Notes under the pieces: model-generated
What the model saw: only the letters and a program-made list of their open reading frames with translations
Database searches by the model: none
Told to the model about the DNA's origin: nothing
Shown: positions 1 through 64,000 of the stretch, in pieces
How the letters are laid out: each line of letters begins with the position of its first letter
Position numbering within the stretch: position 1 is the first letter of the stretch
Program-made: the position numbers and the translations under genes
Assembly: GCF_004342625.1 (NCBI RefSeq)
Contig: NZ_SMAH01000009.1
Coordinates: 62,001 to 126,000 of the forward strand
Reading direction: 5' to 3'
From: Tepidimonas ignava
GTDB lineage: Bacteria > Pseudomonadota > Gammaproteobacteria > Burkholderiales > Burkholderiaceae_C
Length of the DNA stretch: 64,000 bases

Positions 1-276
1 AGCCACGGCAACAGCCAAAAGCAGCACGAACGCCAGGTGGACGTGGCGCGCGACGTGGCCGCGCAGATCGCGTCCGGTTCGCAGCGCATTTTTGGGGTGA
101 TGGTGGAAAGCCACCTGTGCGGCGGCGCGCAAAAGTTCACCCCGGGCAAGGACGATCCGGCCAAGCTGGCCTACGGCCAGAGCATCACCGACGCTTGCAT
201 CGACTGGGACACCTCGGTGCAGGTGCTGGACACGCTGGCCGCGGCGGTGGCGCAGCGCCGGCGGCAGCGCGGCTGA
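1..276 (+). CDS. aroG: 3-deoxy-7-phosphoheptulonate synthase (DAHP synthase), C-terminal part
   Basis: This is the C-terminal 91 residues of a class I DAHP synthase, which joins phosphoenolpyruvate and erythrose 4-phosphate in the first step of the shikimate pathway. The gene is cut by the window edge and is open from base 1. The visible part contains the family signatures SHGNSQKQ, GVMVESHL and YGQSITDACIDW, in the same order and spacing as the end of E. coli AroG. The allosteric N-terminal region lies outside the window, so the isozyme type (Phe-, Tyr- or Trp-sensitive) cannot be read. It ends with TGA. The next gene on this strand begins about 110 bases later with no obvious terminator between them. 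Confidence 0.93.
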   Translation, partial: SHGNSQKQHERQVDVARDVAAQIASGSQRIFGVMVESHLCGGAQKFTPGKDDPAKLAYGQSITDACIDWDTSVQVLDTLAAAVAQRRRQRG

Positions 277-389
277 CGCGGGCGGGCGCGCCGGCCGCAC
301 AGCGGCGCCGCCGCGGTGTACCATGGGGGCTGCGGGGGCAACGCAGGCGCGTGCCGCGTGGCACCCCGCCCCCACAGCAAGGCTGGACC

Positions 390-710
390 ATGCGCAACCA
401 CGTCATCGTTTCCTTTGGCCCCGGGCGGGAGTACACGTTCGACCTCGACGAAGTGCAGCCGATGCCGCACGAGCTGGCGCGGCAGTGGCTGGACGAGCAG
501 TTCACCGCGTTGGGTTGTGAGCCGCTGCGCCTGACCGGCAAGGTGCTGACCGCTGATAAGGTGCTGGCCATCGCCCAAGCGGTGGGCGAGGAGCGCTTCG
601 CCCAGCCCGAGCACCGGGCTTGGGCGATGGTGTACGCGCGCGCGGCCAGCAGCCTGTTGGCCAAGCCCATCGTCAAGGTGGACGTGCCCGCGCTGACGGT
701 CGGTTACTGA
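390..710 (+). CDS. hypothetical protein, 106 aa
   Basis: A small protein of 106 residues that I do not recognise. It opens MRNHVIVSFGP and is acidic in its first half, with no signal peptide, membrane segment or Cys cluster. The middle (about residues 40-75) looks helical. Codon use follows the GC-rich third-position pattern of real genes here, and the frame fills the gap between aroG and mpl. The start is the first ATG in frame that leaves room for a leader, but no strong Shine-Dalgarno is visible. Its TGA overlaps the stop of the convergent mpl gene by seven bases, which makes both ends tight. Function unknown. Confidence 0.6.
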   Translation: MRNHVIVSFGPGREYTFDLDEVQPMPHELARQWLDEQFTALGCEPLRLTGKVLTADKVLAIAQAVGEERFAQPEHRAWAMVYARAASSLLAKPIVKVDVPALTVGY

Positions 711-2149
711 AGCGCCGCGGCGCCGGGCGCGTGGGCGGCGGCGCTCAGCGCCGTGGCCAGCTTGTCGTGCACGCCGCCAAAGCCGCCGTTGCTCATGCAC
801 AGCAGGTGGTCGCCCGGGCGCACGGCGGCCACCACCTGCGCCACCAACGTGTCGATGTCGGGCGCCACCTGCGCGCGCGCGCCCAGCGGGGCCAGCGCTG
901 CGGCGGCGTCCCAGCCCAGGCCGCCGGCGTGGCAAAACGCCAGCGCGGCCGGCTCCAGGGCCCAAGGCAACTGGGCTTTCATCGTGCCCAGCTTCATCGT
1001 GTTGGAGCGTGGCTCGAAAATGGCCACGATGCGCTCGTGCCCGCGCCCCTGCGCGTCGAGCCGCTGGCGCAGGCCCTCCAGCGTGGTGCGCATCGCCGTC
1101 GGGTGGTGCGCAAAGTCGTCGTACACGGTGACGATCCCGTCGCCCAGCGCGACCCGCGCGCGCACCTCCAGCCGCCGCCGCACCCCCTGAAAAGCGGCCA
1201 GCGCTTCGGCCGCCTGACCCGGCTCGACGCCGACGTGCTCGGCCGCGGCGATGGCCGCCAGCGCGTTGAGCTGGTTGTGCACGCCGGCAAGGCCCCAGCG
1301 CACGCGCGCCACCGGCGTGCCACGGCGCAGCACGGCAAAGTCGTGCGGCTCGCCCTCGGCCGTGTAGTCGCTGTCGGCGGCGCCGAAGGTGCGCAGCTCG
1401 CTCCACAGCCCCTGGTGCAGCACGCGCGTCAGGCTCTCTTCCAGCCCGTTGGCCACCACGCGGCCGCTGGCCGGCACCGTGCGCAGCAGGTGGTGGAATT
1501 GCCGCTCGATGGCCGCCAGGTCGTCGAAGATGTCGGCGTGGTCGAACTCCAGGTTGTTGAGCACGGCGGTGCGGGGACGGTAGTGCACGAACTTGCTGCG
1601 CTTGTCGAAAAACGCCGTGTCGTACTCGTCGGCTTCGATGACGAACGGTGGGCGCTGCCCTGGCGACGGCCCGCGCCCCAGCCGCGCCGAGACGCCAAAG
1701 TCCAGCGGCACCCCGCCGACCAAAAAGCCGGGGTTGTGCCCGGCGCAGGTCAGGATCCAGGCCAGCATCGCGGTGGTGGTGGTCTTGCCGTGGGTGCCGG
1801 CCACCGCCAGCACGTGGCGACCGTGCAGCACGTGCTCGGCCAGCCACTGCGGGCCGCTGGTGTAGCGTGCGCCGGTGTCCAGAATCGCTTCCATCAACGG
1901 GAACTTGGGGCGGCCGTCGGGCAGCCGGGCGCGGCTGACCACGTTGCCGACGACGAAGACATCGGGGCGCAGCGCGAGCTGATCGGCCCCGTAGCCTTCG
2001 ATCATCTCGATGCCCAGCGCCTGCAACTGCTCGCTCATCGGGGGGTAGATGCCGGCGTCGCAACCGGTGACGCGGTGGCCGGCCTCGCGCGCCAGCGCCG
2101 CCAGACCACCCATGAAGGTGCCGCAGATGCCCAAAATGTGGATGTGCAT
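704..2149 (-). CDS. mpl: UDP-N-acetylmuramate:L-alanyl-gamma-D-glutamyl-meso-diaminopimelate ligase
   Basis: Mpl recycles cell-wall peptide by ligating the murein tripeptide to UDP-MurNAc in the cytoplasm. The protein has 481 residues, normal for Mpl. It starts MHIHILGICGTFMGG, the Mpl version of the Mur ligase N-terminal dinucleotide fold. It then shows the ATP loop GTHGKTTTTAML near residue 110, the Mur-central signature NNLEFDHADIFDD, and the C-terminal YDDFAHHPTA and EPRSNTMKLG blocks. FMGGLAALA rather than a MurC-like sequence favours Mpl over MurC. In-frame reading extends further upstream, but the MHIHILG start matches the family and leaves a 55-base divergent gap to the next gene. Confidence 0.95.
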   Translation of the reverse strand: MHIHILGICGTFMGGLAALAREAGHRVTGCDAGIYPPMSEQLQALGIEMIEGYGADQLALRPDVFVVGNVVSRARLPDGRPKFPLMEAILDTGARYTSGPQWLAEHVLHGRHVLAVAGTHGKTTTTAMLAWILTCAGHNPGFLVGGVPLDFGVSARLGRGPSPGQRPPFVIEADEYDTAFFDKRSKFVHYRPRTAVLNNLEFDHADIFDDLAAIERQFHHLLRTVPASGRVVANGLEESLTRVLHQGLWSELRTFGAADSDYTAEGEPHDFAVLRRGTPVARVRWGLAGVHNQLNALAAIAAAEHVGVEPGQAAEALAAFQGVRRRLEVRARVALGDGIVTVYDDFAHHPTAMRTTLEGLRQRLDAQGRGHERIVAIFEPRSNTMKLGTMKAQLPWALEPAALAFCHAGGLGWDAAAALAPLGARAQVAPDIDTLVAQVVAAVRPGDHLLCMSNGGFGGVHDKLATALSAAAHAPGAAALQ

Positions 2150-2204
2150 GGGCGCATTATCGCGGGCCGCTGCGCCATGGCCGCGAATCGCCGACAATGC
2201 CGGC

Positions 2205-2813
2205 ATGCCTGCCGCCCTGCAACACGAAATCGCCGCCTTGGCCGCCGCCCACATGGTGGACGAAGGCCTGGAGGCACGCGCGGCCTGCCAGCGCGCGCTG
2301 CAGCGCCTGGGGCTGCCCGCGCGCACGCCGCTGCCCGACGCGGCGACCCTGGACGCCGCCATCCGCGAGCACCTGGCCATCTTCCACGCCGACACCCAGC
2401 CGGCCGAGCTGCACGCGCTGCGCGGCGTGGCGCTGCAGTGGATGCAGCGCCTGGCGGCGTTCGAGCCGCTGGTGGGCGGGGCGGTGTGGCACGGCACCGC
2501 GACGCGGCGCTCGGACGTGCACCTGCAGTTGTTCAGCGACGACCCCAAAGCGGTGGAGATCGCCCTGATCAACGCCGGCGTGCGCTACGACGCGCAGCGC
2601 GCGCGCGGGTTGCACGGACGCGAGGTGGAGGTGCTCAGCGTCGCGCAGCGCTGCGAGGCGCTGCAGGACTGGGTGACCGTGCACCTGTGGGTCAACGACA
2701 CCGCAGCGCAACGTGGGGCGCGCCTGGCCGATGCGCTGGGGCGCACCCCGCGCGGCACGGCGGCCGAGCTGCAGGCGCTGCTGCACGCCGACGCCGAAGG
2801 AGCCCAGGCATGA
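2205..2813 (+). CDS. hypothetical protein with a nucleotidyltransferase-like segment
   Basis: A soluble protein of 202 residues with no signal or membrane segment. The first 90 residues are rich in Ala and Leu helices. Around residues 95-130 the string GTATRRSDVHLQLF resembles the GS-x-R-SDxDL core of minimal nucleotidyltransferases, but the second acidic residue is His here. Residues 130-165 (VEIALINAGVRYDA and similar) could form the rest of that fold. Its last bases overlap the TlpA-like gene as ATGA, so the two are almost certainly co-transcribed. The start ATG at 2205 is chosen because earlier in-frame codons would overlap the divergent mpl start. Exact function is not known to me. Confidence 0.65.
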   Translation: MPAALQHEIAALAAAHMVDEGLEARAACQRALQRLGLPARTPLPDAATLDAAIREHLAIFHADTQPAELHALRGVALQWMQRLAAFEPLVGGAVWHGTATRRSDVHLQLFSDDPKAVEIALINAGVRYDAQRARGLHGREVEVLSVAQRCEALQDWVTVHLWVNDTAAQRGARLADALGRTPRGTAAELQALLHADAEGAQA

Positions 2814-3343
2814 GCGGCACGCGGCGGGGCTGGATGGTGGGTGTGGGGGCGCTGGCGGCGCTGGCCGGCGCCGGCGTGGCCGCGTGGCGGTTGCGGCTGG
2901 AGCCGGCGGCCGACGCGGCCGCGGCGGCGTTTTGGGCCGGGCGTTGGCCCACGCCCGCGGGCGACGAAGTGCGTGCCGAGGCGCTGCGCGGCGGTCCGCT
3001 GCTGCTCAACTTTTGGGCCACCTGGTGCCCGCCGTGCGTGGAAGAGCTGCCGCTGCTGCAGCGCTTTTACGACGAGCGGCGCGCCAGCGGCTGGCGCGTG
3101 CTGGCGCTGGCCATCGACCAGCCCAGCAGCGTGCGCACCTTTTTGCAGCGCATGCCGCTGACGCTGCCGGTGGGGCTGGCGGGCCTGGGCGGCACGGAGC
3201 TGGCCAAGCAGTTGGGCAACGCCACCGGCGCGCTGCCGTTCAGTGTCGTGTTCGACGCGGCGGGGCGCGTGCATGCGCGCAAGCTCGGGCAGGTCAAGGC
3301 CGACGACCTGCAGGCGTGGGTGGCGGCCCTCGGGTCAGGCTGA
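2810..3343 (+). CDS. TlpA-family thioredoxin-like protein
   Basis: A membrane-anchored thiol:disulfide oxidoreductase of 177 residues. An N-terminal hydrophobic stretch (about residues 9-26, rich in Gly/Ala/Val) acts as signal anchor, placing the thioredoxin fold in the periplasm. The active site WCPPC is at residues 72-76 in the context LLLNFWATWCPPC, typical of TlpA/ResA reductases used in cytochrome c maturation or general periplasmic thiol reduction. The cis-Pro region is visible as GALPFSVVFD. The start codon overlaps the upstream stop (ATGA). No cytochrome maturation genes are adjacent, so the exact partner is unknown. Confidence 0.88.
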   Translation: MSGTRRGWMVGVGALAALAGAGVAAWRLRLEPAADAAAAAFWAGRWPTPAGDEVRAEALRGGPLLLNFWATWCPPCVEELPLLQRFYDERRASGWRVLALAIDQPSSVRTFLQRMPLTLPVGLAGLGGTELAKQLGNATGALPFSVVFDAAGRVHARKLGQVKADDLQAWVAALGSG

Positions 3344-5773
3344 GGGGGCGGGTGCCGCACCGGGCAGCGTCACCGTGCGACCCAGGTGCGCTTCGACCTC
3401 GGCCACCGGCAACGGCCGCGCGTACCAAAAGCCCTGAAAGTGGTCGCAGCCCAGCGCCTGCAGCCGCTGCAGTTGCGGCGCGTGCTCGACCCCCTCGGCC
3501 ACCACCTCCATGCCCAGCGCGTGCCCCATTTGCACGATCGCCGCGACGATGGCGGCGTCGGCCTGGCCGTCCTCGTGCAGCGCCAGCACGAAGCTGCGGT
3601 CGATTTTGAGTCGGTGCAGCGCAAAACGCTTTAGGTACGTCAAGCTCGAATACCCGGTGCCAAAGTCGTCCAGCGACAGCGTGATGCCAAGCTGGGCCAG
3701 CGCCTGCAGCTTGGCCAGCGCTTCCTCGGCGTCGCGCACCAGGATCGATTCGGTCAGCTCCAGCTCCAGCAGGCCGGCGGGCAGCCCGTGTCGCTGCAGC
3801 GTATCGGCCACGTCCTGCACGAATTGGGTCTGCTCGAACTGCAGCGCCGAGACGTTGACCGCCACCTGCGCAGGGCGCCCGGCGTCGGCCCAGCGGCGCG
3901 CCTGCGCCACCGCCTGCTCCAGCACCCACTGCCCAAGCTGCGCGATCAGGCCCGTTTCCTCCGCCACGCCGATGAAGGCCCCCGGCAGCACCAGCCCATG
4001 GCCGGGGCGGTGCCAGCGCAGCAGGGCCTCGCACGCCGTCACGCGGCCGCTGCGCAGGTCCACGCGCGGCTGGTAGTGCAGCTCGAATTCGCCGTGCTGC
4101 AACCCCAGGCGCATCGCGTGGTCGGTCTGGATGCGCGCCAGCAGGTGCGCGTTCATCTCGGCCTGGTAAAAGCGCCAGTGCCCTTTGCCACGCTCCTTGA
4201 CCTGGTACATCGCCGTGTCGGCGCACTGGATCAGCTCGTCCAGCGTGGTGCCGTCGTGCGGGTACATGGCGATGCCGATGCTGCACGACAGCGTGAACTG
4301 CATCTCGTCGATCGTCACCGGGCGCGCCACCGCGTCGATGATGCGCTGCGCGGTGCGCTCGGCGGCGCTGCGGTCGGCGTCGTGTAGGTGGATGACGAAC
4401 TCGTCACCCCCCAGCCGCGCCAGCGTGTCGGTTTGCCGCAAGCAGCGCTGCAGGCGCTGCGCCACCTCGACCAGCACACGGTCGCCAAAGGCGTGCCCGA
4501 GCGAGTCGTTGATGCCCTTGAAGCGGTCCAGGTCCAAAAACAGCACCGCAAAGCCACGCCCGCTGCGCTGCGCCAGCCGCACCGCGTGGGCGACGCGCTC
4601 GCCCAGCAGCAGCCGGTTGGGCAGGCCGGTGAGCGGGTCGTGGTAGGCCAGCTGCTCGATGCGGCGCTGGGCCTCGAGCTTTTCCGACAGGTCCTTGGCG
4701 AACAGCACGGTGTTGAGCGGCTGCCCCTGCGCGTCGCGCAGCAGCACCCACGACACCAGCAGCGCCACGGCGGGCGCGTGCGCGCGCCGCAGCCACAGCT
4801 CGCCTTCCCAGTAGCCGCGCTCGGCCAGCGCCGCCGCCACCTCCGCCTCCCAGCCGGGGCGGTTGGGGGCGTCGAGCAGCGTGGCCACCGGCTGGCCGGC
4901 GGGGTCGTCGTTGGCCCGGTCGGTCAGCCGCAGCGCCGCGGGGTTGCACGCGACGATGCGTCGCTCGGGGTCGGTGACGACGATGGCGTCCAGGCTGGAC
5001 TCGAACACCTTGGCCGCCAGGCGCAGCTTGGCGTCGATGGCGGCGCGCTCGGTGACGTCGCGGTACACGTGGATGCGGCCAATCGGGCGCCCACGCGCCA
5101 GTTGCGGGCGCGAGGCGCGCTCCAGCATGCGGCCGCTGCGCAGCAGCACGATGTCGTGCGCTTCCATCAGCGGGGCGCGTTGCAGCTCGCTCAAGCGCGC
5201 CTGAAACGCGCTGGCGTCGCTGACGCTGGCCGCCAAATGCCGCAGCAGCGCCGGATCGTCGGGCGTCGTCAGCAGCGTGGTGGGCAAGGCCCACATCTGC
5301 GCAAACGCACGGTTGAACGCCCGCACCCGCCCGTCCAGGTCGCACACCAGGATGCCGTCGGACGACGACTCCAGCACCGCGCGCAGCTCGGCCAGCAGTT
5401 CCTCCAGGCGCTGCTGGGTGCGTTGGTATTCGGTCAGGTCCTGCATCGCCACCAGCACCACGGTCGCGCCGTCGGCGGGGCGCACCGGGCCGATGCGCCG
5501 CTGCACGCGCAGCAGTTCGCCATCGCGGCGCACCAGCATCGCCTCGGACTCCAGCGTCTGCACCACACCGCGGCGCCACTCGTCCCAGTACACGTGGTCT
5601 TGCAGGTCGCTGGCCCAGCGGTGCACGGGGCTGCCCACCACCTCGTCGCGCCGCGCGCCCAACAGGCGCAGCGCGGCTTCGTTGACGGCGAGGATGTGCA
5701 GCGTTTCGGGGTCGACCACCCACACGGACTCCAGCAGCCCTTCCGTGATGGCGACCCAGTGCAGGTGGCTCAC
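3335..5773 (-). CDS. PAS-PAS-PAS-GGDEF-EAL cyclic-di-GMP signalling protein
   Basis: An 812-residue cytoplasmic sensor with no membrane segments. Three PAS-type domains lie at about residues 8-115, 130-240 and 255-365, joined by short helical linkers. They are followed by a GGDEF diguanylate cyclase domain (375-540) with intact RLGGDEF (GGDEF at 455-459), and an EAL phosphodiesterase domain (from about 555). The EAL domain has CEALLRW near 581-587 and the downstream ELTES and DDFGTGYSSL motifs. Both catalytic sites look intact, so the net activity cannot be predicted. The start ATG overlaps the stop of the upstream HD-GYP gene, so the two are translationally coupled. The stop overlaps the end of the convergent TlpA-like gene by nine bases. 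Confidence 0.93.
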   Translation of the reverse strand: MSHLHWVAITEGLLESVWVVDPETLHILAVNEAALRLLGARRDEVVGSPVHRWASDLQDHVYWDEWRRGVVQTLESEAMLVRRDGELLRVQRRIGPVRPADGATVVLVAMQDLTEYQRTQQRLEELLAELRAVLESSSDGILVCDLDGRVRAFNRAFAQMWALPTTLLTTPDDPALLRHLAASVSDASAFQARLSELQRAPLMEAHDIVLLRSGRMLERASRPQLARGRPIGRIHVYRDVTERAAIDAKLRLAAKVFESSLDAIVVTDPERRIVACNPAALRLTDRANDDPAGQPVATLLDAPNRPGWEAEVAAALAERGYWEGELWLRRAHAPAVALLVSWVLLRDAQGQPLNTVLFAKDLSEKLEAQRRIEQLAYHDPLTGLPNRLLLGERVAHAVRLAQRSGRGFAVLFLDLDRFKGINDSLGHAFGDRVLVEVAQRLQRCLRQTDTLARLGGDEFVIHLHDADRSAAERTAQRIIDAVARPVTIDEMQFTLSCSIGIAMYPHDGTTLDELIQCADTAMYQVKERGKGHWRFYQAEMNAHLLARIQTDHAMRLGLQHGEFELHYQPRVDLRSGRVTACEALLRWHRPGHGLVLPGAFIGVAEETGLIAQLGQWVLEQAVAQARRWADAGRPAQVAVNVSALQFEQTQFVQDVADTLQRHGLPAGLLELELTESILVRDAEEALAKLQALAQLGITLSLDDFGTGYSSLTYLKRFALHRLKIDRSFVLALHEDGQADAAIVAAIVQMGHALGMEVVAEGVEHAPQLQRLQALGCDHFQGFWYARPLPVAEVEAHLGRTVTLPGAAPAPSA

Positions 5774-7041
5774 GGTTGTTCCTCCCCGGCCTGGGCATCG
5801 AGCGCACGCTCAAAAAAGTAGCAGTAGCGGGCGCGTGGCTCCAGGTAGTCCAGCGCCGCGCGCGGCAGTTGGTCGGGCCGCAGGCTGCGCTGGATCGACA
5901 GCTGCGGCTGCGCCTGCAGGTCCAGCAGCAGCGCCTCGCTGCGCGGCACCGCGGGGTCGTGCACCAGCACGCGGGGCTTGAGCGGCCGGCTGGCGTTGAC
6001 CGCCTGCACGGTGGCGTAGCGCCCGTCGCTGAGCTGCACGATCGAGCCCGGCGGGTACACCCCGATCATGCGGATGAAGGCGGCCAGCGTGCGCGCGTCG
6101 AACTGCGCTTTGTGACGCGCGAACAGCAGGGCCAAGGCCTCGTGGGGCGTGAGCGCCTTGGCCGGGTGGTGGGGGTTGCACAGACGGTCGTAGCGGTTGA
6201 TCAACGCCAGCACGTGGGCGGCGGGCAGCAGCGCCTCGGCCGCGTGGCCGTGCGGAAAGCCACTGCCGTCGGCGGCTTCGTGGTGTTGCGCCACCGCCTG
6301 CGCCACCGCCTCGTCCAGCCCCATGGCGCGCACCAGCGCGGCCCCTTCGTCCGGGTGGGATTGGTAGGCCTTGAGCTGCGCCGGCGTGAACGCGTCGTCC
6401 TTGTGCCGCACAACCTCCGGCAGCCGCAGCTTGCCGATGTCGTGCAGCAGCGCCGCTTGCCCCAACGCCTGCAACGCCGGCGCATCGAAGCCCAGCGCGC
6501 GCCCCAGCAGCAGCGCCAACACCGTCACGTTCATCGCGTGCTGGGCGCCACGGTCACCCTGGACGTCGCCCAGCAGCCGGATCGCCGATTCGGCCTGGGC
6601 ACCCAGCTCGCCCACCAGCTCATGGACCAACGCCCGCGCCTGCGCGCCTGCGGCCTGCGGTGCGCGCTCCACCTCGTCCGCGAGGGCTTTGTAGCGTCGC
6701 GTGCCCTCGTGGTAGCGGCGTTCGCACTGCTGCAGCGCGCGCCGCTGCGCCGCCAAGGCCAAGCGGCGCGGGTCGGCGCCGCGCTCCGGGGTGGCGGCGT
6801 CCGGCGTGTCCGCGCCGGGCTGGGCGGACGGCGGTTCGGGGTCGCTTTCGGGGTCGCTGCGGGCCGGGTCGATGCGCACCCGCGTCAGACCCAGGGCACG
6901 GATGGTTTCGATCTGGCGCGTCGATTCGATGCGGAAGTTGTTGCGTGCGAACGGGTGGTCCATCCACCCCAGGTCGAGCAGCACGTAGTGGCCGACGCGC
7001 AGCTCGTCGACGGCGATCACGGGCAGCGCGGCGTCGGTCAT
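5770..7041 (-). CDS. HD-GYP cyclic-di-GMP phosphodiesterase with DUF3391 N-terminus
   Basis: A 423-residue soluble protein. Residues 8-60 (VDELRVGHYVLLDLGWMDHPF) match the DUF3391 module often found before HD-GYP domains. An Ala/Pro/Asp linker follows. The HD-GYP domain covers about 155-370 with QHAMNVT (His168), LLHDIGKLRLPE (His200-Asp201) and HHEAADGSGFP (253-263), where Phe replaces the Tyr of GYP. The metal-binding residues therefore look intact and c-di-GMP hydrolysis is likely. A frame extension to 7086 exists, but MTDAALPVIAVDELRVG is the natural family start. It is followed directly, with overlap, by the GGDEF-EAL gene. Confidence 0.9.
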   Translation of the reverse strand: MTDAALPVIAVDELRVGHYVLLDLGWMDHPFARNNFRIESTRQIETIRALGLTRVRIDPARSDPESDPEPPSAQPGADTPDAATPERGADPRRLALAAQRRALQQCERRYHEGTRRYKALADEVERAPQAAGAQARALVHELVGELGAQAESAIRLLGDVQGDRGAQHAMNVTVLALLLGRALGFDAPALQALGQAALLHDIGKLRLPEVVRHKDDAFTPAQLKAYQSHPDEGAALVRAMGLDEAVAQAVAQHHEAADGSGFPHGHAAEALLPAAHVLALINRYDRLCNPHHPAKALTPHEALALLFARHKAQFDARTLAAFIRMIGVYPPGSIVQLSDGRYATVQAVNASRPLKPRVLVHDPAVPRSEALLLDLQAQPQLSIQRSLRPDQLPRAALDYLEPRARYCYFFERALDAQAGEEQP

Positions 7042-7167
7042 CGGATGAAGTTCCCATCGAACGGCATGGTGAGGCATTATCGCCATGAATCGTGGCTTTG
7101 CGGCGATGATGCAGGCTTTGCGTCGAGGGGCGCTGCGCTACAGTCGCGCCTGGGAAAGCCCGCCACC

Positions 7168-8382
7168 ATGTACGTGCCATTGCCGATCGACGAGATCACC
7201 CTGGGTGAGCCGCTGCCCGTCAACGTCTGGGACGCGCGCGGCCAGCTGCTGCTGCGCAAGGGCGCCATCATCCGCGACGAACACCACCGCGAGTGGCTGC
7301 GCATGCACGCGCCGATGATCCGGCGCGAAGACCACGAGGTCTGGCGCTTTCACTACACGGCGGCGCTGGACCGCGCGTTGCGCAGCAACCAGCCGCTGCA
7401 GGCCATCGCCGGCGTGGCGCGGCCGATGGCGTTCGAGCCCCCGGCCGCGATCGACGAGGACCAGCGCCCCCTGACCGAAGCGCTGGCCGACCTGCACGCG
7501 GCGCTGACGCTGCTGCTGCACCAAGGGGAGCAGCTGCAGGATTGGAGCGGGCGGTTCGTGCGCGTGGACCAGCGCCTGCAAGCGCTGGTGCGCCAGCACG
7601 GCGCGGACGACGTGCTCTTTGTGTTGGTGCAGATGCTGCTCAACCCGGAGCTGGGCTACAGCGCCAGCCATGCGCTGACCTGCGCCGTGGTGGCGGAGTT
7701 GACCGCGCACCACACGCTGCGTTGGCCCGAGGCGACGCTGCAGAGCCTGCGCCGCGCCGCGCTGTCGATGAACGTGGGCATGGCGCGGCTGCACGACGAC
7801 CTGGCGCGGCAAGAAGGACCGCTGCACGGCGAGCAGCGCCGCGCCGTGCTGGCGCACCCCGAGCGCGGGGAAGGGCTGCTGCGCCGCCTCGGGGTCAGCG
7901 ACCCGCTGTGGCTGGCGTTGGTGCGTGACCACCACGAGGTCAGCGGCGGCGGCGGGTACCCGCGCGGCGTGGCCGACCCCTCGCGCGAAGCGCAGCTGCT
8001 GCGCCTGGCGGATGTGTACGTGGCGCGCCTGAGCCCGCGCGTGCACCGCCCCGGCTTGCCGCCGCCGCGCGCGGCCCGCGACGTGGCGCTGGACGCCAGC
8101 GGCGTGCCCACGCCGTTGGGCACGGCGTTGGTCAAAACGGTGGGCTTGTACGTACCGGGCAGCTACGTGGAGCTGGCCAGCGGCGAGCTGGGCGTGGTGG
8201 CCCGCCGCGGGCGCCGAGCCAACACGCCGCTTGTGTTTGCGCTGATCGGCCGCGACGGGCTGCCGCGTGGCGAACCGCCGCTGCGCGACACCGAACAGCC
8301 CGCCTGGGCGGTGCGTGGCAGTGTGGCGCCGCAGCAGGTGAAGGTGCGCGTCAACCCCGACCGTTTGCTCGCGCGCCTTTGA
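7168..8382 (+). CDS. HD-GYP-like protein with degenerate metal site
   Basis: A 404-residue soluble protein transcribed away from the HD-GYP gene. The C-terminal two thirds can be aligned to an HD-GYP domain: SASHALTCAVVAELT (His168), then RAALSMNVGMARLHD where ALLHDIGK is expected, then HHEVSGGGGYPRG (255-267). The essential His-Asp pair is replaced by Met-Asn at 201-202, and the Asp of HHExxDG is Gly. The fold is therefore probably kept while the di-iron or tri-metal centre is incomplete. It may bind c-di-GMP or a partner without hydrolysing it; this is inference. The N-terminal 95 residues are a separate domain I do not recognise. The start is the ATG at 7168, giving MYVPLPIDEI. Confidence 0.82.
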   Translation: MYVPLPIDEITLGEPLPVNVWDARGQLLLRKGAIIRDEHHREWLRMHAPMIRREDHEVWRFHYTAALDRALRSNQPLQAIAGVARPMAFEPPAAIDEDQRPLTEALADLHAALTLLLHQGEQLQDWSGRFVRVDQRLQALVRQHGADDVLFVLVQMLLNPELGYSASHALTCAVVAELTAHHTLRWPEATLQSLRRAALSMNVGMARLHDDLARQEGPLHGEQRRAVLAHPERGEGLLRRLGVSDPLWLALVRDHHEVSGGGGYPRGVADPSREAQLLRLADVYVARLSPRVHRPGLPPPRAARDVALDASGVPTPLGTALVKTVGLYVPGSYVELASGELGVVARRGRRANTPLVFALIGRDGLPRGEPPLRDTEQPAWAVRGSVAPQQVKVRVNPDRLLARL

Positions 8383-8393
8383 GGCGCTCCAAC

Positions 8394-8418
8394 AAAAAAG
8401 CCCCTGACGCAGGGGCTT
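8394..8418 (-). terminator. rho-independent terminator of tRNA-Pro
   Basis: A 9-bp perfect stem (AAGCCCCTG / CAGGGGCTT) with a three-base loop ACG. On the minus strand it is followed by a run of U from the A tract at 8394-8399. It lies just downstream of the tRNA-Pro gene read on that strand. Confidence 0.85.
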
Positions 8419-8435
8419 GGGCGATGGTGCATGGG

Positions 8436-8516
<81 letters not shown>

Positions 8517-8544
8517 AGGCCTGCTGCTGGCGGTGCGATGCGCC

Positions 8545-9597
8545 TCAGGCGCGGCGCGTCAGCAGCTGAGCCGCTAATTGTACCAGAGCTTTTTGGTGCC
8601 GCTCGCGCTCGGGCGCGCCGCCGGTGGGCAGCGCGCGTGCGGCGGCGATGGCGCGCTCGGCCTCGCGCGCGGCCCAGGCGCGCGCTTCGTCGAGCCCGCC
8701 GCTGGCGCGCACGATGCGCAAAATCTCGCTCAGCTGCTGGCTGCCGCCGGTTTCGATGGCCTGCCGAATCAGCGCGGCCTCGTCGGCGTGGCAACGCCGC
8801 AGCGTGCAGATGATGGGCAGCGTCACCTTGCCCTCGCGCAGGTCGTCGCCGAGGTTTTTGCCGAGTTCGGCGGCATCGCCTTCGTAGTCGAGCACGTCGT
8901 CGACGATCTGAAACGCCGCCCCCAGCGCCTGGCCGTACTCGGCGCAGACCGCCTCGGTGTCGGCATCGGCGTCGGCCAGCAGCGCCGCGATACGGGTGCT
9001 GGCTTCGAACAGCTTGGCCGTCTTGGCCCGGATGACGCGCAGGTACGCGGCCTCGTCCAGGTGCGCGTCGTGCATGTTCATCAACTGCAGCACCTCGCCC
9101 TCGGCGATGACGTTGGTGGCGTCGGCCAGCACGCGCATGATGCGCATGTCGCCGCAGTCCACCATCATCTGGAACGCGCGCGAGTACAAAAAGTCACCCA
9201 CCAACACGCTGGCGGCGTTGCCAAACACCTGGTTGGCGGTGTCGCGCCCGCGCCGCAGCGTGGACTCGTCCACCACGTCGTCGTGCAGCAGCGTGGCGGT
9301 GTGGATGAACTCCACCACCGCCGCCAGCGTGTGGCGCCGCGGGTCGGCGCAGCCCAGCGCCGCGCACATCAGCAGCAGCAAGGCCGGGCGTACCCGCTTG
9401 CCGCCCGCGCCCACGATGTAGTGCGCCACCTGCCCCACCAGCGGCACGTCGCTGCCCAGCCGTTGCTGAATGACGGTGTCCACCGCTTGCATGTCGGCGG
9501 CCACGAGCTGCAACGCCGGTGTGGCGGTGGGGGCGGGGGCGACGGTGTCCAAGATGGTGCGTGGGTCCAAAGGGGGCGACAGCGCCGGATGGCGCAT
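8545..9597 (-). CDS. ispB: polyprenyl (octaprenyl) diphosphate synthase
   Basis: This trans-prenyltransferase lengthens isopentenyl units to make the side chain of ubiquinone. The 350-residue protein has the first Asp-rich motif LLHDDVVDES (Asp106, Asp107, Asp110) and the second IVDDVLDYEGD (Asp233, Asp234, Asp237). It also has GGKRVRP, the substrate-binding block before the first motif. Chain length cannot be fixed by eye; octaprenyl is assumed from the lineage. About 30 residues precede the usual family start, so a later start is possible. It is divergent from the SAH riboswitch-ahcY unit. Confidence 0.92.
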   Translation of the reverse strand: MRHPALSPPLDPRTILDTVAPAPTATPALQLVAADMQAVDTVIQQRLGSDVPLVGQVAHYIVGAGGKRVRPALLLLMCAALGCADPRRHTLAAVVEFIHTATLLHDDVVDESTLRRGRDTANQVFGNAASVLVGDFLYSRAFQMMVDCGDMRIMRVLADATNVIAEGEVLQLMNMHDAHLDEAAYLRVIRAKTAKLFEASTRIAALLADADADTEAVCAEYGQALGAAFQIVDDVLDYEGDAAELGKNLGDDLREGKVTLPIICTLRRCHADEAALIRQAIETGGSQQLSEILRIVRASGGLDEARAWAAREAERAIAAARALPTGGAPERERHQKALVQLAAQLLTRRA

Positions 9598-9633
9598 GCC
9601 CGATTATAGAAAGCGTGCGCGCCCGGCCCACCC

Positions 9634-9639
9634 TATAAT
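9634..9639 (+). promoter_or_regulatory. -10 box of the ahcY promoter
   Basis: A consensus TATAAT lies just before the 5' arm of the SAH riboswitch, so transcription would begin near 9646, at the aptamer. No good -35 hexamer is visible at the usual distance, which suggests a weak or activator-dependent promoter, or an alternative upstream contact. Confidence 0.6.
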
Positions 9640-9643
9640 GCAC

Positions 9644-9765
9644 GTCGTTCCGCGAGGAGCGTTGCAGCGCCGTGGCCGGTTCCGCCAAGCCGGTGGCGCG
9701 AGGCTCGACGGACGACCGACCGCGCCCACCCGCCGGGGCGGCGGTTTTGTTGCCAACGACGCTCA
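9644..9765 (+). promoter_or_regulatory. SAH riboswitch upstream of ahcY
   Basis: The leader carries the conserved core of the S-adenosylhomocysteine riboswitch. The 5' strand GAGGAGCGTTGC is at 9654-9665, the element GAGGCTCG at 9700-9707, and the 3' strand AACGACGCTCA at 9755-9765. The P1 helix pairs 9644-9656 with 9704-9716. The pseudoknot pairs GAGCG at 9657-9661 with CGCTC at 9760-9764. A GC-rich variable hairpin fills 9666-9699. In this family SAH binding turns the downstream gene on, so that adenosylhomocysteinase is made when its inhibitory substrate accumulates. The distance to the ahcY start (about 75 bases) and the target gene both fit. Confidence 0.87.
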
Positions 9766-9839
9766 CCCCACCGGCGCGTGGTGTGAGCTTGATCCCCGCG
9801 CCCACGCACCGGTGGCCCTCGACGCGAAGGAGTCACCGC

Positions 9840-11276
<1,437 letters not shown>

Positions 11277-11293
11277 GGGCCGGCGCGGGCGCG

Positions 11294-12061
11294 ATGCGGG
11301 CAGACCAGCAGCTCGTGCAGCGCGGCCTGGTGGCGTCGCGCTCGGCGGCGCAGCGGCTCATCGACGCCGGCGCGGTGCAGTGGCGGCCCGAGGTCGCCGC
11401 GGCGTGGCGCACGGTGCGCAAAGCCGGCGAGGCGCTGCCTGCGCACGCCGAGCTGCGCGTGGCCGACGACGCCGAGGTGCGCTACGTGTCGCGTGCGGGG
11501 CTCAAGCTGGCCGCCGCGCTGCAGCGCACCGGCGTGGCGGTGGCTGGGCGGCGGTGCCTCGACGTCGGCCAAAGCACCGGCGGGTTCACCGACTGCCTGC
11601 TGCAGTACGGCGCTGCGTGCGTGGTCGGGGTGGAGGTTGGCCACGGCCAGTTGCACCCGCGGCTGCGCGCCGACGCGCGCGTCATCGCCATCGAAGGTTG
11701 CAACGCGCGCGAGCTCACCCCCGAGCGGTTGCGTGCGCTGGGCGGTGCGGCGGCGGCGCCACCGTTTGACCTCATCGTCGGGGACCTGTCCTTCATCTCG
11801 CAAACGCTGGTGTGGCCGGCGCTGGTGCCGCTGCTGGCGCCCGGCGGCGACATGCTGATGCTGGTCAAGCCCCAGTTCGAGCTGCAGCCGGCCGACATCG
11901 GCAAGGGTGGCGTGGTGCGCGACCCGGCGGCCTGGGCGCGGGTGCGCCAGCGCATCGAAGCGGCGGCTGCGGCGCTGGGCTTGCGGCTGCGCGACTACTT
12001 TGACAGCCCCATCGCCGGTGGCGATGGCAACCGGGAGTTTTTGGCATGGCTTGCCCATTGA
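11294..12061 (+). CDS. tlyA: TlyA-family rRNA (cytidine-2'-O)-methyltransferase
   Basis: A 255-residue protein. The N-terminal S4-like RNA-binding segment (MRADQQLVQRGLVASRSAAQ, to about residue 60) is followed by an FtsJ/RrmJ-type methyltransferase fold with SRAGLKLAAAL, CLDVGQSTGGFTDCLL (SAM site) and LIVGDLSFIS. Proteins of this family are often annotated hemolysin A. The characterised role is 2'-O-methylation of rRNA with SAM as donor. Its SAH product is the substrate of the upstream ahcY product, which suits the shared operon. The last 16 bases overlap metF. Confidence 0.9.
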   Translation: MRADQQLVQRGLVASRSAAQRLIDAGAVQWRPEVAAAWRTVRKAGEALPAHAELRVADDAEVRYVSRAGLKLAAALQRTGVAVAGRRCLDVGQSTGGFTDCLLQYGAACVVGVEVGHGQLHPRLRADARVIAIEGCNARELTPERLRALGGAAAAPPFDLIVGDLSFISQTLVWPALVPLLAPGGDMLMLVKPQFELQPADIGKGGVVRDPAAWARVRQRIEAAAAALGLRLRDYFDSPIAGGDGNREFLAWLAH

Positions 12062-12882
12062 GTTTTGAGTTTTTCCCGCCCAAGACGCCCGAAGGCGCGG
12101 CCAAGCTGCGCGCCGCGCGGCAGCGGCTGTACGCCGCGCGGCCGCAGTTTTGCTCGGTCACCTACGGCGCCGGCGGCTCCACGCAGGAGGGCACGTTCAC
12201 CACGGTGGCCGAGATCCTGGCCGAAGGCGTGGACGCCGCGGCGCACTTTTCGTGCATTGGCGCGACGCGCCAGCGCGTGCGCGCGCAACTGGCCGAGCTG
12301 CAGCGCCTGGGCGTGCGCCGCCTGGTGGCGCTGCGCGGCGACCTGCCCAGCGGCTACGGCCTGGGGGGGGAATTCACCTACGCGCGCGACCTGGTGGCGT
12401 TCATCCGCGCGGAGTTTGGCGCCGCCTTTCACATCGAGGTGGCGGCGTACCCCGAAATGCACCCCCAGGCGCGCTCGCCCGAGGCCGACCTGCAGGCGTT
12501 CGCCGCCAAGGTCGCCGCCGGGGCCGACGGCGCCATCACGCAGTATTTTTTCAACGCCGACGCCTACCTGCGCTTCGTCGACGAAGCGCGCGCGGCGGGT
12601 GTGACCGTGCCCATCGTGCCCGGCATCATGCCCATCACCAACGCCACGCAGTTGATGCGGTTTTCCGATGCCTGCGGCGCCGAAATCCCGCGCTGGATCC
12701 GGCTGCGGCTGCAGGGCTACGGCGACGATACGGCCTCGATCCGCGCGTTTGGCCTGGACGTGGTCAGCGCGCTGTGCGAGCGGTTGCTGCGCGCCGGCGC
12801 GCCGGGGCTGCACTTTTACACGATGAACCAGGCCGAGCCGACGCTGGCGATCCTGGACCGCTTGGGCCTGGCGCCAGTGTGA
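12046..12882 (+). CDS. metF: 5,10-methylenetetrahydrofolate reductase
   Basis: This flavoenzyme reduces methylene-THF to methyl-THF, the methyl donor for homocysteine remethylation. The 278-residue protein begins with SFEFFPPKT, the invariant MetF opening. It carries CSVTYGAGGST, HFSCIGATR, ALRGDLPSG and FFNADAYLRF, and ends with FYTMNQAEPTLAIL. All match the bacterial MetF barrel. It overlaps tlyA by 16 bases. With ahcY it completes the activated-methyl cycle. No metH is present in the window. Confidence 0.97.
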   Translation: MACPLSFEFFPPKTPEGAAKLRAARQRLYAARPQFCSVTYGAGGSTQEGTFTTVAEILAEGVDAAAHFSCIGATRQRVRAQLAELQRLGVRRLVALRGDLPSGYGLGGEFTYARDLVAFIRAEFGAAFHIEVAAYPEMHPQARSPEADLQAFAAKVAAGADGAITQYFFNADAYLRFVDEARAAGVTVPIVPGIMPITNATQLMRFSDACGAEIPRWIRLRLQGYGDDTASIRAFGLDVVSALCERLLRAGAPGLHFYTMNQAEPTLAILDRLGLAPV

Positions 12883-12890
12883 GCGGGTGT

Positions 12891-12910
12891 TTATACGCTT
12901 GGGCGTATAA
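12891..12910. promoter_or_regulatory. 8-bp inverted repeat ahead of metY (possible operator)
   Basis: A perfect dyad TTATACGC-ttgg-GCGTATAA lies nine bases after the metF stop and about 100 bases before metY. It is unusually AT-containing for this DNA and has no following T run, so a regulator site for metY is likelier than a terminator. The binding protein is not known. Confidence 0.45.
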
Positions 12911-13006
12911 GAACATGAGCCGAAATTCGTGGACAACGTCGGCCACGCTGCGCTATCGTTGCCGCCGCCATCCCTGACCCCCGTGGTTTGCCGAGGAGAA
13001 CCTGCC

Positions 13007-14278
13007 ATGCGATTCGAAACCCAGGCCGTGCACGCCGGCTACCAACCCGACCCGACCACCAAGGCCGTCGTGCCGCCGATCTACCAAACGGTGGCCTACG
13101 CCTTCGACAGCGCGCAGCACGGCGCCGACCTGTTCGACCTCAAGGTGCCGGGCAACATCTACACCCGCATCATGAACCCGACCCAGGCGGTGCTGGAGGC
13201 GCGCCTGGCGGCGCTGGAAGGTGGCGTCGGGGCGCTCGCGCTGGCTTCGGGGCAGGCGGCCATCACCTACGCCATCCAGACCATTGCGGAGGCGGGCGAC
13301 AACATCGTGTCGGCCAGCGCCTTGTACGGCGGCACCTACAACCTGTTTGCGCACACGCTGCCGCAGTACGGCATCGAGGTGCGCTTTGCCGACAGCGACC
13401 GCCCAGAAACCTTCGAGCCGCTGATCGACGCGCGCACCAAGGCCATCTACTGCGAGTCGATGGGCAACCCGCGCGGCAACGTCACCGACCTGGCGGCGCT
13501 GGCGGCCATCGCGCACCGCCACGGCGTGCCGCTGATCGTCGACAACACCGTGCCCAGCCCCTACCTGTGCCGCCCGTTTGAGCACGGCGCCGACATCGTC
13601 GTGCATTCGCTCACCAAATACCTGGGTGGCCACGGCACCAGCGTGGGCGGCGCGATCGTCGATTCGGGCAAGTTCCCGTGGGCCGAGCACAAAGCGCGCT
13701 TCAAGCGCCTCAACGAACCGGATGTCAGCTACCACGGCGTGGTCTACACCGAGGCGCTGGGGCCGGCGGCCTACATCGGCCGCGCGCGCGTGGTGCCGCT
13801 GCGCAACATGGGCGCGGCGATTTCGCCGTTCAACGCCTTTTTGATCCTGCAGGGCATCGAGACGCTGCCGCTGCGCATGGACCGCATCTGCGACAACACG
13901 CTGGCGGTGGCGCGGTTTTTGCGCGCGCACCCCAAGGTGCGCTGGGTGCGCTACGCCGGCCTGCCCGACGACCCGTACCACGCGCTGGCGCAGCGCTACC
14001 TGGGCGGGCGCGCGTCGGGGCTGCTGACCTTTGGCATCGAAGGCGGGCGCGCGGCCGGCGAGCGTTTTTTGGATGCGCTGCAACTGTTCACGCGGCTGGT
14101 CAACATCGGCGACGTGCGCTCGCTGGCCACCCACCCGGCCAGCACCACGCACCGGCAACTGTCGCCCGAGGAGCTGGCCAAGGCGGGTGTCACCGAAGAC
14201 ACCGTGCGCCTGTGCGTTGGCATTGAGCACATCGACGACCTCAAAGCCGATTTGGAGCAGGCGCTGGCGGCCGCGTGA
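13007..14278 (+). CDS. metY: O-acetylhomoserine aminocarboxypropyltransferase / sulfhydrylase
   Basis: This pyridoxal-phosphate enzyme makes homocysteine from O-acetyl (or O-succinyl) homoserine and sulfide, the direct sulfhydrylation route to methionine. The 423-residue protein has the Cys/Met-metabolism PLP signatures [25 protein letters not shown], the Asp-containing [16 protein letters not shown], and the Schiff-base lysine in [12 protein letters not shown] near residue 205. The C-terminal [12 protein letters not shown] is typical of MetY. The ATG at 13007 is preceded by GAGGAG. It stands alone after the metF operon, behind a dyad at 12891-12910. Confidence 0.95.
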
Positions 14279-14356
14279 GCGGACGCAGCCGCTTGGGCCG
14301 GGCGCAGCCCCCCACGGGTTGAGCCGCCGGGGCGGGGGCGTTGGGGACCCGGCGTC

Positions 14357-15280
14357 TTAGGCGCGCGGGGGCTCGCCGCCGTCCACCCGCCACGCGGCGC
14401 CAGGGCCTTGGCGAAGCGCGTCCAGCACCCAGGGCAGCGCGGTGCGTAACTGCTCGGCCAGCGTGTAGGGCGGGTTGATGATCAGCATGCCGCTGGCGCG
14501 CAGCCCCGTGGTGACGCGCCCGCGTGCGGCGGCGGCCTTGCGCTGCGGGTCGGGGCGCGTGCCGACGTTGAGCTCGGCCTGCAACCAGGCGCGGCCATGG
14601 TGCTGCGCCAACGCACGCAGCCGCTTGGGCAGCGCGTGCGCCTGCTCGCGCCCGATCAGCGGGTACCACACCAGGTAGCACCCTTGGGCGAAGCGGTGCA
14701 GCGCCTCGCCCACGGTGGCCACGACGGCGGCGTAGTCGGTCTTGAGTTCGTAGCTGGGGTCGATCAGCACCAGCGCACGGCGCGTGGGTGGTGGCAGCAG
14801 CGCGCGCAGGCCGCGCAGCCCGTCGTCGCGCCGCAGCGTGATGCGGGCGTGCGGCCATTGCTCGCTCCAGGCGCGCACCTGGCGGTCCAGCAGCCTTCCG
14901 TCGGTGGGGTGCCACTCGAACAGGGCCAGCCGGTCTTGGGGCCGCAGCCGTTGCGCCAGCAGCGCTGGCGAGCCGGGGTAGTGGCGCAGCGCGCCGTCGG
15001 GGTTGCACGCGGCCACGGCCTCCAGGTAGGCGCGCACCGGTGGTGGGGTGTCGGCCTGCCCCTGGGCGTGGCGCCACAGCGCGCCGATGCCGGCTGCGGC
15101 CTCGCCCGAGGTTTGCGCGGCGTCGTGGTCGAGCCGGTACTGGCCGGCGCCGGCGTGCGTGTCCACCAGCCACAGGCCGGTGTCCTTGTGCTGCAGGTGC
15201 TGCAGGGCGGCCAGCAGCGCCAGGTGCTTGAGCACATCGGCGTGGTTGCCCGCGTGGAAGGCGTGTCGGTAACTGAACAT
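14357..15280 (-). CDS. rlmJ: 23S rRNA (adenine(2030)-N6)-methyltransferase
   Basis: RlmJ methylates A2030 of 23S rRNA. The 307-residue protein begins MFSYRHAFHAGNHADVLKH, the diagnostic N-terminus of the family. It has DTHAGAGQY as SAM-binding motif, IDPSYELKTDY as the catalytic DPPY-like motif, and a second NPPY near residue 272. The family usually has about 280 residues, so the C-terminus is slightly extended. It is convergent with metY, with about 80 GC-rich bases between and no clear terminator. Confidence 0.93.
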   Translation of the reverse strand: MFSYRHAFHAGNHADVLKHLALLAALQHLQHKDTGLWLVDTHAGAGQYRLDHDAAQTSGEAAAGIGALWRHAQGQADTPPPVRAYLEAVAACNPDGALRHYPGSPALLAQRLRPQDRLALFEWHPTDGRLLDRQVRAWSEQWPHARITLRRDDGLRGLRALLPPPTRRALVLIDPSYELKTDYAAVVATVGEALHRFAQGCYLVWYPLIGREQAHALPKRLRALAQHHGRAWLQAELNVGTRPDPQRKAAAARGRVTTGLRASGMLIINPPYTLAEQLRTALPWVLDALRQGPGAAWRVDGGEPPRA

Positions 15281-15346
15281 CGTGCGCTATCGTAGCCGAG
15301 GCGTCCGCGCAGCCGGCGTGGCGCTGGCGCGCTGTCGTCTATGGGC

Positions 15347-15352
15347 TATAAT
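15347..15352 (+). promoter_or_regulatory. -10 box of the rplM-rpsI promoter
   Basis: TATAAT about 120 bases before rplM, in the divergent gap with rlmJ. No convincing -35 element is seen at 16-18 bases. The long leader (about 115 bases) may carry translational control, since L13 is known to autoregulate in E. coli, but I cannot assign a structure here. Confidence 0.55.
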
Positions 15353-15472
15353 GCCCTGTTTCGCAGCGCCACGCCAGGCTCCGCGGCGAAGCAGCAACAC
15401 CACCTCAGAGGCCGCCAGCAGAAGCGGCTCCGACCGTGGAAAAGAGCCGGCCAAACCACAGGAACCCAAACC

Positions 15473-15904
15473 ATGACCAAGACCTTCAGCGCCAAGCCCG
15501 CTGAGGTGGTGCATGAGTGGTTTGTGATTGACGCCACCGACAAGGTGCTCGGACGTGTCGCCAGCGAAGTGGCACGCCGACTGCGCGGCAAGCACAAGGC
15601 CATCTACACCCCTCACGTCGACACGGGCGACTTCATCATCGTCGTCAACGCCGACAAGATCCGCGTCACGGGCAACAAGGCCCAGGACAAGATCTACTAC
15701 CGCCACACCGGCTACCCCGGTGGCATTCGCTCGATCAATTTCCGCGACATGCAGGCCAAGCACCCGGGCCGCGCGCTGGAAAAGGCCGTCAAGGGCATGC
15801 TGCCCAAGGGGCCGCTGGGCTACGCCATGATCAAAAAGCTCAAGGTCTACGCCGGCCCGGAGCATCCGCATGGTGCCCAGCAACCCAAGGTGCTGGAAAT
15901 CTAA
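15473..15904 (+). CDS. rplM: 50S ribosomal protein L13
   Basis: Early-assembling large-subunit protein that binds 23S rRNA. The 143 residues match the usual 142, with [31 protein letters not shown] and the C-terminal [13 protein letters not shown]. The start ATG follows a long leader. rpsI follows after 12 bases with AAGGAG between, the standard L13-S9 operon. Confidence 0.98.
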
Positions 15905-15916
15905 AGGAGCGGCAGC

Positions 15917-16309
15917 ATGATCGGTGAATGGAACAACGGCACCGGCCGGCGCAAGACCAGCGTCGCCCGCGTGTTCCTCAAAAAGGGCTCGGGCAAGATC
16001 ACGATCAACGGTCGTGACATCCGCGAGTATTTCGGTCGCGAGACCTCCATCATGATCGCGCGCCAGCCGCTGGTGCTGACGGGTCATGAAGAGACGTTCG
16101 ACATCATGGTCAACGTCCACGGCGGCGGCGAGTCGGGGCAAGCGGGTGCGGTGCGCCACGGCATCACGCGTGCGCTGATCGACTACGACCCCAGCCTCAA
16201 GCCGCAACTGAGCGCCGCGGGCTACGTCACGCGCGACGCGCGTGAAGTCGAGCGCAAGAAAGTGGGTCTGCGCAAGGCCCGCCGCGCCAAGCAGTTCAGC
16301 AAGCGCTGA
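15917..16309 (+). CDS. rpsI: 30S ribosomal protein S9
   Basis: Small-subunit protein whose C-terminal tail reaches the P-site tRNA. The 130 residues show [19 protein letters not shown], the [19 protein letters not shown] block and the invariant basic tail ending QFSKR. It is co-transcribed with rplM and followed by a terminator at 16383-16420. Confidence 0.98.
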
Positions 16310-16382
16310 TCCGGCGCCAGGCCCTGGGTGCGCGTGGCGCGGGCAGTCCCCGCCGCGTGCCCGGGCCGCAGCGACCCGCCAC

Positions 16383-16420
16383 CGCCTGCCGGTCCCGCGC
16401 TCGGGGAGGCAGGCGTTTTT
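16383..16420 (+). terminator. rho-independent terminator after rpsI
   Basis: The stem CGCCTGCC / GGCAGGCG encloses a 17-base loop and is followed directly by five T (16416-16420). It ends the ribosomal protein operon before erpA. Confidence 0.82.
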
Positions 16421-16550
16421 GTTGCCGGGTTGGGGCCGCCAGCGGCGGCACAAACCACTGCGCGCAGTAGGGGTTTGGCGCCCCGGGTGCGCCCCCTGGC
16501 GCGCCCGGATGCGCTAAGCTTGCACCCAACCCATTTTCGAGAGGATTGCC

Positions 16551-16931
16551 ATGAGCGCCGTTGCCGATGCCGCCACCCCCGACACCACCCAAGAGATGCC
16601 CGCACCGCTGGTGTTCACCGACGCGGCGGCGGCCAAGGTGGCCGAGCTGATCGCCGAAGAGGGCAACCCCGACCTGAAGCTGCGCGTGTTCGTGCAGGGC
16701 GGTGGCTGCTCGGGGTTCCAGTACGGCTTCACGTTCGACGAAACCGTCAACGAGGACGACACGCAAATGCAGCGTGGGGGCGTCACCCTGTTGATCGACG
16801 CGATGAGCCTGCAGTACCTGATGGGCGCCGAAATCGACTACAAGGAAGATCTGCAAGGCGCGCAGTTCGTCATCCGCAATCCCAACGCGGTGACCACCTG
16901 CGGTTGCGGCTCCAGCTTCAGCGTCGGCTGA
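16551..16931 (+). CDS. erpA: iron-sulfur cluster insertion protein ErpA
   Basis: An A-type carrier that delivers Fe-S clusters to apoproteins such as those of isoprenoid synthesis and respiration. The 126-residue protein has the three conserved cysteines: GGGCSGF (Cys53) and TCGCGSSF (Cys117, Cys119). An N-terminal extension of about 20 residues is typical of beta-proteobacterial ErpA. A GAGAGGA ribosome binding site precedes the ATG. It stands as a single gene between the rpsI terminator and convergent anmK. Confidence 0.95.
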
Positions 16932-16937
16932 GCCAGC

Positions 16938-18101
16938 TCAGGTGGGGTACAGCGCGCCCAACACCCGTGGGCCGGCGGCGCCCGTGACCTCGGGCACATT
17001 GCCGGCGGCGCCGCGCAGGTGCTGGGCCGCCAACCACGCGAACGCCGCCGCTTCGACCTGCTCGGCCGGCCAGCCGTGCAGGTCGGTGGGTTCCACCGGC
17101 ACGGGCGACAGCCGCTCGGACAAGCCGTTCATCAGCTGCCGGTTGCGCGCACCACCGCCGCACACCAGCACCCGCTGCAGGCTGCCGGGGCCGTCGGGGC
17201 CCCAGTCGGCGTGCATCAGCGCCTGAACCACCGTTCCCACCGTGAACGCCGCCAGCGTGGCCTGCACATCCGCGGGGCGCAGGCCGGGGTGTTGGCGCAA
17301 CACGGTGTCCAGCCAGTCCAGGTGGTAGCGGTCGCGCCCGGTGCTGCGCGGGCCGCGGCGTGCCAGCCAGGGGTCGGCCAGCAGCGCTTGCAGCAGCGCC
17401 GCGTCGGGGTGGCCCTGGCGGCCCCAGGCACCGTCGGCGTCGTAGGGTTGGCCCGTGTGGCGTTGGCACCAGCCATCCAGCAACACGTTGCCGGGACCGG
17501 TGTCGAAGCCGGTTACCGTGCCGTTGGCGCGCAGCAGCGTGGCGTTGGCGATGCCGCCGATGTTGACCACCGCCACCGCCTGCCCCGGCGTGCCAAAGGC
17601 CGCGCGGTGAAACGCAGGCACCAGCGGCGCGCCTTGGCCACCCGCGGCGATGTCGCGGCTGCGCAGATCGGTCACCACCGCGATACCGGTGCGCTCGGCC
17701 AACCAGGCCGGCGCCAGCAGTTGCAGCGTGTACGGGGCCTCGTCGGTGCCCAGCGCTGGGTGACCTGGCGGCAGGTGGCGTACCGTTTGGCCGTGTGCGC
17801 CGATGGCGGCGATGGCCGACGCCGGCAGCGCGCTGCGGGCCAGCAGGGCATGCACGACCCCGGCGTACACCTCGGCCAGCGCCACGCCCGCTTGCTGCGC
17901 GCGGTGCAGCTCGTTGGGCCCCGGGGTTTGCAGCGCCAGCAGCGCCGCGCGCAGCGCCTCGGGCATCGGTTGATGCACGTGCGCGACGACGCGCCCTGCC
18001 GAGCCGCCCTCCTGGGCGTCCCACGCGACGATGACACCGTCCACCCCGTCCAGCGAGGTGCCGGACATCAACCCGATGCACCGCAGCGGCGCGGCACTCA
18101 T
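16938..18101 (-). CDS. anmK: anhydro-N-acetylmuramic acid kinase
   Basis: AnmK cleaves and phosphorylates 1,6-anhydro-MurNAc released by lytic transglycosylases, so that it re-enters amino-sugar metabolism. The 387-residue protein shows GLMSGTSLDGVDGV at the N-terminus, GAHGQTVRH, VVNIGGIANAT, TGFDTGPGNVLLD and the late VCGGGARNRQLM. Together with mpl, the M23 peptidase and the lytic transglycosylase in this window it belongs to cell-wall turnover and recycling. Its start overlaps the stop of the upstream M23 peptidase gene, so both are one transcript. Confidence 0.96.
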   Translation of the reverse strand: MSAAPLRCIGLMSGTSLDGVDGVIVAWDAQEGGSAGRVVAHVHQPMPEALRAALLALQTPGPNELHRAQQAGVALAEVYAGVVHALLARSALPASAIAAIGAHGQTVRHLPPGHPALGTDEAPYTLQLLAPAWLAERTGIAVVTDLRSRDIAAGGQGAPLVPAFHRAAFGTPGQAVAVVNIGGIANATLLRANGTVTGFDTGPGNVLLDGWCQRHTGQPYDADGAWGRQGHPDAALLQALLADPWLARRGPRSTGRDRYHLDWLDTVLRQHPGLRPADVQATLAAFTVGTVVQALMHADWGPDGPGSLQRVLVCGGGARNRQLMNGLSERLSPVPVEPTDLHGWPAEQVEAAAFAWLAAQHLRGAAGNVPEVTGAAGPRVLGALYPT

Positions 18102-19432
18102 TCGGCGCTGGCTTGCACGATCCAGCGCGCCGCGTCGAGCTTGCTTTGCATCGCGCTGGCGGTTTGCTGGAACGCTGGGCGGTGACGCGCTTCGAGCGGC
18201 TCACCGCTGGGGTTGTCGCGCGCGATGGTCAGTGGGTCGCGGTGCTGGCCGCCGACCATGTACTCGAAGTGCAGGTGCGCGCCGGTGGCGGTGCCGGTGG
18301 CACCGACGGCGCCGACCGTTTGCCCTTGCTCGACGCGCTGACCCTTACGCACGTCGATGCGGCTCAGGTGTGCGTACAGCGTCTTGCGGTTGTTTTTGTG
18401 CTGCAGGATGACGACGTTGCCGTAGCCGCGCTGCCAGCCAGCGAACGCCACCACCGCGTCGGCCACGCTGCGCACCGGCGTGCCGGTGGGGGCGGCGTAG
18501 TCCACGCCCATATGGGCGCGGCGGTCACCGTACACCGGGTGAAAGCGCATGCCATAGCCGGAGCTGACACGCGTGAACGCCAGCGGCGAGGGCAAAAACG
18601 CGCGTGCCAGGCTTTCGCCGCGGAAGTTGTAGTAAGCCCCGCGCCCACCCGAGGGCGGCTCGAACCACACCAAGCCATGTTCGCGCCCGGCGTTGACGAA
18701 GCGCGCTGCCAGCAGCCGGCCGTAGCGCAGCACCTCGCCGTCGGCTTCCAGGGCCTCGTAAACCACCTCGAAGCGGTCGCCCGCGCGCAGGTCACGGCGA
18801 AAGTCGATCTCGCCGCCCAGCAAATCAGCCAATTGGCTGGCGACACTGTCGGGCAGACCGGCCGCGTCGGCGGCGGCAAACAGCGAGCTGCGGATGACGC
18901 CGCTGGCCAGCCGCACGGTGGCCTGTGGTGCCAGGCTATCTTGGTGCACGACAAACCCGGCACCGTCCCGCTGCACGACCAACTGTTCGTAGCGCGTGGC
19001 GTCGGTCTTGGGCAGCCAGCGCGCGCTCAGGCGCAGCAGCCGCCCGTCGTCGTCGACTTCGGCGCTGACGCGCTTGCCCGCCTGGCCGCCCCACAGTTGC
19101 GCGATGCGCGCGTCGCGGCGCAGCCACTCGGCCGCGGCGCTGTCGCGCACGCCCAGGCGTTGCAGCAGCGTGGCCAGGGTGTCGTCGTGTCGGGTCAGCT
19201 CGGTGCGGTACAGCACAAACGGCGCGGGCGCTTCGGCGGCCGCGGCAACGTCCGGGGTCAGCGGCAGCGCCTCGGTGACTTGCTGCTGCGGTAACCGCTC
19301 GATCGCGGTGTCCAGCGAGTCGGTGCCAAACGCGGTGACCCCGGTGCCCATCAACAGCACCGCCAGCGCCGCCACACCGGCACGGGGGTGGCGTTGCAGC
19401 CAGCGGCGTAGCAACTCGATTGTTTCTTTCAT
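18098..19432 (-). CDS. M23-family peptidoglycan endopeptidase
   Basis: A 444-residue envelope metallopeptidase. A hydrophobic N-terminal segment (about 17-36) acts as signal anchor. Residues 60-260 hold an OapA/LysM-like region that probably binds glycan. The LytM domain follows with HPVYGDRRAHMGVDYAAPTGTPV (the first metal ligands, HxxxD) and HLHFEY (HxH), so zinc binding looks intact. It would cut peptide cross-links during growth or act as an amidase activator. The ATG at 19432 is preferred over a TTG two codons earlier. It overlaps anmK by four bases, and divergent tyrS lies 228 bases away. Confidence 0.9.
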   Translation of the reverse strand: MKETIELLRRWLQRHPRAGVAALAVLLMGTGVTAFGTDSLDTAIERLPQQQVTEALPLTPDVAAAAEAPAPFVLYRTELTRHDDTLATLLQRLGVRDSAAAEWLRRDARIAQLWGGQAGKRVSAEVDDDGRLLRLSARWLPKTDATRYEQLVVQRDGAGFVVHQDSLAPQATVRLASGVIRSSLFAAADAAGLPDSVASQLADLLGGEIDFRRDLRAGDRFEVVYEALEADGEVLRYGRLLAARFVNAGREHGLVWFEPPSGGRGAYYNFRGESLARAFLPSPLAFTRVSSGYGMRFHPVYGDRRAHMGVDYAAPTGTPVRSVADAVVAFAGWQRGYGNVVILQHKNNRKTLYAHLSRIDVRKGQRVEQGQTVGAVGATGTATGAHLHFEYMVGGQHRDPLTIARDNPSGEPLEARHRPAFQQTASAMQSKLDAARWIVQASAE

Positions 19433-19546
19433 GCACAACGTCTCGTCGTCGCGGGGGGCGTGCGGTGACAGCCCCCACGCAGCGGCCTAGGGTGCGTGGT
19501 GGAGCGCGCATCCACGGCGGCTTAGGGGGACGGGGAGGTGGCCGAC

Positions 19547-19552
19547 TACAAT
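19547..19552 (+). promoter_or_regulatory. putative -10 box of tyrS
   Basis: TACAAT stands about 110 bases before the tyrS start in the divergent gap. No good -35 partner is visible, so this is only a likely promoter. The rest of the gap shows no T-box or other recognisable leader. Confidence 0.35.
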
Positions 19553-19660
19553 CGGGCGCACGCAGCTGGCGCCGTTGGGCCAGCCACGCGGCGCGGCGTG
19601 GCGCCGGCCGATCGCGCAAGTATAGCCGGGGACCGCCGGCCGTCATCTGGGTAAACCCTC

Positions 19661-20920
19661 ATGGATATTTCAACAGTGTTGGCCGCCGACGCGGCCGCCG
19701 CCGAGGCGCTGCAAGGCGCTTCCGACGCTGTGCACGCCGCGCTGGCCACGACGCTGCGCGGCTGCGAAGAGCTGTTGCCCGTGGCCGACTGGGTGCGCAA
19801 GCTGCGCCGCAGCGAAGCCACGGGGCAGCCGCTGCGCATCAAGCTGGGGCTGGATCCCACCGCGCCCGACATCCACCTGGGCCACACGGTGGTGCTGAAC
19901 AAGATGCGCCAGTTGCAAGACCTTGGCCACCAGGTGATTTTTTTGATCGGCGACTTCACCAGCCTGATCGGCGACCCGTCCGGGCGCAACAGCACGCGCC
20001 CGCCGCTGACGCCCGAGCAGATCAAGGCCAACGCCGAAACGTACTACCGGCAGGCCAGCCTGGTGCTGGACCCGGCGCGCACCGAAATCCGCTACAACAG
20101 CGAGTGGAGCGACGCGCTGGGCGCGCGCGGCATGATCCAACTGGCGGCCAAGTACACGGTGGCGCGCATGATGGAGCGCGACGATTTCACCAAGCGCTTC
20201 AAGGCCGGGGTGCCCATTTCGATCCACGAATTTTTGTACCCGCTGATGCAAGGCTACGATTCGGTGGCGCTGCGCGCCGACCTGGAGCTGGGCGGCACCG
20301 ACCAGAAGTTCAACTTGCTGATGGGCCGCCACCTGCAGCAGGAGTACGGGCAGGAGCCGCAGTGCATCCTGACCATGCCCCTGCTGGAGGGGCTCGACGG
20401 TGTCGAGAAGATGTCCAAGTCCAAGGGCAACTACATCGGCATCACCGAAGACGCCAACACGATGTTCGCCAAGGTGCTGTCGATCAGCGACGAGCTGATG
20501 TGGCGCTGGTACACGCTGCTGTCGCTGCGCCCGTTGGCCGAGATCGAAGCGCTCAAGCAGCAGGTGGCGCAAGGGCGCAACCCCAAGGAGGCCAAGCTCG
20601 AACTGGCGCGCGAGATCACCGCGCGCTTTCACGGCACGGCGGCGGCCGCGCGCGCCGAGGAGGACTTTCACCTGCGCGCGCGCGGTGGTGTGCCCGACGA
20701 CATCCCCTCGGTGTCGCTGCAGGGCGCGCCGCTGGGCATTGGGGTGCTGCTGAAGCAAGCGGGGCTGGCGCCGTCCACCAGCGAGGCCAACCGTCTCATC
20801 GACGGCGGGGGCGTGCGCGTGGACGGGGCGGTGGTGTCCGACCGCGCGCTCAAGCTGGCTGCCGGCACCTACGTGGTGCAGGTGGGCAAGCGCAAGTTCG
20901 CCCGCGTCACGTTGGCCTGA
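19661..20920 (+). CDS. tyrS: tyrosyl-tRNA synthetase
   Basis: Class I aminoacyl-tRNA synthetase charging tRNA-Tyr. The 419-residue protein has the HIGH-type motif HLGH at 72-75 within [16 protein letters not shown] and a KMSKS motif at 250-254. A C-terminal S4 RNA-binding domain (about 345-419) contains [18 protein letters not shown]. Adjacent [12 protein letters not shown] and the overall length point to the TyrZ-like bacterial branch. No clear Shine-Dalgarno is seen before the ATG, but an earlier start is not supported. A cation efflux gene follows after 11 bases. Confidence 0.96.
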
Positions 20921-20931
20921 AGGGGGATGTG

Positions 20932-21864
20932 ATGGCAGCCACCGGCCTGTGGCAGCGCCTGACCCCGCAGCGTTTGCTGGCGGCGTCGGTGGCGGTGGCG
21001 CTGGCCACCATCGCGCTCAAGACCGGGGCGTGGTGGCTGACCGGCTCGGTGGGGCTGCTGTCGGACGCGCTGGAGTCGCTGGTCAACCTGGCTGGCGCCA
21101 CCTTCGGCCTGTGGATGGTGACGGTGGCGGCCGCGCCCCCGGACGACGACCACCCCTACGGGCACCACAAGGCGGAGTATTTTTCCGCCGGGTTCGAGGG
21201 CATTTTGATCGTCGTGGCGGCGCTGGCCATCGGCTGGACCGCGGTGGACCGGTTGCTGCACCCGCAGCCGCTGCAGCAGCTCGACTGGGGGCTGGCGCTG
21301 TCGGTGGCCAGCTCCGTGCTCAACGGGCTGCTGGCGGCGGTGATGCTGCGCGCCGCGCGCGTGCACCGCTCGCAGGCGCTGGAGGGCGACGCGCGCCACC
21401 TGTTCACCGACGTGTGGACCTCGGCCGGCGTCATCGGTGGGCTGGCGCTGGTGGCGCTGACCGGCTGGGAGTGGCTCGACCCGGTGCTGGCGTTGGCGGT
21501 GGCGGCCAACATCGTGCGCGAAGGCGTGGGCCTGGTGTGGCGGGCCGGGCAGGGGCTGATGGACCAGGCGGTCGAACCCGAGGTGCGCGCCACCATCGAG
21601 CAGGTGCTGCGCGGGTTCGAACACCGCCGTGGCGGCAGCACCATCGTGCGCTTTGATCACCTGCACACGCGCAAGGCCGGGCAGCGCTGCTACGTGGACG
21701 TGCACATGCACCTGCCGCCCGACTGGAGCCTGCGCCGCGCGGCGGCGCTGCGCGCCAGCGTCGAGCAGGCGCTGATGAGCGCAGTGCCGGGGCTGCGCGC
21801 CACGATCCAACTGCTGCCGGGCGACGTCGAGGCGCACTTCGACGACCCGCGCGACCTGCTTTGA
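20932..21864 (+). CDS. cation diffusion facilitator family efflux protein
   Basis: A 310-residue inner membrane antiporter that exports divalent metals such as zinc, iron or manganese in exchange for protons. Six membrane segments are readable in the first 200 residues. The metal-site residues are in LLSDALESLVNL (segment 2), HPYGHHKAEYFSAG, and HLFTDVWTSAGV (HxxxD, segment 5). The C-terminal cytoplasmic domain holds HTRKAGQRCYVDVHMHLPP. Specificity cannot be read. The ATG at 20932 is the only convincing start near the tyrS stop, and AGGGGG precedes it. It is likely co-transcribed with tyrS. Confidence 0.92.
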   Translation: MAATGLWQRLTPQRLLAASVAVALATIALKTGAWWLTGSVGLLSDALESLVNLAGATFGLWMVTVAAAPPDDDHPYGHHKAEYFSAGFEGILIVVAALAIGWTAVDRLLHPQPLQQLDWGLALSVASSVLNGLLAAVMLRAARVHRSQALEGDARHLFTDVWTSAGVIGGLALVALTGWEWLDPVLALAVAANIVREGVGLVWRAGQGLMDQAVEPEVRATIEQVLRGFEHRRGGSTIVRFDHLHTRKAGQRCYVDVHMHLPPDWSLRRAAALRASVEQALMSAVPGLRATIQLLPGDVEAHFDDPRDLL

Positions 21865-21908
21865 CGCGGCACGCGCCGCGCTGGGCCGCAGCCGGCGCGG
21901 CTTGGCCC

Positions 21909-21939
21909 GTCGGCCCTCCAACGCGTTGGTGAGGCCGAC
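21909..21939. repeat. GC-rich hairpin in a convergent gap
   Basis: The outer arms GTCGGCC / GGCCGAC enclose the perfect 12-base palindrome CCAACGCGTTGG. No T tract follows, so it may be a protective or rho-dependent stop structure for the efflux gene. It lies five bases before a larger palindromic element. Confidence 0.5.
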
Positions 21940-21943
21940 GACA

Positions 21944-22117
21944 CCGGGGCAAGCGGGGGCCGGGCGGCGATTTGCGGACGAGCGGCGCAGGCCGTTAGCG
22001 AAGCGGGCGACTAGCCGCCCGCATGTCCGAGCGAAGCGAGTTTGCGGGCGGCCGCCCGCGAGCTTTACGGCCTGCCCGCGAGGGAGCCATGAGCCACCCG
22101 GCCCCCGCTTGTCCCGG
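21944..22117. repeat. 174-bp palindromic element (inverted-repeat bounded)
   Basis: The ends 21944-21964 and 22097-22117 are inverted copies matching at 20 of 21 bases. Inside, GCAGGCCGT and ACGGCCTGC pair again, as do the GCGGGCG-type arms, so the whole segment could fold into one long interrupted hairpin with GAGCGAAGCGAG at the apex. It occupies the convergent gap between the efflux gene and ybeY. It codes for nothing convincing. The form resembles a miniature mobile or palindromic intergenic repeat; copy number in the genome is unknown. Confidence 0.6.
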
Positions 22118-22134
22118 CGTATCCAGAGACCGGC

Positions 22135-22608
22135 TCAACAGCTGCGCTGGCCGTACGGGTTGGGCAAGCCCAGCCCGGCCAGGATGGCGATCTCGCGCGC
22201 TTCCATCGCTTCGGCGTCGGCCTCGCTGGTTTCGTGGTCCCAGCCCTGGGCGTGCAGCGCACCGTGCACCAGCAGGTGGGCGTAGTGCTGCGCCAACGTT
22301 TTGCCCTGCGCCGCCGCTTCGCGCGCCACCACCGGGGCGCACAGCACCAGGTCGGCCAGCACCACCGGCGCGCGCTCGTAATCGAACGTCAGCACGTTGG
22401 TGGCGTAGTCCTTGTGGCGCCAGGTGCGGTTGAGCGAGCGGCCTTCGTCCTCGTCGACGATGCGCACGGTCAGCTCGGCCGGCCCCTGCAGCGCGTGGCG
22501 CAGCCAGCGTGCCACCTGGTGGCGGGGCAGCGCGGCGCGGTGCGCCTCCACCCCCTCGAAGCGGGCGAATTGCAGCGACAATGTCAGCGGCGGCAGGGCG
22601 CGTGGCAT
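22135..22608 (-). CDS. ybeY: endoribonuclease YbeY
   Basis: A zinc endoribonuclease used in 16S rRNA 3'-end maturation and ribosome quality control. The 157-residue protein has the metal motif [11 protein letters not shown] (His115, His119, His125) and the family blocks [16 protein letters not shown] and DLVLCAPVV. The frame stays open further upstream into the end of phoH, but [12 protein letters not shown] is the proper start. It directly follows phoH (gap about 10 bases), the usual phoH-ybeY order. Confidence 0.96.
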
Positions 22609-22618
22609 GGGGTGGCCT

Positions 22619-23563
<945 letters not shown>

Positions 23564-23611
23564 AGCGGATAATCCCCGTTGGACTGGCAAAGCACGTGTG
23601 AAAGAGCATCC

Positions 23612-24196
23612 ATGATAGGCCAACTCAGCGGCACGCTGCTGCACAAGCAGCCCCCGATGATCGTGGTGGACTGCCACGGTGTGGGCTACGAGGTCGAAGT
23701 GCCGATGAGCACCTTTTGCAACTTGCCCGCCACGGGGCAGCCGGTGGTGCTGTTGACGCACCTGGTGGTGCGCGAGGACGCGCACATCCTGTACGGCTTT
23801 GCCAGCGCGCCCGAGCGCAGCGCCTTTCGGGAGCTGATCAAGGTCGGTGGCGTGGGGCCGCGCACGGCGCTGGCGGTGCTGTCGGGCCTGAGCGTGGCGG
23901 AGCTGGCGCAGGCCGTGGCCCAGCAGCAGGCGGCGCGCCTGACGCGCATCCCCGGCATCGGCAAAAAAACCGCCGAGCGGCTGCTGCTGGAGTTGCGCGG
24001 CAAACTCGCGCCGGACCTGGCCGACGCCGGCGCCACCGCCGCCCCGGTGGGCGACGCGCACACCGACATCCAGCAAGCGCTGCTGGCGTTGGGCTACAGC
24101 GAACGTGAAGCGGCGGCGGCCCTCAAGGCCCTGCCGGCGGACGTGGGGGTTAGCGAGGGCATCAAACTCGCGCTCAAGGCGCTGTCCAAGGGGTAA
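23612..24196 (+). CDS. ruvA: Holliday junction branch migration complex subunit RuvA
   Basis: RuvA binds four-way DNA junctions and loads the RuvB motors. The 194-residue protein begins [19 protein letters not shown] (OB fold). Two helix-hairpin-helix motifs follow around [21 protein letters not shown] and [17 protein letters not shown]. The C-terminal RuvB-binding domain holds [16 protein letters not shown]. The upstream in-frame extension to 23579 is rejected because MIGQLSG is the invariant start. ruvB follows after six bases. Confidence 0.97.
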
Positions 24197-24202
24197 GGCG
24201 GC

Positions 24203-25273
<1,071 letters not shown>

Positions 25274-25295
25274 CGCCGATCCCGTGCGCAGGTCG

Positions 25296-25952
25296 TCAGG
25301 CGGCGGCGCGCTCGTCCAGCGGGCCGGCTTCGTCGGCCTCGTCCAGGTGGCGCGTGTCGCCCCACGACAGCAGCGCAAAGCCGCCGTCGGGGCTCCACAG
25401 CACGCGGTGGATGGCGGCGTTGCCCATGGCCCACGCCCGTGGCGCCTGCAGGTCGACGCGGGCGGCGGCACGGTACAGGATGTCCAGCACCCCACCGTGC
25501 GCCACGACGGCGATTTGCTCGCCCAGGTGCTGCGCCGCCAGGCGCGCGAAGGTGGTTTCGACGCGCTCGCGCAGCGCCAGCAGCGACTCGCCGCCGGGGG
25601 GCGCGTAGTCCGGCACACGGGTTTTCCAGGCGCGCACGACGTCGGGGTGCTCCTGCTCCAGCTCGGCCCAGGTGCGGCCTTGGAAGGCGCCAAAGCAGCG
25701 CTCGCGCAGGCCTTCGTCCAGCCGCAGGGGCAGCGCCAGCGCCTGCGCCAGCGGTGCGGCGGTGTCGCGCGCACGGCCCAGGTCGCTGCTGTAGACGGCT
25801 GTGATCGGCTCGTGGCGCAGCGCCGAGGCCACCCGCGCGGCCTGCCAGCGCCCGGTGTCGTTGAGGGGGATGTCCAGTTGCCCCTGGATGCGCGCGTCGC
25901 GGTTCCAGGCGGTCTCGCCATGGCGGATGGCCAAAATACGGGTGGCGTGCAT
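25296..25952 (-). CDS. histidine phosphatase family protein (phosphoglycerate mutase-like)
   Basis: A 218-residue phosphatase of the RHG superfamily. The catalytic His lies in LAIRHGETAWN (residues 7-17). The second core residues are in VYSSDLGRARDTA and the late acid/His pair in VVAHGGVLDIL. This set is shared by GpmB-like enzymes and alpha-ribazole or broad-specificity phosphatases, so the substrate is open. It is convergent with ruvB and divergent from cheV. Confidence 0.88.
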   Translation of the reverse strand: MHATRILAIRHGETAWNRDARIQGQLDIPLNDTGRWQAARVASALRHEPITAVYSSDLGRARDTAAPLAQALALPLRLDEGLRERCFGAFQGRTWAELEQEHPDVVRAWKTRVPDYAPPGGESLLALRERVETTFARLAAQHLGEQIAVVAHGGVLDILYRAAARVDLQAPRAWAMGNAAIHRVLWSPDGGFALLSWGDTRHLDEADEAGPLDERAAA

Positions 25953-25960
25953 CGTGGGGT

Positions 25961-25989
25961 TTACGTGGCCTGTTGTCGCAGCCTAGAAT
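25961..25989 (+). promoter_or_regulatory. putative cheV promoter
   Basis: A -35-like TTACGT (25961-25966) and a -10-like TAGAAT (25984-25989) are separated by 17 bases, 51 bases before the cheV start. This is a sigma-70-type reading. No flagellar sigma-28 signature is evident. Confidence 0.4.
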
Positions 25990-26039
25990 GGTAACGTGCC
26001 GGCGGTTGCCGGTTTTTCGTCACCCCTTCGGGCCGCCCC

Positions 26040-27029
26040 ATGAGCAGCAGCGCATTTCAAAAAGAAGTCGACGAACGCACCAACCTGACCGGCTCCAACA
26101 AGTTCGAGATGCTCCTGTTCCGCCTTGGCAAGGCGCCGGGCAAGGAGCAGTCGGAGCTGTTCGGCATCAACGTGTTCAAGATTCGCGAGATCGTGGCCAT
26201 GCCGCAGATCACCGCGATGGCGGGCGCGCCGCAGCACGTGCTGGGCATGGTCAACCTGCGCGGGCAGGTCATCCCGGTGATCGACCTGCCGGCGGTGGTG
26301 GGCTGCACGCCCGAGACGGGCCTCAACCTGATGCTGGTGACCGAGTACGCGCGCTCCACCCAGGGCTTTGCGGCCGAGTCGGTGGAAGATATCGTGCGGC
26401 TGGACTGGAACCAGATTCTGTCGGCGGACAACACGGCGTCGGTGGCGCGTGGCTTGGTGACCAGCATCGCCCGCATCGACGACGGCCAGGGGGGCACCAA
26501 GCTGGTGCAGATCCTGGACGTGGAGTCCATTTTGCAAAAGGTCATGCCCAGCGACGCGGTCGAGGTGGCGCAGGACAAGGTTGGCCCGGCGGTGCGGCTG
26601 CGGCCGGGCGCGGTGGTGCTGGCGGCGGACGACTCGTTCGTCGCGCGCAGCATGATCGAAGCCGAGCTCAAGGCGCTGGGGTTGCCCTTCATCATGACCA
26701 AGTCGGGCCAGGAGGCGTGGAGCGTGCTGCAAGAGATCGCGGCCGACTGCCGCGCCAAGGGCCAGCCGATCCACGAGCGCGTGGCGGTGGTGCTCAGCGA
26801 CCTGGAAATGCCCGAGATGGACGGCTTTACGCTGACGCGCAACATCAAGGCCGACCCGCTGCTGCGCGCGGTGCCGGTGGTGATCCATTCGTCGCTGACC
26901 GGCGACACCAACGAAAAACACGTGCAACGCGCCGGGGCCGACGCCTACGTGGCCAAGTTCGCGGCCAAGGAGTTGGCCGACACGCTGCGCAAGGTGCTGG
27001 CGGGCAGCGAGGCGTTGGCGGTGGCGTGA
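26040..27029 (+). CDS. cheV: chemotaxis protein CheV (CheW-REC fusion)
   Basis: CheV couples chemoreceptors to CheA and can be tuned by phosphorylation. The 329-residue protein has a CheW domain (about 20-175; GINVFKIREIV, MVNLRGQVIPVIDL). A response-regulator domain (about 190-320) follows, with acidic pair Asp197-Asp198, phosphoacceptor Asp254 in VVLSDLEMPEMDG, and the conserved Ser/Lys positions (HSSLTG, YVAKF). No other chemotaxis gene is adjacent, so it serves receptors encoded elsewhere. Confidence 0.95.
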   Translation: MSSSAFQKEVDERTNLTGSNKFEMLLFRLGKAPGKEQSELFGINVFKIREIVAMPQITAMAGAPQHVLGMVNLRGQVIPVIDLPAVVGCTPETGLNLMLVTEYARSTQGFAAESVEDIVRLDWNQILSADNTASVARGLVTSIARIDDGQGGTKLVQILDVESILQKVMPSDAVEVAQDKVGPAVRLRPGAVVLAADDSFVARSMIEAELKALGLPFIMTKSGQEAWSVLQEIAADCRAKGQPIHERVAVVLSDLEMPEMDGFTLTRNIKADPLLRAVPVVIHSSLTGDTNEKHVQRAGADAYVAKFAAKELADTLRKVLAGSEALAVA

Positions 27030-27090
27030 CCCTGCCTGGGGCTGCCGGCGCGGGGTAGCCTCGCTCCGGCGGCGGGCTTGGCAGCGTTTG

Positions 27091-27744
27091 CTAGCGAGGT
27101 TGCTCGATGACCACCCGCCGCGGCCCGCTGGGCGGCTGCGGAAACCCGTCCAGCGCGGCGCTCAACAGCGCACGCCACAGCGTCGGCGTGTCGGCCCACG
27201 GGCCATCCTGGGTGGCGCGGGTTTCATAGACCACTTCACCGCTGCGGCGGTCGCGCACGGTCAGCGCGACCTCGCGCACGTAGTACGGCGGGCGCAGGTG
27301 CCACTGCAACCCGATCGAGCTGACGACGCCGCGGCCCACCATCACCTGCCCGTAGGGCACCCACCCGGGACGGAGGTCGGGCGCGTCCCACGGCGCGTAG
27401 GGGTACTTGACCGAGCGCGCCACGAGCTGCACGCCCCAGGGCACGGCGCTGGCGGCGGCGCCGCTGGCCGCTTCGTCGCGCTGCAGGCCGTGGCCGGCCA
27501 GCACCTCGGTGGCGATGGCTTCGAGCTGGTCCTGCTCGCGCGCCGTGTCGCCGCTGCGCTGTGAGGGCAGGCGCTCGAACACGTAGCGGTCGCCGGGGGC
27601 CGGCCGCGCGTCGGCGCGCCACGCGGGCTGGCTGTTGACGGTGTGTTCCAGCCGCAGCGTGCTGGCGCAACCGCCCAGCGCCAGCAGCGCCAGCGCCAGG
27701 CCCGCGGCCAGCGCGCTGCGCACCGAGGGTCGCCAACCGCCCAT
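27091..27744 (-). CDS. DUF4136-like outer-membrane lipoprotein
   Basis: A 217-residue exported lipoprotein. The signal peptide ends in the lipobox LALGGC near residue 28, so the mature protein is lipidated, probably at the outer membrane. The mature part has the layout of DUF4136 proteins: an early strand ending YVFERLPS, a helix with LEAIATEVLAGHGL, a Tyr/Pro-rich middle, and a late VALTVRDRRSGEVVYETRA block. The assignment is by layout only and the function of that family is unknown. The ATG at 27744 overlaps the leader of ttcA (stop at 27747), so both lie on one transcript. Confidence 0.72.
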   Translation of the reverse strand: MGGWRPSVRSALAAGLALALLALGGCASTLRLEHTVNSQPAWRADARPAPGDRYVFERLPSQRSGDTAREQDQLEAIATEVLAGHGLQRDEAASGAAASAVPWGVQLVARSVKYPYAPWDAPDLRPGWVPYGQVMVGRGVVSSIGLQWHLRPPYYVREVALTVRDRRSGEVVYETRATQDGPWADTPTLWRALLSAALDGFPQPPSGPRRVVIEQPR

Positions 27745-27746
27745 CG

Positions 27747-28658
27747 TCAAGCGTCCTGCGGGGTAAGGGTCACGATGCGCCGCGCGGCCATGGGCGCCTC
27801 GTCCGTCGCGTCGTGCGCGTCGGGCATGGTCAGCGGCTCGTCATCGAACGCGAGATCGCCCTCCGCCTCGGGCCGGCCGGTGGCGCGCACCGCGGCAAAG
27901 TCGTACAAGCCGCGGTCCATCAGGTGGCTGGGCACCACGTTTTGCAGCGCGCGCAGCATGTTGTCGATGCGGCCAGGGTAGCGCTTGTCCCACTCGCGCA
28001 GCAAGTCACCCACCTGCTTGCGCTGCAGGTGCTGTTGGCTGCCGCACAGGTTGCACGGGATGATGGGGAATTGGCGCACCTCGGCCCAACGGATCAGGTC
28101 CTTTTCTGGCACGTAGGCCAGCGGCCGGATGACGACGTGCTCGCCGTTGTCGCTGACCAATTTGGGCGGCATGCCCTTGAGCTTGGCGCCGAAAAACATG
28201 TTGAGCAGCAGCGTTTGCAGGATGTCGTCGCGGTGGTGCCCCAGCGCGATTTTGGTCGCGCCCAGCTCGCGCGCCACGCGGTACAGGATGCCACGGCGCA
28301 GCCGGCTGCACAGGCTGCACATGGTCTTGCCTTCGGGGATGACCTTTTTGACGATCGAGTAGGTGTCCTGCGTTTCGATGTGGAACGGCACCCCCAGCGT
28401 GCGCAGGTAGTTGGGCAGCACGTCGGCCGGAAAGCCAGGCTGGCGCTGGTCCAGGTTGACCGCGATGAGCTCAAAGCGCGCCGGCGCGCGCCGCTGCAGC
28501 CGCATCAAGATGTCCAGCAAGCCATAGCTGTCCTTGCCGCCGGACAGGCACACCATCACGCGGTCGCCATCTTCGATCATGCGGTAGTCGTCGATGGCCT
28601 GGCCGACCAAGCGGCACAAGCGCTTTTCGAGCTTGCGGTTTTCAAACGCGATGTCCAT
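27747..28658 (-). CDS. ttcA: tRNA 2-thiocytidine(32) synthetase
   Basis: TtcA uses ATP and an Fe-S cluster to thiolate cytidine 32 of some tRNAs. The 303-residue protein has the PP-loop [15 protein letters not shown] (SGGKDS at 39-44), the first cysteine pair CSLC (114, 117), a further Cys in [10 protein letters not shown], and the [16 protein letters not shown] block. The upstream in-frame extension is dropped because [14 protein letters not shown] is the family start. The acidic C-terminal tail after residue 270 is longer than in E. coli. Confidence 0.95.
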
Positions 28659-28691
28659 GCGCGCATTGTCCCGCAAACCGTGCCGGGGCGC

Positions 28692-29075
28692 TCACCACTG
28701 CCCGCATTCCATGCGGATGGCGACCTCGCAGTCGTCGAAGATTTCCAGCTTGGCGATGCGCACCCGCACCCCGATGACGCCGGGCAACTGCAGCAGCCGC
28801 GTGGCCAGCTTGCCGATGAGCGTCTCCAGCAGGTTGACATGCTCGGCGGTGCACTCGTCGATGATGATCTGGCGCACCTTGCGGTAGTCCAACACGTGGT
28901 GGATGTCGTCGTCGTGCGGCTGCAGCGGCTGCCAGCCTTGGTTGAGCTCGGCGTCCACCTGGATGGGCTGCGGGCCCTGACGCTCGTGCGCCAGGATGCC
29001 CAGGTTGGCGTGAAAGCGCAGGCCGGTCAGCGCCAGCACCTGGCGGCCGATTTTGTGTTGCACGGGTTCGGTCAT
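28692..29075 (-). CDS. dihydroneopterin aldolase/epimerase family protein (FolB/FolX-like)
   Basis: A 127-residue pterin enzyme of the tunnelling fold. The presumed catalytic residues of the family are readable: Glu in LAHERQGPQP, Tyr in VLDYRKV and Lys in RIAKLEIFDD. The Pro that normally follows this Lys is Leu. Its start overlaps the stop of the second FolB-like gene (ATGA), and a FolM-like reductase stands just upstream of that. One of the two FolB copies may act as FolX (dihydroneopterin triphosphate 2'-epimerase), which would fit the FolM neighbour; this is inference. Confidence 0.83.
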   Translation of the reverse strand: MTEPVQHKIGRQVLALTGLRFHANLGILAHERQGPQPIQVDAELNQGWQPLQPHDDDIHHVLDYRKVRQIIIDECTAEHVNLLETLIGKLATRLLQLPGVIGVRVRIAKLEIFDDCEVAIRMECGQW

Positions 29076-29488
29076 GGTCGCAATCCGACGCGTTCGACGG
29101 CCACCGCTTCGCAGTCGGGGTAGACGTCGGGCTTGGCGGTGCGCACGCGCGCGGCCAACACGCCCGGCTGCTGCAACAGCCACGCCAGGATGGCGTCGCA
29201 CAGGGTTTCTTGCAGCTCGAAGTGCTGTTGCGTTACCAGGTGGCGGATCATGTCGCGGATGGCATCGTAGTCGAACGTGTCGGACAAGCGGTCGGTGCGG
29301 GCGTGCGCGCGCTGCAGGTCCACGCACACATCGACGTCGAAGCGCATGCGTTGCGGGCCACCGCGCTCGAAATCGTGCACCCCGATGCGCACCGGCAGTT
29401 GCAGCCCCTGCAGCGAAAGCACCCGACCGCGCTGGGCCAGGTCGGGGCGCAGCGCGGCAAAAGCCAGCAACGCGGACGTCGTGCTCAT
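29072..29488 (-). CDS. folB: dihydroneopterin aldolase (FolB-like)
   Basis: A 138-residue protein that would convert dihydroneopterin to hydroxymethyl-dihydropterin in folate synthesis. It shows LQGLQLPVRIGVHDFERG (catalytic Glu), FDYDAIRDMI (Tyr) and the canonical RTAKPDVYPDCEAV (Lys-Pro). Of the two tandem copies this one keeps the KP motif, so it is the better candidate for true FolB. It is flanked by overlapping neighbours on both sides (FolM-like upstream, FolB/FolX-like downstream), so all three are translated as a unit. Confidence 0.86.
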   Translation of the reverse strand: MSTTSALLAFAALRPDLAQRGRVLSLQGLQLPVRIGVHDFERGGPQRMRFDVDVCVDLQRAHARTDRLSDTFDYDAIRDMIRHLVTQQHFELQETLCDAILAWLLQQPGVLAARVRTAKPDVYPDCEAVAVERVGLRP

Positions 29489-30288
29489 GGCGCCAGCCCC
29501 AGGTCCACGGCGAACATCACGTCGCGCGCCAACCCCAGGCGGTGCTGGCCGTTGTCCACCGGCAGCACGCAGCCCGTCAGCGCCGGGTTGTGCACCATGT
29601 GCACCACGGCCGCGGCCACGGCGGCCGGCTGCAGCGGCTGGCGCAGCAAATTCACGCGGCGCGCACGCTCGAAGTTGTCCTCGGTTTGCGGGCCGCTGAC
29701 GTAGCACAGCCCCGGCGACACGCCGCACACCCGCAACCACGGCGCCAGCGCCTGGGCCTGCAGCCCCACCGCGCGCTCCAGGGCCAGCTTGGTCAGGGTG
29801 TAGCTGTAATAGTCGGGGTTGAGGTTGTGCACCTTCTGGTCCAGGATGTGCACGGCGCACGCCCAGGGGTGGGGTTGACCCCGCGCACGGATGCGGCGCG
29901 CCAGTTGCTGCGTCAGTGACAGCGGCGCCAGCAGGTTGACGTCCAGCAAGCGCTGCAGCCGCTCGCGTCCCTCGTCCCAGCCGGTGTCGGGCGTGAACTC
30001 GGAGGCGTTGTTGATCAGCGCGTACAGGTGCGTGCCGACGTCGTCGGGCAGTTCGTCCAGCAGCCGGTCGGTGCGGTGGGCGTCGGCCAGGTCGGCTTGC
30101 ACGGCCAGCGCCTGCCCGCCCATCGCGTGGAGCTGCGCCACCAACTGCTCGGCCGCGGCGTGCGAGTGCCGGTGGTGCACGACGGCCGACCAACCGGCTT
30201 GCGCGAACGCCAGCGCCAGCTCGCGTCCCAGCCGCGCGGCCGCTCCCGTGATCAGCACCCACCGCGGGCGCTCGTGCTCAGCGTCCAT
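29485..30288 (-). CDS. folM: short-chain dehydrogenase, FolM/pteridine-reductase-like
   Basis: A 267-residue NADPH-dependent SDR. The cofactor motif is TGAAARLGREL (residues 14-24); the Arg-Leu-Gly form is shared by pteridine reductases and FolM rather than by fatty-acid SDRs. NNAS lies near 93 and the catalytic YTLTK at 163-167. FolM reduces dihydromonapterin (and weakly dihydrofolate) to the tetrahydro form. The position directly before two FolB-like genes strengthens the pterin call. The frame is open further upstream, but MDAEHERPRWVLITG with a GGGAGG site before it is a sound start. Confidence 0.85.
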   Translation of the reverse strand: MDAEHERPRWVLITGAAARLGRELALAFAQAGWSAVVHHRHSHAAAEQLVAQLHAMGGQALAVQADLADAHRTDRLLDELPDDVGTHLYALINNASEFTPDTGWDEGRERLQRLLDVNLLAPLSLTQQLARRIRARGQPHPWACAVHILDQKVHNLNPDYYSYTLTKLALERAVGLQAQALAPWLRVCGVSPGLCYVSGPQTEDNFERARRVNLLRQPLQPAAVAAAVVHMVHNPALTGCVLPVDNGQHRLGLARDVMFAVDLGLAP

Positions 30289-30404
30289 CGTGCCTCCCGG
30301 TGGGCCGTTGGGCGTGGCGGGTGGGTGGTCCGCCGGCGGCGTTGTCGCGCACAATCGGGGTTGGTGCGGTCCGCAAGCGTCGGGTACTGCTGGATGAACA
30401 CAAC

Positions 30405-31550
30405 ATGCCATTGACTATAGCGAATGAGGGCGACGGGGCGTGTGCCGACCCCGCGCAAGCCCCTGCCGCGGGGGTGGTGCGGGCCGCGCTGCACGAGGCG
30501 GGTGGCTGGCTGCCGTTCGAGCGCTTCATGGCCCTGGCGCTCTACGCCCCGGGGGTGGGCTACTACGCCCGCGGCGCGCGCATCTTCGGTGCCCACCCGC
30601 ACGATGGCAGCGACTTCGTCACCGCGCCGCTGGTCAGTGCGCGCTTTGGCGCGGCGCTGGCGCGGCAGGTGGCGCAGGCGCTGCAGGCCAGCGGCACCCA
30701 CGACGTGTGGGAGTTTGGCGCCGGTGACGGCACGCTGGCGGCGCAGTTGCTCGCCGGTCTGGACGCGGCGGGGCTGGCGCACGTGACGTACCACATCGTG
30801 GAAGTGTCGGGCGGGCTGCAGGCGCGCCAGGCGCAGCGCCTGGCGCCCTGGCGCGCGCGGGTGCACTGGCACACGCGCTGGCCAGCGGCCATCGAGGGCG
30901 TCGTGCTGGGCAACGAGGTGCTGGACGCCATGCCGGTGACGTTGCTGCACCGCCGTGGGGGTGTATGGCACGAACGAGGGGTGACCTGGGACACGCCGGC
31001 TGGCCGCTTCGTATGGTCCGACCGTCCCACCGACCTGCGCCCGCCCGTCGAGGTTGACGGCGAGCACGATTACCTGACCGAGATCCACCCCCAGGCCGAG
31101 GCGTTCGTGCGCTCGCTGGCCGAGCGGTTGCGCCGCGGTGTGGCGCTGTTCATCGACTATGGCTTTCCCGAGCGCGAGTACTACCACCCGCAGCGCAGCC
31201 AAGGCACGCTGATGTGCCACCGCGCCCACCGCGCCGACGCCGAGCCGCTGGTGGACGTCGGGGCCAAGGACATCACCGCGCACGTCAACTTCACCGGCAT
31301 CGCGCTGGCGGCGCAGGACGCCGGCTTGGAGGTGCTGGGCTACACCAGCCAGGGGCGCTTTTTGCTCAACGCGGGCGTGCTCGACGGGCTGGACGATGCG
31401 CCGCTGGCCGAGCGTGCCATGACGCTCAAACTGGTGCACGAGCACGAGATGGGCGAGCTGTTCAAGGCCATCATGGTGGCGCCGTCGGCCTGTTGCGCGG
31501 GCTGGGTGCCCATGGGGTTCGCGGCGGGTGACCGCACCCACACGTTATGA
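30405..31550 (+). CDS. MidA/NDUFAF7-like class I SAM-dependent methyltransferase
   Basis: A 381-residue cytoplasmic protein of the former DUF185 family. In mitochondria the homologue (NDUFAF7/MidA) methylates an arginine of a complex I subunit. Bacterial roles are not well defined. Visible are FMALALYAPGVGYYARG, the SAM motif VWEFGAGDGTLAAQLL, the diagnostic GNEVLDAMPV, and FIDYGFPEREYYHPQRSQGTL. The start ATG gives MPLTIANEG. It is divergent from folM and followed by a small membrane protein gene. Confidence 0.9.
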   Translation: MPLTIANEGDGACADPAQAPAAGVVRAALHEAGGWLPFERFMALALYAPGVGYYARGARIFGAHPHDGSDFVTAPLVSARFGAALARQVAQALQASGTHDVWEFGAGDGTLAAQLLAGLDAAGLAHVTYHIVEVSGGLQARQAQRLAPWRARVHWHTRWPAAIEGVVLGNEVLDAMPVTLLHRRGGVWHERGVTWDTPAGRFVWSDRPTDLRPPVEVDGEHDYLTEIHPQAEAFVRSLAERLRRGVALFIDYGFPEREYYHPQRSQGTLMCHRAHRADAEPLVDVGAKDITAHVNFTGIALAAQDAGLEVLGYTSQGRFLLNAGVLDGLDDAPLAERAMTLKLVHEHEMGELFKAIMVAPSACCAGWVPMGFAAGDRTHTL

Positions 31551-31575
31551 GCGCCCGACCCCGGGGAGTCCGCCG

Positions 31576-31770
31576 ATGCTGCGCTGGCTGCTGGTTACGT
31601 TGCTCGCCCTGGTGCTGATCAACGGCCTGTGGCCGTGGTTGCGGCGTCTGGGGCTGGGCCGTCTGCCGGGCGATTTCGAATTTCAGTTGTTCGGGCGCAC
31701 CTGGTTCATCCCGCTGGCCAGCACGTTGCTGCTGAGCCTGCTGGCGGCGGCGCTGGCGCGCTGGTTGTGA
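31576..31770 (+). CDS. DUF2905 small membrane protein
   Basis: A 64-residue protein with two membrane segments (about 2-17 and 42-62) separated by the conserved GLGRLPGDFEFQ loop. This is the DUF2905 signature. Function unknown. It follows the MidA-like gene by 25 bases and is likely translated from the same mRNA. Confidence 0.85.
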   Translation: MLRWLLVTLLALVLINGLWPWLRRLGLGRLPGDFEFQLFGRTWFIPLASTLLLSLLAAALARWL

Positions 31771-31927
31771 CGGCAGGGCGGCGGCGGCCCCGCAGAACCT
31801 TCGATCTGGTTCTTGTTACCCGGGTGGGTATCTCTTGAAGCCAGCGCCAACCGTCCCCACCTGCACGGGCGTACCGGTTGACGCCCCCCCGGGCGCGCCG
31901 CCCGATCGAACCGCTGGAGAACCCGCC

Positions 31928-32383
31928 ATGAACCCCACCGCCGACACCCTGCACATCGTGTGCCCCCACTGCCACACCACCAACCGCGTGCGCGCCGACC
32001 AACTCGGGTCTGCGCCGGACTGCGGGCGCTGCCACCAGGCCCTGTTCACCGGCCACCCGGTGTCGCTGGACGCCGCGGCGTTCGAGCGTCACGTCACCCG
32101 CAGCGACATCCCGGTGCTGGTCGACTTTTGGGCCCCTTGGTGTGGGCCATGCCGCATGATGGCGCCGCACTTCGAGGCCGCCGCACGCCACCTGGAGCCG
32201 CACGTGCGCCTGGCCAAGGTCAACACCGAGCAGGAGCAGGCGTTGGCGGCGCAGTTGGGCATCCGCAGCATCCCGACGCTGGCGCTGTTCGTCGGCGGCC
32301 GCGAGGTGGCGCGCCAGCCGGGTGCGATGGGGCAAGCCGACATCGTGCGCTGGGTGCAAGCGGCGCTGGCGTCGCGGCGGTGA
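31928..32383 (+). CDS. trxC: thioredoxin 2 (TrxC)
   Basis: Cytoplasmic thiol reductase induced by oxidative stress in E. coli. The 151-residue protein has the zinc-binding N-terminal extension with CPHC (12-15) and CGRC (32-35), then a thioredoxin domain with active site WCGPC (Cys72, Cys75) and cis-Pro in RSIPTLALF. The full set makes TrxC rather than TrxA certain. Upstream in-frame codons to 31835 are rejected. The 157 bases before it hold no evident OxyR site or terminator that I can identify. Confidence 0.96.
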   Translation: MNPTADTLHIVCPHCHTTNRVRADQLGSAPDCGRCHQALFTGHPVSLDAAAFERHVTRSDIPVLVDFWAPWCGPCRMMAPHFEAAARHLEPHVRLAKVNTEQEQALAAQLGIRSIPTLALFVGGREVARQPGAMGQADIVRWVQAALASRR

Positions 32384-32396
32384 GTGGCCAACCGCG

Positions 32397-33716
32397 TCAT
32401 CCCCCGGTCGGCTTGCCCAGCGCCTGCGCGATGGCCTGCTGGCGCGCGTGGTCGATGGCCGCGCCGATGCGCAGTCCTTGATCGCGCGCCTGGGGGTGAC
32501 GCGCTTGCACGTCGCGCGCGATGGCGGCCGTGTCCACCGCCAACGCCGCGTGCAGCGCGCGGCGCAGGTGCGCGCCCTGGGGGTAGGCGCGCTCGGCATG
32601 GTGCAGGCGGCCGCGCGCGTCGCACTCGCACGCCAGCAACACCTGCTCGAAGCGGTCGGGGCGGCGCAGCGCGTCGCAGCGCTGCAGCAAGCGCAGCGTG
32701 GCCGCGGGGCTGAGCGCCTCGCAGCGGTGGATGTTGCCGTGTTCGCGCGCCACCACGTCGGCCAGTTCCTGGCATTCGCGTGGCACACGCCAGCGTCGGC
32801 CCACCTCGCGCGCCAGTTGCACGCTGCGGCCTTCGTGCCCGAGGTGGCGCGGCAGCACGTCGGGCGGCGTGGTGCCCTTGCCCAGGTCATGGCACAGGCA
32901 GGCCCAGCGCACCGCCAGCGGTGTGCGCAACTGCGCGGCCATGTCCAGCACCATCATCACGTGCACCCCGGTGTCGACCTCGGGGTGGTGGTCGGCCCGT
33001 TGCGGCACGCCCCACAGACGGTCCAGCTCCGGCAGCAGACGCGCCAGCGCCCCACAGGTGCGCAGCACCTCGAACATGCGGCTGGGGCGCTGCTCCATCA
33101 GGCCGCGGGCCAGCTCCTGCCACACCCGCTCGGGCACCAGGTGGTCCACCTCGCCGTGCGCCACCATCGTTTGCATCAGCGCCAGCGTCTCGGGCGCAAT
33201 GCCGAAGTCGGGCCAGCGGGCGGCGAAGCGCGCGATGCGCAGGATGCGCACCGGGTCTTCGGCAAACGCGGGGGTGACGTGCCGCAGCACCTTGGCGGCC
33301 AGGTCGCGCCGGCCACCGTAGGGGTCCACCAGCCGCGGGTCGTCGGGGTCGAAGCTGCCATCCGGGCGCAGCGCCTCGGCGGGCAAGGCGATGGCGTTGA
33401 TGGTGAGGTCGCGCCGCGCCAAGTCCTGCTCCAGCGTCACGTCGGGCGCGGCGTAAAAGGCAAAGCCGTGGTAGCCCCGCGCGGTCTTGCGCTCGGTGCG
33501 CGCCAGCGCGTACTCTTCGCGCGTGCGCGGGTGCAAAAAGACCGGAAAGTCGCGCCCGACCGGTAAGTAGCCTTGCGCCACCATCTGCTGGGGTGTGGCG
33601 CCCACCACCACCCAGTCGCGGTCGGCGTGCACGCTGCCGTCGGGCAGGCGGTGCACGCGGTGAAAGTGGCCCAGCAGGCCATCGCGCACCGCGCCACCCA
33701 CCAGGTAGGTTTGCAT
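32397..33716 (-). CDS. cca: multifunctional CCA protein (tRNA nucleotidyltransferase with HD domain)
   Basis: Adds or repairs the CCA end of tRNAs; the HD domain adds 2',3'-cyclic phosphodiesterase, phosphatase or nuclease activity. The 439-residue protein has GGAVRDGLLG, the DRDWVVVGATP acidic pair, the RRDLTINAIAL block, and an HD domain with HHPEVDTGVHVMM and CHDLGKG. A short loop (about residues 17-32, FHRVHRLPDGSVHADRD) is longer than in E. coli. The start lies one base after the stop of the DUF156 gene on the same strand, so the repressor and cca may be co-transcribed. Confidence 0.95.
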   Translation of the reverse strand: MQTYLVGGAVRDGLLGHFHRVHRLPDGSVHADRDWVVVGATPQQMVAQGYLPVGRDFPVFLHPRTREEYALARTERKTARGYHGFAFYAAPDVTLEQDLARRDLTINAIALPAEALRPDGSFDPDDPRLVDPYGGRRDLAAKVLRHVTPAFAEDPVRILRIARFAARWPDFGIAPETLALMQTMVAHGEVDHLVPERVWQELARGLMEQRPSRMFEVLRTCGALARLLPELDRLWGVPQRADHHPEVDTGVHVMMVLDMAAQLRTPLAVRWACLCHDLGKGTTPPDVLPRHLGHEGRSVQLAREVGRRWRVPRECQELADVVAREHGNIHRCEALSPAATLRLLQRCDALRRPDRFEQVLLACECDARGRLHHAERAYPQGAHLRRALHAALAVDTAAIARDVQARHPQARDQGLRIGAAIDHARQQAIAQALGKPTGG

Positions 33717-34049
33717 TCAGGCGTACTTTTCCAGGATGCGCGTGGAGCGCTCGACCTCGCGCAGCGTCTCGTCGTCGGCCACGGCGACCGATTCCATCAC
33801 CGAGCACGCCATCATGCGGAAAAATGCCTTGTCCATGGCTTTGCGCGCGGCGGACATTTGCTGCGCCACGTCCTCGCAAGGGCGCCCGGCTTCGACCATC
33901 TCGATCAGCGCGCGCACCTGGCCTTCGATGCGCTTCAAGCGGTTGATGACGTCGCGCTGGTGCTCGCTGCGGTAGCGCGAGCCGCCATGGCCCGCGCCAC
34001 TGGGTTGAGGGGCGGGGCTGCAAGAGCCGGTGCTGGGCTGATCGCTCAT
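33717..34049 (-). CDS. DUF156 (CsoR/RcnR/CstR-type) transcriptional repressor
   Basis: A 110-residue all-helical repressor of the family that senses copper, nickel, formaldehyde or persulfide. After a Ser/Gly-rich 22-residue tail the core reads INRLKRIEGQVRALIEMVEAG. It has two cysteines, Cys58 (GRPCEDV) and Cys82 (MMACSVM), 24 apart. The His of the CsoR and FrmR sites is absent at the matching position. This two-Cys, His-less pattern suggests a thiol or persulfide sensor rather than a Cu(I) sensor; this is inference. A CsoR-type dyad lies at 34173-34186 in the divergent promoter. The second copy in this window has the same Cys spacing. Confidence 0.87.
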   Translation of the reverse strand: MSDQPSTGSCSPAPQPSGAGHGGSRYRSEHQRDVINRLKRIEGQVRALIEMVEAGRPCEDVAQQMSAARKAMDKAFFRMMACSVMESVAVADDETLREVERSTRILEKYA

Positions 34050-34155
34050 ATCGTGGTTCCCCAAGGCAGGGTGCGAATGGACACCGCGGCAGTGTGCCAA
34101 AAAAAACCGGCGTTTGCGTGGTCGTCGGCGACGCCGCTGGGCGCTTGCGCCGGCA

Positions 34156-34186
34156 TTGTGTTGTAAACACCCTACCCCCTAGGGTA
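34156..34186. promoter_or_regulatory. divergent promoter with CsoR-type operator
   Basis: The dyad TACCC-ccta-GGGTA (34173-34186), extended as ACCCTA-ccccc-TAGGGT (34169-34185), has the G/C-tract form known for CsoR/CstR-family operators. On the minus strand it sits between TTTACC and TACAAC, 17 bases apart, which could be the -35 and -10 of the DUF156 gene. On the plus strand TTGTGT (34156-34161) and TAGGGT (34180-34185) give a possible promoter for the DUF302 gene. One repressor dimer of dimers could therefore control both directions. Confidence 0.68.
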
Positions 34187-34276
34187 AAACCGGATGGCAT
34201 GGCGGGCTCTATCCCCTTACGCTGCGGGCATCGTTTGATTTTTCGCAAAGCCCCACCGGGGGGCGAGGAGTGCGTG

Positions 34277-34867
34277 ATGATGCTGACACGATCGACAGGA
34301 TGGCGCCGCGTGGCGCTGGGTTTGGGGGCTTTGGCGACGACGCTGACCTTGGGAGGGTGCGGCACCCTGGCCACGATCGGCAAGCTGGAGGATGGCGCCG
34401 GTGCCGAGGCGATGAGGATGTGGGACCGCTGGATCGAGGGCGAAGGCGACATCGCGGTGGCCACGACGTGGGAGCGCAAGGTCAAGCCGGGTCTGACTGT
34501 TGCCGAGGTCGAGCAAATCATCAAGATGGTGGCCACCGAGCACAACATCCGCGATGTTGGCACGCTGCCGCTGTCCAAGGAGTTGGAAGCGCGTTCGGGC
34601 AAGAAGGAACCGGTGCTGACGATTTACCAGTTTTGCAGCCCCACGATCGCGCGCCGTATGGCGGACTTCAGTCCGGCCATGTCGGCCTACATGCCGTGCC
34701 GTGTGTCGTTGGTGGAACGCCCCGACGGGCTGTACCTGTACACCCTCAACATGGACATGATGGTCAAGATGGGCCGCAAGCTGCCATCGCCGCTGAAGGA
34801 GGAGGCCTGGAGCGTGCGCGAAGCGATGTACCAGATCATCGACCGCGCCGCCAAGGGTGAATTCTGA
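34277..34867 (+). CDS. DUF302 lipoprotein
   Basis: A 196-residue exported lipoprotein with signal peptide and lipobox TLGGC (Cys28). Residues 60-190 form a DUF302 domain: KVKPGLTVAEVEQIIK, the Cys-containing YQFCSPTIARRM, and YMPCRVSLVERPDGLYLYTLN. The function of DUF302 is not known. In other genomes it is often found by sulfur or metal response genes. Two adjacent ATG codons begin the frame after GGCGAGGAG. It is divergent from the DUF156 repressor and followed by a FadL-type porin after 39 bases, so all three probably form one regulon. Confidence 0.82.
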   Translation: MMLTRSTGWRRVALGLGALATTLTLGGCGTLATIGKLEDGAGAEAMRMWDRWIEGEGDIAVATTWERKVKPGLTVAEVEQIIKMVATEHNIRDVGTLPLSKELEARSGKKEPVLTIYQFCSPTIARRMADFSPAMSAYMPCRVSLVERPDGLYLYTLNMDMMVKMGRKLPSPLKEEAWSVREAMYQIIDRAAKGEF

Positions 34868-34906
34868 CCGAGAGACCAACCCACCCCAACCACCGAGGAG
34901 ACATCG

Positions 34907-36172
34907 ATGACGACATGCAACCGCTGGCCTGTGCGCCATTCCATCGCCTTGGCCGCGCTGCTGGTGGCTGCGCCGTGGGCGCATGCCACCAACGGCTACT
35001 TCCCGCACGGCTTTGGACTCAAGGCCAAAGGCATGGGGGGCGCCTCGATCGCGATGGCGCAGGACGGCTTTGCCGGCGTCAACAACCCGGCCGCCGCGGC
35101 GTTTGTGGGCAACCGCTGGGACGTCGGGGCGGAGATTTTCCGGCCGTACCGCGATGCGCAGTTCGTTGGCCAAACGCCGGTGGTGGAAAGCGGCAAGACC
35201 GCGTTCCTGATCCCCGAGTTCGGCTACAACGTCAAGCTGTCCGAGCGCCTGGCGCTGGGGCTGACGGTGTACGGCAACGGTGGCATGAACACCTCGTACG
35301 CACCGTTTCCCAACGGTGTCAACCTGCTGGGTGGGCAGGGCAAGCTGGGCGTGGACCTGATGCAGCTGATCGTGGCGCCGACGCTGGCGTACCAGGTCGC
35401 CGAGGGTCACGCGCTGGGCATCTCGCCGTTGCTGGTGCTGCAGCGCTTCGAGGCCTACGGCATCCAAGGCTTTGCGATGATGTCGCAGTCCCCTGGGGAC
35501 GTGAGCAACCGCGGCAAAGACAGCAGCACTGGCGTCGGCGTGCGCCTGGGGTACTTTGGCAAGCTGGGCGACCGTGTCAACGTCGGGGTGGCGTACTCGC
35601 CCAAGGTCAGCATGAGCAAGTTCGACAAGTACAAGGGCTTGTTCGCCGGCGGCGGTGACTTTGACATCCCCGAAAACTTTGGCGTGGGCGTGGCCGTGCA
35701 GGTGACGCCCGCGGTGACGGTGGCGCTGGACGCCACGCGCATCAACTACGGCGGCGTGCCCTCGATTGCCAACGGCAGCCTGAGCCAGGTGATGGCGGGC
35801 AAACCGCTGGGCGCGGCAGACGGCCCCGGTTTTGGCTGGCGTGACGTCAACGTCGTCAAGCTGGGTGTGCAGTGGCAGCTCAACCCGCAGTGGACGCTGC
35901 GCGCCGGCTACAACCAAGGCGACAACCCGATCCGCGCGCAGGACGCGATGTTCAACATCCTGGCGCCAGGCGTGATCCGCAAGCACATCACCTTCGGGGC
36001 CACCTACGCGCCGGACAAGGCCAGCGAGTGGACGTTCGCGCTGTGGCATGGCAAGCGTGAGAACGTGGTGGGGCCCAGCGTGGACTTCATGTCTGGCGCG
36101 ATGAACCCGACCGGCACGCGCATCGGCATGCACCAAAACGGTTTCGGGCTGCAGTACAGCCGCAAGTTCTGA
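34907..36172 (+). CDS. FadL/OmpP1/TodX-family outer membrane channel
   Basis: A 421-residue beta-barrel protein for uptake of hydrophobic compounds such as long-chain fatty acids or aromatic hydrocarbons. A cleaved signal peptide ends near AHA (residue 27). The mature N-terminus TNGYFPHGFGLKAKGMGGASIA and NNPAAAAF is the characteristic hatch region. Alternating strands and a C-terminal Phe (YSRKF) mark outer membrane insertion. The substrate is not deducible. It follows the DUF302 gene with GAGGAG before its ATG and ends at a strong terminator. Confidence 0.9.
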   Translation: MTTCNRWPVRHSIALAALLVAAPWAHATNGYFPHGFGLKAKGMGGASIAMAQDGFAGVNNPAAAAFVGNRWDVGAEIFRPYRDAQFVGQTPVVESGKTAFLIPEFGYNVKLSERLALGLTVYGNGGMNTSYAPFPNGVNLLGGQGKLGVDLMQLIVAPTLAYQVAEGHALGISPLLVLQRFEAYGIQGFAMMSQSPGDVSNRGKDSSTGVGVRLGYFGKLGDRVNVGVAYSPKVSMSKFDKYKGLFAGGGDFDIPENFGVGVAVQVTPAVTVALDATRINYGGVPSIANGSLSQVMAGKPLGAADGPGFGWRDVNVVKLGVQWQLNPQWTLRAGYNQGDNPIRAQDAMFNILAPGVIRKHITFGATYAPDKASEWTFALWHGKRENVVGPSVDFMSGAMNPTGTRIGMHQNGFGLQYSRKF

Positions 36173-36270
36173 CGCGCCCACCCCTTGGGGGGTGGGGTGG
36201 CAGGACGCCGCGCGGTATGGGGATGTCGCGCGGCGCTCTCTCTGGCGTGGGGGTAACCCGCGTGGGTCCG

Positions 36271-36312
36271 GCCCGGTGGTGCGGCGCTCGCCGCACCCCG
36301 GGCTTCTTTTTT
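36271..36312 (+). terminator. rho-independent terminator after the fadL-like gene
   Basis: A long stem, GCCCGG-t-GGTGCGG pairing with CCGCACC-CCGGGC around the loop CGCTCG, is 13 bp with one bulged T. It is followed by TTCTTTTTT (36304-36312). A smaller hairpin CCACCCC-ttgg-GGGGTGG (36178-36195) lies between the stop and this structure. Confidence 0.85.
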
Positions 36313-36335
36313 GGGGGGCGTGGCTGCGCCGGCGC

Positions 36336-37292
36336 TCAGCGTCGCAGGTGCGCGGTGCGGCGCAGGCCGATCAAGGGGTCGGCGGCGCCGTCGTCGTCCA
36401 GGTAACGCGCCGCCACCGGTTCCACCGCCGCCGGCTGCAGCCCGAGCGCGGTCAGCGTGGGCAAGGTGCCGCTGGCCACGTTGGGCACTTCCATCGAGCG
36501 CAGGTTGTCGGTGGTCAACAGCGGCTCGCCCGGCAGCAGCTCCATCAGCAGCGCTTGGAAATACCCGAGCGCCCGCGGCAGCGGGAGCACCGCGCGTTCG
36601 TGGCCACTGAGCCGTCCCGCCAGCCGCACCAGCTCCGCCAGGGTCCAAACCTGCGGACCCACGGCCTCGTAGGTTTGGCCGATGGTGTCGGGGCGCTGCA
36701 GGCAGGTCACGATGGCCTGGGCCACATCGCCCACCCACACCGGTTGGAACGTGGCGTCGGCGCCGGCCAGCGGCACCAGCGGCAGGGTGCGCTGCAGCCG
36801 GGCAAACAGGTTGAGGAAGCGGTCTTCCGCCCCGAAAATGACACTGGGGCGCAGCACCGTCAGGTGCAGCCCCGCCGAGGCCATGGCCTGCAGCGCCGCT
36901 TCGCCTTCGCCCTTGCTGCGCAGGTAGCGCGAAGGGCCGTGGGGGTTGGCCCCCAACGCGCTGACGTGCACGAGCCGCGGCACACCGGCGGCCAGCATGG
37001 CCTCGGCGACGCGCTGCGGCAGCGCGACGTGCACCTGCTCGAACTGGCGCGCGCTGCCGTGCAGGATGGCGATCAGGTTGACCACCGCATCGTGGCCGCG
37101 CAGCAGACACTCGAGGCAGCGGTCGTGGTGCACGTCAGTGTGGATGACGTCCACCATCGGCAGCGTTTGCACGGCCTTGGCGTGCTCGGGATGGCGCGTG
37201 GGCACGGTGGCGCGCACGCCCAGGCGGTTGAGGTGTTCACAAACGTGGCGGCCGACGAATCCGGTGCCGCCCAGCACGAGCACTTTCTTCAT
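36336..37292 (-). CDS. NDUFA9-like NAD(P)H-binding protein (atypical SDR)
   Basis: A 318-residue Rossmann-fold protein with the atypical SDR glycine motif VLGGTGFVGRHVCEHL at the N-terminus. It has DAVVNLIAIL, a conserved core HVSALGANPHGPSRYLRSKGEGE (Tyr and Lys of the pseudo-active site) and LRPSVIFGAEDRFLNLFARL. Similar bacterial proteins are annotated complex I NDUFA9-subunit family, but a link to complex I is not shown. It is followed on the same strand, upstream side, by the lytic transglycosylase gene (gap 45 bases). Confidence 0.88.
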   Translation of the reverse strand: MKKVLVLGGTGFVGRHVCEHLNRLGVRATVPTRHPEHAKAVQTLPMVDVIHTDVHHDRCLECLLRGHDAVVNLIAILHGSARQFEQVHVALPQRVAEAMLAAGVPRLVHVSALGANPHGPSRYLRSKGEGEAALQAMASAGLHLTVLRPSVIFGAEDRFLNLFARLQRTLPLVPLAGADATFQPVWVGDVAQAIVTCLQRPDTIGQTYEAVGPQVWTLAELVRLAGRLSGHERAVLPLPRALGYFQALLMELLPGEPLLTTDNLRSMEVPNVASGTLPTLTALGLQPAAVEPVAARYLDDDGAADPLIGLRRTAHLRR

Positions 37293-37337
37293 GGTGTCCT
37301 CACGGCGTTGTGGGATGATGGCACGGGACCTGTCCGT

Positions 37338-39338
37338 TCACGGCATGCTGGGGTCGAAGCCGCGCGCCGTGGTCAGCCGCGGCCCGATCGGCGCCAGCCG
37401 CTCGGAGGGCCGTTGGGGCTGCCCGGTCAACCGAGCGGCGTACACCACGGTGTTGGCCACCACCCGCTGGACGTAGTCCCGTGTCTCGTCGAAGGGGATA
37501 TTTTCGATCCAAATGGGCGCCGGCAGCACCGGGCCTTGACGCCACTGGCGCGCGCGTCCCGGGCCGGCGTTGTAGGCCGCTGCGGCCAACGGGATCGAGC
37601 CTTCGAACTCGTCCAGCGCCAGCTTCAGGTACGCGGTGCCGATGGTGACGTTGGTGCTGGGGTCGTGCAGGTGCTGTGGCTCGAAGCCCTGCAGGCCGAT
37701 TTTGCGCGCCGTCCAGCGCGCCGTGGCGGGCATGACCTGCATCAGTCCGCTGGCGCCGACGGCGGAGCGCGCGTCGGTGACGAAGCGGCTTTCCTGCCGG
37801 ATCAGGCCGTAGACGTAGGCGGGGTCGAGCCCCACGGTCTGCGCGCGCGGCTCCACCAGGTCGCGCAGCGGCATGGGGTAGCGCTGCGCCACGTCGACCT
37901 GCTGGCGCGTGCGGCTGCTGGTGTTGATGCAGCGGTCCCACACGGCGCGCTCGCACGCCCAGGCGGCCGCGGCCAGCAGCAGACGCTCGGGCAGCCCGCC
38001 CGGCGTGTGCAGCGCGACTTCGTAGTGCCATTCGCGCACACCCTCGTTGCGCAGGCCCCACTCGATGAGCCGCAGCGCCCGCTGCAGCCCGCTGTTGGCG
38101 CGCACCGTGGCGGCTTCGTCGGCGGTGGGGGGCGGCGGTGTGGCGGGCAAGGTCACGGGCTGGCCCAGGGCTTCCAGCGCCAGTTGTTCATAAAAGCCTT
38201 CGGGCCCCGCCACGCGCTGCAGCAGCGCGCGCGCCTGCTCGGGTTGACCGGTGGCCTGCAGGGCGTGCGCGCGCCAGTAGGTCCACACCGCCTCCTCCTG
38301 CCGTGCCGCCGGCAACCGCTCGATGGCGCGCAGCACCACGGGCCAGGCCTGCGCGCGCAGCGCCGCGCGCACGTGCCACGCGCGCCATTCAGCCGGCAGC
38401 TCCACCTCCCACGTGCGCTCGAAGTACGACAGCGCTTGGCCGTCCAGCCGCAGCGCGGCACGCCGCCCAATCGCGCCCCACACCCAGCCGCGCTCCTGCG
38501 GCGTGAGCTGGGCGCGCCAGCGCAGGTGCTGGGCCTCGTCCGCGGCCGCCTGGGGGTCGAGGCTGGCCAGCCGGATCAGCGCCAACGTGACGACCTCTTT
38601 GGTGCGCTGGCGCACCGCGGTCACTTTGTCGTCCAGGTAGCGCTGCGGCTGGTTGTAGGCCTGTTGCACCACCGGTACCCAGGCCGGCTCCAGCAACGCG
38701 ACGGCTTGGGTCGCCACCGCCAGCCGGCCGGCCTCCACGCCCAGGCGCGCGCGCTGCCACGCGACCTCGGCCGGCAGCGCGCCGATGGCGATCAGCCGCC
38801 CGGCGGCCTGGGCGCAACCTGGCTCGGCGTTGCGCTGCGCCAGCCAGGCCTGCTGCACCACCGGGGCGAGCTCTTGCGGCGGCGCCAAGCCACGCTCCAG
38901 CCGCGCCAGCGCCACATAACAGCGCACCTCGGCGTCGTCGTTCATGCGGTAGGCGCCGGCTTCGGTCAGCAGCGTGTCCCAATCGGCGCGCGCGCCCAGC
39001 ACGCGCAGCCAGTCGTTGCGCAGCCGGTCTTCCCAGTAGGTGCCGCTCCAGCGCTGCAGCACCGCGCGTACGTCGGCGGGGTTGGCACGGTCGAGCTGGG
39101 CGCGCATCCACCAGTAATCGGCCAGCGGCTCGGTCAGGTCACCGTGCACCTGCGGGCGCAGTGCGTCCAGCCGGGCCACGTCACCGCGGGCGGCGGCGTC
39201 GCGCATCGCCAGCAGCGCCTGGCGCACCGCGTCGTCATCGGGGGGCGTGGCGTGGGCGGCCAGCCACACCGCACCCACCAAGCCCACGAGCGCGGCGCGG
39301 CACGCGGTTAAGATGGAGCGAACCCAGCAGCCAGCCAT
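37338..39338 (-). CDS. slt: soluble lytic murein transglycosylase (Slt70-like)
   Basis: A periplasmic enzyme that cleaves peptidoglycan glycan strands to 1,6-anhydro-muropeptides, the substrates of the anmK/mpl recycling route. The 666-residue protein has a signal peptide (ending AHA near residue 30) and a long alpha-helical ring region to about 460. A C-terminal SLT domain follows with the catalytic Glu in YVYGLIRQESRF, then SAVGASGLMQVMPATA and AAAAYNAGPGRA. Two earlier in-frame Met codons exist. MAGCWVRSILT is chosen because it starts a proper signal sequence. It is divergent from the cyclo-ligase gene. Confidence 0.93.
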   Translation of the reverse strand: MAGCWVRSILTACRAALVGLVGAVWLAAHATPPDDDAVRQALLAMRDAAARGDVARLDALRPQVHGDLTEPLADYWWMRAQLDRANPADVRAVLQRWSGTYWEDRLRNDWLRVLGARADWDTLLTEAGAYRMNDDAEVRCYVALARLERGLAPPQELAPVVQQAWLAQRNAEPGCAQAAGRLIAIGALPAEVAWQRARLGVEAGRLAVATQAVALLEPAWVPVVQQAYNQPQRYLDDKVTAVRQRTKEVVTLALIRLASLDPQAAADEAQHLRWRAQLTPQERGWVWGAIGRRAALRLDGQALSYFERTWEVELPAEWRAWHVRAALRAQAWPVVLRAIERLPAARQEEAVWTYWRAHALQATGQPEQARALLQRVAGPEGFYEQLALEALGQPVTLPATPPPPTADEAATVRANSGLQRALRLIEWGLRNEGVREWHYEVALHTPGGLPERLLLAAAAWACERAVWDRCINTSSRTRQQVDVAQRYPMPLRDLVEPRAQTVGLDPAYVYGLIRQESRFVTDARSAVGASGLMQVMPATARWTARKIGLQGFEPQHLHDPSTNVTIGTAYLKLALDEFEGSIPLAAAAYNAGPGRARQWRQGPVLPAPIWIENIPFDETRDYVQRVVANTVVYAARLTGQPQRPSERLAPIGPRLTTARGFDPSMP

Positions 39339-39348
39339 GAGGGTGATT

Positions 39349-39987
39349 ATGGACAAGCTTGACCCCGCGCGCCAGCCTGAACCGCACGACCCGGCTGAAC
39401 GCAAGGCCTATTGGCGGCGCAAACTGGTGGCCGAGCGTGAGCGCTTGGGCGACCGGCTGGCGCGTAACGAGGCCCTGCAGCGCGTCATGCGGGTGTGGAT
39501 GGTCGGACGCGACGACACGGTGGTGGGGGCCTACTGGCCAATCAAGGGCGAGTTCGACCCGCTGCCGGCACTGCACCGTTGGCAGGAGGCGGCCGACGTC
39601 GAGGATGCGCGGGTGGCGCGACAGCGTCGTCGCATCGCGCTACCGGTCATCGACAAGGTGGCCAAGACGCTGCGCTTTCACGTCTGGTACCCGGGCTGTC
39701 CGATGGAAGAGGACGCCTACGGCATCCCCAAGCCCAAGGACACCGAGGTGGTGCAGCCCACGCTGCTGTTCGTGCCCTGCGTCGGCTATGGCCCGGCGGG
39801 CTACCGCTTGGGGTACGGCGGCGGGTTTTACGACCGCACGCTGGCCGCGCTGCAGCCACGCCCGGTGACGGTGGGCCTGGCCTACGCCTGCGCCTTCGTG
39901 CCTTGGCTGCAACCGGAGCCGCACGATGTGCCGCTGGACGCGATCCTGACCGATCAGGGTGTGGCGTGGCCGGTGACGGAGGACTGA
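39349..39987 (+). CDS. 5-formyltetrahydrofolate cyclo-ligase
   Basis: Converts 5-formyl-THF to methenyl-THF with ATP. The 212-residue protein has the family blocks RKAYWRRKLVAERE, GAYWPIKGEFDPL, the folate-loop GIPKPKDTEVVQPTLLFVPCVGY and the glycine-rich RLGYGGGFYDRTLA. The ATG at 39349 follows a GAGGG site by five bases. An in-frame ATG at 39337 is also possible but overlaps the divergent slt start. The C-terminus is normal. Confidence 0.92.
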   Translation: MDKLDPARQPEPHDPAERKAYWRRKLVAERERLGDRLARNEALQRVMRVWMVGRDDTVVGAYWPIKGEFDPLPALHRWQEAADVEDARVARQRRRIALPVIDKVAKTLRFHVWYPGCPMEEDAYGIPKPKDTEVVQPTLLFVPCVGYGPAGYRLGYGGGFYDRTLAALQPRPVTVGLAYACAFVPWLQPEPHDVPLDAILTDQGVAWPVTED

Positions 39988-40014
39988 GCCAAGGTCCGCG
40001 GCCTGCGGGCAACC

Positions 40015-40944
40015 TCAGGGGTGGGGGGTGCCGGTGTGCACGTCGCGCTGGGCGTGCAGCCGCTCGTGGCGCAGCAGGTACAGGCCCGCGGCCACGATGA
40101 CCGCCGCGCCCAGCAGCGTGTAGCCGTCGGGCCACACCCGCCACAGCAGCGCGTCCAGCGCCACGCCCCACAGCAGCGCGCTGTATTCGAACGGCGCCAC
40201 GGCGCTGGCTTGGCCGTGGCGAAACGCCTCGGTGATGGCCAATTGCGCGATGAAACCGGTGACGGCCAGCGCCACCAGCAAGCCGGCGTGCTGCGCCTGC
40301 ACCGGCTGCCAGTGGGGCCAGGCCAACGCGGTGCCGCCCACGGCCAGCGCCACCATCGACCACCACACCAGGCTGTCGGGGGCGTCGGTGCGGCACGCCA
40401 GCCGCCCCAGCACCACCGAGGCCGCGTAGCACGCGGCGCTGAGCAGCACCGCCAGCCCCGCCCAACCCAAAAAGGCCCCTGGCACCGGCCGCAGCGCGAT
40501 GACCACGCCCACCAACCCCGCCACCACGCTGCCCAGGTGCGCGCGCGGCACGCGCTCGCCCAGCAGGGGAATGGCCAGCAGCGTGATCAGCAGCGGCGCC
40601 ACGAAAAACAGCGTGTACGCGTTGGCCAGCGGCAGCGTCTGCAGGCTCCAGGTGAAGCTGGTCAGCATCACCACGGCCAGCACGCCCCGCAGCGCGTGCA
40701 GCGGCCAGCGCACGCGCCACACATGCGCCCAACTGCGCCGCGCTGCCAGGTAGGCCAGCACCAGTGGCAGCGCGGTCCAGCCGCGCAGCGCGGCAACCTG
40801 GACGGCCGGGTAGTGCTGCCCCAGCAGCTTGAGCACCACATCCATCAGCGCGAAAAACGCTACCGCCACCAGCATGGCGGCGATGCTGCGGGCGTTGCCA
40901 TGGCCGGGCGCGGCGCCCGGGGCGGTCGAGGCAGAGCGGTTCAC
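40015..40944 (-). CDS. EamA/DMT-family permease
   Basis: A 309-residue inner membrane protein with ten hydrophobic segments arranged as two EamA repeats. The first runs to about residue 150 (ending PLLGERVPRAHLGSVVAG) and the second covers 165-295. Members export amino acids, metabolites or drugs; no substrate can be read. The start is a GTG at 40944 (MNRSAST). It is convergent with the cyclo-ligase gene and lies downstream of icmF on the same strand. Confidence 0.87.
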   Translation of the reverse strand: MNRSASTAPGAAPGHGNARSIAAMLVAVAFFALMDVVLKLLGQHYPAVQVAALRGWTALPLVLAYLAARRSWAHVWRVRWPLHALRGVLAVVMLTSFTWSLQTLPLANAYTLFFVAPLLITLLAIPLLGERVPRAHLGSVVAGLVGVVIALRPVPGAFLGWAGLAVLLSAACYAASVVLGRLACRTDAPDSLVWWSMVALAVGGTALAWPHWQPVQAQHAGLLVALAVTGFIAQLAITEAFRHGQASAVAPFEYSALLWGVALDALLWRVWPDGYTLLGAAVIVAAGLYLLRHERLHAQRDVHTGTPHP

Positions 40945-40993
40945 CCCGCCACTGTAGCGGCGCGCGCTGCCGGCGCAGGTGCCACTGGTGCCG

Positions 40994-43900
40994 TCACATG
41001 TTGCGCCGGTACTGGCCGCCGACTTCGAACAGCGCCTGGGTGATCTGCCCCAGCGAGCAGCAACGCACCGCGTCCATCAGCACCTCGAAAACGTTGCGGT
41101 TGTCGATGACGGCGTCTTTGAGGCGCTGCAGCATCGCTGGGGCCTCGTGCGCGTGGCGGGCGTGGAACGCCTGCAGCCGCTGCAGTTGCGACTGCTTTTC
41201 TTCCTCGGTGGAGCGGGCCAGCTCCAGCGATTCGGGGATGGGGTCGCCGTGCGGGTTGCGGAACGTGTTGACGCCGATGATGGGCAGCTCGCCGGTGTGC
41301 TTGAGCATCTCGTAGTGCATGCTCTCGTCCTGGATCTTGCTGCGCTGGTAGCCGGTTTCCATCGCGCCCAGCACGCCACCGCGCTCGGCGATGCGCTCGA
41401 ACTCGGCCAGCACCGCCTCCTCGACGAGCTCGGTCAGCTCCTCGATGATGAACGCGCCCTGGTTCGGGTTTTCGTTTTTGGCCAACCCCCACTCCTTGTT
41501 GATGATGAGCTGGATGGCCATGGCGCGGCGCACCGAGTCTTCGGTGGGCGTGGTGATGGCTTCGTCGTAAGCGTTGGTGTGCAGGCTGTTGCAGTTGTCG
41601 TAGATGGCAATGAGCGCCTGCAGCGTGGTGCGGATGTCGTTGAAGGCGATTTCCTGTGCGTGCAACGAGCGGCCGCTGGTTTGGATGTGGTACTTGAGCT
41701 TTTGGCTGCGTTCGTTGGCACCGTATTTGTCGCGCATGGCCACGGCCCAGATGCGCCGCGCCACGCGGCCCAGCACGGTGTACTCGGGATCCATGCCGTT
41801 GCTGAAGAAAAAGCTCAGGTTGGGCGCGAAGTCGTCGATGTGCATGCCGCGCGCCAGGTACGCTTCCACGTAGGTGAAACCGTTGGCCAGCGTGAAGGCC
41901 AGTTGGCTGATCGGGTTGGCGCCCGCTTCGGCGATGTGGTAGCCGCTGATCGACACCGAGTAGAAGTTGCGCACGTTGTGGTGGACGAAGTACTCCTGGA
42001 TGTCGCCCATCACCTTGAGGCTGAACTCGGTGGAGAAGATGCAGGTGTTTTGGCCCTGGTCTTCCTTCAGAATGTCCGCTTGCACGGTGCCGCGCACGTT
42101 GGCCAGCACCCATTCTTTGATTTTGGCGATTTCGGTGTCGGTGGGCTCGCGGCCGTTGTCGGCGCGGAACTTGTCAATCTGCTGGTCGATGGCGGTGTTG
42201 AAAAACATCGCCAGAATGGCCGGCGCGGGGCCGTTGATGGTCATCGACACGCTGGTGCTGGGGTCGCACAGGTCAAAGCCGCTGTACAGCACCTTCATGT
42301 CGTCCAGCGTGGCCACGCTCACCCCCGAGTTGCCGACCTTGCCGTAGATGTCCGGGCGCGGGTCGGGGTCGTGGCCGTACAGCGTCACCGAGTCAAACGC
42401 CGTCGACAGCCGCTTGGCGGGCATCCCTTCGGACAGCAGCTTGAAGCGGCGGTTGGTGCGAAACGGGTCGCCTTCGCCGGCGAACATGCGTGTGGGGTCT
42501 TCGTTTTCGCGCTTGAAGGCAAACACCCCGGCGGTGTACGGGAAGCTGCCGGGCACGTTTTCCAGCATCAGCCACTTGAGCAGCTCGCCGTGGTCTTCGT
42601 ACTTGGGCAGCACGACCTTGCGGATCTTGTTGCCGCTCAGCGTCGTGTGCACCAGCCGCGTGCGCACCTCCTTGTCGCGGATTTTGACCACGTACTCGTC
42701 GCCGGCGTAGGCTTTCTGCATGTCGGGCCACTGCGCCAGCAGCTTGCGTGCGTCGGGGTGCAGGCGCTGCTCGCGCTGCGCGGCCAGGTCCAGCGTGGCT
42801 TCGGCGGCTTTGGGCCGGTGGGGCTTGTCCACCGCCAGCATCGCCGCGGCGGCACGCAGTTGCTGGATTTCACGCGCCAGCCGGGCTTGCTCGTGCACGC
42901 GCCGCTTGTAGGCGCGCACGGTGTCGGCGATTTCGGCCAGGTAACGGCTGCGTTGCGGCGGCACGATCGCGTGCAGGTTGGAGCTGTGGCGCGTGTGCAC
43001 GCGCGGCAGCCGTCCGCCGTCCACGCCCAGCGGCAGGTGCAGCCCCAGCTCGGCCAGCCGCACCTTGAGCGCCTGGTAAAGCGCCGTGACGCCGTCGTCG
43101 TTGAAGCGCGCCGCCATCGTGCCAAACACCGGCATGTCCTCGGGGCGCTTGCCCCACGCCTCCTTGTTGCGCTGCACCTGCTTGGACACGTCGCGCAGCG
43201 CGTCCAGCGCGCCCTTGCGGTCGAACTTGTTGATGGCGACGAACTCGGCAAAGTCCAGCATGTCGATCTTTTCGAGCTGGCTGGCCGCGCCGAACTCCGG
43301 CGTCATCACGTACAGCGGCACGTCCACGTGCGGCACGATCGCGGCGTCGCCCTGGCCGATGCCGGACGTTTCGACGATCACGAGGTCAAAGCCCGCCACC
43401 TTGCACGCGGCGATCACGTCCGGCAGCGCGGCCGAGATTTCGCTGCCGAAGTCGCGTGTGGCCAGGCTGCGCATGTACACACGCGGGCCCTGCCGCCACG
43501 GGCCGATGGCGTTCATGCGGATGCGGTCGCCCAGCAGCGCGCCGCCGCTTTTGCGCCGGCTGGGGTCGATGCTGATGACGGCCACGCGCAGCGCGTCGTC
43601 CTGATCCAGCCGCAGGCGGCGGATCAGCTCGTCGGTCAGGCTCGATTTGCCCGCACCCCCGGTGCCGGTGATGCCCAGCACCGGCACACGCACCTGTTGG
43701 GCTTGCGCGCGCAGCGCTTGCAGCAGCGCAGGGTCGGCCCGGCCGTTGTCCAGGGCGGTGATCAGTTGCGCCAGCGCCCGCCACGCAGTGTCGCTGTGGC
43801 CCTGAATGGCCTCCAGCGAGCGCGGCGCGTAGTCCGAGAGGTCATGGTCGCAGCGCATGACCATCTCGCCGATCATGCCCTGCAAGCCCATGCGCTGGCC

Positions 43901-44299
43901 GTCCTCGGGGCTGTAGATCCGGGCCACGCCGTAGTCCATCAGCGCGCGGATTTCGCTGGGCACGATGACGCCGCCGCCGCCGCCAAACACCAGCACGTGG
44001 CCGGCGCCGCGCGCGCGCAGCTGGTCCACCATGTAGGTGAAAAACTCCATGTGCCCGCCCTGGTAGGAACTGACGGCAATGCCCTGCACGTCCTCCTGCA
44101 GCGCGGCGGTGACGATCTCGTCCACCGACCGGTTGTGCCCCAGGTGGATGACCTCGGCCCCCATGCTTTGCAGGATGCGGCGCATGATGTTGATGGCGGC
44201 GTCGTGCCCGTCGAACAAGCTGGCGGCGGTGACGAAGCGCACCTTGTGCGTCGGGCGGTACTGGGCCAGGGCTTGGTAGTCGGCGCTCAGTTGGGTCAC
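40994..44299 (-). CDS. icmF: fused isobutyryl-CoA mutase (IcmF)
   Basis: A B12-dependent radical enzyme that interconverts isobutyryl-CoA and n-butyryl-CoA and also isovaleryl/pivalyl-CoA. It fuses mutase subunits with their G-protein chaperone. The 1101 residues fit the family. The N-terminal B12-binding domain has [14 protein letters not shown] (His32 as likely lower cobalt ligand). The MeaB-like GTPase has the P-loop GTGGAGKS at 212-219 and NKFD. The C-terminal mutase barrel follows from about 560. The start is GTG with AGGAGA seven bases upstream. Transcription starts at a palindromic promoter at 44341-44362, so the gene is probably regulated with branched-chain acid breakdown. Confidence 0.95.
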
Positions 44300-44332
44300 G
44301 GCGGTCTCCTGCGGCTGGTGGGGTGGGGCGCA

Positions 44333-44362
44333 AGTTTAGTTTGACGTTTACGTAAACGTCAA
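44333..44362 (-). promoter_or_regulatory. icmF promoter with perfect 22-bp palindromic operator (44341-44362)
   Basis: The 22 bases at 44341-44362 are a perfect palindrome with half-site TTGACGTTTAC. On the minus strand its first six bases, TTGACG, can serve as the -35. An 18-base spacer, filled mostly by the dyad, leads to TAAACT as -10 near 44333-44338. A dyad inside a long spacer is the layout of MerR-family activators. The TTTACGTAAACG core resembles sites reported for LiuR, regulator of branched-chain amino-acid degradation. The regulator identity is inferred. Confidence 0.7.
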
Positions 44363-44372
44363 TGTTAGCGGG

Positions 44373-44400
44373 AAAAAAGCGGGCCGCGTGGGCGGCCCGC
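44373..44400 (-). terminator. rho-independent terminator of the dctPQM operon
   Basis: The stem GCGGGCCGC / GCGGCCCGC (44379-44400) with a four-base loop is followed on the minus strand by six U from the A tract at 44373-44378. It separates dctM from the icmF promoter. Confidence 0.87.
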
Positions 44401-44421
44401 CGCTTCTTGGCCCACGCGGGG

Positions 44422-46374
44422 TTAGCCGTACAGCACCTTGGGCAGCCACAGCCCGATGTCGGGGAACAGGTACAGCAACACGATGGCCACGATCTGGATG
44501 CCCATGAACGGCAGCATGCCGGCAAAGATCTGGTTCAGCGTCACGTGCGGTGGCGCCACCCCCTTGAGGTAGAACGCACTCATCGCCACCGGTGGGCTCA
44601 GGAAAGCGGTCTGCAGGTTGAGCGCCACCAGCAGGCCGAAAAACAGCGGATCGACGCCGAAGTTGTCCAACAGCGGGATGAAGATCGGCATGAAGATGAC
44701 AATGATCTCGGTCCACTCCAGGGGCCAGCCGAGGATGAAGATGATCACCTGGCTCAGGATCAGGAACTCGGTTTTGCTCAGGTTGAGCGACATCACCCAC
44801 TGCTCGACCAGCTCCTGTCCCCCCAGCAGCGCGAACGCCGCCGAAAAAATGGCCGACCCGACGAACAGCCAGCACACCATGGCGGTGGTCTTGGCCGTCA
44901 GAAAGACCGATTCCTTGAGCACGCCCCAGTTGAACTGGCGGTACGCCACCGCGAGCAAAAAGCCCCCGAAGGCACCCACACCCGCGGCTTCGGTCGGGGT
45001 GGCCAGACCGAATACGATCGAGCCCAGCACCGCCAGGATCAGCACCATCAGCGGGAAAAAGCTGCCCAGCAGCATCTTGAAAACTTCCAAGCGGGCCCAG
45101 GTGAGCACGGCGTAAAAGGCCACCATCGCCGCCACACCCACCCCGAAGCCGACCCACCAACCGGTGCTGGCTGGGTTGCGCGCGGCGCTGGCCTCGCCCG
45201 CCGGGTTGGGCCGCGCCGGCGCCGCAATCTCGCCTTGGTTGACCGCGCGGTCGGCGTCAGCGGCTTCGTCGCTGCCTGGGGGTGGGCGCAGCCCACCGTC
45301 ATCCGCGTCGTCCTGCGCCCCGGGCGGTTCGGCCAGGCCGCCGTCGGTCTCGGTGGACGCGGCGCTGTCATCCTCCAGCGACTGCATGCCCAGTGCCGGC
45401 GCGGCCGCTTGCACCGCCGCTCGGGTGTCCAGGTGCCAGGTCCACGCGGCCACCAACGCAAACACCAACGCGGGCAGCAGCGCCACCCCGAGCTGTTGCA
45501 GCATCCAGCGCGTCGGCACAGTGGCGTTGCGCCGCCCCTTGAGCGCGCGCAGCAGCGCCGGCACCGCCACCTGCGACCACGTGCGGGCAAGCTGCTGGGC
45601 GTAGGCCGGCAGCGGCACCTGGCGCTGCTCAGGGGTCAGCGGCGGCATGGTGTGCGGCCGCAGCCGCGCCAGCACGATCACGTACAGCACGTACAGACCC
45701 GCCAGCATCAGCCCCGGGAAGAACGCCCCCGCGTACAGCTGAACCACCGACACGCCCGCCGTGGCGCCGTAGACGATCAACAGCACCGACGGCGGGATCA
45801 GGATCCCCAGGCAGCCCCCGGCGGTGATGGCGCCGGCCGACACGCGCACGTCGTAGCCAGCCTTGAGCATCTGCGGCAGCGCCAACAAGCCCATCAGCGT
45901 GACCACAGCGCCGACGATGCCGGTGGCGGTGGCAAACACCGCGCACGTGAACAACGTGGCCACCGCCAGCGAGCCCGGCACACGCGCCAGCGACAGGTGC
46001 AGGCTTTTGAACAGCTTTTCGATCAGGTTGGCGCGCTCGACCAGGTACCCCATGAAGACGAACAACGGGATCGAGATCAGCACGTCGTTGCTCATCACCG
46101 AAAACGCGCGCTGCACCATCAGGTCCAGCGTCTGGCGCACGGCGCCGGCGGCGCTTTGCCCACCGGAGTGGTAGGCGAAGAAGGTGAAGATGATGCCCAT
46201 GCCCATCAGCGTGAACGCCGTGGGAAAACCCAGCATGATGGCCACCACCACCAGCGCCAGCATGATCAGCCCGTAGTGCCCATTGGTGAGCGTGTCGACG
46301 CTGAGCACCATCCAGCCCGTGCCGGCCACGATCAAGGCCATCAGCGTGAAGCCGAACCACAATTCGCGGCGCAT
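44422..46374 (-). CDS. dctM: TRAP transporter large permease subunit (DctM), with long hydrophilic insert
   Basis: The main membrane channel of a TRAP carboxylate transporter. The 650-residue protein has the usual segments in its first 240 residues (GFPTAFTLMGMGII, FVFMGYLVERANL, GGCLGILIPPSVLLIVYG) and the second half after about 405 (FGLATPTEAAGVGAFGG, NLQTAFLSPPVAMSAFYLKGVAP). Between them, residues 240-404 contain an extra soluble region and a low-complexity acidic Pro/Ala/Asp stretch (about 330-403). Ordinary DctM has about 430 residues. The insert is in frame and coding-like, and one extra hydrophobic segment lies at 296-312. It overlaps dctQ (ATGA). Confidence 0.92.
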   Translation of the reverse strand: MRRELWFGFTLMALIVAGTGWMVLSVDTLTNGHYGLIMLALVVVAIMLGFPTAFTLMGMGIIFTFFAYHSGGQSAAGAVRQTLDLMVQRAFSVMSNDVLISIPLFVFMGYLVERANLIEKLFKSLHLSLARVPGSLAVATLFTCAVFATATGIVGAVVTLMGLLALPQMLKAGYDVRVSAGAITAGGCLGILIPPSVLLIVYGATAGVSVVQLYAGAFFPGLMLAGLYVLYVIVLARLRPHTMPPLTPEQRQVPLPAYAQQLARTWSQVAVPALLRALKGRRNATVPTRWMLQQLGVALLPALVFALVAAWTWHLDTRAAVQAAAPALGMQSLEDDSAASTETDGGLAEPPGAQDDADDGGLRPPPGSDEAADADRAVNQGEIAAPARPNPAGEASAARNPASTGWWVGFGVGVAAMVAFYAVLTWARLEVFKMLLGSFFPLMVLILAVLGSIVFGLATPTEAAGVGAFGGFLLAVAYRQFNWGVLKESVFLTAKTTAMVCWLFVGSAIFSAAFALLGGQELVEQWVMSLNLSKTEFLILSQVIIFILGWPLEWTEIIVIFMPIFIPLLDNFGVDPLFFGLLVALNLQTAFLSPPVAMSAFYLKGVAPPHVTLNQIFAGMLPFMGIQIVAIVLLYLFPDIGLWLPKVLYG

Positions 46375-47000
46375 CAACGGTCTCCTTGGGCGGCGCCGTG
46401 GGTGGCGCTGGCACCTGTGCTCGGCGCGGCATCGTCCACGTGCACCATGGCGCGCAGCTTGTCCACGTCCACTTCCTCGACGTCGTGCAACCGTGGCGGC
46501 CACTGCCCGCGGCGCAGGCACAGCACGCAGCGTGTCATTTCGGCCAACCCCTGCACCAGCAGCAAGGCGCCGGCCAACGGAATGACGAATTTGAACGGGT
46601 ACAGCGGCAGCGGCGTGGCGGAGAAGGTCTGCTCACGGATGGCCAGGGCATCTTGGAAATAGGTCCAACCGGCCCACGTCAGCGCCACGATGCCGGGCAG
46701 GTAAAACACCACGTACAGCAACAGGTCGATGGCGGCCTGCGCGCGTGGCCGGAAAAAACCGTACAGCACGTCGCCCCGCACATGCCCACCCGTGGACAGC
46801 GTGTACGCGCCGGCCATCATGAACAGCGTGCCGTACATCATCACCTGGGCGTTGAGCGACCAGTCATGGGGATCGTTGAGCACGTAGCGCGCGAACACTT
46901 CGTAGGTGATGCTCAGGGTCAACACGACGATGAGCCAGGCAAAGGCCTGGCCCACGACGCCTGAGAGGCGATCGATCGTCAACAGCCAACGTGGGGTCAT
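46374..47000 (-). CDS. dctQ: TRAP transporter small permease subunit (DctQ)
   Basis: A 208-residue inner membrane protein with four hydrophobic segments in residues 15-175, as in DctQ. It stabilises the large permease. VFARYVLNDPHDWSLNAQVMMYG is the diagnostic DctQ block, and GGHVRGDVLYGFF follows. The cytoplasmic C-terminus carries an acidic tail (VEEVDVDKLRAMVHVDD). It lies between dctP and dctM. A stem-loop separates it from dctP. Confidence 0.9.
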   Translation of the reverse strand: MTPRWLLTIDRLSGVVGQAFAWLIVVLTLSITYEVFARYVLNDPHDWSLNAQVMMYGTLFMMAGAYTLSTGGHVRGDVLYGFFRPRAQAAIDLLLYVVFYLPGIVALTWAGWTYFQDALAIREQTFSATPLPLYPFKFVIPLAGALLLVQGLAEMTRCVLCLRRGQWPPRLHDVEEVDVDKLRAMVHVDDAAPSTGASATHGAAQGDR

Positions 47001-47047
47001 GGTCAAGGACAAGTGGGGCGCGGCATCGGGTGACAAGGGGGCCGCAC

Positions 47048-47077
47048 GGGCCGCCGCCCGCGCCAGCGCGGCGGCCC
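47048..47077 (-). promoter_or_regulatory. intercistronic stem-loop between dctP and dctQ
   Basis: The perfect 10-bp arms GGGCCGCCGC / GCGGCGGCCC with a ten-base loop lie in the 89-base gap after dctP. No T tract follows on the minus strand, so it is more likely an mRNA-stabilising or partial-attenuation structure giving more binding protein than permease. Confidence 0.55.
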
Positions 47078-47089
47078 GCGGTCGGGACG

Positions 47090-48214
47090 TCAGGCCTTGC
47101 CGCCTGCGCGGGCGCGGAAGTAGTGGTTCCACGCCATCTTGAAGTCCACCGTGTAGTCGTTCCACCAGCCACCGGCGCGTTCGGCAAACGCACGCTGGCT
47201 GTCAAGCACCTTTTTGAACATGGGGTTTTCCGCGCTCTTTTTGGCGATGACCTTGTCCCAGGCCGCCAGTTGAGCCCGCAGGATCGCGTCGGGCGTCTTG
47301 TAGAACTTGACGCCGGCTTTCTTCAGTTCGATGTAGTCCTGCGAGTTGCGGTGCGCCGCCTTCCAGGAGAAATCGGCGCTGGCGGCCTGCACGGCGTAGT
47401 CGATGATCGACTTCAGCTCCGCCGGCAGCGCGTCGTACTTGCCCTTGTTGAACAGGATTTCGAACTGCTCGCCCGACTGGTGGAAGCTTTGCAGCATGCA
47501 GTGTTTGACGACGTCGGGGAAGCCCAGCAAGCGGTCCGACGAGGCGTTGTTGAACTCAGCGCCGTCGATCAGGCCGCGGTCCAGCGCCGGCACGATTTCG
47601 CCGCCCGGCAGCGGGTTGACCGCGGCGCCCATCTCGGTGTAGATGTCCACCGCCAGCCCCACGGTGCGAAACTTGGTGCCCTTGAGGTCGTCGACTTTGG
47701 CGATCGGCTTTTTGAACCAGCCGAACGGCTGCGTGGGCATGGGGCCGTACAGGAACGACACCACCTCCATGTTGAGGCTTTTGTAAATCTCTTCCAGCAG
47801 CGCCTTGCCGCCGCCGTAGTAGTGCCAGGCCAGCACCAGGTTGGGGTCCATGCCAAACGCCGGCCCCGAACCCCACAACGCCAGCGCCGAGTTTTTGCCG
47901 TAGTGGTAGGCCACCACGCCATGGCCGCCGTCCAGCGTGCCTTTGGATACCGCTTCCAGCAGTTGGAACGCCGGCACCACCGAGCCCGCGGGCAGCACTT
48001 CGATCTTGAGCCGGTTGCCCGCCATGTCGTTGACTTTCTTGGCGAAGTCGTTGGCGTACTCGTGGAAGATATCTTTCGACGGCCACGTGGACTGGAAGCG
48101 CAGCGTGGTGGTCTGGGCCACCGCCACCATGGGGGCGGCCATGGCGCCCGCGGCCACGACGGCGCCCTTGAGCAAGCGGCGGCGGTTCGTTGGGGTAGCT
48201 TGTTGCTGGGTCAT
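47090..48214 (-). CDS. dctP: TRAP transporter substrate-binding protein (DctP family)
   Basis: A periplasmic ligand-binding protein of 374 residues with a twin-arginine signal (NRRRLLKGAVVAAGA, cleaved after AVAQ near 34). The mature part has TTTLRFQSTWPSKDIFHEYA and RTVGLAVDIYTEMGAAVNPLPGGEIVPALDRGLIDG, where the Arg and the downstream Asn/Trp positions form the carboxylate site of this family. It resembles the 2-oxoacid/alpha-keto acid binding subgroup (TakP-like). The ligand is inferred only as a carboxylate. CAGGAGA precedes the ATG. It is the first gene of the dctPQM operon. Confidence 0.93.
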   Translation of the reverse strand: MTQQQATPTNRRRLLKGAVVAAGAMAAPMVAVAQTTTLRFQSTWPSKDIFHEYANDFAKKVNDMAGNRLKIEVLPAGSVVPAFQLLEAVSKGTLDGGHGVVAYHYGKNSALALWGSGPAFGMDPNLVLAWHYYGGGKALLEEIYKSLNMEVVSFLYGPMPTQPFGWFKKPIAKVDDLKGTKFRTVGLAVDIYTEMGAAVNPLPGGEIVPALDRGLIDGAEFNNASSDRLLGFPDVVKHCMLQSFHQSGEQFEILFNKGKYDALPAELKSIIDYAVQAASADFSWKAAHRNSQDYIELKKAGVKFYKTPDAILRAQLAAWDKVIAKKSAENPMFKKVLDSQRAFAERAGGWWNDYTVDFKMAWNHYFRARAGGKA

Positions 48215-48331
48215 TGCGTGTCTCCTGGTCGTCTCAACAACGGGTGGTCCGGCTGCACCGGTAAGCCTTATCGTGGGGGGTATTGGGGCCGACGTGGATA
48301 CGGGTTTTCACCAATCACCCGAGGCCATCCA

Positions 48332-48345
48332 GTCACCTGGGTGAC
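48332..48345. promoter_or_regulatory. dyad GTCACC-tg-GGTGAC in the dctP/DUF156 divergent gap
   Basis: A perfect 6-bp inverted repeat with two-base spacer, 118 bases before dctP. It is a likely operator for a dimeric regulator of the TRAP operon. No matching family can be named with confidence. Confidence 0.4.
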
Positions 48346-48424
48346 GCGAACCGGGTGCGATATGTCAAAAACTCAAACCGACGTTGAAATACGTGCAAAC
48401 CGAGGTGCTCGCCCCGGATCGGTC

Positions 48425-48463
48425 TTGACCGGATCGGCCTCGCTGGATACCATATGGAGTATC
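48425..48463 (+). promoter_or_regulatory. promoter and candidate operator of the second DUF156 gene
   Basis: TTGACC (48425-48430) and TACCAT (48448-48453) are 17 bases apart and form a good sigma-70 promoter. The dyad GATAC-n8-GTATC (48446-48463) covers the -10 and transcription start, as expected for autorepression. A direct repeat CCGGATCGG (48414-48422 and 48429-48437) flanks the -35. Confidence 0.62.
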
Positions 48464-48488
48464 TATCGCGACGCTGACACCACTGCCC

Positions 48489-48734
48489 ATGACCACCGTG
48501 CACGACCCCGAGCGCAAAAAAGCCTTGTTGTTGCGCCTCAAGCGCGTCGAGGGGCAGTTGCGCGGCATTCAGCGCCTGATCGAAGGTGACGCCGACTGCG
48601 AGCAGGTGGCGCAGCAACTGGCCGCCGCCCGCAAGGCCTTGGACAAAACCTTTTACGCCATGGTGGGCTGTGTGATGGCGCAGGGCGACACCCCGCCTGA
48701 CGACGTGGCCGACCTGCTGGCCCGTTTTGCCTGA
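48489..48734 (+). CDS. DUF156 (CsoR/CstR-type) transcriptional repressor, second copy
   Basis: An 81-residue repressor, close to the minimal length of the family. Core: KALLLRLKRVEGQLRGIQRLIEG, then Cys37 (DADCEQV) and Cys61 (MVGCVMA), again 24 apart, with no His at the metal-ligand position. The next gene, 28 bases downstream, is a persulfide dioxygenase-rhodanese fusion. In characterised CstR systems persulfide-sensing repressors control such enzymes, so a sulfide or persulfide response is the best inference. Autoregulation is suggested by the dyad over its promoter. Confidence 0.88.
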   Translation: MTTVHDPERKKALLLRLKRVEGQLRGIQRLIEGDADCEQVAQQLAAARKALDKTFYAMVGCVMAQGDTPPDDVADLLARFA

Positions 48735-48762
48735 CGCGCCGCCAGCGGCTACGATGGTGACC

Positions 48763-49887
48763 ATGCGACCGATCCAACTGTTCGACCCCGACTCGTGCAC
48801 CTACACCTACGTGCTGTTCGACGCCGACACGCGCGAAGCCGTCATCATCGACCCGGTGGACGAGCAACTGGAGCGCGACCTGCAGGTGTTGCGTGAGTAC
48901 GGGCTGCGCCTGCGCTGGGTGGTGGAGACGCACGCGCACGCCGACCACATCACCAGCGCGCTGCGGTTGGCCGAGCACACCGGCGCGCGCACCGCGGCGC
49001 CAGCGGCGTGCGGCATCGCCACCGTGCACCAGCCGCTGCGCGACGGCGACGAGTTGCCGTTTGGCGCGCAGCGCTTGCGCGCGCTGGCCACGCCGGGCCA
49101 CACCGCCGGCAGCATGAGTTACGTGTGGCAAGTGCAGGGCCGCACGCACGTGTTCACCGGTGACACCCTGCTGATCGGGGGCTGCGGCCGCACGGACTTC
49201 CAGTCGGGCAACGCCGAGGCGCTGTACCGCAGCATCACCGAGGTGCTGTTCGCGCTGCCCGACGACGCCATCGTGTGGCCGGGGCACGACTACCATGGCC
49301 GCACCCACTCCACCATCGGCCACGAAAAAGCGCACAACCCCCGCGTCGCGGGCAAATCGATGGCTGAGTTCGTGGCCATCATGGCCAACCTGAACCTGCC
49401 CAAGCCGCGCCGCATCGACGAAGCGGTGCCGGCCAACCTGCGTGGTGGCGTGCGCCACGACGCCGACGGCGCCGAGCGCGAAGTCCCGCGGCCCGCGCAA
49501 GGGTATGCGGGCGACGTCGCGCCGGAGCTGGCCTGGGCCTGGGTGCAGCAGGGGCAGGCGCTGCTGGTGGATGTGCGCACCGACGCCGAGCGCGAGTGGG
49601 TCGGCTACGTGCCCGGCGCCGTGGCGCTGGCGTGGAAGCAGTGGCCCGGCATGCAGCCCAACCCCGGCTTCGACGATGGGGTGCGCGCGCTGCTGCCGCA
49701 AGGCAAGCCGCTGCTGATGCTGTGCCGCAGCGGGGCGCGCTCGATCGCCGCGGCGCGGCGGGCCACCGAATTGGGCGCCACCGCGTACAACATCCTCGAG
49801 GGGTTCGAAGGCGACTTGGACACCGACGGCCACCGCGGCGCGCTGGGCGGTTGGCGCAAGCGTGGCCTGCCCTGGCGGCAGAACTGA
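48763..49887 (+). CDS. persulfide dioxygenase-rhodanese fusion (ETHE1-like MBL-fold)
   Basis: A 374-residue cytoplasmic protein with two domains. The metallo-beta-lactamase fold (1-215) has THAHADH at 56-62, PGHTAG (His113), TGDTLL (Asp134) and GHDY (His175). This is the ETHE1-type mononuclear iron site that oxidises glutathione persulfide to sulfite. The rhodanese domain (about 250-370) has [12 protein letters not shown] and the active Cys321 in [10 protein letters not shown]. Such fusions recycle sulfur between thiosulfate and persulfide. An ATG nine bases earlier (48754) is an equal alternative start. It lies directly behind the DUF156 repressor. Confidence 0.92.
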
Positions 49888-49943
49888 GCGGCCCCAGCAG
49901 CAGCCGGCGCAGGCCGGGCTGCGCGCCGGTTTATGATGGCCAC

Positions 49944-50786
49944 ATGACACCGGTGGCCCCGCATGACTCCACGCTGCTGGCGCTCGACGTCGGCAACACG
50001 CGCTTGAAGTGGGCGCTGTACGACGCCCCCCTGCCCGGGGCGCGGCTGCTGGCCCACGGCGTGCAGTTCCTCGAAAATATCGAAACCCTGGCCGAAGGCG
50101 ACTGGCGCCAGTTGCGCGCGCCGCGCTGGGTGCTGGGCAGCATCGTGGCCGGCGCCGGGGTACGCCACCGCGTGGAAGAGCAGCTCGAGCAGTGGGACGC
50201 GCCGCCACAGTGGGTGGTGCCCCGTGCGCAGGAGGCCGGCGTGGTCAACGGCTACGACCACCCGGCACGGCTGGGTTCAGACCGCTGGGTGGCCATGATC
50301 GGCGCGCGCCAGCGCCTGCTGGCGCGCGGGCAGCGGCGTCCCTGCATCGTCGTCATGGTGGGCACCGCGGTCACGGTGGAAGCGCTGGACGCCGACGGTC
50401 ACTTCTTGGGCGGCATCATCCTGCCCGGCCACGGCATCATGCTGCGCGCGCTGGAGTCGGGCACCGCAGGACTGCACGTGCCCACGGGCGATGTGCGGCC
50501 GTTTCCCACCAACACCAGCGATGCGCTGACCAGCGGCGGCACCTTCGCCATCGCCGGGGCGGTGCAGCGCATGTGGGACAACCTGCGCGCGCACTGCCAG
50601 CAAGACCCCGTGTGCCTGATGACCGGCGGCGCAGGCTGGAAGATGGCGCCGTACATGACGGTGCCGTTCGAGCTGGTCGAGGGCCTGATTTTCGATGGGC
50701 TGCTGACGATCGCACGCGAGCGCTTTGGCATGGCCGCGGCCGCCACGGCGGCGGCCATGCCGGCCCACGCCCGCCCGGCCGGTTGA
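49944..50786 (+). CDS. coaX: type III pantothenate kinase
   Basis: Phosphorylates pantothenate in the first step of coenzyme A synthesis. The 280-residue protein begins with [17 protein letters not shown] (the phosphate loop of the ASKHA fold). It has the substrate block [37 protein letters not shown] and TGGAGWKM. All match CoaX. In this lineage birA often precedes coaX but does not here. The gap after the dioxygenase gene is 56 bases. Confidence 0.94.
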
Positions 50787-50793
50787 CCGCGCC

Positions 50794-52005
50794 TCAGTCC
50801 GCGCGGGCCAACCACGCCCGCGCCAGCTCCACCCACAGCGTGGCCCCCAGCGGAATCAGGGCGTCGTTGAAGTCGTAGCGCGGGTTGTGCAGGGTGCAGG
50901 GGCCGGCATCGTGGCCCGGTCCGTGCTCGGCGCGGTGCGCGCCGTCGCCGTTGCCAATGAAGAAGTACGCCCCCGGCTTGGTTTGCAGCATGTAGGCGAA
51001 ATCCTCCGCCCCCATCGTCGGCTCTTGGGGGTGCACGGCGTCGGGGCCGGCCAGCGCGCGCATCACCTCAGCCACGAACGCCGCCGGTGCCGCGTGGTTG
51101 ACGGTGGGGGGGTAGTTGCGCCGCAGCGCAAAATCCGCCTGCAGGCCGTAGGCGGCGGCCACACCGTGGGCGATGTCGCGCATGCGTGCTTCGATCAGGT
51201 CCAACGCCTCGACGCTGAACGTGCGCACCGTGCCTTGCAGCTCCACATGGTCGGGGATGACGTTGGTCGCTTCGCCAGCACGGATCATCGTGACCGAAAG
51301 CACCCCGGGCTCGACCGGCTTGAGGTTGCGCGTCAGGATGGTTTGCCACGCCTGCACCAACTGGCACGCGGCCGGCACCGGGTCGTGCGCCAAGTGGGGC
51401 AGTGCGGCGTGCCCGCCTTTGCCGCGCAGGGTGACGTGGAACTCGTTGCTGGAGGCCATCACCGGGCCGGGGCTGACCGCCCAATGGCCCACCGGCAACC
51501 CCGGCCAGTTGTGCATGCCAAAGACGGCCTGCACTGGCCAGCGCTCGAACAGGCCGTCGGCGATCATTTCGCGCGCACCGCCGCCGCCTTCCTCGGCCGG
51601 CTGAAAGATCAGCACCACGGTGCCGTCGAAGTCCCGCGTGCGCGCCAGGTGCTCGGCCGCCGCCAGCAGCATCGCGGTGTGGCCATCGTGGCCGCAGGCG
51701 TGCATGCGCCCCGGGTGGCGGCTGGCGTGCGCGAAGGTGTTGAGCTCGGTCATCGGCAACGCGTCCATGTCGGCACGCAGGCCCACCATGCGGCCACAGG
51801 CGCCGCCGTCGCGCCCGCGCACCACGCCCACCACGCCCGTGCGCCCCAGGCCCTCGTGCACCTCGATGCCGCACTGCCGCAGCCGCTCGGCCACCCGCGC
51901 GGCGGTGCGCCGCTCCTCGAAACACAGCTCGGGATGGGCGTGCAAGTCACGCCGCAGCGCGGCGTACTCGGCGGCGCGCTGCACGATCGGTTCAATCAGC
52001 TTCAT
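50794..52005 (-). CDS. M20-family amidohydrolase (hippurate hydrolase-like)
   Basis: A 403-residue cytoplasmic metallohydrolase that would cleave N-acyl amino acids such as hippurate or N-acetyl derivatives. It has RRDLHAHPELCFEE, GLRADMDALP, the metal block MHACGHDGHTAMLL, IFQPAEEGGGGAREMI (catalytic Glu pair) and the C-terminal PTMGAEDFAYML. The dimerisation lid lies at about 190-310. The exact substrate cannot be told. The frame is open upstream, but MKLIEPIVQRA is the natural start. It is convergent with coaX (seven-base gap) and divergent from the molybdoenzyme. Confidence 0.9.
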   Translation of the reverse strand: MKLIEPIVQRAAEYAALRRDLHAHPELCFEERRTAARVAERLRQCGIEVHEGLGRTGVVGVVRGRDGGACGRMVGLRADMDALPMTELNTFAHASRHPGRMHACGHDGHTAMLLAAAEHLARTRDFDGTVVLIFQPAEEGGGGAREMIADGLFERWPVQAVFGMHNWPGLPVGHWAVSPGPVMASSNEFHVTLRGKGGHAALPHLAHDPVPAACQLVQAWQTILTRNLKPVEPGVLSVTMIRAGEATNVIPDHVELQGTVRTFSVEALDLIEARMRDIAHGVAAAYGLQADFALRRNYPPTVNHAAPAAFVAEVMRALAGPDAVHPQEPTMGAEDFAYMLQTKPGAYFFIGNGDGAHRAEHGPGHDAGPCTLHNPRYDFNDALIPLGATLWVELARAWLARAD

Positions 52006-52093
52006 GTTGCCATCGTAGCGCCTGTGGCCGCGGCGGGGAAGGTCGCGGCTGCGCACGACCCCACCACGGTCATGGACGGTCTATCATGGGCCC

Positions 52094-54199
52094 ATGACGA
52101 ACCCCACCCAACCCCACACCGTGGCGGCGGCGCTGGCCCCTGAGACCACGGTGCTGGGCGCCTGTCCGCACGATTGCCCCGACACCTGTTCGCTCGTGAC
52201 CACCGTGCGCGACGGGCGGGCGGTGCATCTGCGCGGCAACCCCGACCACCCGCCAACCGCGGGCGTGTTGTGCACCAAGGTCAGCCGCTACCTGGAACGT
52301 GTCCACCACCCGCAGCGCCTGACGCAGCCGCTCAAGCGCGTTGGTCCCAAGGGGGCGGGGCAGTTCACGCCGGTGTCGTGGGACGAGGCGCTGGACGACA
52401 TCACCGCACGGCTGCGCGCCATCGCCGCGCGCGACCCGCAGGCCATCGTGCCGTACAGCTACGCCGGCACCATGGGCCTGGTGCAGGGCGAGGGCATGGC
52501 GGCGCGCTTCTTTCACCGGTTGGGTGCGTCGCTGCTGGATCGCACCATTTGCGCCAGCGCCGGTGCGGTGGCGTTGCAGGCCACGCTGGGGGGCAAAGTG
52601 GGCATGCCGGTGCACACCTTTGCCGACAGCCGCTTGATCCTCATCTGGGGCAGCCACAGCATCGCCAGCAACCTGCACTTTTGGCGCTACGCGCAGCAAG
52701 CCAAGCGGGCCGGGGCCACGCTGGTGTGCATCGACCCGCGGCGCACCGAAACGGCCGACAAGTGCGACGCGCACCTGGCCCTGCTGCCCGGCACCGACGC
52801 CGCGCTGGCCTACGCCCTGATTCACGAATGCTTCGTGCACGGTTGGGTCGACCACGATTACCTGCAGCGCCACACGGTGGGGTGGGAAGCGCTGCGGGCG
52901 CGCGCCCTGCAATGGCCTCCCGCGCGGGCGGCGGCCGTGTGCGGGCTGCCCGAGGCGGCGATCAAGGCGCTGGCGCGTGACATCGGCGCGTGCTTCGAGC
53001 GCGGCGAGCCGATCGGTATCCGCCTCAACTACGGCATGCAGCGCACCCGCGGCGGCGGCAACGCCGTGCGCGCGGTGGCCTGTTTGCCAGCCGTGCTGGG
53101 GGCCTGGCGGCGCCGTGGGGGTGGGCTGTTGCTGTCCAGCTCCGGCTGGTACCCGGTGCAGCGCGACGCGCTGTACAGGCCTGACTTGCTGTCGCACAGC
53201 CCCTGCCCGCAGCCGCGCACCATCAACATGAGCACCATTGGTGACGCGTTGCTGCACCCGGGCGGGGCCGATTGGGGGCCGCGCATCGAAGCGCTCATCG
53301 TCTACAACAGCAACCCTGCGGCGGTGGCGCCGCAGTCGGGGCGGGTGGTGCAGGGCCTGCGCCGTGACGACCTGTTCACCGTCGTGCTGGAGCAGTTCCA
53401 AACCGACACCGCCGACCACGCCGACTACCTGCTGCCGGCCACCACCCAATTGGAGCACTGGGACATCCACCTCAGCTACGGCCACACCGACGTGCTGCTC
53501 AACCGTCCCGCGATCGCGCCGTTGGGCCAGGCGCGGCCCAACACCTGGGTGTTTCGCGAGCTGGCGCGCCGCCTGGGGTTCGACGAGCCGTGCTTCGATG
53601 ACGACGACCTGACGCTGTGCCGGCAGGCGTTTGGCGAGGCGGTGGACTTCGAGCGGCTGCTGCGCGACGGCTGGGCGCCGCTGCCGGTGCCCGACGTGCC
53701 GTTTGCCGAAGGGGGTTTTCCGACGCCGTCGGGCAAGTGCGAGCTGTTCAGCGCGACGCTGGCCGCCCAGGGGCTCGACGGGCTGCCCGAGGTGCTGCCC
53801 AACCACGAACCCGCCGGGGCCGACCCACGCCACCCGTTGGCGATGATTTCACCGCCGGCGCGGCACTTTCTCAACTCCACCTTCGTCAACGTCAAGTCAC
53901 TGCGTGACGCCGAGGGCGAGCCGTGCCTGGAAATCCACCCGGACGACGCCGCCGCCCGGGGCATCACCGATGGGGACATCGTCGAGGTGTTCAACGACCG
54001 CGGACGGCACCGCACCCGCGCGCGCGTCACCACCCGCGCGCGCCCCGGTGTCGTCGTCGGCCTGGGTATCTGGTGGCGCAAAGACGGGCTGGATGGCACC
54101 AACGTCAACGAGCTGACCAGCCAGGCGCTGACCGACCTGGGCCGAGCCCCCACCTTTTACGACTGTGCCGTGCAGGTGCGCCGTGGCGTGACGGCATGA
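52094..54199 (+). CDS. molybdopterin oxidoreductase with 4Fe-4S motif
   Basis: A 701-residue DMSO-reductase-superfamily enzyme. An N-terminal cluster motif CPHDCPDTC (Cys24, Cys28, Cys32) with Cys60 would hold a 4Fe-4S cluster. The molybdopterin domains follow (residues 90-560: VSWDEALDDI, SYAGTMGLVQGEG, RLNYGMQRTRGGGNAVRA). The C-terminal cap domain reads MISPPARHFLNSTFV and LEIHPDDAAARGI. No Tat signal is present, so it is cytoplasmic. The segment DRTICASAG near 149-157 may offer the Mo ligand, but this is uncertain. No small Fe-S or membrane subunit lies nearby. The substrate is unknown. Confidence 0.88.
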   Translation: MTNPTQPHTVAAALAPETTVLGACPHDCPDTCSLVTTVRDGRAVHLRGNPDHPPTAGVLCTKVSRYLERVHHPQRLTQPLKRVGPKGAGQFTPVSWDEALDDITARLRAIAARDPQAIVPYSYAGTMGLVQGEGMAARFFHRLGASLLDRTICASAGAVALQATLGGKVGMPVHTFADSRLILIWGSHSIASNLHFWRYAQQAKRAGATLVCIDPRRTETADKCDAHLALLPGTDAALAYALIHECFVHGWVDHDYLQRHTVGWEALRARALQWPPARAAAVCGLPEAAIKALARDIGACFERGEPIGIRLNYGMQRTRGGGNAVRAVACLPAVLGAWRRRGGGLLLSSSGWYPVQRDALYRPDLLSHSPCPQPRTINMSTIGDALLHPGGADWGPRIEALIVYNSNPAAVAPQSGRVVQGLRRDDLFTVVLEQFQTDTADHADYLLPATTQLEHWDIHLSYGHTDVLLNRPAIAPLGQARPNTWVFRELARRLGFDEPCFDDDDLTLCRQAFGEAVDFERLLRDGWAPLPVPDVPFAEGGFPTPSGKCELFSATLAAQGLDGLPEVLPNHEPAGADPRHPLAMISPPARHFLNSTFVNVKSLRDAEGEPCLEIHPDDAAARGITDGDIVEVFNDRGRHRTRARVTTRARPGVVVGLGIWWRKDGLDGTNVNELTSQALTDLGRAPTFYDCAVQVRRGVTA

Positions 54200-54278
54200 A
54201 CGGCCCGCCCAGGCGAGCGCGCGTCAAGCCGCGGCGCTGGGTATGGGGTTTTGGTGTCGCGCAGCGGGTTGGGGCTGC

Positions 54279-54536
54279 TCACTCGAGCGTATCCACCAAC
54301 GCGGCGTAGCGGCGCATGGCCTCGTCGCGGGCCAGGCCCTTGAGCTTGGTCCAGGCATCCCACTTGGCGCGCGCCACCAGGTCGGTCAGGCCAGGCTTGG
54401 GGCTGGTGTTGTCGCCCTCGGTGGCTTGTTTGTACAGCGCGTACAACTGCAGCAGGGTGTTGTTGTCCGGGCGGCGCGTCAGCGTCTGGACGCGCTGCAG
54501 CGCGGCTTCGAAGGCGGTTTGGGCGTCGGTGCTCAT
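54279..54536 (-). CDS. acyl-CoA-binding protein
   Basis: An 85-residue four-helix protein that binds medium and long acyl-CoA esters and serves as intracellular carrier. It shows the family motif LQLYALYKQATEGDN (about 30-44) and the Lys/Trp pair in ARAKWDAWTKLKG. The last helix ends YAALVDTLE. The gene starts only about two bases after the predicted transcription start, so the mRNA may be leaderless. A TetR-like dyad lies in its promoter. It is convergent with the molybdoenzyme gene. Confidence 0.93.
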   Translation of the reverse strand: MSTDAQTAFEAALQRVQTLTRRPDNNTLLQLYALYKQATEGDNTSPKPGLTDLVARAKWDAWTKLKGLARDEAMRRYAALVDTLE

Positions 54537-54544
54537 GGCTCACA

Positions 54545-54572
54545 ATAATACGAACGTTCGTTCGTTTGTCAA
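54545..54572 (-). promoter_or_regulatory. acyl-CoA-binding protein promoter with palindromic operator
   Basis: Read on the minus strand: a consensus TTGACA (54567-54572), a 16-base spacer, then TATTAT (54545-54550). The perfect palindrome ACGAACGTTCGT (54550-54561) sits in the spacer and touches the -10, a classic TetR-type repressor position. In beta-proteobacteria, fatty-acid regulators of the TetR family use sites of this kind. The exact regulator is inferred. Confidence 0.72.
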
Positions 54573-54651
54573 TCACCTGCGTGGGTGATCCATCCATCCG
54601 ACCCACGTTTTGCCTCGATGGGGGCAAGTAACGCCGTTATGATGCCTGTCC

Positions 54652-55611
54652 ATGTTCTTGGACGCCAGCTACAAGTGGCTCTTCAGCGAGCCGCGCCTCA
54701 TCGAAGACCTGCTGCGCGCCTACGTGCCCGGCCCCTGGGAGGAGGCCGACTTCACAACGCTGGAGCGCGTCAACGCAAGCTACGTCACGGCCTCGGAAAA
54801 GCAGCGCCACGACGACATGGTCTGGCGGCTCAAGGTCGGGCCGCGCTGGGTGTGGGTGTACCTGCTGCTGGAGTTTCAGCAAGAGCCCGAGGCGCGCATG
54901 GCGCTGCGCATGCTGGGCTACGTGGCGCTGCTGGCGCAGCACCTGGTGCAAGAGCGCCAGCTCAACGACGACGGCAGCATCCCCGCCTTGCTGCCGGTGG
55001 TGCTCTACACGGGCGACAGCGCCTGGCACGCGCCCGTGCAGGTGGCCGACCTCTTTGATACCTCGCTGCCGGCGCTGCAGCCCTACGTGCCGCGGCTGCA
55101 GCACGTGCTGCTGCAGCAGCACAAGCTGGTCAAGCACGAAGTGCCGGCGGTCCGAAACCTGGCGCAGGCGGTCTTTGAGCTGGAGCAAGGCGCAAGCCGC
55201 CAGCAGGTGCTGGCGGTGCTGCAAGCGCTGCAAGCGTGGCTGGCCGATGACGCCTCGGCGCCGCTGCGGCGCCACCTGACGGTGTGGCTCAAGCAGTGGT
55301 TGCGTCGCAGCCGGCGCAAAGGTAGCATAGTGCAAAGCTTGGAACAGCACGCAGACTGGCTGGAGCCTACGATGAAGCTGCACGAAAAACTCGACATGTG
55401 GTACGACCAGGCGGTCGAAGAGGGCGCTCAAAAGGGCCAACACGAAGGCTTGGCCAAGGCGGTGGCGCTGCAGGCGCGGCTGCGTTTCGGCGAGCTGCCG
55501 GCGTGGGCGCATGAACGCTTACAGCGTGCCAGTGAAGACGACCTGTTGGGGTGGCTGGCGCGCATGCTCACGGCGACGAGCTTGGAGGAGTTGCTCGGGC
55601 GCTCGCATTGA
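54652..55611 (+). CDS. Rpn-family (YhgA-like) putative nuclease
   Basis: A 319-residue protein of the recombination-promoting nuclease group (PD-(D/E)XK fold). The N-terminus FLDASYKWLFSEPRLIEDLL is the family entry signature. The nuclease core is given by Asp in QRHDDMVWRLK and the Glu-x-Gln of YLLLEFQQEPEARMALRM. A helical C-terminal part (about 220-319) contains a charged coiled-coil stretch. E. coli Rpn proteins cleave DNA in vitro and raise recombination; some act in phage defence. Here the gene is single, with no partner. Confidence 0.85.
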   Translation: MFLDASYKWLFSEPRLIEDLLRAYVPGPWEEADFTTLERVNASYVTASEKQRHDDMVWRLKVGPRWVWVYLLLEFQQEPEARMALRMLGYVALLAQHLVQERQLNDDGSIPALLPVVLYTGDSAWHAPVQVADLFDTSLPALQPYVPRLQHVLLQQHKLVKHEVPAVRNLAQAVFELEQGASRQQVLAVLQALQAWLADDASAPLRRHLTVWLKQWLRRSRRKGSIVQSLEQHADWLEPTMKLHEKLDMWYDQAVEEGAQKGQHEGLAKAVALQARLRFGELPAWAHERLQRASEDDLLGWLARMLTATSLEELLGRSH

Positions 55612-55873
55612 GTGAGCCGCGGCTGATGTGCGTGTGAGAGGGCCCACCAACCCACGTTGGGGGTGGTGCGGTCTTGGCCGGTCGAGCATCCAGCCAGTCC
55701 GATCGAGGACGACGGCACACCCAGACCAGACGCATCCGTGTCGTTGCGCAGCCTTTTCAGCCATTTGGCGTGGGTTCAGGCCCCGCTGAGCGTTGGCTGT
55801 TGGCATCAGTGGCTGTCAACCGCTCAAGCGCTGGGTGCCCACGGGGCATCCAGCGTCAAAACTTCGTTGCTGA
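55612..55873. other. 262-base convergent gap without a supported gene
   Basis: Between the Rpn gene and the comEA-like gene I see no gene or RNA. Short open frames exist on both strands, but none has a ribosome binding site, codon bias or family motif. A weak hairpin (ACCAACCCA around ACGT pairing with TGGGGGTGGT) near 55650-55675 could serve as a terminator, although no T run follows. Confidence 0.4.
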
Positions 55874-56386
55874 TCAGCGTGAAGGTGCCGACAGTCCCGG
55901 AATTGTCGGGTACGCCGCCGCGGGCGGCGCAGACGGCTTGCCGGCTGGCCGTTCATGCCCGGCCGACCCTGGGGGGCGTGCGGATGGCGAGGCGGGCGGG
56001 TGCGGTGCTGCAGGCGCGGCGGGGTTCGCGCCGCGCGCCGACACCACGGCTTGCGCCAACTCGGCACCGTAGCTGCGTCCGTTGACCCGCAGCCCCTGCG
56101 CGGAGAGTTTTTCGGCTGTCTTGGGTCCGATGCCGGCCACGCGCGCCTGCAAATCGTCCCACCCATGAAAGGGTCGTTGCTGGCGAGCCTGCACGACACG
56201 TTGCGCCAACACCGGCCCCACACCGTGCAGCGTCGCCAGCTGCGCCGCGCTGGCTTGGTTGGCCTCTAGCACCTGCGCCAGCGCGGGCGTGCACGCGGCC
56301 AGCGACGCCCAGACGGCCACAGCGACGCAGGCATGCAGGCGCGCGCAGCGCCCCTGTCGCGCGAATGCTTGGATACGGTGGGTCAT
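55874..56386 (-). CDS. ComEA-like helix-hairpin-helix DNA-binding protein
   Basis: A 170-residue exported protein. The signal peptide ends near ALAQ (residue 38). Residues 40-105 hold two helix-hairpin-helix motifs: EANQASAAQLATLHGVGPVLAQRVVQAR and AGIGPKTAEKL, typical of ComEA, which binds incoming DNA in natural transformation. The remaining 60 residues are Pro/Ala-rich and unstructured. GGGGAGGAG precedes the ATG. It is divergent from the TnpB-like gene. Other competence genes are not in the window. Confidence 0.87.
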   Translation of the reverse strand: MTHRIQAFARQGRCARLHACVAVAVWASLAACTPALAQVLEANQASAAQLATLHGVGPVLAQRVVQARQQRPFHGWDDLQARVAGIGPKTAEKLSAQGLRVNGRSYGAELAQAVVSARGANPAAPAAPHPPASPSARPPGSAGHERPAGKPSAPPAAAYPTIPGLSAPSR

Positions 56387-56476
56387 GTGTCTCCTCCCCA
56401 TGGTTGGTGGGCGCGACTTGGCCGGGTGGGCGCGGTACACTGCGCCGCCTGCGGCCTACCAGTGAAGGCAAGGAAT

Positions 56477-56501
56477 TTCATATATGAATACATGCTACAC
56501 T
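56477..56501 (+). promoter_or_regulatory. AT-rich palindrome and promoter region before the TnpB-like gene
   Basis: A perfect 12-base palindrome TTCATATATGAA (56477-56488) and a -10-like TACACT (56496-56501) lie in an unusually AT-rich 35-base patch, directly before the ATG at 56509. If TACACT is used, the mRNA would begin at or near the start codon. No Shine-Dalgarno is visible. Confidence 0.5.
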
Positions 56502-56508
56502 TGCCCAC

Positions 56509-57159
56509 ATGACTTGGTTGCGCATCAGCACGCCACTGGCCGCAGAGCCTGAGCAGACACAACGCTTGCGAGCGTTGCAGCAAGCTTTTGCGCAAGCGTG
56601 CAACTGGCTGGCTCCCTTGGTTCGGGGGCACCGTTGCTGGAACCGTGTGGCCTTGCATCACCTGGCGTACCGTCCATTGCGGCAAGCCATGCCCGCACTG
56701 GGGGCGCAGATGGCGTGCAATGCCATATATTCGGTTTGCCGAGCCGCACGTCTGGTATACCAACACCCCCACAGTCCTTTTCACCACAGCCGTTTGCAAG
56801 GGCAGACGCTGCCACTGCTTCGTTTTGCAGACACTTGCCCCGTGTATTTTGACCGCCACACGCTCAGCTTGCGCAACGGTGTGGCGTCACTTTACACGTT
56901 GGACGGGCGCATACGGTTTCAATTGGTGCTCGCACCCCAAGCGCTGGATGCGCTGGCGACGATGCGTTTGAGGGAAATCGTACTCAGTGGGCATGACCAG
57001 CATGCTTACCAGCTTACTTTTGTCCTGAGTGCCCCAAACGAAGGCGCGCCACTCGACCACGATGCGCCGGAGTTTGTGGTTACGGCCGGCGATCCGGTGG
57101 CGGCAGCGCCCACACTACCTCCTTATCTACAAGTGGAGCCATCTCATGCCTCAACCTGA
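56509..57159 (+). CDS. TnpB-like N-terminal domain protein lacking the RuvC nuclease domain
   Basis: A 216-residue protein whose whole visible plan matches the N-terminal half of IS605-type TnpB. Residues 20-90 contain the helical block with ACNWLA (30-35) and LHHLAYRPLRQAMPALGAQMACNAI, like the LHxLVYxxVRxxFGLSAQMAxxAI pattern of TnpB. Residues 100-175 resemble the beta-barrel region (VYFDRHTLSL, LDGRIRF). Where TnpB begins its RuvC domain (xGVDLG), this protein has VTAGDP, then 20 residues and a stop. The catalytic Asp/Glu/Asp set and the zinc finger are absent. Base composition is visibly lower in GC than its neighbours. It overlaps the ABC exporter gene by 14 bases. RNA-guided binding without cleavage is possible but untested. 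Confidence 0.7.
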   Translation: MTWLRISTPLAAEPEQTQRLRALQQAFAQACNWLAPLVRGHRCWNRVALHHLAYRPLRQAMPALGAQMACNAIYSVCRAARLVYQHPHSPFHHSRLQGQTLPLLRFADTCPVYFDRHTLSLRNGVASLYTLDGRIRFQLVLAPQALDALATMRLREIVLSGHDQHAYQLTFVLSAPNEGAPLDHDAPEFVVTAGDPVAAAPTLPPYLQVEPSHAST

Positions 57160-58882
57160 CGCAGCGGGCCAACCCACACCGCCCGAGTGGCCGCAAGTGC
57201 TGCAAGATCTGTGGCCGGCCGTGCGCCGAGCTTGGTTTTTTGCCGTTGTTGCCAGCTTGCTTTTGCTGGCGCCCACGTTTTACATGTTCGAAGTCTACGG
57301 CCGAGTGGTCAACAGCCGCAGCCACATGACCTTGGCGATGTTGACTCTGGCGGTGGTGTTGGCGTATGCGGTCATGGAAACGCTGGAGTGGGCGCGCAAC
57401 GAGGTGATGCGCGAGGCCGCCACCTGGTTTGACCGCTGCTTGGCCCCGCGGGTGGTGGACGCCATCCACGAAGGCAACCTGCGTCGCCTCGGGGCTGGCA
57501 CGGTGCAGCCCATGGTGGATCTGCGCGTCGTGCGGGATTTTTTCAATCAGCCCGCCGTTGCAGCGGCGATGGAAGCGCCGGTGGCGCTGGTGTTTTTGCT
57601 GATCCTGTTCATCGTGCACCCGTGGTTGGGGTGGGCCGCGTTGGTGGGGGCACTCATCCAGGTGGCGCTGGCATGGAGCAACGAGCGCATGACGCAGCCG
57701 CCGCTGAGCGCGGCCAACCGCGCCGCCATCGCCGCGCAACAAACGGCCGATGGCATGTTGCGCAACGCCGAAGTCGTCGAAGCCATGGGCATGTTGCGCA
57801 GCATCCACGCCCGCTGGTGGAAACAGCAACAAACGTTTTTGGATTTGCAAGCGCTCGCCTCGAACCGTGCCGGGGCGTTTGCGGCGCTCACCAAATGGAT
57901 CCAGACGGTCTGGGGTTCTCTGTTGCTGGGCTTGGGTGCCTGGTTGGTGCTGGAAAACACCCTGCCTGGGGGGGGCGCCATGATGATCGTGGCCTCGGTG
58001 CTGGGTGGTCGGGTGCTGGCGCCGTTGGTGCAACTGGTGACCCAATGGCGCTCGGTCATCCAAGCGCGCGATGCTTGGGGGCGGCTGACCAAGCTGTTGG
58101 CTCAAGTGCCGCCGGCGTCCGACGCGTTGCCGCTGCCTGCGCCGCGGGGCCATGTGTCGGTGGAAGGCATCGTGGTTGCCCCGCCGGGCACCCCAACGAC
58201 GATTTTGCGCAGCGTCGCGTTTGCCCTGCAGCCGGGTGAGGCGCTGGCGGTCGTGGGGCCGTCGGGGGCCGGCAAAACCACCTTGGCGCGGGCGCTGGTT
58301 GGGCTGTGGCCCTCGATGGCTGGCAAGGTTCGACTGGATGGCGCCGATGTGTACACCTGGCGCAAAGACGAACTTGGACCGCACATTGGCTACCTGCCCC
58401 AGGGTGTTGAATTGTTGGAGGGCACCGTGGCAGAAAACATCGCCCGCTTTGGGGAGGTGGACATGCGCCGTGTGCGTGAGGCGGCGGCGTTGGTCGGCCT
58501 GGACGCCTTGATTGAAAGCTTGCCCCAGGGCTACGACACCTGGGTGGGGCCCGAGGGGGCGGTGTTATCCGGGGGGCAGCGCCAGCGGGTTGCCTTGGCC
58601 CGAGCGCTCTATGGTGACCCTGTGCTGGTGGTGTTGGATGAGCCCAACGCCAGCTTGGATGAAGCAGGGGACGCGGCCCTGGTCCATGCCATTCGCACCC
58701 TCAAAGCCCGTGGCACCACCTTCGTGGTGATGACCCACCGCACCAGTGTGTTGACGGTTGTCGACAAGATGCTGGTGTTGGTGGAGGGTGCGGTCAAAGC
58801 CTTCGGACCTCGTGACGATGTGCTGGCGGCTTTGCGTGCCGGCCATGCGCCTGCCCACGTTTCCGCCACAAGGACAGCATGA
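57146..58882 (+). CDS. type I secretion ABC exporter, first copy (PrtD-like)
   Basis: A 578-residue half-transporter: six membrane segments (about 30-290) and a nucleotide-binding domain (335-560). Walker A GPSGAGKT is at 371-378, signature LSGGQ at 474-478, DEP at 498-500, and the switch His in VMTHRTSV. No C39 peptidase domain is present, so it is the PrtD/HasD type that moves RTX or similar proteins with a C-terminal signal. The start overlaps the TnpB-like frame and has GGAG eight bases before it. It overlaps the second ABC gene (ATGA), which suggests the two form a heterodimer. Confidence 0.92.
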   Translation: MPQPDAAGQPTPPEWPQVLQDLWPAVRRAWFFAVVASLLLLAPTFYMFEVYGRVVNSRSHMTLAMLTLAVVLAYAVMETLEWARNEVMREAATWFDRCLAPRVVDAIHEGNLRRLGAGTVQPMVDLRVVRDFFNQPAVAAAMEAPVALVFLLILFIVHPWLGWAALVGALIQVALAWSNERMTQPPLSAANRAAIAAQQTADGMLRNAEVVEAMGMLRSIHARWWKQQQTFLDLQALASNRAGAFAALTKWIQTVWGSLLLGLGAWLVLENTLPGGGAMMIVASVLGGRVLAPLVQLVTQWRSVIQARDAWGRLTKLLAQVPPASDALPLPAPRGHVSVEGIVVAPPGTPTTILRSVAFALQPGEALAVVGPSGAGKTTLARALVGLWPSMAGKVRLDGADVYTWRKDELGPHIGYLPQGVELLEGTVAENIARFGEVDMRRVREAAALVGLDALIESLPQGYDTWVGPEGAVLSGGQRQRVALARALYGDPVLVVLDEPNASLDEAGDAALVHAIRTLKARGTTFVVMTHRTSVLTVVDKMLVLVEGAVKAFGPRDDVLAALRAGHAPAHVSATRTA

Positions 58883-60636
58883 TGCTTTTGTCTGTGTCTT
58901 CGGGTTCGGCGCGGTCCGAACTGGGTCAAACGCTGTGGGCGTTCCGCCGCGAGTTTGCTGTGGTCGGTTGGTACAGCCTTGTGGCTAACGTGCTCATGCT
59001 CACGCCCACGCTGTACATGCTGCAGGTGTACGACCGTGTGATGGTCAGCCGCAGTGAGCTGACCTTGCTGGTCGTCTCGGTGCTGGCCCTGTTGCTGTTG
59101 GGCTTCATGGCGTTGGCCGAGTGGTTGCGCTCGCGCGTGTTGGTGCGGGTTGGTCAGCGTATCGACGACGCGCTCAGCAACCGTGTTTTTCAGGCCTCGT
59201 TTGACGCGAGCCTGCGCCCCAACGAAGGTCGGCAAGGGCGTGCCTTTGCCGATCTGACCGAGCTGCGCCAATTTCTCACGGGCAACGGCGTTTTTGCGTT
59301 GTTTGACACGCCGTGGGCGCCCATTTACATCGCGGTGCTGATGCTCATGCACCCGATGCTGGGGTGGCTGGCCGTGGCCTTTGCCGGGGTGCAGCTTGCG
59401 CTGGCGTGGTGGGGGCAGCGGGCGGCGCGCGCACCGGCGCAGGCGCTTCATCAATCACAAACCGACGAAAACCGGTTTCTACAGTCCAAGCTGCGCAACG
59501 CCGAAGTCGTGCAGGCCATGGGCATGCTGCCCGGGCTCAAGCAACGCTGGCAGCAGCGGCACGACGCCGTTATGCAGCAGCACGCCGCCGCGCAAGCCAC
59601 GACCCACCGTGTGGCCGCGTGGAGTAAATTCGTGCGCTACTGCCAACAGTCGTTGATGTTGGGGGCGGGCGCGTTGCTGGTCATCGACGGTGAGCTGTCC
59701 CCCGGTGCGATGATCGCGGCCAACGTGCTGGCGGCGCGGGCGCTGGCTCCAATTGACATGCTGGCCGGCACATGGAAAGCGTTTCTAAGTGCTCGACTGG
59801 CTTACGACCGGCTGCGGCGCTTGCTGCAGGACCACCCGACGCGTGATCTGGCTCTGCGCCGTGTGGCGCCACGCGGCCGTGTCGAGCTTCGTGGCGTGGT
59901 GGCCCGGGCGCCAGGTCGTGACCAGCCGATTTTGCACGGCATCGACTTGACGCTCGAGCCTGGCACCGTCACCGTCGTGATGGGACCATCGGGCAGTGGC
60001 AAATCCACGTTGGCGCGTGTGGTCGTGGGCATCTGGCCCGATGTGCAGGGTGAGGTGCTGCTGGACGAGCACCCATTGCAGAGTTGGTCACGTGTCGAAT
60101 TGGGCGGACATCTGGGGTACCTGCCGCAAGATATTGAACTTTTTGATGGCACCATCGCGCAGAACATCGCGCGCATGGGCCAGGAAGATCCTCAGGCTGT
60201 CGTGGCTGCAGCCAAAATCACCGGCCTGCATCCAACCATCCTGCGCTTTCCCAAAGGGTATGACACCCCCATGGGCGAAGCCGGGCAGTTGCTCTCGGGG
60301 GGGCAGCGGCAGCGGGTGGCCTTGGCGCGTGCGCTGTACGGAAACCCGGCCCTGGTCGTGTTGGACGAGCCCAACGCCAACTTGGACGACGCCGGCGAAG
60401 CGGCCTTGCAGCACGCGCTGCGAGCCCTCCGGGAAGCTGGGCGCACCGTGCTGGTGGTATCCCACCGTCCCGGGGTGCTGAATGTGGCCGATCGTGTGGT
60501 CGTGATGCGCGAGGGCCGCATCGAAGCCAGCGGTGCTCGGGACGACGTCATGGCGCGCCTCGCGCAGGCTGCCCAGGCAGCGGCGTTGGCAGGCCCCCAC
60601 GACAACGACCACCCCCACCGCGCACCAGCCACCTGA
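58879..60636 (+). CDS. type I secretion ABC exporter, second copy (PrtD-like)
   Basis: A 585-residue half-transporter with the same plan as its neighbour: membrane part about 25-290 (NVLMLTPTLYMLQVYDRVMVSRSELTL region), Walker A GPSGSGKS at 369-376, LSGGQ at 472-476, and LVVLDEPNANLD. Both ATP sites appear intact in the two subunits. The typical PrtD entry motif YMLQVYDRV is present here and degenerate in the first copy (FEVYGRV). Two ATG codons (58879 and 58882) begin the frame; either may be used. Gap to the adaptor gene is 36 bases. Confidence 0.93.
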   Translation: MMLLSVSSGSARSELGQTLWAFRREFAVVGWYSLVANVLMLTPTLYMLQVYDRVMVSRSELTLLVVSVLALLLLGFMALAEWLRSRVLVRVGQRIDDALSNRVFQASFDASLRPNEGRQGRAFADLTELRQFLTGNGVFALFDTPWAPIYIAVLMLMHPMLGWLAVAFAGVQLALAWWGQRAARAPAQALHQSQTDENRFLQSKLRNAEVVQAMGMLPGLKQRWQQRHDAVMQQHAAAQATTHRVAAWSKFVRYCQQSLMLGAGALLVIDGELSPGAMIAANVLAARALAPIDMLAGTWKAFLSARLAYDRLRRLLQDHPTRDLALRRVAPRGRVELRGVVARAPGRDQPILHGIDLTLEPGTVTVVMGPSGSGKSTLARVVVGIWPDVQGEVLLDEHPLQSWSRVELGGHLGYLPQDIELFDGTIAQNIARMGQEDPQAVVAAAKITGLHPTILRFPKGYDTPMGEAGQLLSGGQRQRVALARALYGNPALVVLDEPNANLDDAGEAALQHALRALREAGRTVLVVSHRPGVLNVADRVVVMREGRIEASGARDDVMARLAQAAQAAALAGPHDNDHPHRAPAT

Positions 60637-60672
60637 TGCGCCCGACACCAATTTGCACAGGATACCGAAGCG

Positions 60673-62022
60673 ATGAACACACACACCACGGTTACCGAAG
60701 CGCTGTCTGCCTCGCCAGTCGGTGCGGCGCAGGCGGCGGTACGTCCAGCCAGCCGCGCCGCCCGGTGGGGGGCTTGGGCCTTGATGTTGGGCTTTGGCGG
60801 CTTTGTCGCGTGGGCTGCATGGGCCCCGCTGGACGAGGGCGTGCCCACGCACGGCGTCGTGGCCATCGACACCAAGCGCAAGGCGGTGCAGCACCTCAGT
60901 GGCGGTATCGTGCAACAAGTGTTGGTGCGCGAAGGAGATCTGGTGCGCGAAGACCAAACCCTGATCGTGCTGGATGAGAAGGCTGCACGTGCCAACTACG
61001 AGGCTGTGCGCCAGCGCTACCTTGGGCTGCGCGCCATGCAAGGTCGTTTGATGGCAGAGCAACTCGGGGCAACCACCATCACATGGCACCCGGACTTGCT
61101 CGCTGCGCGCCAAGACCCGTGGATCGAAGCGCAGATGCAGGCCCAACAGCAACTGCTGCGTTCGCGCCGCGAGGGGTTGCAAGCAGAACTTCGCGCGCTG
61201 GAAGAGGCAAGTCAGGGGCAACAGGCGGTGCTGCGCGCCTACCAAGCGATGCTGCCCAGCCGGGAGCAACAACTCGCTTCGTTGGAAGAGGAACTGCGCA
61301 GCATCACCGCGCTGGTCCACGACGGCTACGCTCCCCGCACACGGCAAAACGAACTGCAACGCCAGGTGGCCGAGCTCAAAGCGCAACTGGCCGACCTGCA
61401 AGGCAACATTGAGCGTGCCCAGCGCGCCATAGCGGAGTTGCGCCAACGGTCGGTGGCGCGGCAACAGGAATTCCGCAAGGACGTCGAAAACGAACTCACC
61501 CGGGTCAACCTTGACGTGCAGGCCGATGCCGAGCGTTACCGGGCGGCGCAGGCTGAGCTGCAGCGCACCGAAATCCGCGCCCCCGCCACAGGCCAGGTGG
61601 TGGGGTTGGCTGTGCAAAGCGTGGGTGCCGTGATTCAGCCAGGTCAAAAGCTCATGGATATCGTCCCGTTGGACGAGACGTTGCTGCTGGAGACCCGGTT
61701 GGAGCCCCACCTGATCGACAAGGTGCGCGCTGGCCTCAAGGCAGATGTGCGCTTCAGCACCTTCGCGCACTCGCCGCAGTTGGTGGTGGAGGGCGAAGTC
61801 GTGTCTGTTTCGGGTGATCTGCTGGCCGATCCCCACACGGGGGCGCCCTATTACTTGATGCGGGTCAAGCTCACCGAAGCAGGCATGCACACGCTGGGGC
61901 CACGCAAGTTGCAGCCCGGCATGCCGGTCGAAGTCATCGTCAAGACAGGTGAGCGCTCGCTGCTGACTTACCTCGCAGGGCCGTTGGTGCGCCGGGTTGC
62001 GGCGAGCCTGAAGGAAGAATGA
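60673..62022 (+). CDS. type I secretion membrane fusion protein (HlyD/PrtE-like)
   Basis: The periplasmic adaptor linking the ABC exporter to the outer membrane channel. The 449-residue protein has one N-terminal membrane anchor (about 33-52, WGAWALMLGFGGFVAW), a first lipoyl half (GVVAIDTKRKAVQHLSGG), and a long coiled coil rich in Gln/Glu/Leu (about 110-300). A second lipoyl half and the beta-barrel region follow with RTEIRAPATGQVVGLAV, PGQKLMDIVP and LQPGMPVEVIVKTGERSLLTYL. The C-terminal motif is characteristic of HlyD/PrtE. The outer membrane gene follows one base after its stop. Confidence 0.93.
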   Translation: MNTHTTVTEALSASPVGAAQAAVRPASRAARWGAWALMLGFGGFVAWAAWAPLDEGVPTHGVVAIDTKRKAVQHLSGGIVQQVLVREGDLVREDQTLIVLDEKAARANYEAVRQRYLGLRAMQGRLMAEQLGATTITWHPDLLAARQDPWIEAQMQAQQQLLRSRREGLQAELRALEEASQGQQAVLRAYQAMLPSREQQLASLEEELRSITALVHDGYAPRTRQNELQRQVAELKAQLADLQGNIERAQRAIAELRQRSVARQQEFRKDVENELTRVNLDVQADAERYRAAQAELQRTEIRAPATGQVVGLAVQSVGAVIQPGQKLMDIVPLDETLLLETRLEPHLIDKVRAGLKADVRFSTFAHSPQLVVEGEVVSVSGDLLADPHTGAPYYLMRVKLTEAGMHTLGPRKLQPGMPVEVIVKTGERSLLTYLAGPLVRRVAASLKEE

Positions 62023-62023
62023 A

Positions 62024-63466
62024 ATGCGGCCACACCAATCGATACCGAGGCCAGCGACCCCGTGGGTTGGTACGCCACAGCGCTGGTGGGGTTGCATACG
62101 CGCTTGTGCACTCACCGCGGTGATGGCGGTGGGCGGTTGGGCCCATGCCCTGGACCTGGACCAGGCGTACCGTCTGGCCCAGAGCAACGATGCTCGCGTG
62201 CGCGCCACCCGTGCCGCCACCGATGCCCAGCGCGAGCGCCTGCCGCAGGCCGAATCTCAGCGCTTGCCCCAGGTAAGCCTGAGTGGCAGCCGCTCCAACA
62301 ACGACCTCACCCGAACCAGCCAAAATTTTCTCGGTCAGCCGGTGACGGTGGACGAGCGGTACTGGAGCTACAACGCTACTCTGGGGGTGCGTGTGCCGCT
62401 GTACCGGCCGGCGGTCACGGCCGGCATTGCGGTGGCCAAGGCCCAAGTGGCGGACGCCGAGGCGGTGTTGCGTGCCGAGGAAATCAACCTCGCGGCGCGC
62501 GTCGCGCAGGCTTACTTCGAGGCACTGACGGCTCAGGACAACATCGAACTGGTGGCGGCGCAACAACGTGCCGCCACCACCCAGGCCGACGCTGCACGCA
62601 AAGCCTGGCAAGCCGGCACCGGTACCCGCACCGACGTGGACGAAATCGAGGCACGGTTGGACTTGCTGCGAGCCGACGAAGTGCGTGCGCGGCAACAACT
62701 CGAGTACGCAATGGCCCAGATGCAAGTGCTCGTCGGTCCATGGGATGGCGCCCTGGCCCCCGTTGACGCCCAGAGGTTTGCCGTGGCGCCGTTGCAACTT
62801 GCAACCCTGACCCAGTGGCTGGAGCTGGCCGAGCGCAACAGCCCGGAGCTGGCGGCGCTGCGCGCGCGGCGCGACGCGGCGCAACAGGAAATCGCCCGCG
62901 CCAGCGCCGGTCACTGGCCTACCCTGGACGCGGTCGTGCAAATCACCCGCAGCGCCAGCGAAAACGTCACCTCGCCCAGCTCCAGCTACACCAACCGGGC
63001 GGTTGGCGTGCAGTTGAACGTGCCGCTTTACAGTGGGGGCTATACCAGCTCCACCGTGCGTCAGGCCATGGCCGAACTTGTCCGTGCCGAAGAACAGCTC
63101 GAAGCCGCCCGGCGCGACCTGCACCTGCGCATCCACGACCAATACCGTTTGGTCATCGAGGGCTCGCAGCGCATCAGCGCTTTGCAAAAGGCACTGGCCT
63201 CGGCGCAGCAGGTGGTACAGTCCAACCGGCAATCTTGGCTTGCCGGCGTGCGTACCATCCTCGATGTGTTGGATGCCGAAGTGCGCGCACTCACCGTCGA
63301 GCGCGACCTGCGTGCCGCGCGTTACCAGTACCTGCTGGCGCGGCTGCGCCTGGCGGTGTTGGCAGGTGCCAGCGTTGATGAGGAGCTCGGTACCGTTCAA
63401 GCCATGTTGTCCACGGGGCCGCGCGCCGCAGCCACCGCCCAAACGGTAACCACCAACCCCAATTGA
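62024..63466 (+). CDS. TolC-family outer membrane secretion protein
   Basis: The outer membrane exit tunnel of the type I system. The 480-residue protein has a signal sequence ending near HALDL (residue 42), then two repeated outer-membrane-efflux units: LDQAYRLAQSND and AYFEALTAQDN in the first, WLELAERNSPELAAL, GVQLNVPLYSGGYTSSTVRQA and NRQSWLAGVRTILDVLDAE in the second. The family blocks VPLY and LPQ are visible. The first 20 residues before the hydrophobic core make an unusually long N-region, so an internal start cannot be excluded. It ends the secretion operon. Confidence 0.93.
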   Translation: MRPHQSIPRPATPWVGTPQRWWGCIRACALTAVMAVGGWAHALDLDQAYRLAQSNDARVRATRAATDAQRERLPQAESQRLPQVSLSGSRSNNDLTRTSQNFLGQPVTVDERYWSYNATLGVRVPLYRPAVTAGIAVAKAQVADAEAVLRAEEINLAARVAQAYFEALTAQDNIELVAAQQRAATTQADAARKAWQAGTGTRTDVDEIEARLDLLRADEVRARQQLEYAMAQMQVLVGPWDGALAPVDAQRFAVAPLQLATLTQWLELAERNSPELAALRARRDAAQQEIARASAGHWPTLDAVVQITRSASENVTSPSSSYTNRAVGVQLNVPLYSGGYTSSTVRQAMAELVRAEEQLEAARRDLHLRIHDQYRLVIEGSQRISALQKALASAQQVVQSNRQSWLAGVRTILDVLDAEVRALTVERDLRAARYQYLLARLRLAVLAGASVDEELGTVQAMLSTGPRAAATAQTVTTNPN

Positions 63467-63471
63467 CCGCC

Positions 63472-64000
63472 ATGCTGATCTCCACCATCCTCAGCGGCGG
63501 GGCGGGCACTCGCCTGTGGCCGCTGTCGCGGCAAGCCCATCCCAAGCCATTCATACGGCTACCCGATGGGCAAACCATGCTGCACAAGACGTTGCTGCGT
63601 GGCGCCCGGCTGCCCGGCGTGGCCGAGCTGCTGATCGTCACCAACCGCGATCACTATTTTCAAACCCAGGACGAGTGCATGGCCGCGGGTCTGTCAAGCG
63701 TGCCTACGCGCTACCTGCTCGAGCCATGTGGCCGCAACACCGCGCCCGCGCTGGCGTTGGCCGCGCTGGACATCGAGCAACGCCACGGCCCCGAGGCATG
63801 CATGTTGGTGCTGCCGGCGGACCACATCGTTCAAGACCTCAACGCCTTTGCTCGGGCCGTGGCCCAGGCCCACGCCATCGCCCAGCAGGGCTGGCTCACC
63901 ACCTTTGGCATACAACCAACCCACCCGCACACCGGCTACGGCTACATCGAGGTCGGTGAACCGCTGCACGGCGGCCACCGCGTTGTGCGGTTTGTCGAAA
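63472..64000 (+). CDS. mannose-1-phosphate guanylyltransferase (GDP-mannose pyrophosphorylase), N-terminal part
   Basis: The first 176 residues of a sugar nucleotidyltransferase, cut by the window edge. LSGGAGTRLWPLSRQAHPKPF is the signature of GDP-mannose pyrophosphorylases (ManC/XanB/AlgA). LLEPCGRNTAPALALAAL and VLPADHIV follow in the right order, and GYGYIE is reached before the end. Whether a phosphomannose isomerase domain follows cannot be seen. It starts five bases after the TolC-like stop, so it may belong to the same transcript and points to a polysaccharide locus to the right. Confidence 0.92.
   Translation, partial: MLISTILSGGAGTRLWPLSRQAHPKPFIRLPDGQTMLHKTLLRGARLPGVAELLIVTNRDHYFQTQDECMAAGLSSVPTRYLLEPCGRNTAPALALAALDIEQRHGPEACMLVLPADHIVQDLNAFARAVAQAHAIAQQGWLTTFGIQPTHPHTGYGYIEVGEPLHGGHRVVRFVE

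Follow-up and report, generated by a model that had tools for sequence, protein, structure and literature searches.

The locus and its genes

The window considered here is a 64,000-nucleotide stretch of the genome of Tepidimonas ignava. A tnpB-derived recognition-lobe gene occupies positions 56509-57159 of its forward strand, with an ATG start, a TGA stop at 57157-57159 and a product of 216 amino acids, and this frame is present as an earlier, sequence-only reading of the DNA had described it. The 14-base overlap with the next gene noted in that reading is also there, the following ATG standing at 57146 as read from the sequence. The genes that follow, all on the same strand, encode a PrtD-type type I secretion permease/ATPase (ABC transporter 1, 57146-58882; TIGR01842, 642 bits against a cut-off of 510), a second PrtD-type ABC transporter (58879-60636; TIGR01842, 669 bits, cut-off 510), a HlyD-type periplasmic adaptor (60673-62022; TIGR01843, 357 bits, cut-off 209) and a TolC-type outer membrane channel (62024-63466; TIGR01844, 277 bits, cut-off 225). 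All four lie above the NCBIfam cut-offs, and ABC-ABC-HlyD-TolC is a complete type I secretion set, which bears out the secretion operon that had been read 3' of the gene.

The stretch upstream of the gene is AT-rich, as claimed earlier, and by eye contains a -10-like TACACT (56496-56501, forward strand) that has the same layout in the relatives. Just upstream of this lies the predicted operator TTCATATATGAA (56477-56488), a palindrome by eye that reads TTCAT-AT-ATGAA and is the local form of the site TTCATATAGGA. Transcription would be expected to start near 56508, giving a leaderless or near-leaderless mRNA.

Two further genes lie upstream of the operon. A Transposase_31 gene (YhgA-like, PF04754) at 54652-55611 (forward strand) was absent from the 16 regions searched at 1e-4, and a small helix-hairpin-helix protein (PF12836) is encoded at 55874-56440 on the reverse strand, divergently from the 216-aa gene; in another Tepidimonas genome (G009) its homologue sits about 5 kb further off.

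A TnpB recognition lobe without a nuclease lobe

The 216-aa protein is a homologue of the TnpB recognition lobe (WED and REC). BLASTP aligned it at 45% identity over 143 amino acids (E 2e-32) with the IS200/IS605 TnpB of Methylomarinovum tepidoasis plasmid IN45P, which itself scores 189 bits against NF040570 guided_TnpB (cut-off 100), and its AlphaFold model (pLDDT 89) resembles the recognition lobes of Cas12f and TnpB in structure comparison, with 50 of 50 VIA rows among the matches listed being Cas12, TnpB, Fanzor or TranC entries. The TnpB likeness that had been noticed by eye is borne out by both. Profile libraries gave a different picture: Pfam and NCBIfam profiles and phmmer against PDB sequences returned no match to the protein, the sole PHROGs match was a family of unknown function (E 0.045), and a profile built from 78 rows found two PDB sequences at chance level. 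As the profile libraries are blind to the kinship with TnpB, the link rests on homologues and fold, and of the two ways of recognizing it that had been put forward, profile search was silent in Pfam and NCBIfam while the structural overlay matched TnpB. The sequence search left the N-terminal halves of ISDra2 TnpB and the 216-aa protein unaligned, and we put forward no single residue of the latter as a TAM contact. The 78-row alignment found no relatives in viral_contigs; protein P0002 gave two weak matches there, on the RuvC side, and none in 369 class genomes at 1e-50, the latter result showing little.

WED and REC make up the protein, which is without RuvC and without TNB/zinc finger, and in the AlphaFold model its C-terminus is a low-confidence linker followed by a short strand, in which P204 and Y206 are invariant across the 78-row alignment. 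The frame ends ahead of where RuvC would begin, as had been stated, and at 216 amino acids contains no RuvC that Pfam or NCBIfam can find. The RuvC/TNB lobe is absent entire, and the whole nuclease lobe appears to have been lost from a TnpB ancestor.

Conservation, synteny and selection

Tepidimonas species are the nearest named relatives of the 216-aa protein encoded in this 2.7 Mb genome. Among the 120 nearest genomes 19 have a match at E<=0.01, a count that takes in the genome itself, full-length TnpBs and weak matches, and the order gene-ABC-ABC-HlyD-TolC on one strand is found at 11 of 11 orthologous loci, which span seven genera and two families. A wider species collection contains 232 relatives; we read the loci of the best 80. 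The frame (201-271 codons) is open in all 80, and a type I secretion ABC gene lies directly 3' in 77, its alignment starting -21 to +63 bases from the stop, while the three remaining contigs run out 71 to 348 bases past it; the synteny with type I secretion genes that had been anticipated is thus present wherever it can be read. This spacing would leave no room for a RuvC remnant 3' of the gene, consistent with the earlier statement that there is none. Carriers among these best 80 are mostly Comamonadaceae and their relatives, including Thauera and Zoogloea. TolC is in the operon at 56 of the 57 loci with more than 6.5 kb past the stop, and a Xylophilus locus (L073) is without it on both strands of its 16.6 kb. 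When a profile was run against 339 class genomes it matched this genome and one genome of another family, in which the gene precedes a one-ABC exporter and TTCATATATGAA stands at the gene start.

A close ABC1 occurs in 25 of the 120 genomes, and the gene accompanies it in 12 of the 13 at >=55% identity and in none of the 12 below 55%. The exception, G053 (ABC1 63% identical), has the exporter but neither gene nor site, which shows that the exporter can do without the regulator.

A tree of 31 rows (23 of 81 sequences, a truncated copy and seven full-length TnpBs) places all 24 recognition-lobe rows on one side of a branch with support 100/99, there being long branches among the full-length rows. 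Two alignments were used. Both contain the window protein, to which A1 adds nine of the eleven orthologous loci and A2 adds 77 of the 80, without L051, L092 and L117. In the seven pairs with dS under 0.5, dN/dS is 0 to 0.24, a result of the dN/dS comparison proposed earlier that indicates purifying selection; the 423 pairs with dS 0.05-1 have a median of 0.32 and do not exceed 0.71, soft values as many dS are near saturation. As judged from tree and substitution ratios, the recognition-lobe proteins are one clade under purifying selection and not a relic. That a decaying transposon gene has kept its frame open by chance, the other option offered in the sequence-only reading, draws some support from a truncated second copy in one Tepidimonas genome (G009), and we give it next to no probability: it is ruled out by frames open in all of the best 80 loci, by a single clade that extends across many genera, by fixed synteny and by the low dN/dS of the closest pairs.

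A conserved site at the promoter

The 11-base TTCATATAGGA recurs 5' of the gene, mostly paired with an inverted copy, TCCTATATGAA, that supplies the ATG start codon, and in the relatives the -10-like hexamer sits, by eye, between the two arms. Upstream regions of the window and 79 loci were compared (L058 was dropped, its contig beginning at the gene). At least one site at <=1 mismatch is present in 79 of these 80, L045 being the sole region beyond the threshold with two mismatches, while 61 contain the exact forward 11-mer and 47, window palindrome counted in, the simple inverted layout. Arms are 9-18 bases apart, most often 16 (the window palindrome apart), and occur in both orders and both orientations; the bases flanking the 11 are unconserved across the 80 regions, and since only sites at <=1 mismatch were counted, the near-invariance within the 11 is in part a product of that selection. 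Only one of the two arms survives in some Tepidimonas operons, and not always the same one, so that the two-arm layout is not essential.

A blind search of 399 family genomes for the exact two-arm pattern found it in 22 genomes, at one place each, against no place for the reversed control, and all 22 places lie directly ahead of an orthologue and its ABC gene. The exact 11-mer has 58 occurrences in 32 carrier genomes, 22 of which had been chosen for the two-arm site, and its reversed control has none; 54 of the 58 are at regulator promoters, one is at the start of the truncated copy in G009, one precedes a tolC gene of G415 that stands apart from the operon, and two are by unrelated genes in G261. 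In the T. ignava genome TTTCATATAKGA at up to one mismatch occurs at this promoter only, where the palindrome reads on both strands, and its reversed control also has one occurrence. At ten exporters without the gene, G053 included, no site at <=1 mismatch was found within 8.7-18 kb each. The site is thus conserved in the gene's own promoter and largely confined to carriers of the gene.

The truncated copy in G009 (L042; G009:C13:38584-38937) is 72% identical to the regulator over residues 1-118 and lies about 24 kb from the operon, with its TCCTATATGAA start site kept. The tolC-like gene (Pfam OEP) of G415 lies away from the secretion operon, and the site ahead of it (L231:5477-5487) adjoins a -10-like TAGAAT; this looks like an operator that may have moved along with the operon's fourth gene. 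L073 and G415 have an identical two-arm sequence and are therefore taken for the same organism.

The TTCAT insertion motif of full-length relatives

TnpBs of the IS605 family use the motif 5' of the inserted element as their TAM. We examined 13 left ends of elements carrying full-length TnpB relatives, and TTCAT stands directly 5' of the element at 11 of them: six of seven copies in G090, both readable copies in G549 and three of three left ends in G495. The exceptions are L014 (G090), whose left end is unalignable, and L150 (G119), which shows GTCAT and ranks among the three full-length TnpBs closest to the recognition-lobe clade. Left ends were not readable in L160 (masked) or L155 (no N-terminus), and in L154 and the Methylomarinovum copy the end was not identified. 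When the flanks of a G549 insertion are joined, an open frame runs across the junction and includes ATGAA, TTCAT reversed, as coding sequence; the motif therefore belongs to the host and not to the element. One G495 insertion appears, by eye, to interrupt the start codon of a gene that we take to be purN-like. The G495 TnpB belongs to a small group next to the clade, with moderate support (88/78 and 90/83).

TTCAT also forms the first five bases of TTCATATAGGA, and the window site consists of two inverted copies of it, two bases apart. Under equal base use, such agreement would arise by chance with a probability of about 1.4% (14 of 1024) at any offset and on either strand, or 0.2% at the edge of the site, the motif covering five bases of an 11-base site. 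The TAM of ISDra2 is TTGAT, and TnpB reads it with the WED/REC recognition lobe, as described in the available part of PMC10097598.

Proposed regulation of the secretion operon

Since the lobe reads the TAM in TnpB, the operator contains the TAM, and occupancy of the site would cover the -10 and the start, our analysis suggests an autoregulator, probably a repressor. We propose that an IS200/IS605-type TnpB would have lost its whole nuclease lobe, and that the remaining part, REC helices inserted in a WED barrel that serve TnpB as the reader of the TAM on double-stranded DNA, would have been captured at the 5' end of a type I secretion operon and retained in many Burkholderiales genera. There it would act as a protein-only transcription regulator that reads 5'-TTCATATAGGA-3' over the promoter of its own operon; with one arm immediately 5' of the -10 and a second over the start codon, the bound protein would shut out RNA polymerase and, as an autorepressor, hold the exporter low until some signal or level releases it. 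We put the probability that the RuvC-less lobe is a dedicated, probably guide-free autoregulator of the exporter, likely a repressor, at roughly 0.68. The comparisons show homology, loss of RuvC, synteny, a single clade, selection, the operator with its near-exclusivity and its agreement with the relatives' insertion motif; binding of the operator by the protein, independence of a guide, and repression in preference to activation are what we infer from them. The earlier suggestion that the protein may control the exporter genes gains specific support from an operator with apparently a single target. A fuller account, which we hold to be slightly better than an even bet, is that a TAM-reading lobe has become a stand-alone, guide-free transcription factor. 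Such a factor would be novel among bacterial regulators both in its origin and in its DNA-binding fold; its operator would still contain the ancestor's TAM, and it would control one secretion operon in a large part of the Burkholderiales. Two protomers may sit on each operator, one per TTCAT half-site.

The same site could be read by an unrelated regulator, the TnpB-derived protein serving the exporter otherwise, through binding of the near-leaderless mRNA, chaperoning or assembly. The 216-aa protein is a predicted binder of the operator, and an mRNA binder could act at the start codon that the right arm covers; we nevertheless regard this as improbable. The site tracks the gene and not the exporter (22 of 22 places with the gene against none at ten exporters without it), no transcript would include the left arm, which precedes the -10, both orders and both orientations of the arms are found, and the site begins with the motif that adjoins the relatives' elements. 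Activation in place of repression, in which the bound protein would bring polymerase to a promoter whose -35 is poor, is a little less improbable and still unlikely. Autoregulated activators exist, and a conserved -35 was not seen by eye upstream of the gene in the relatives; against activation, one arm spans the bases immediately 5' of the -10 and the other the start site with the start codon, a blocking layout that leads us to prefer an autorepressor.

A guide RNA would be expected if the protein worked as an RNA-guided repressor, and the sequence-only reading had proposed looking for a guide-like RNA over 56400-57300. No trace of one was found in the sequence: Rfam gave no family at gathering score over 54000-60000, where its two sub-threshold matches (E 0.13 and 0.39) are taken as chance, no non-coding room lies between the gene and the ABC gene, and the 3' end of the gene has no excess synonymous-site conservation, the synonymous ratio to expectation being 0.76-0.89 in windows from residue 163 to 200 and 1.02-1.04 thereafter. 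A repressor of the TldR kind with a guide made elsewhere would take TTCAT as the TAM and ATAGGA as a six-base seed match, so that the 11 bp would be TAM plus seed. The length and order of the site, a TAM followed by six bases, fit this, and mutation of seed positions 1-6 of a TldR de-repressed its target according to the text available from PMC13418256. We still judge it improbable that a guide is involved in this way, since the guide scaffold is held in TnpB by RuvC jointly with WED (PMC10097598, in part) and RuvC is gone here, the bases past the six are unconserved, and the searches for a guide and for synonymous constraint at this locus gave no sign of one.

Comparison with known TnpB and Cas12 systems

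TnpB cleaves DNA with an omega RNA, and domestication of TnpB has so far meant RNA-guided repression with a dead RuvC, the TldRs being TnpB-like nuclease-dead repressors as reportedly described by Wiegand et al. in 2024. The 216-aa protein resembles the TldRs in being TnpB-derived, in that nuclease activity is not expected, in its tie to a non-transposon gene and in apparent transcription control, and the operator layout suggests promoter repression of the TldR type. It differs from them in that the RuvC/TNB lobe is absent, no guide was found at the locus (54000-60000) and the target is apparently its own promoter through a fixed short operator. TldRs retain RuvC in mutated form, work with a guide RNA and locate their targets by RNA-DNA pairing, as far as the available text of PMC13418256 (Walker et al. 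2026) describes them; with the mutated RuvC absent and a guide not found, the 216-aa protein is not filed as a TldR.

The likeness to IS200/IS605 TnpB consists in the identity to the IN45P protein over the recognition lobe and in TTCAT at the G495 left ends. Those TnpBs (the Methylomarinovum plasmid protein and those of G495 and G119) are of full length with RuvC, the Methylomarinovum copy lying next to tnpA, whereas the 216-aa gene is fixed in a secretion operon and not in a transposon, with no omega RNA by Rfam over 54000-60000. The Cas12f entries are RNA-guided nucleases or dead variants of them, and none of the 50 matches listed carries a title that denotes a stand-alone lobe. Nuclease-dead Cas12 proteins of types V-C and V-M silence transcription under crRNA guidance with an inactivated nuclease domain still present (PMC12669027, available part); the 216-aa protein shares with them the Cas12/TnpB fold and, as proposed here, a transcription block without cutting, but has no nuclease domain.

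The 216-aa family is a new variant of TnpB exaptation. Neither regulator nor operator is described among the matches listed in open-licence PMC literature. A paper on the NpdA surface layer (PMC10765051), in the part available, concerns a type II system and is unrelated. If guide-free binding is true, the family would be a new class of DNA-binding regulator in which the programmable part has been discarded and the DNA-reading lobe kept, and TAM recognition alone would be able to become a sequence-specific regulator. A small natural WED/REC protein free of RuvC, with a predicted 11-bp site, would allow TAM reading to be studied without RNA, and a candidate regulator and operator can now be named for a widespread type I secretion operon.

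Candidate cargo and a REC-only family

DUF4214 proteins occur in 13 of 23 carrier genomes against 1 of 22 non-carriers (Fisher p 0.0002), in a comparison of 45 hand-picked genomes in which the carriers also own the exporter. One cluster of flanking genes is found at 19 of the best 80 loci, and the one member scanned contains DUF4214 together with RTX and trypsin-like matches below cut-offs. The T. ignava genome has one DUF4214 protein, in a frame of 1083 codons (L242; G000:C4, about 198659) with RTX-like repeats by eye. These proteins are candidate cargo of the exporter only. A cyclophilin-type prolyl isomerase gene, identified from one member tested (L110:1267-2094), belongs to a cluster that flanks the secretion operons at eight loci.

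A second, smaller family of 83-98 amino acids resembles the REC helices only and is encoded in genomes G070, G250 and G036 (L261:5140-5427, forward; L260:4076-4327, forward; and L259 about 6147-6443, reverse). The G070 protein is 33% identical to the window protein over 90 amino acids (E 7e-8) and the G036 protein 29% over 99 (E 4e-7), the G250 protein being linked only through that of G070. Each gene is followed, after about 30-60 bases, by one for a PPK2-type polyphosphate kinase (the G070 kinase was tested with PF03976 and the other two were recognized by a similar N-terminus), and no TTCATATAGGA site at <=1 mismatch was found at these loci. The family is possibly a separate, further-reduced TnpB exaptation. 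In the T. ignava genome a 90-aa frame (L257:4452-4724, reverse strand), with an 89-aa counterpart in G008 (L258), is weakly similar to this family and adjoins a gene that reads, by eye, like dihydroxy-acid dehydratase; the similarity of the two frames may be due to chance.
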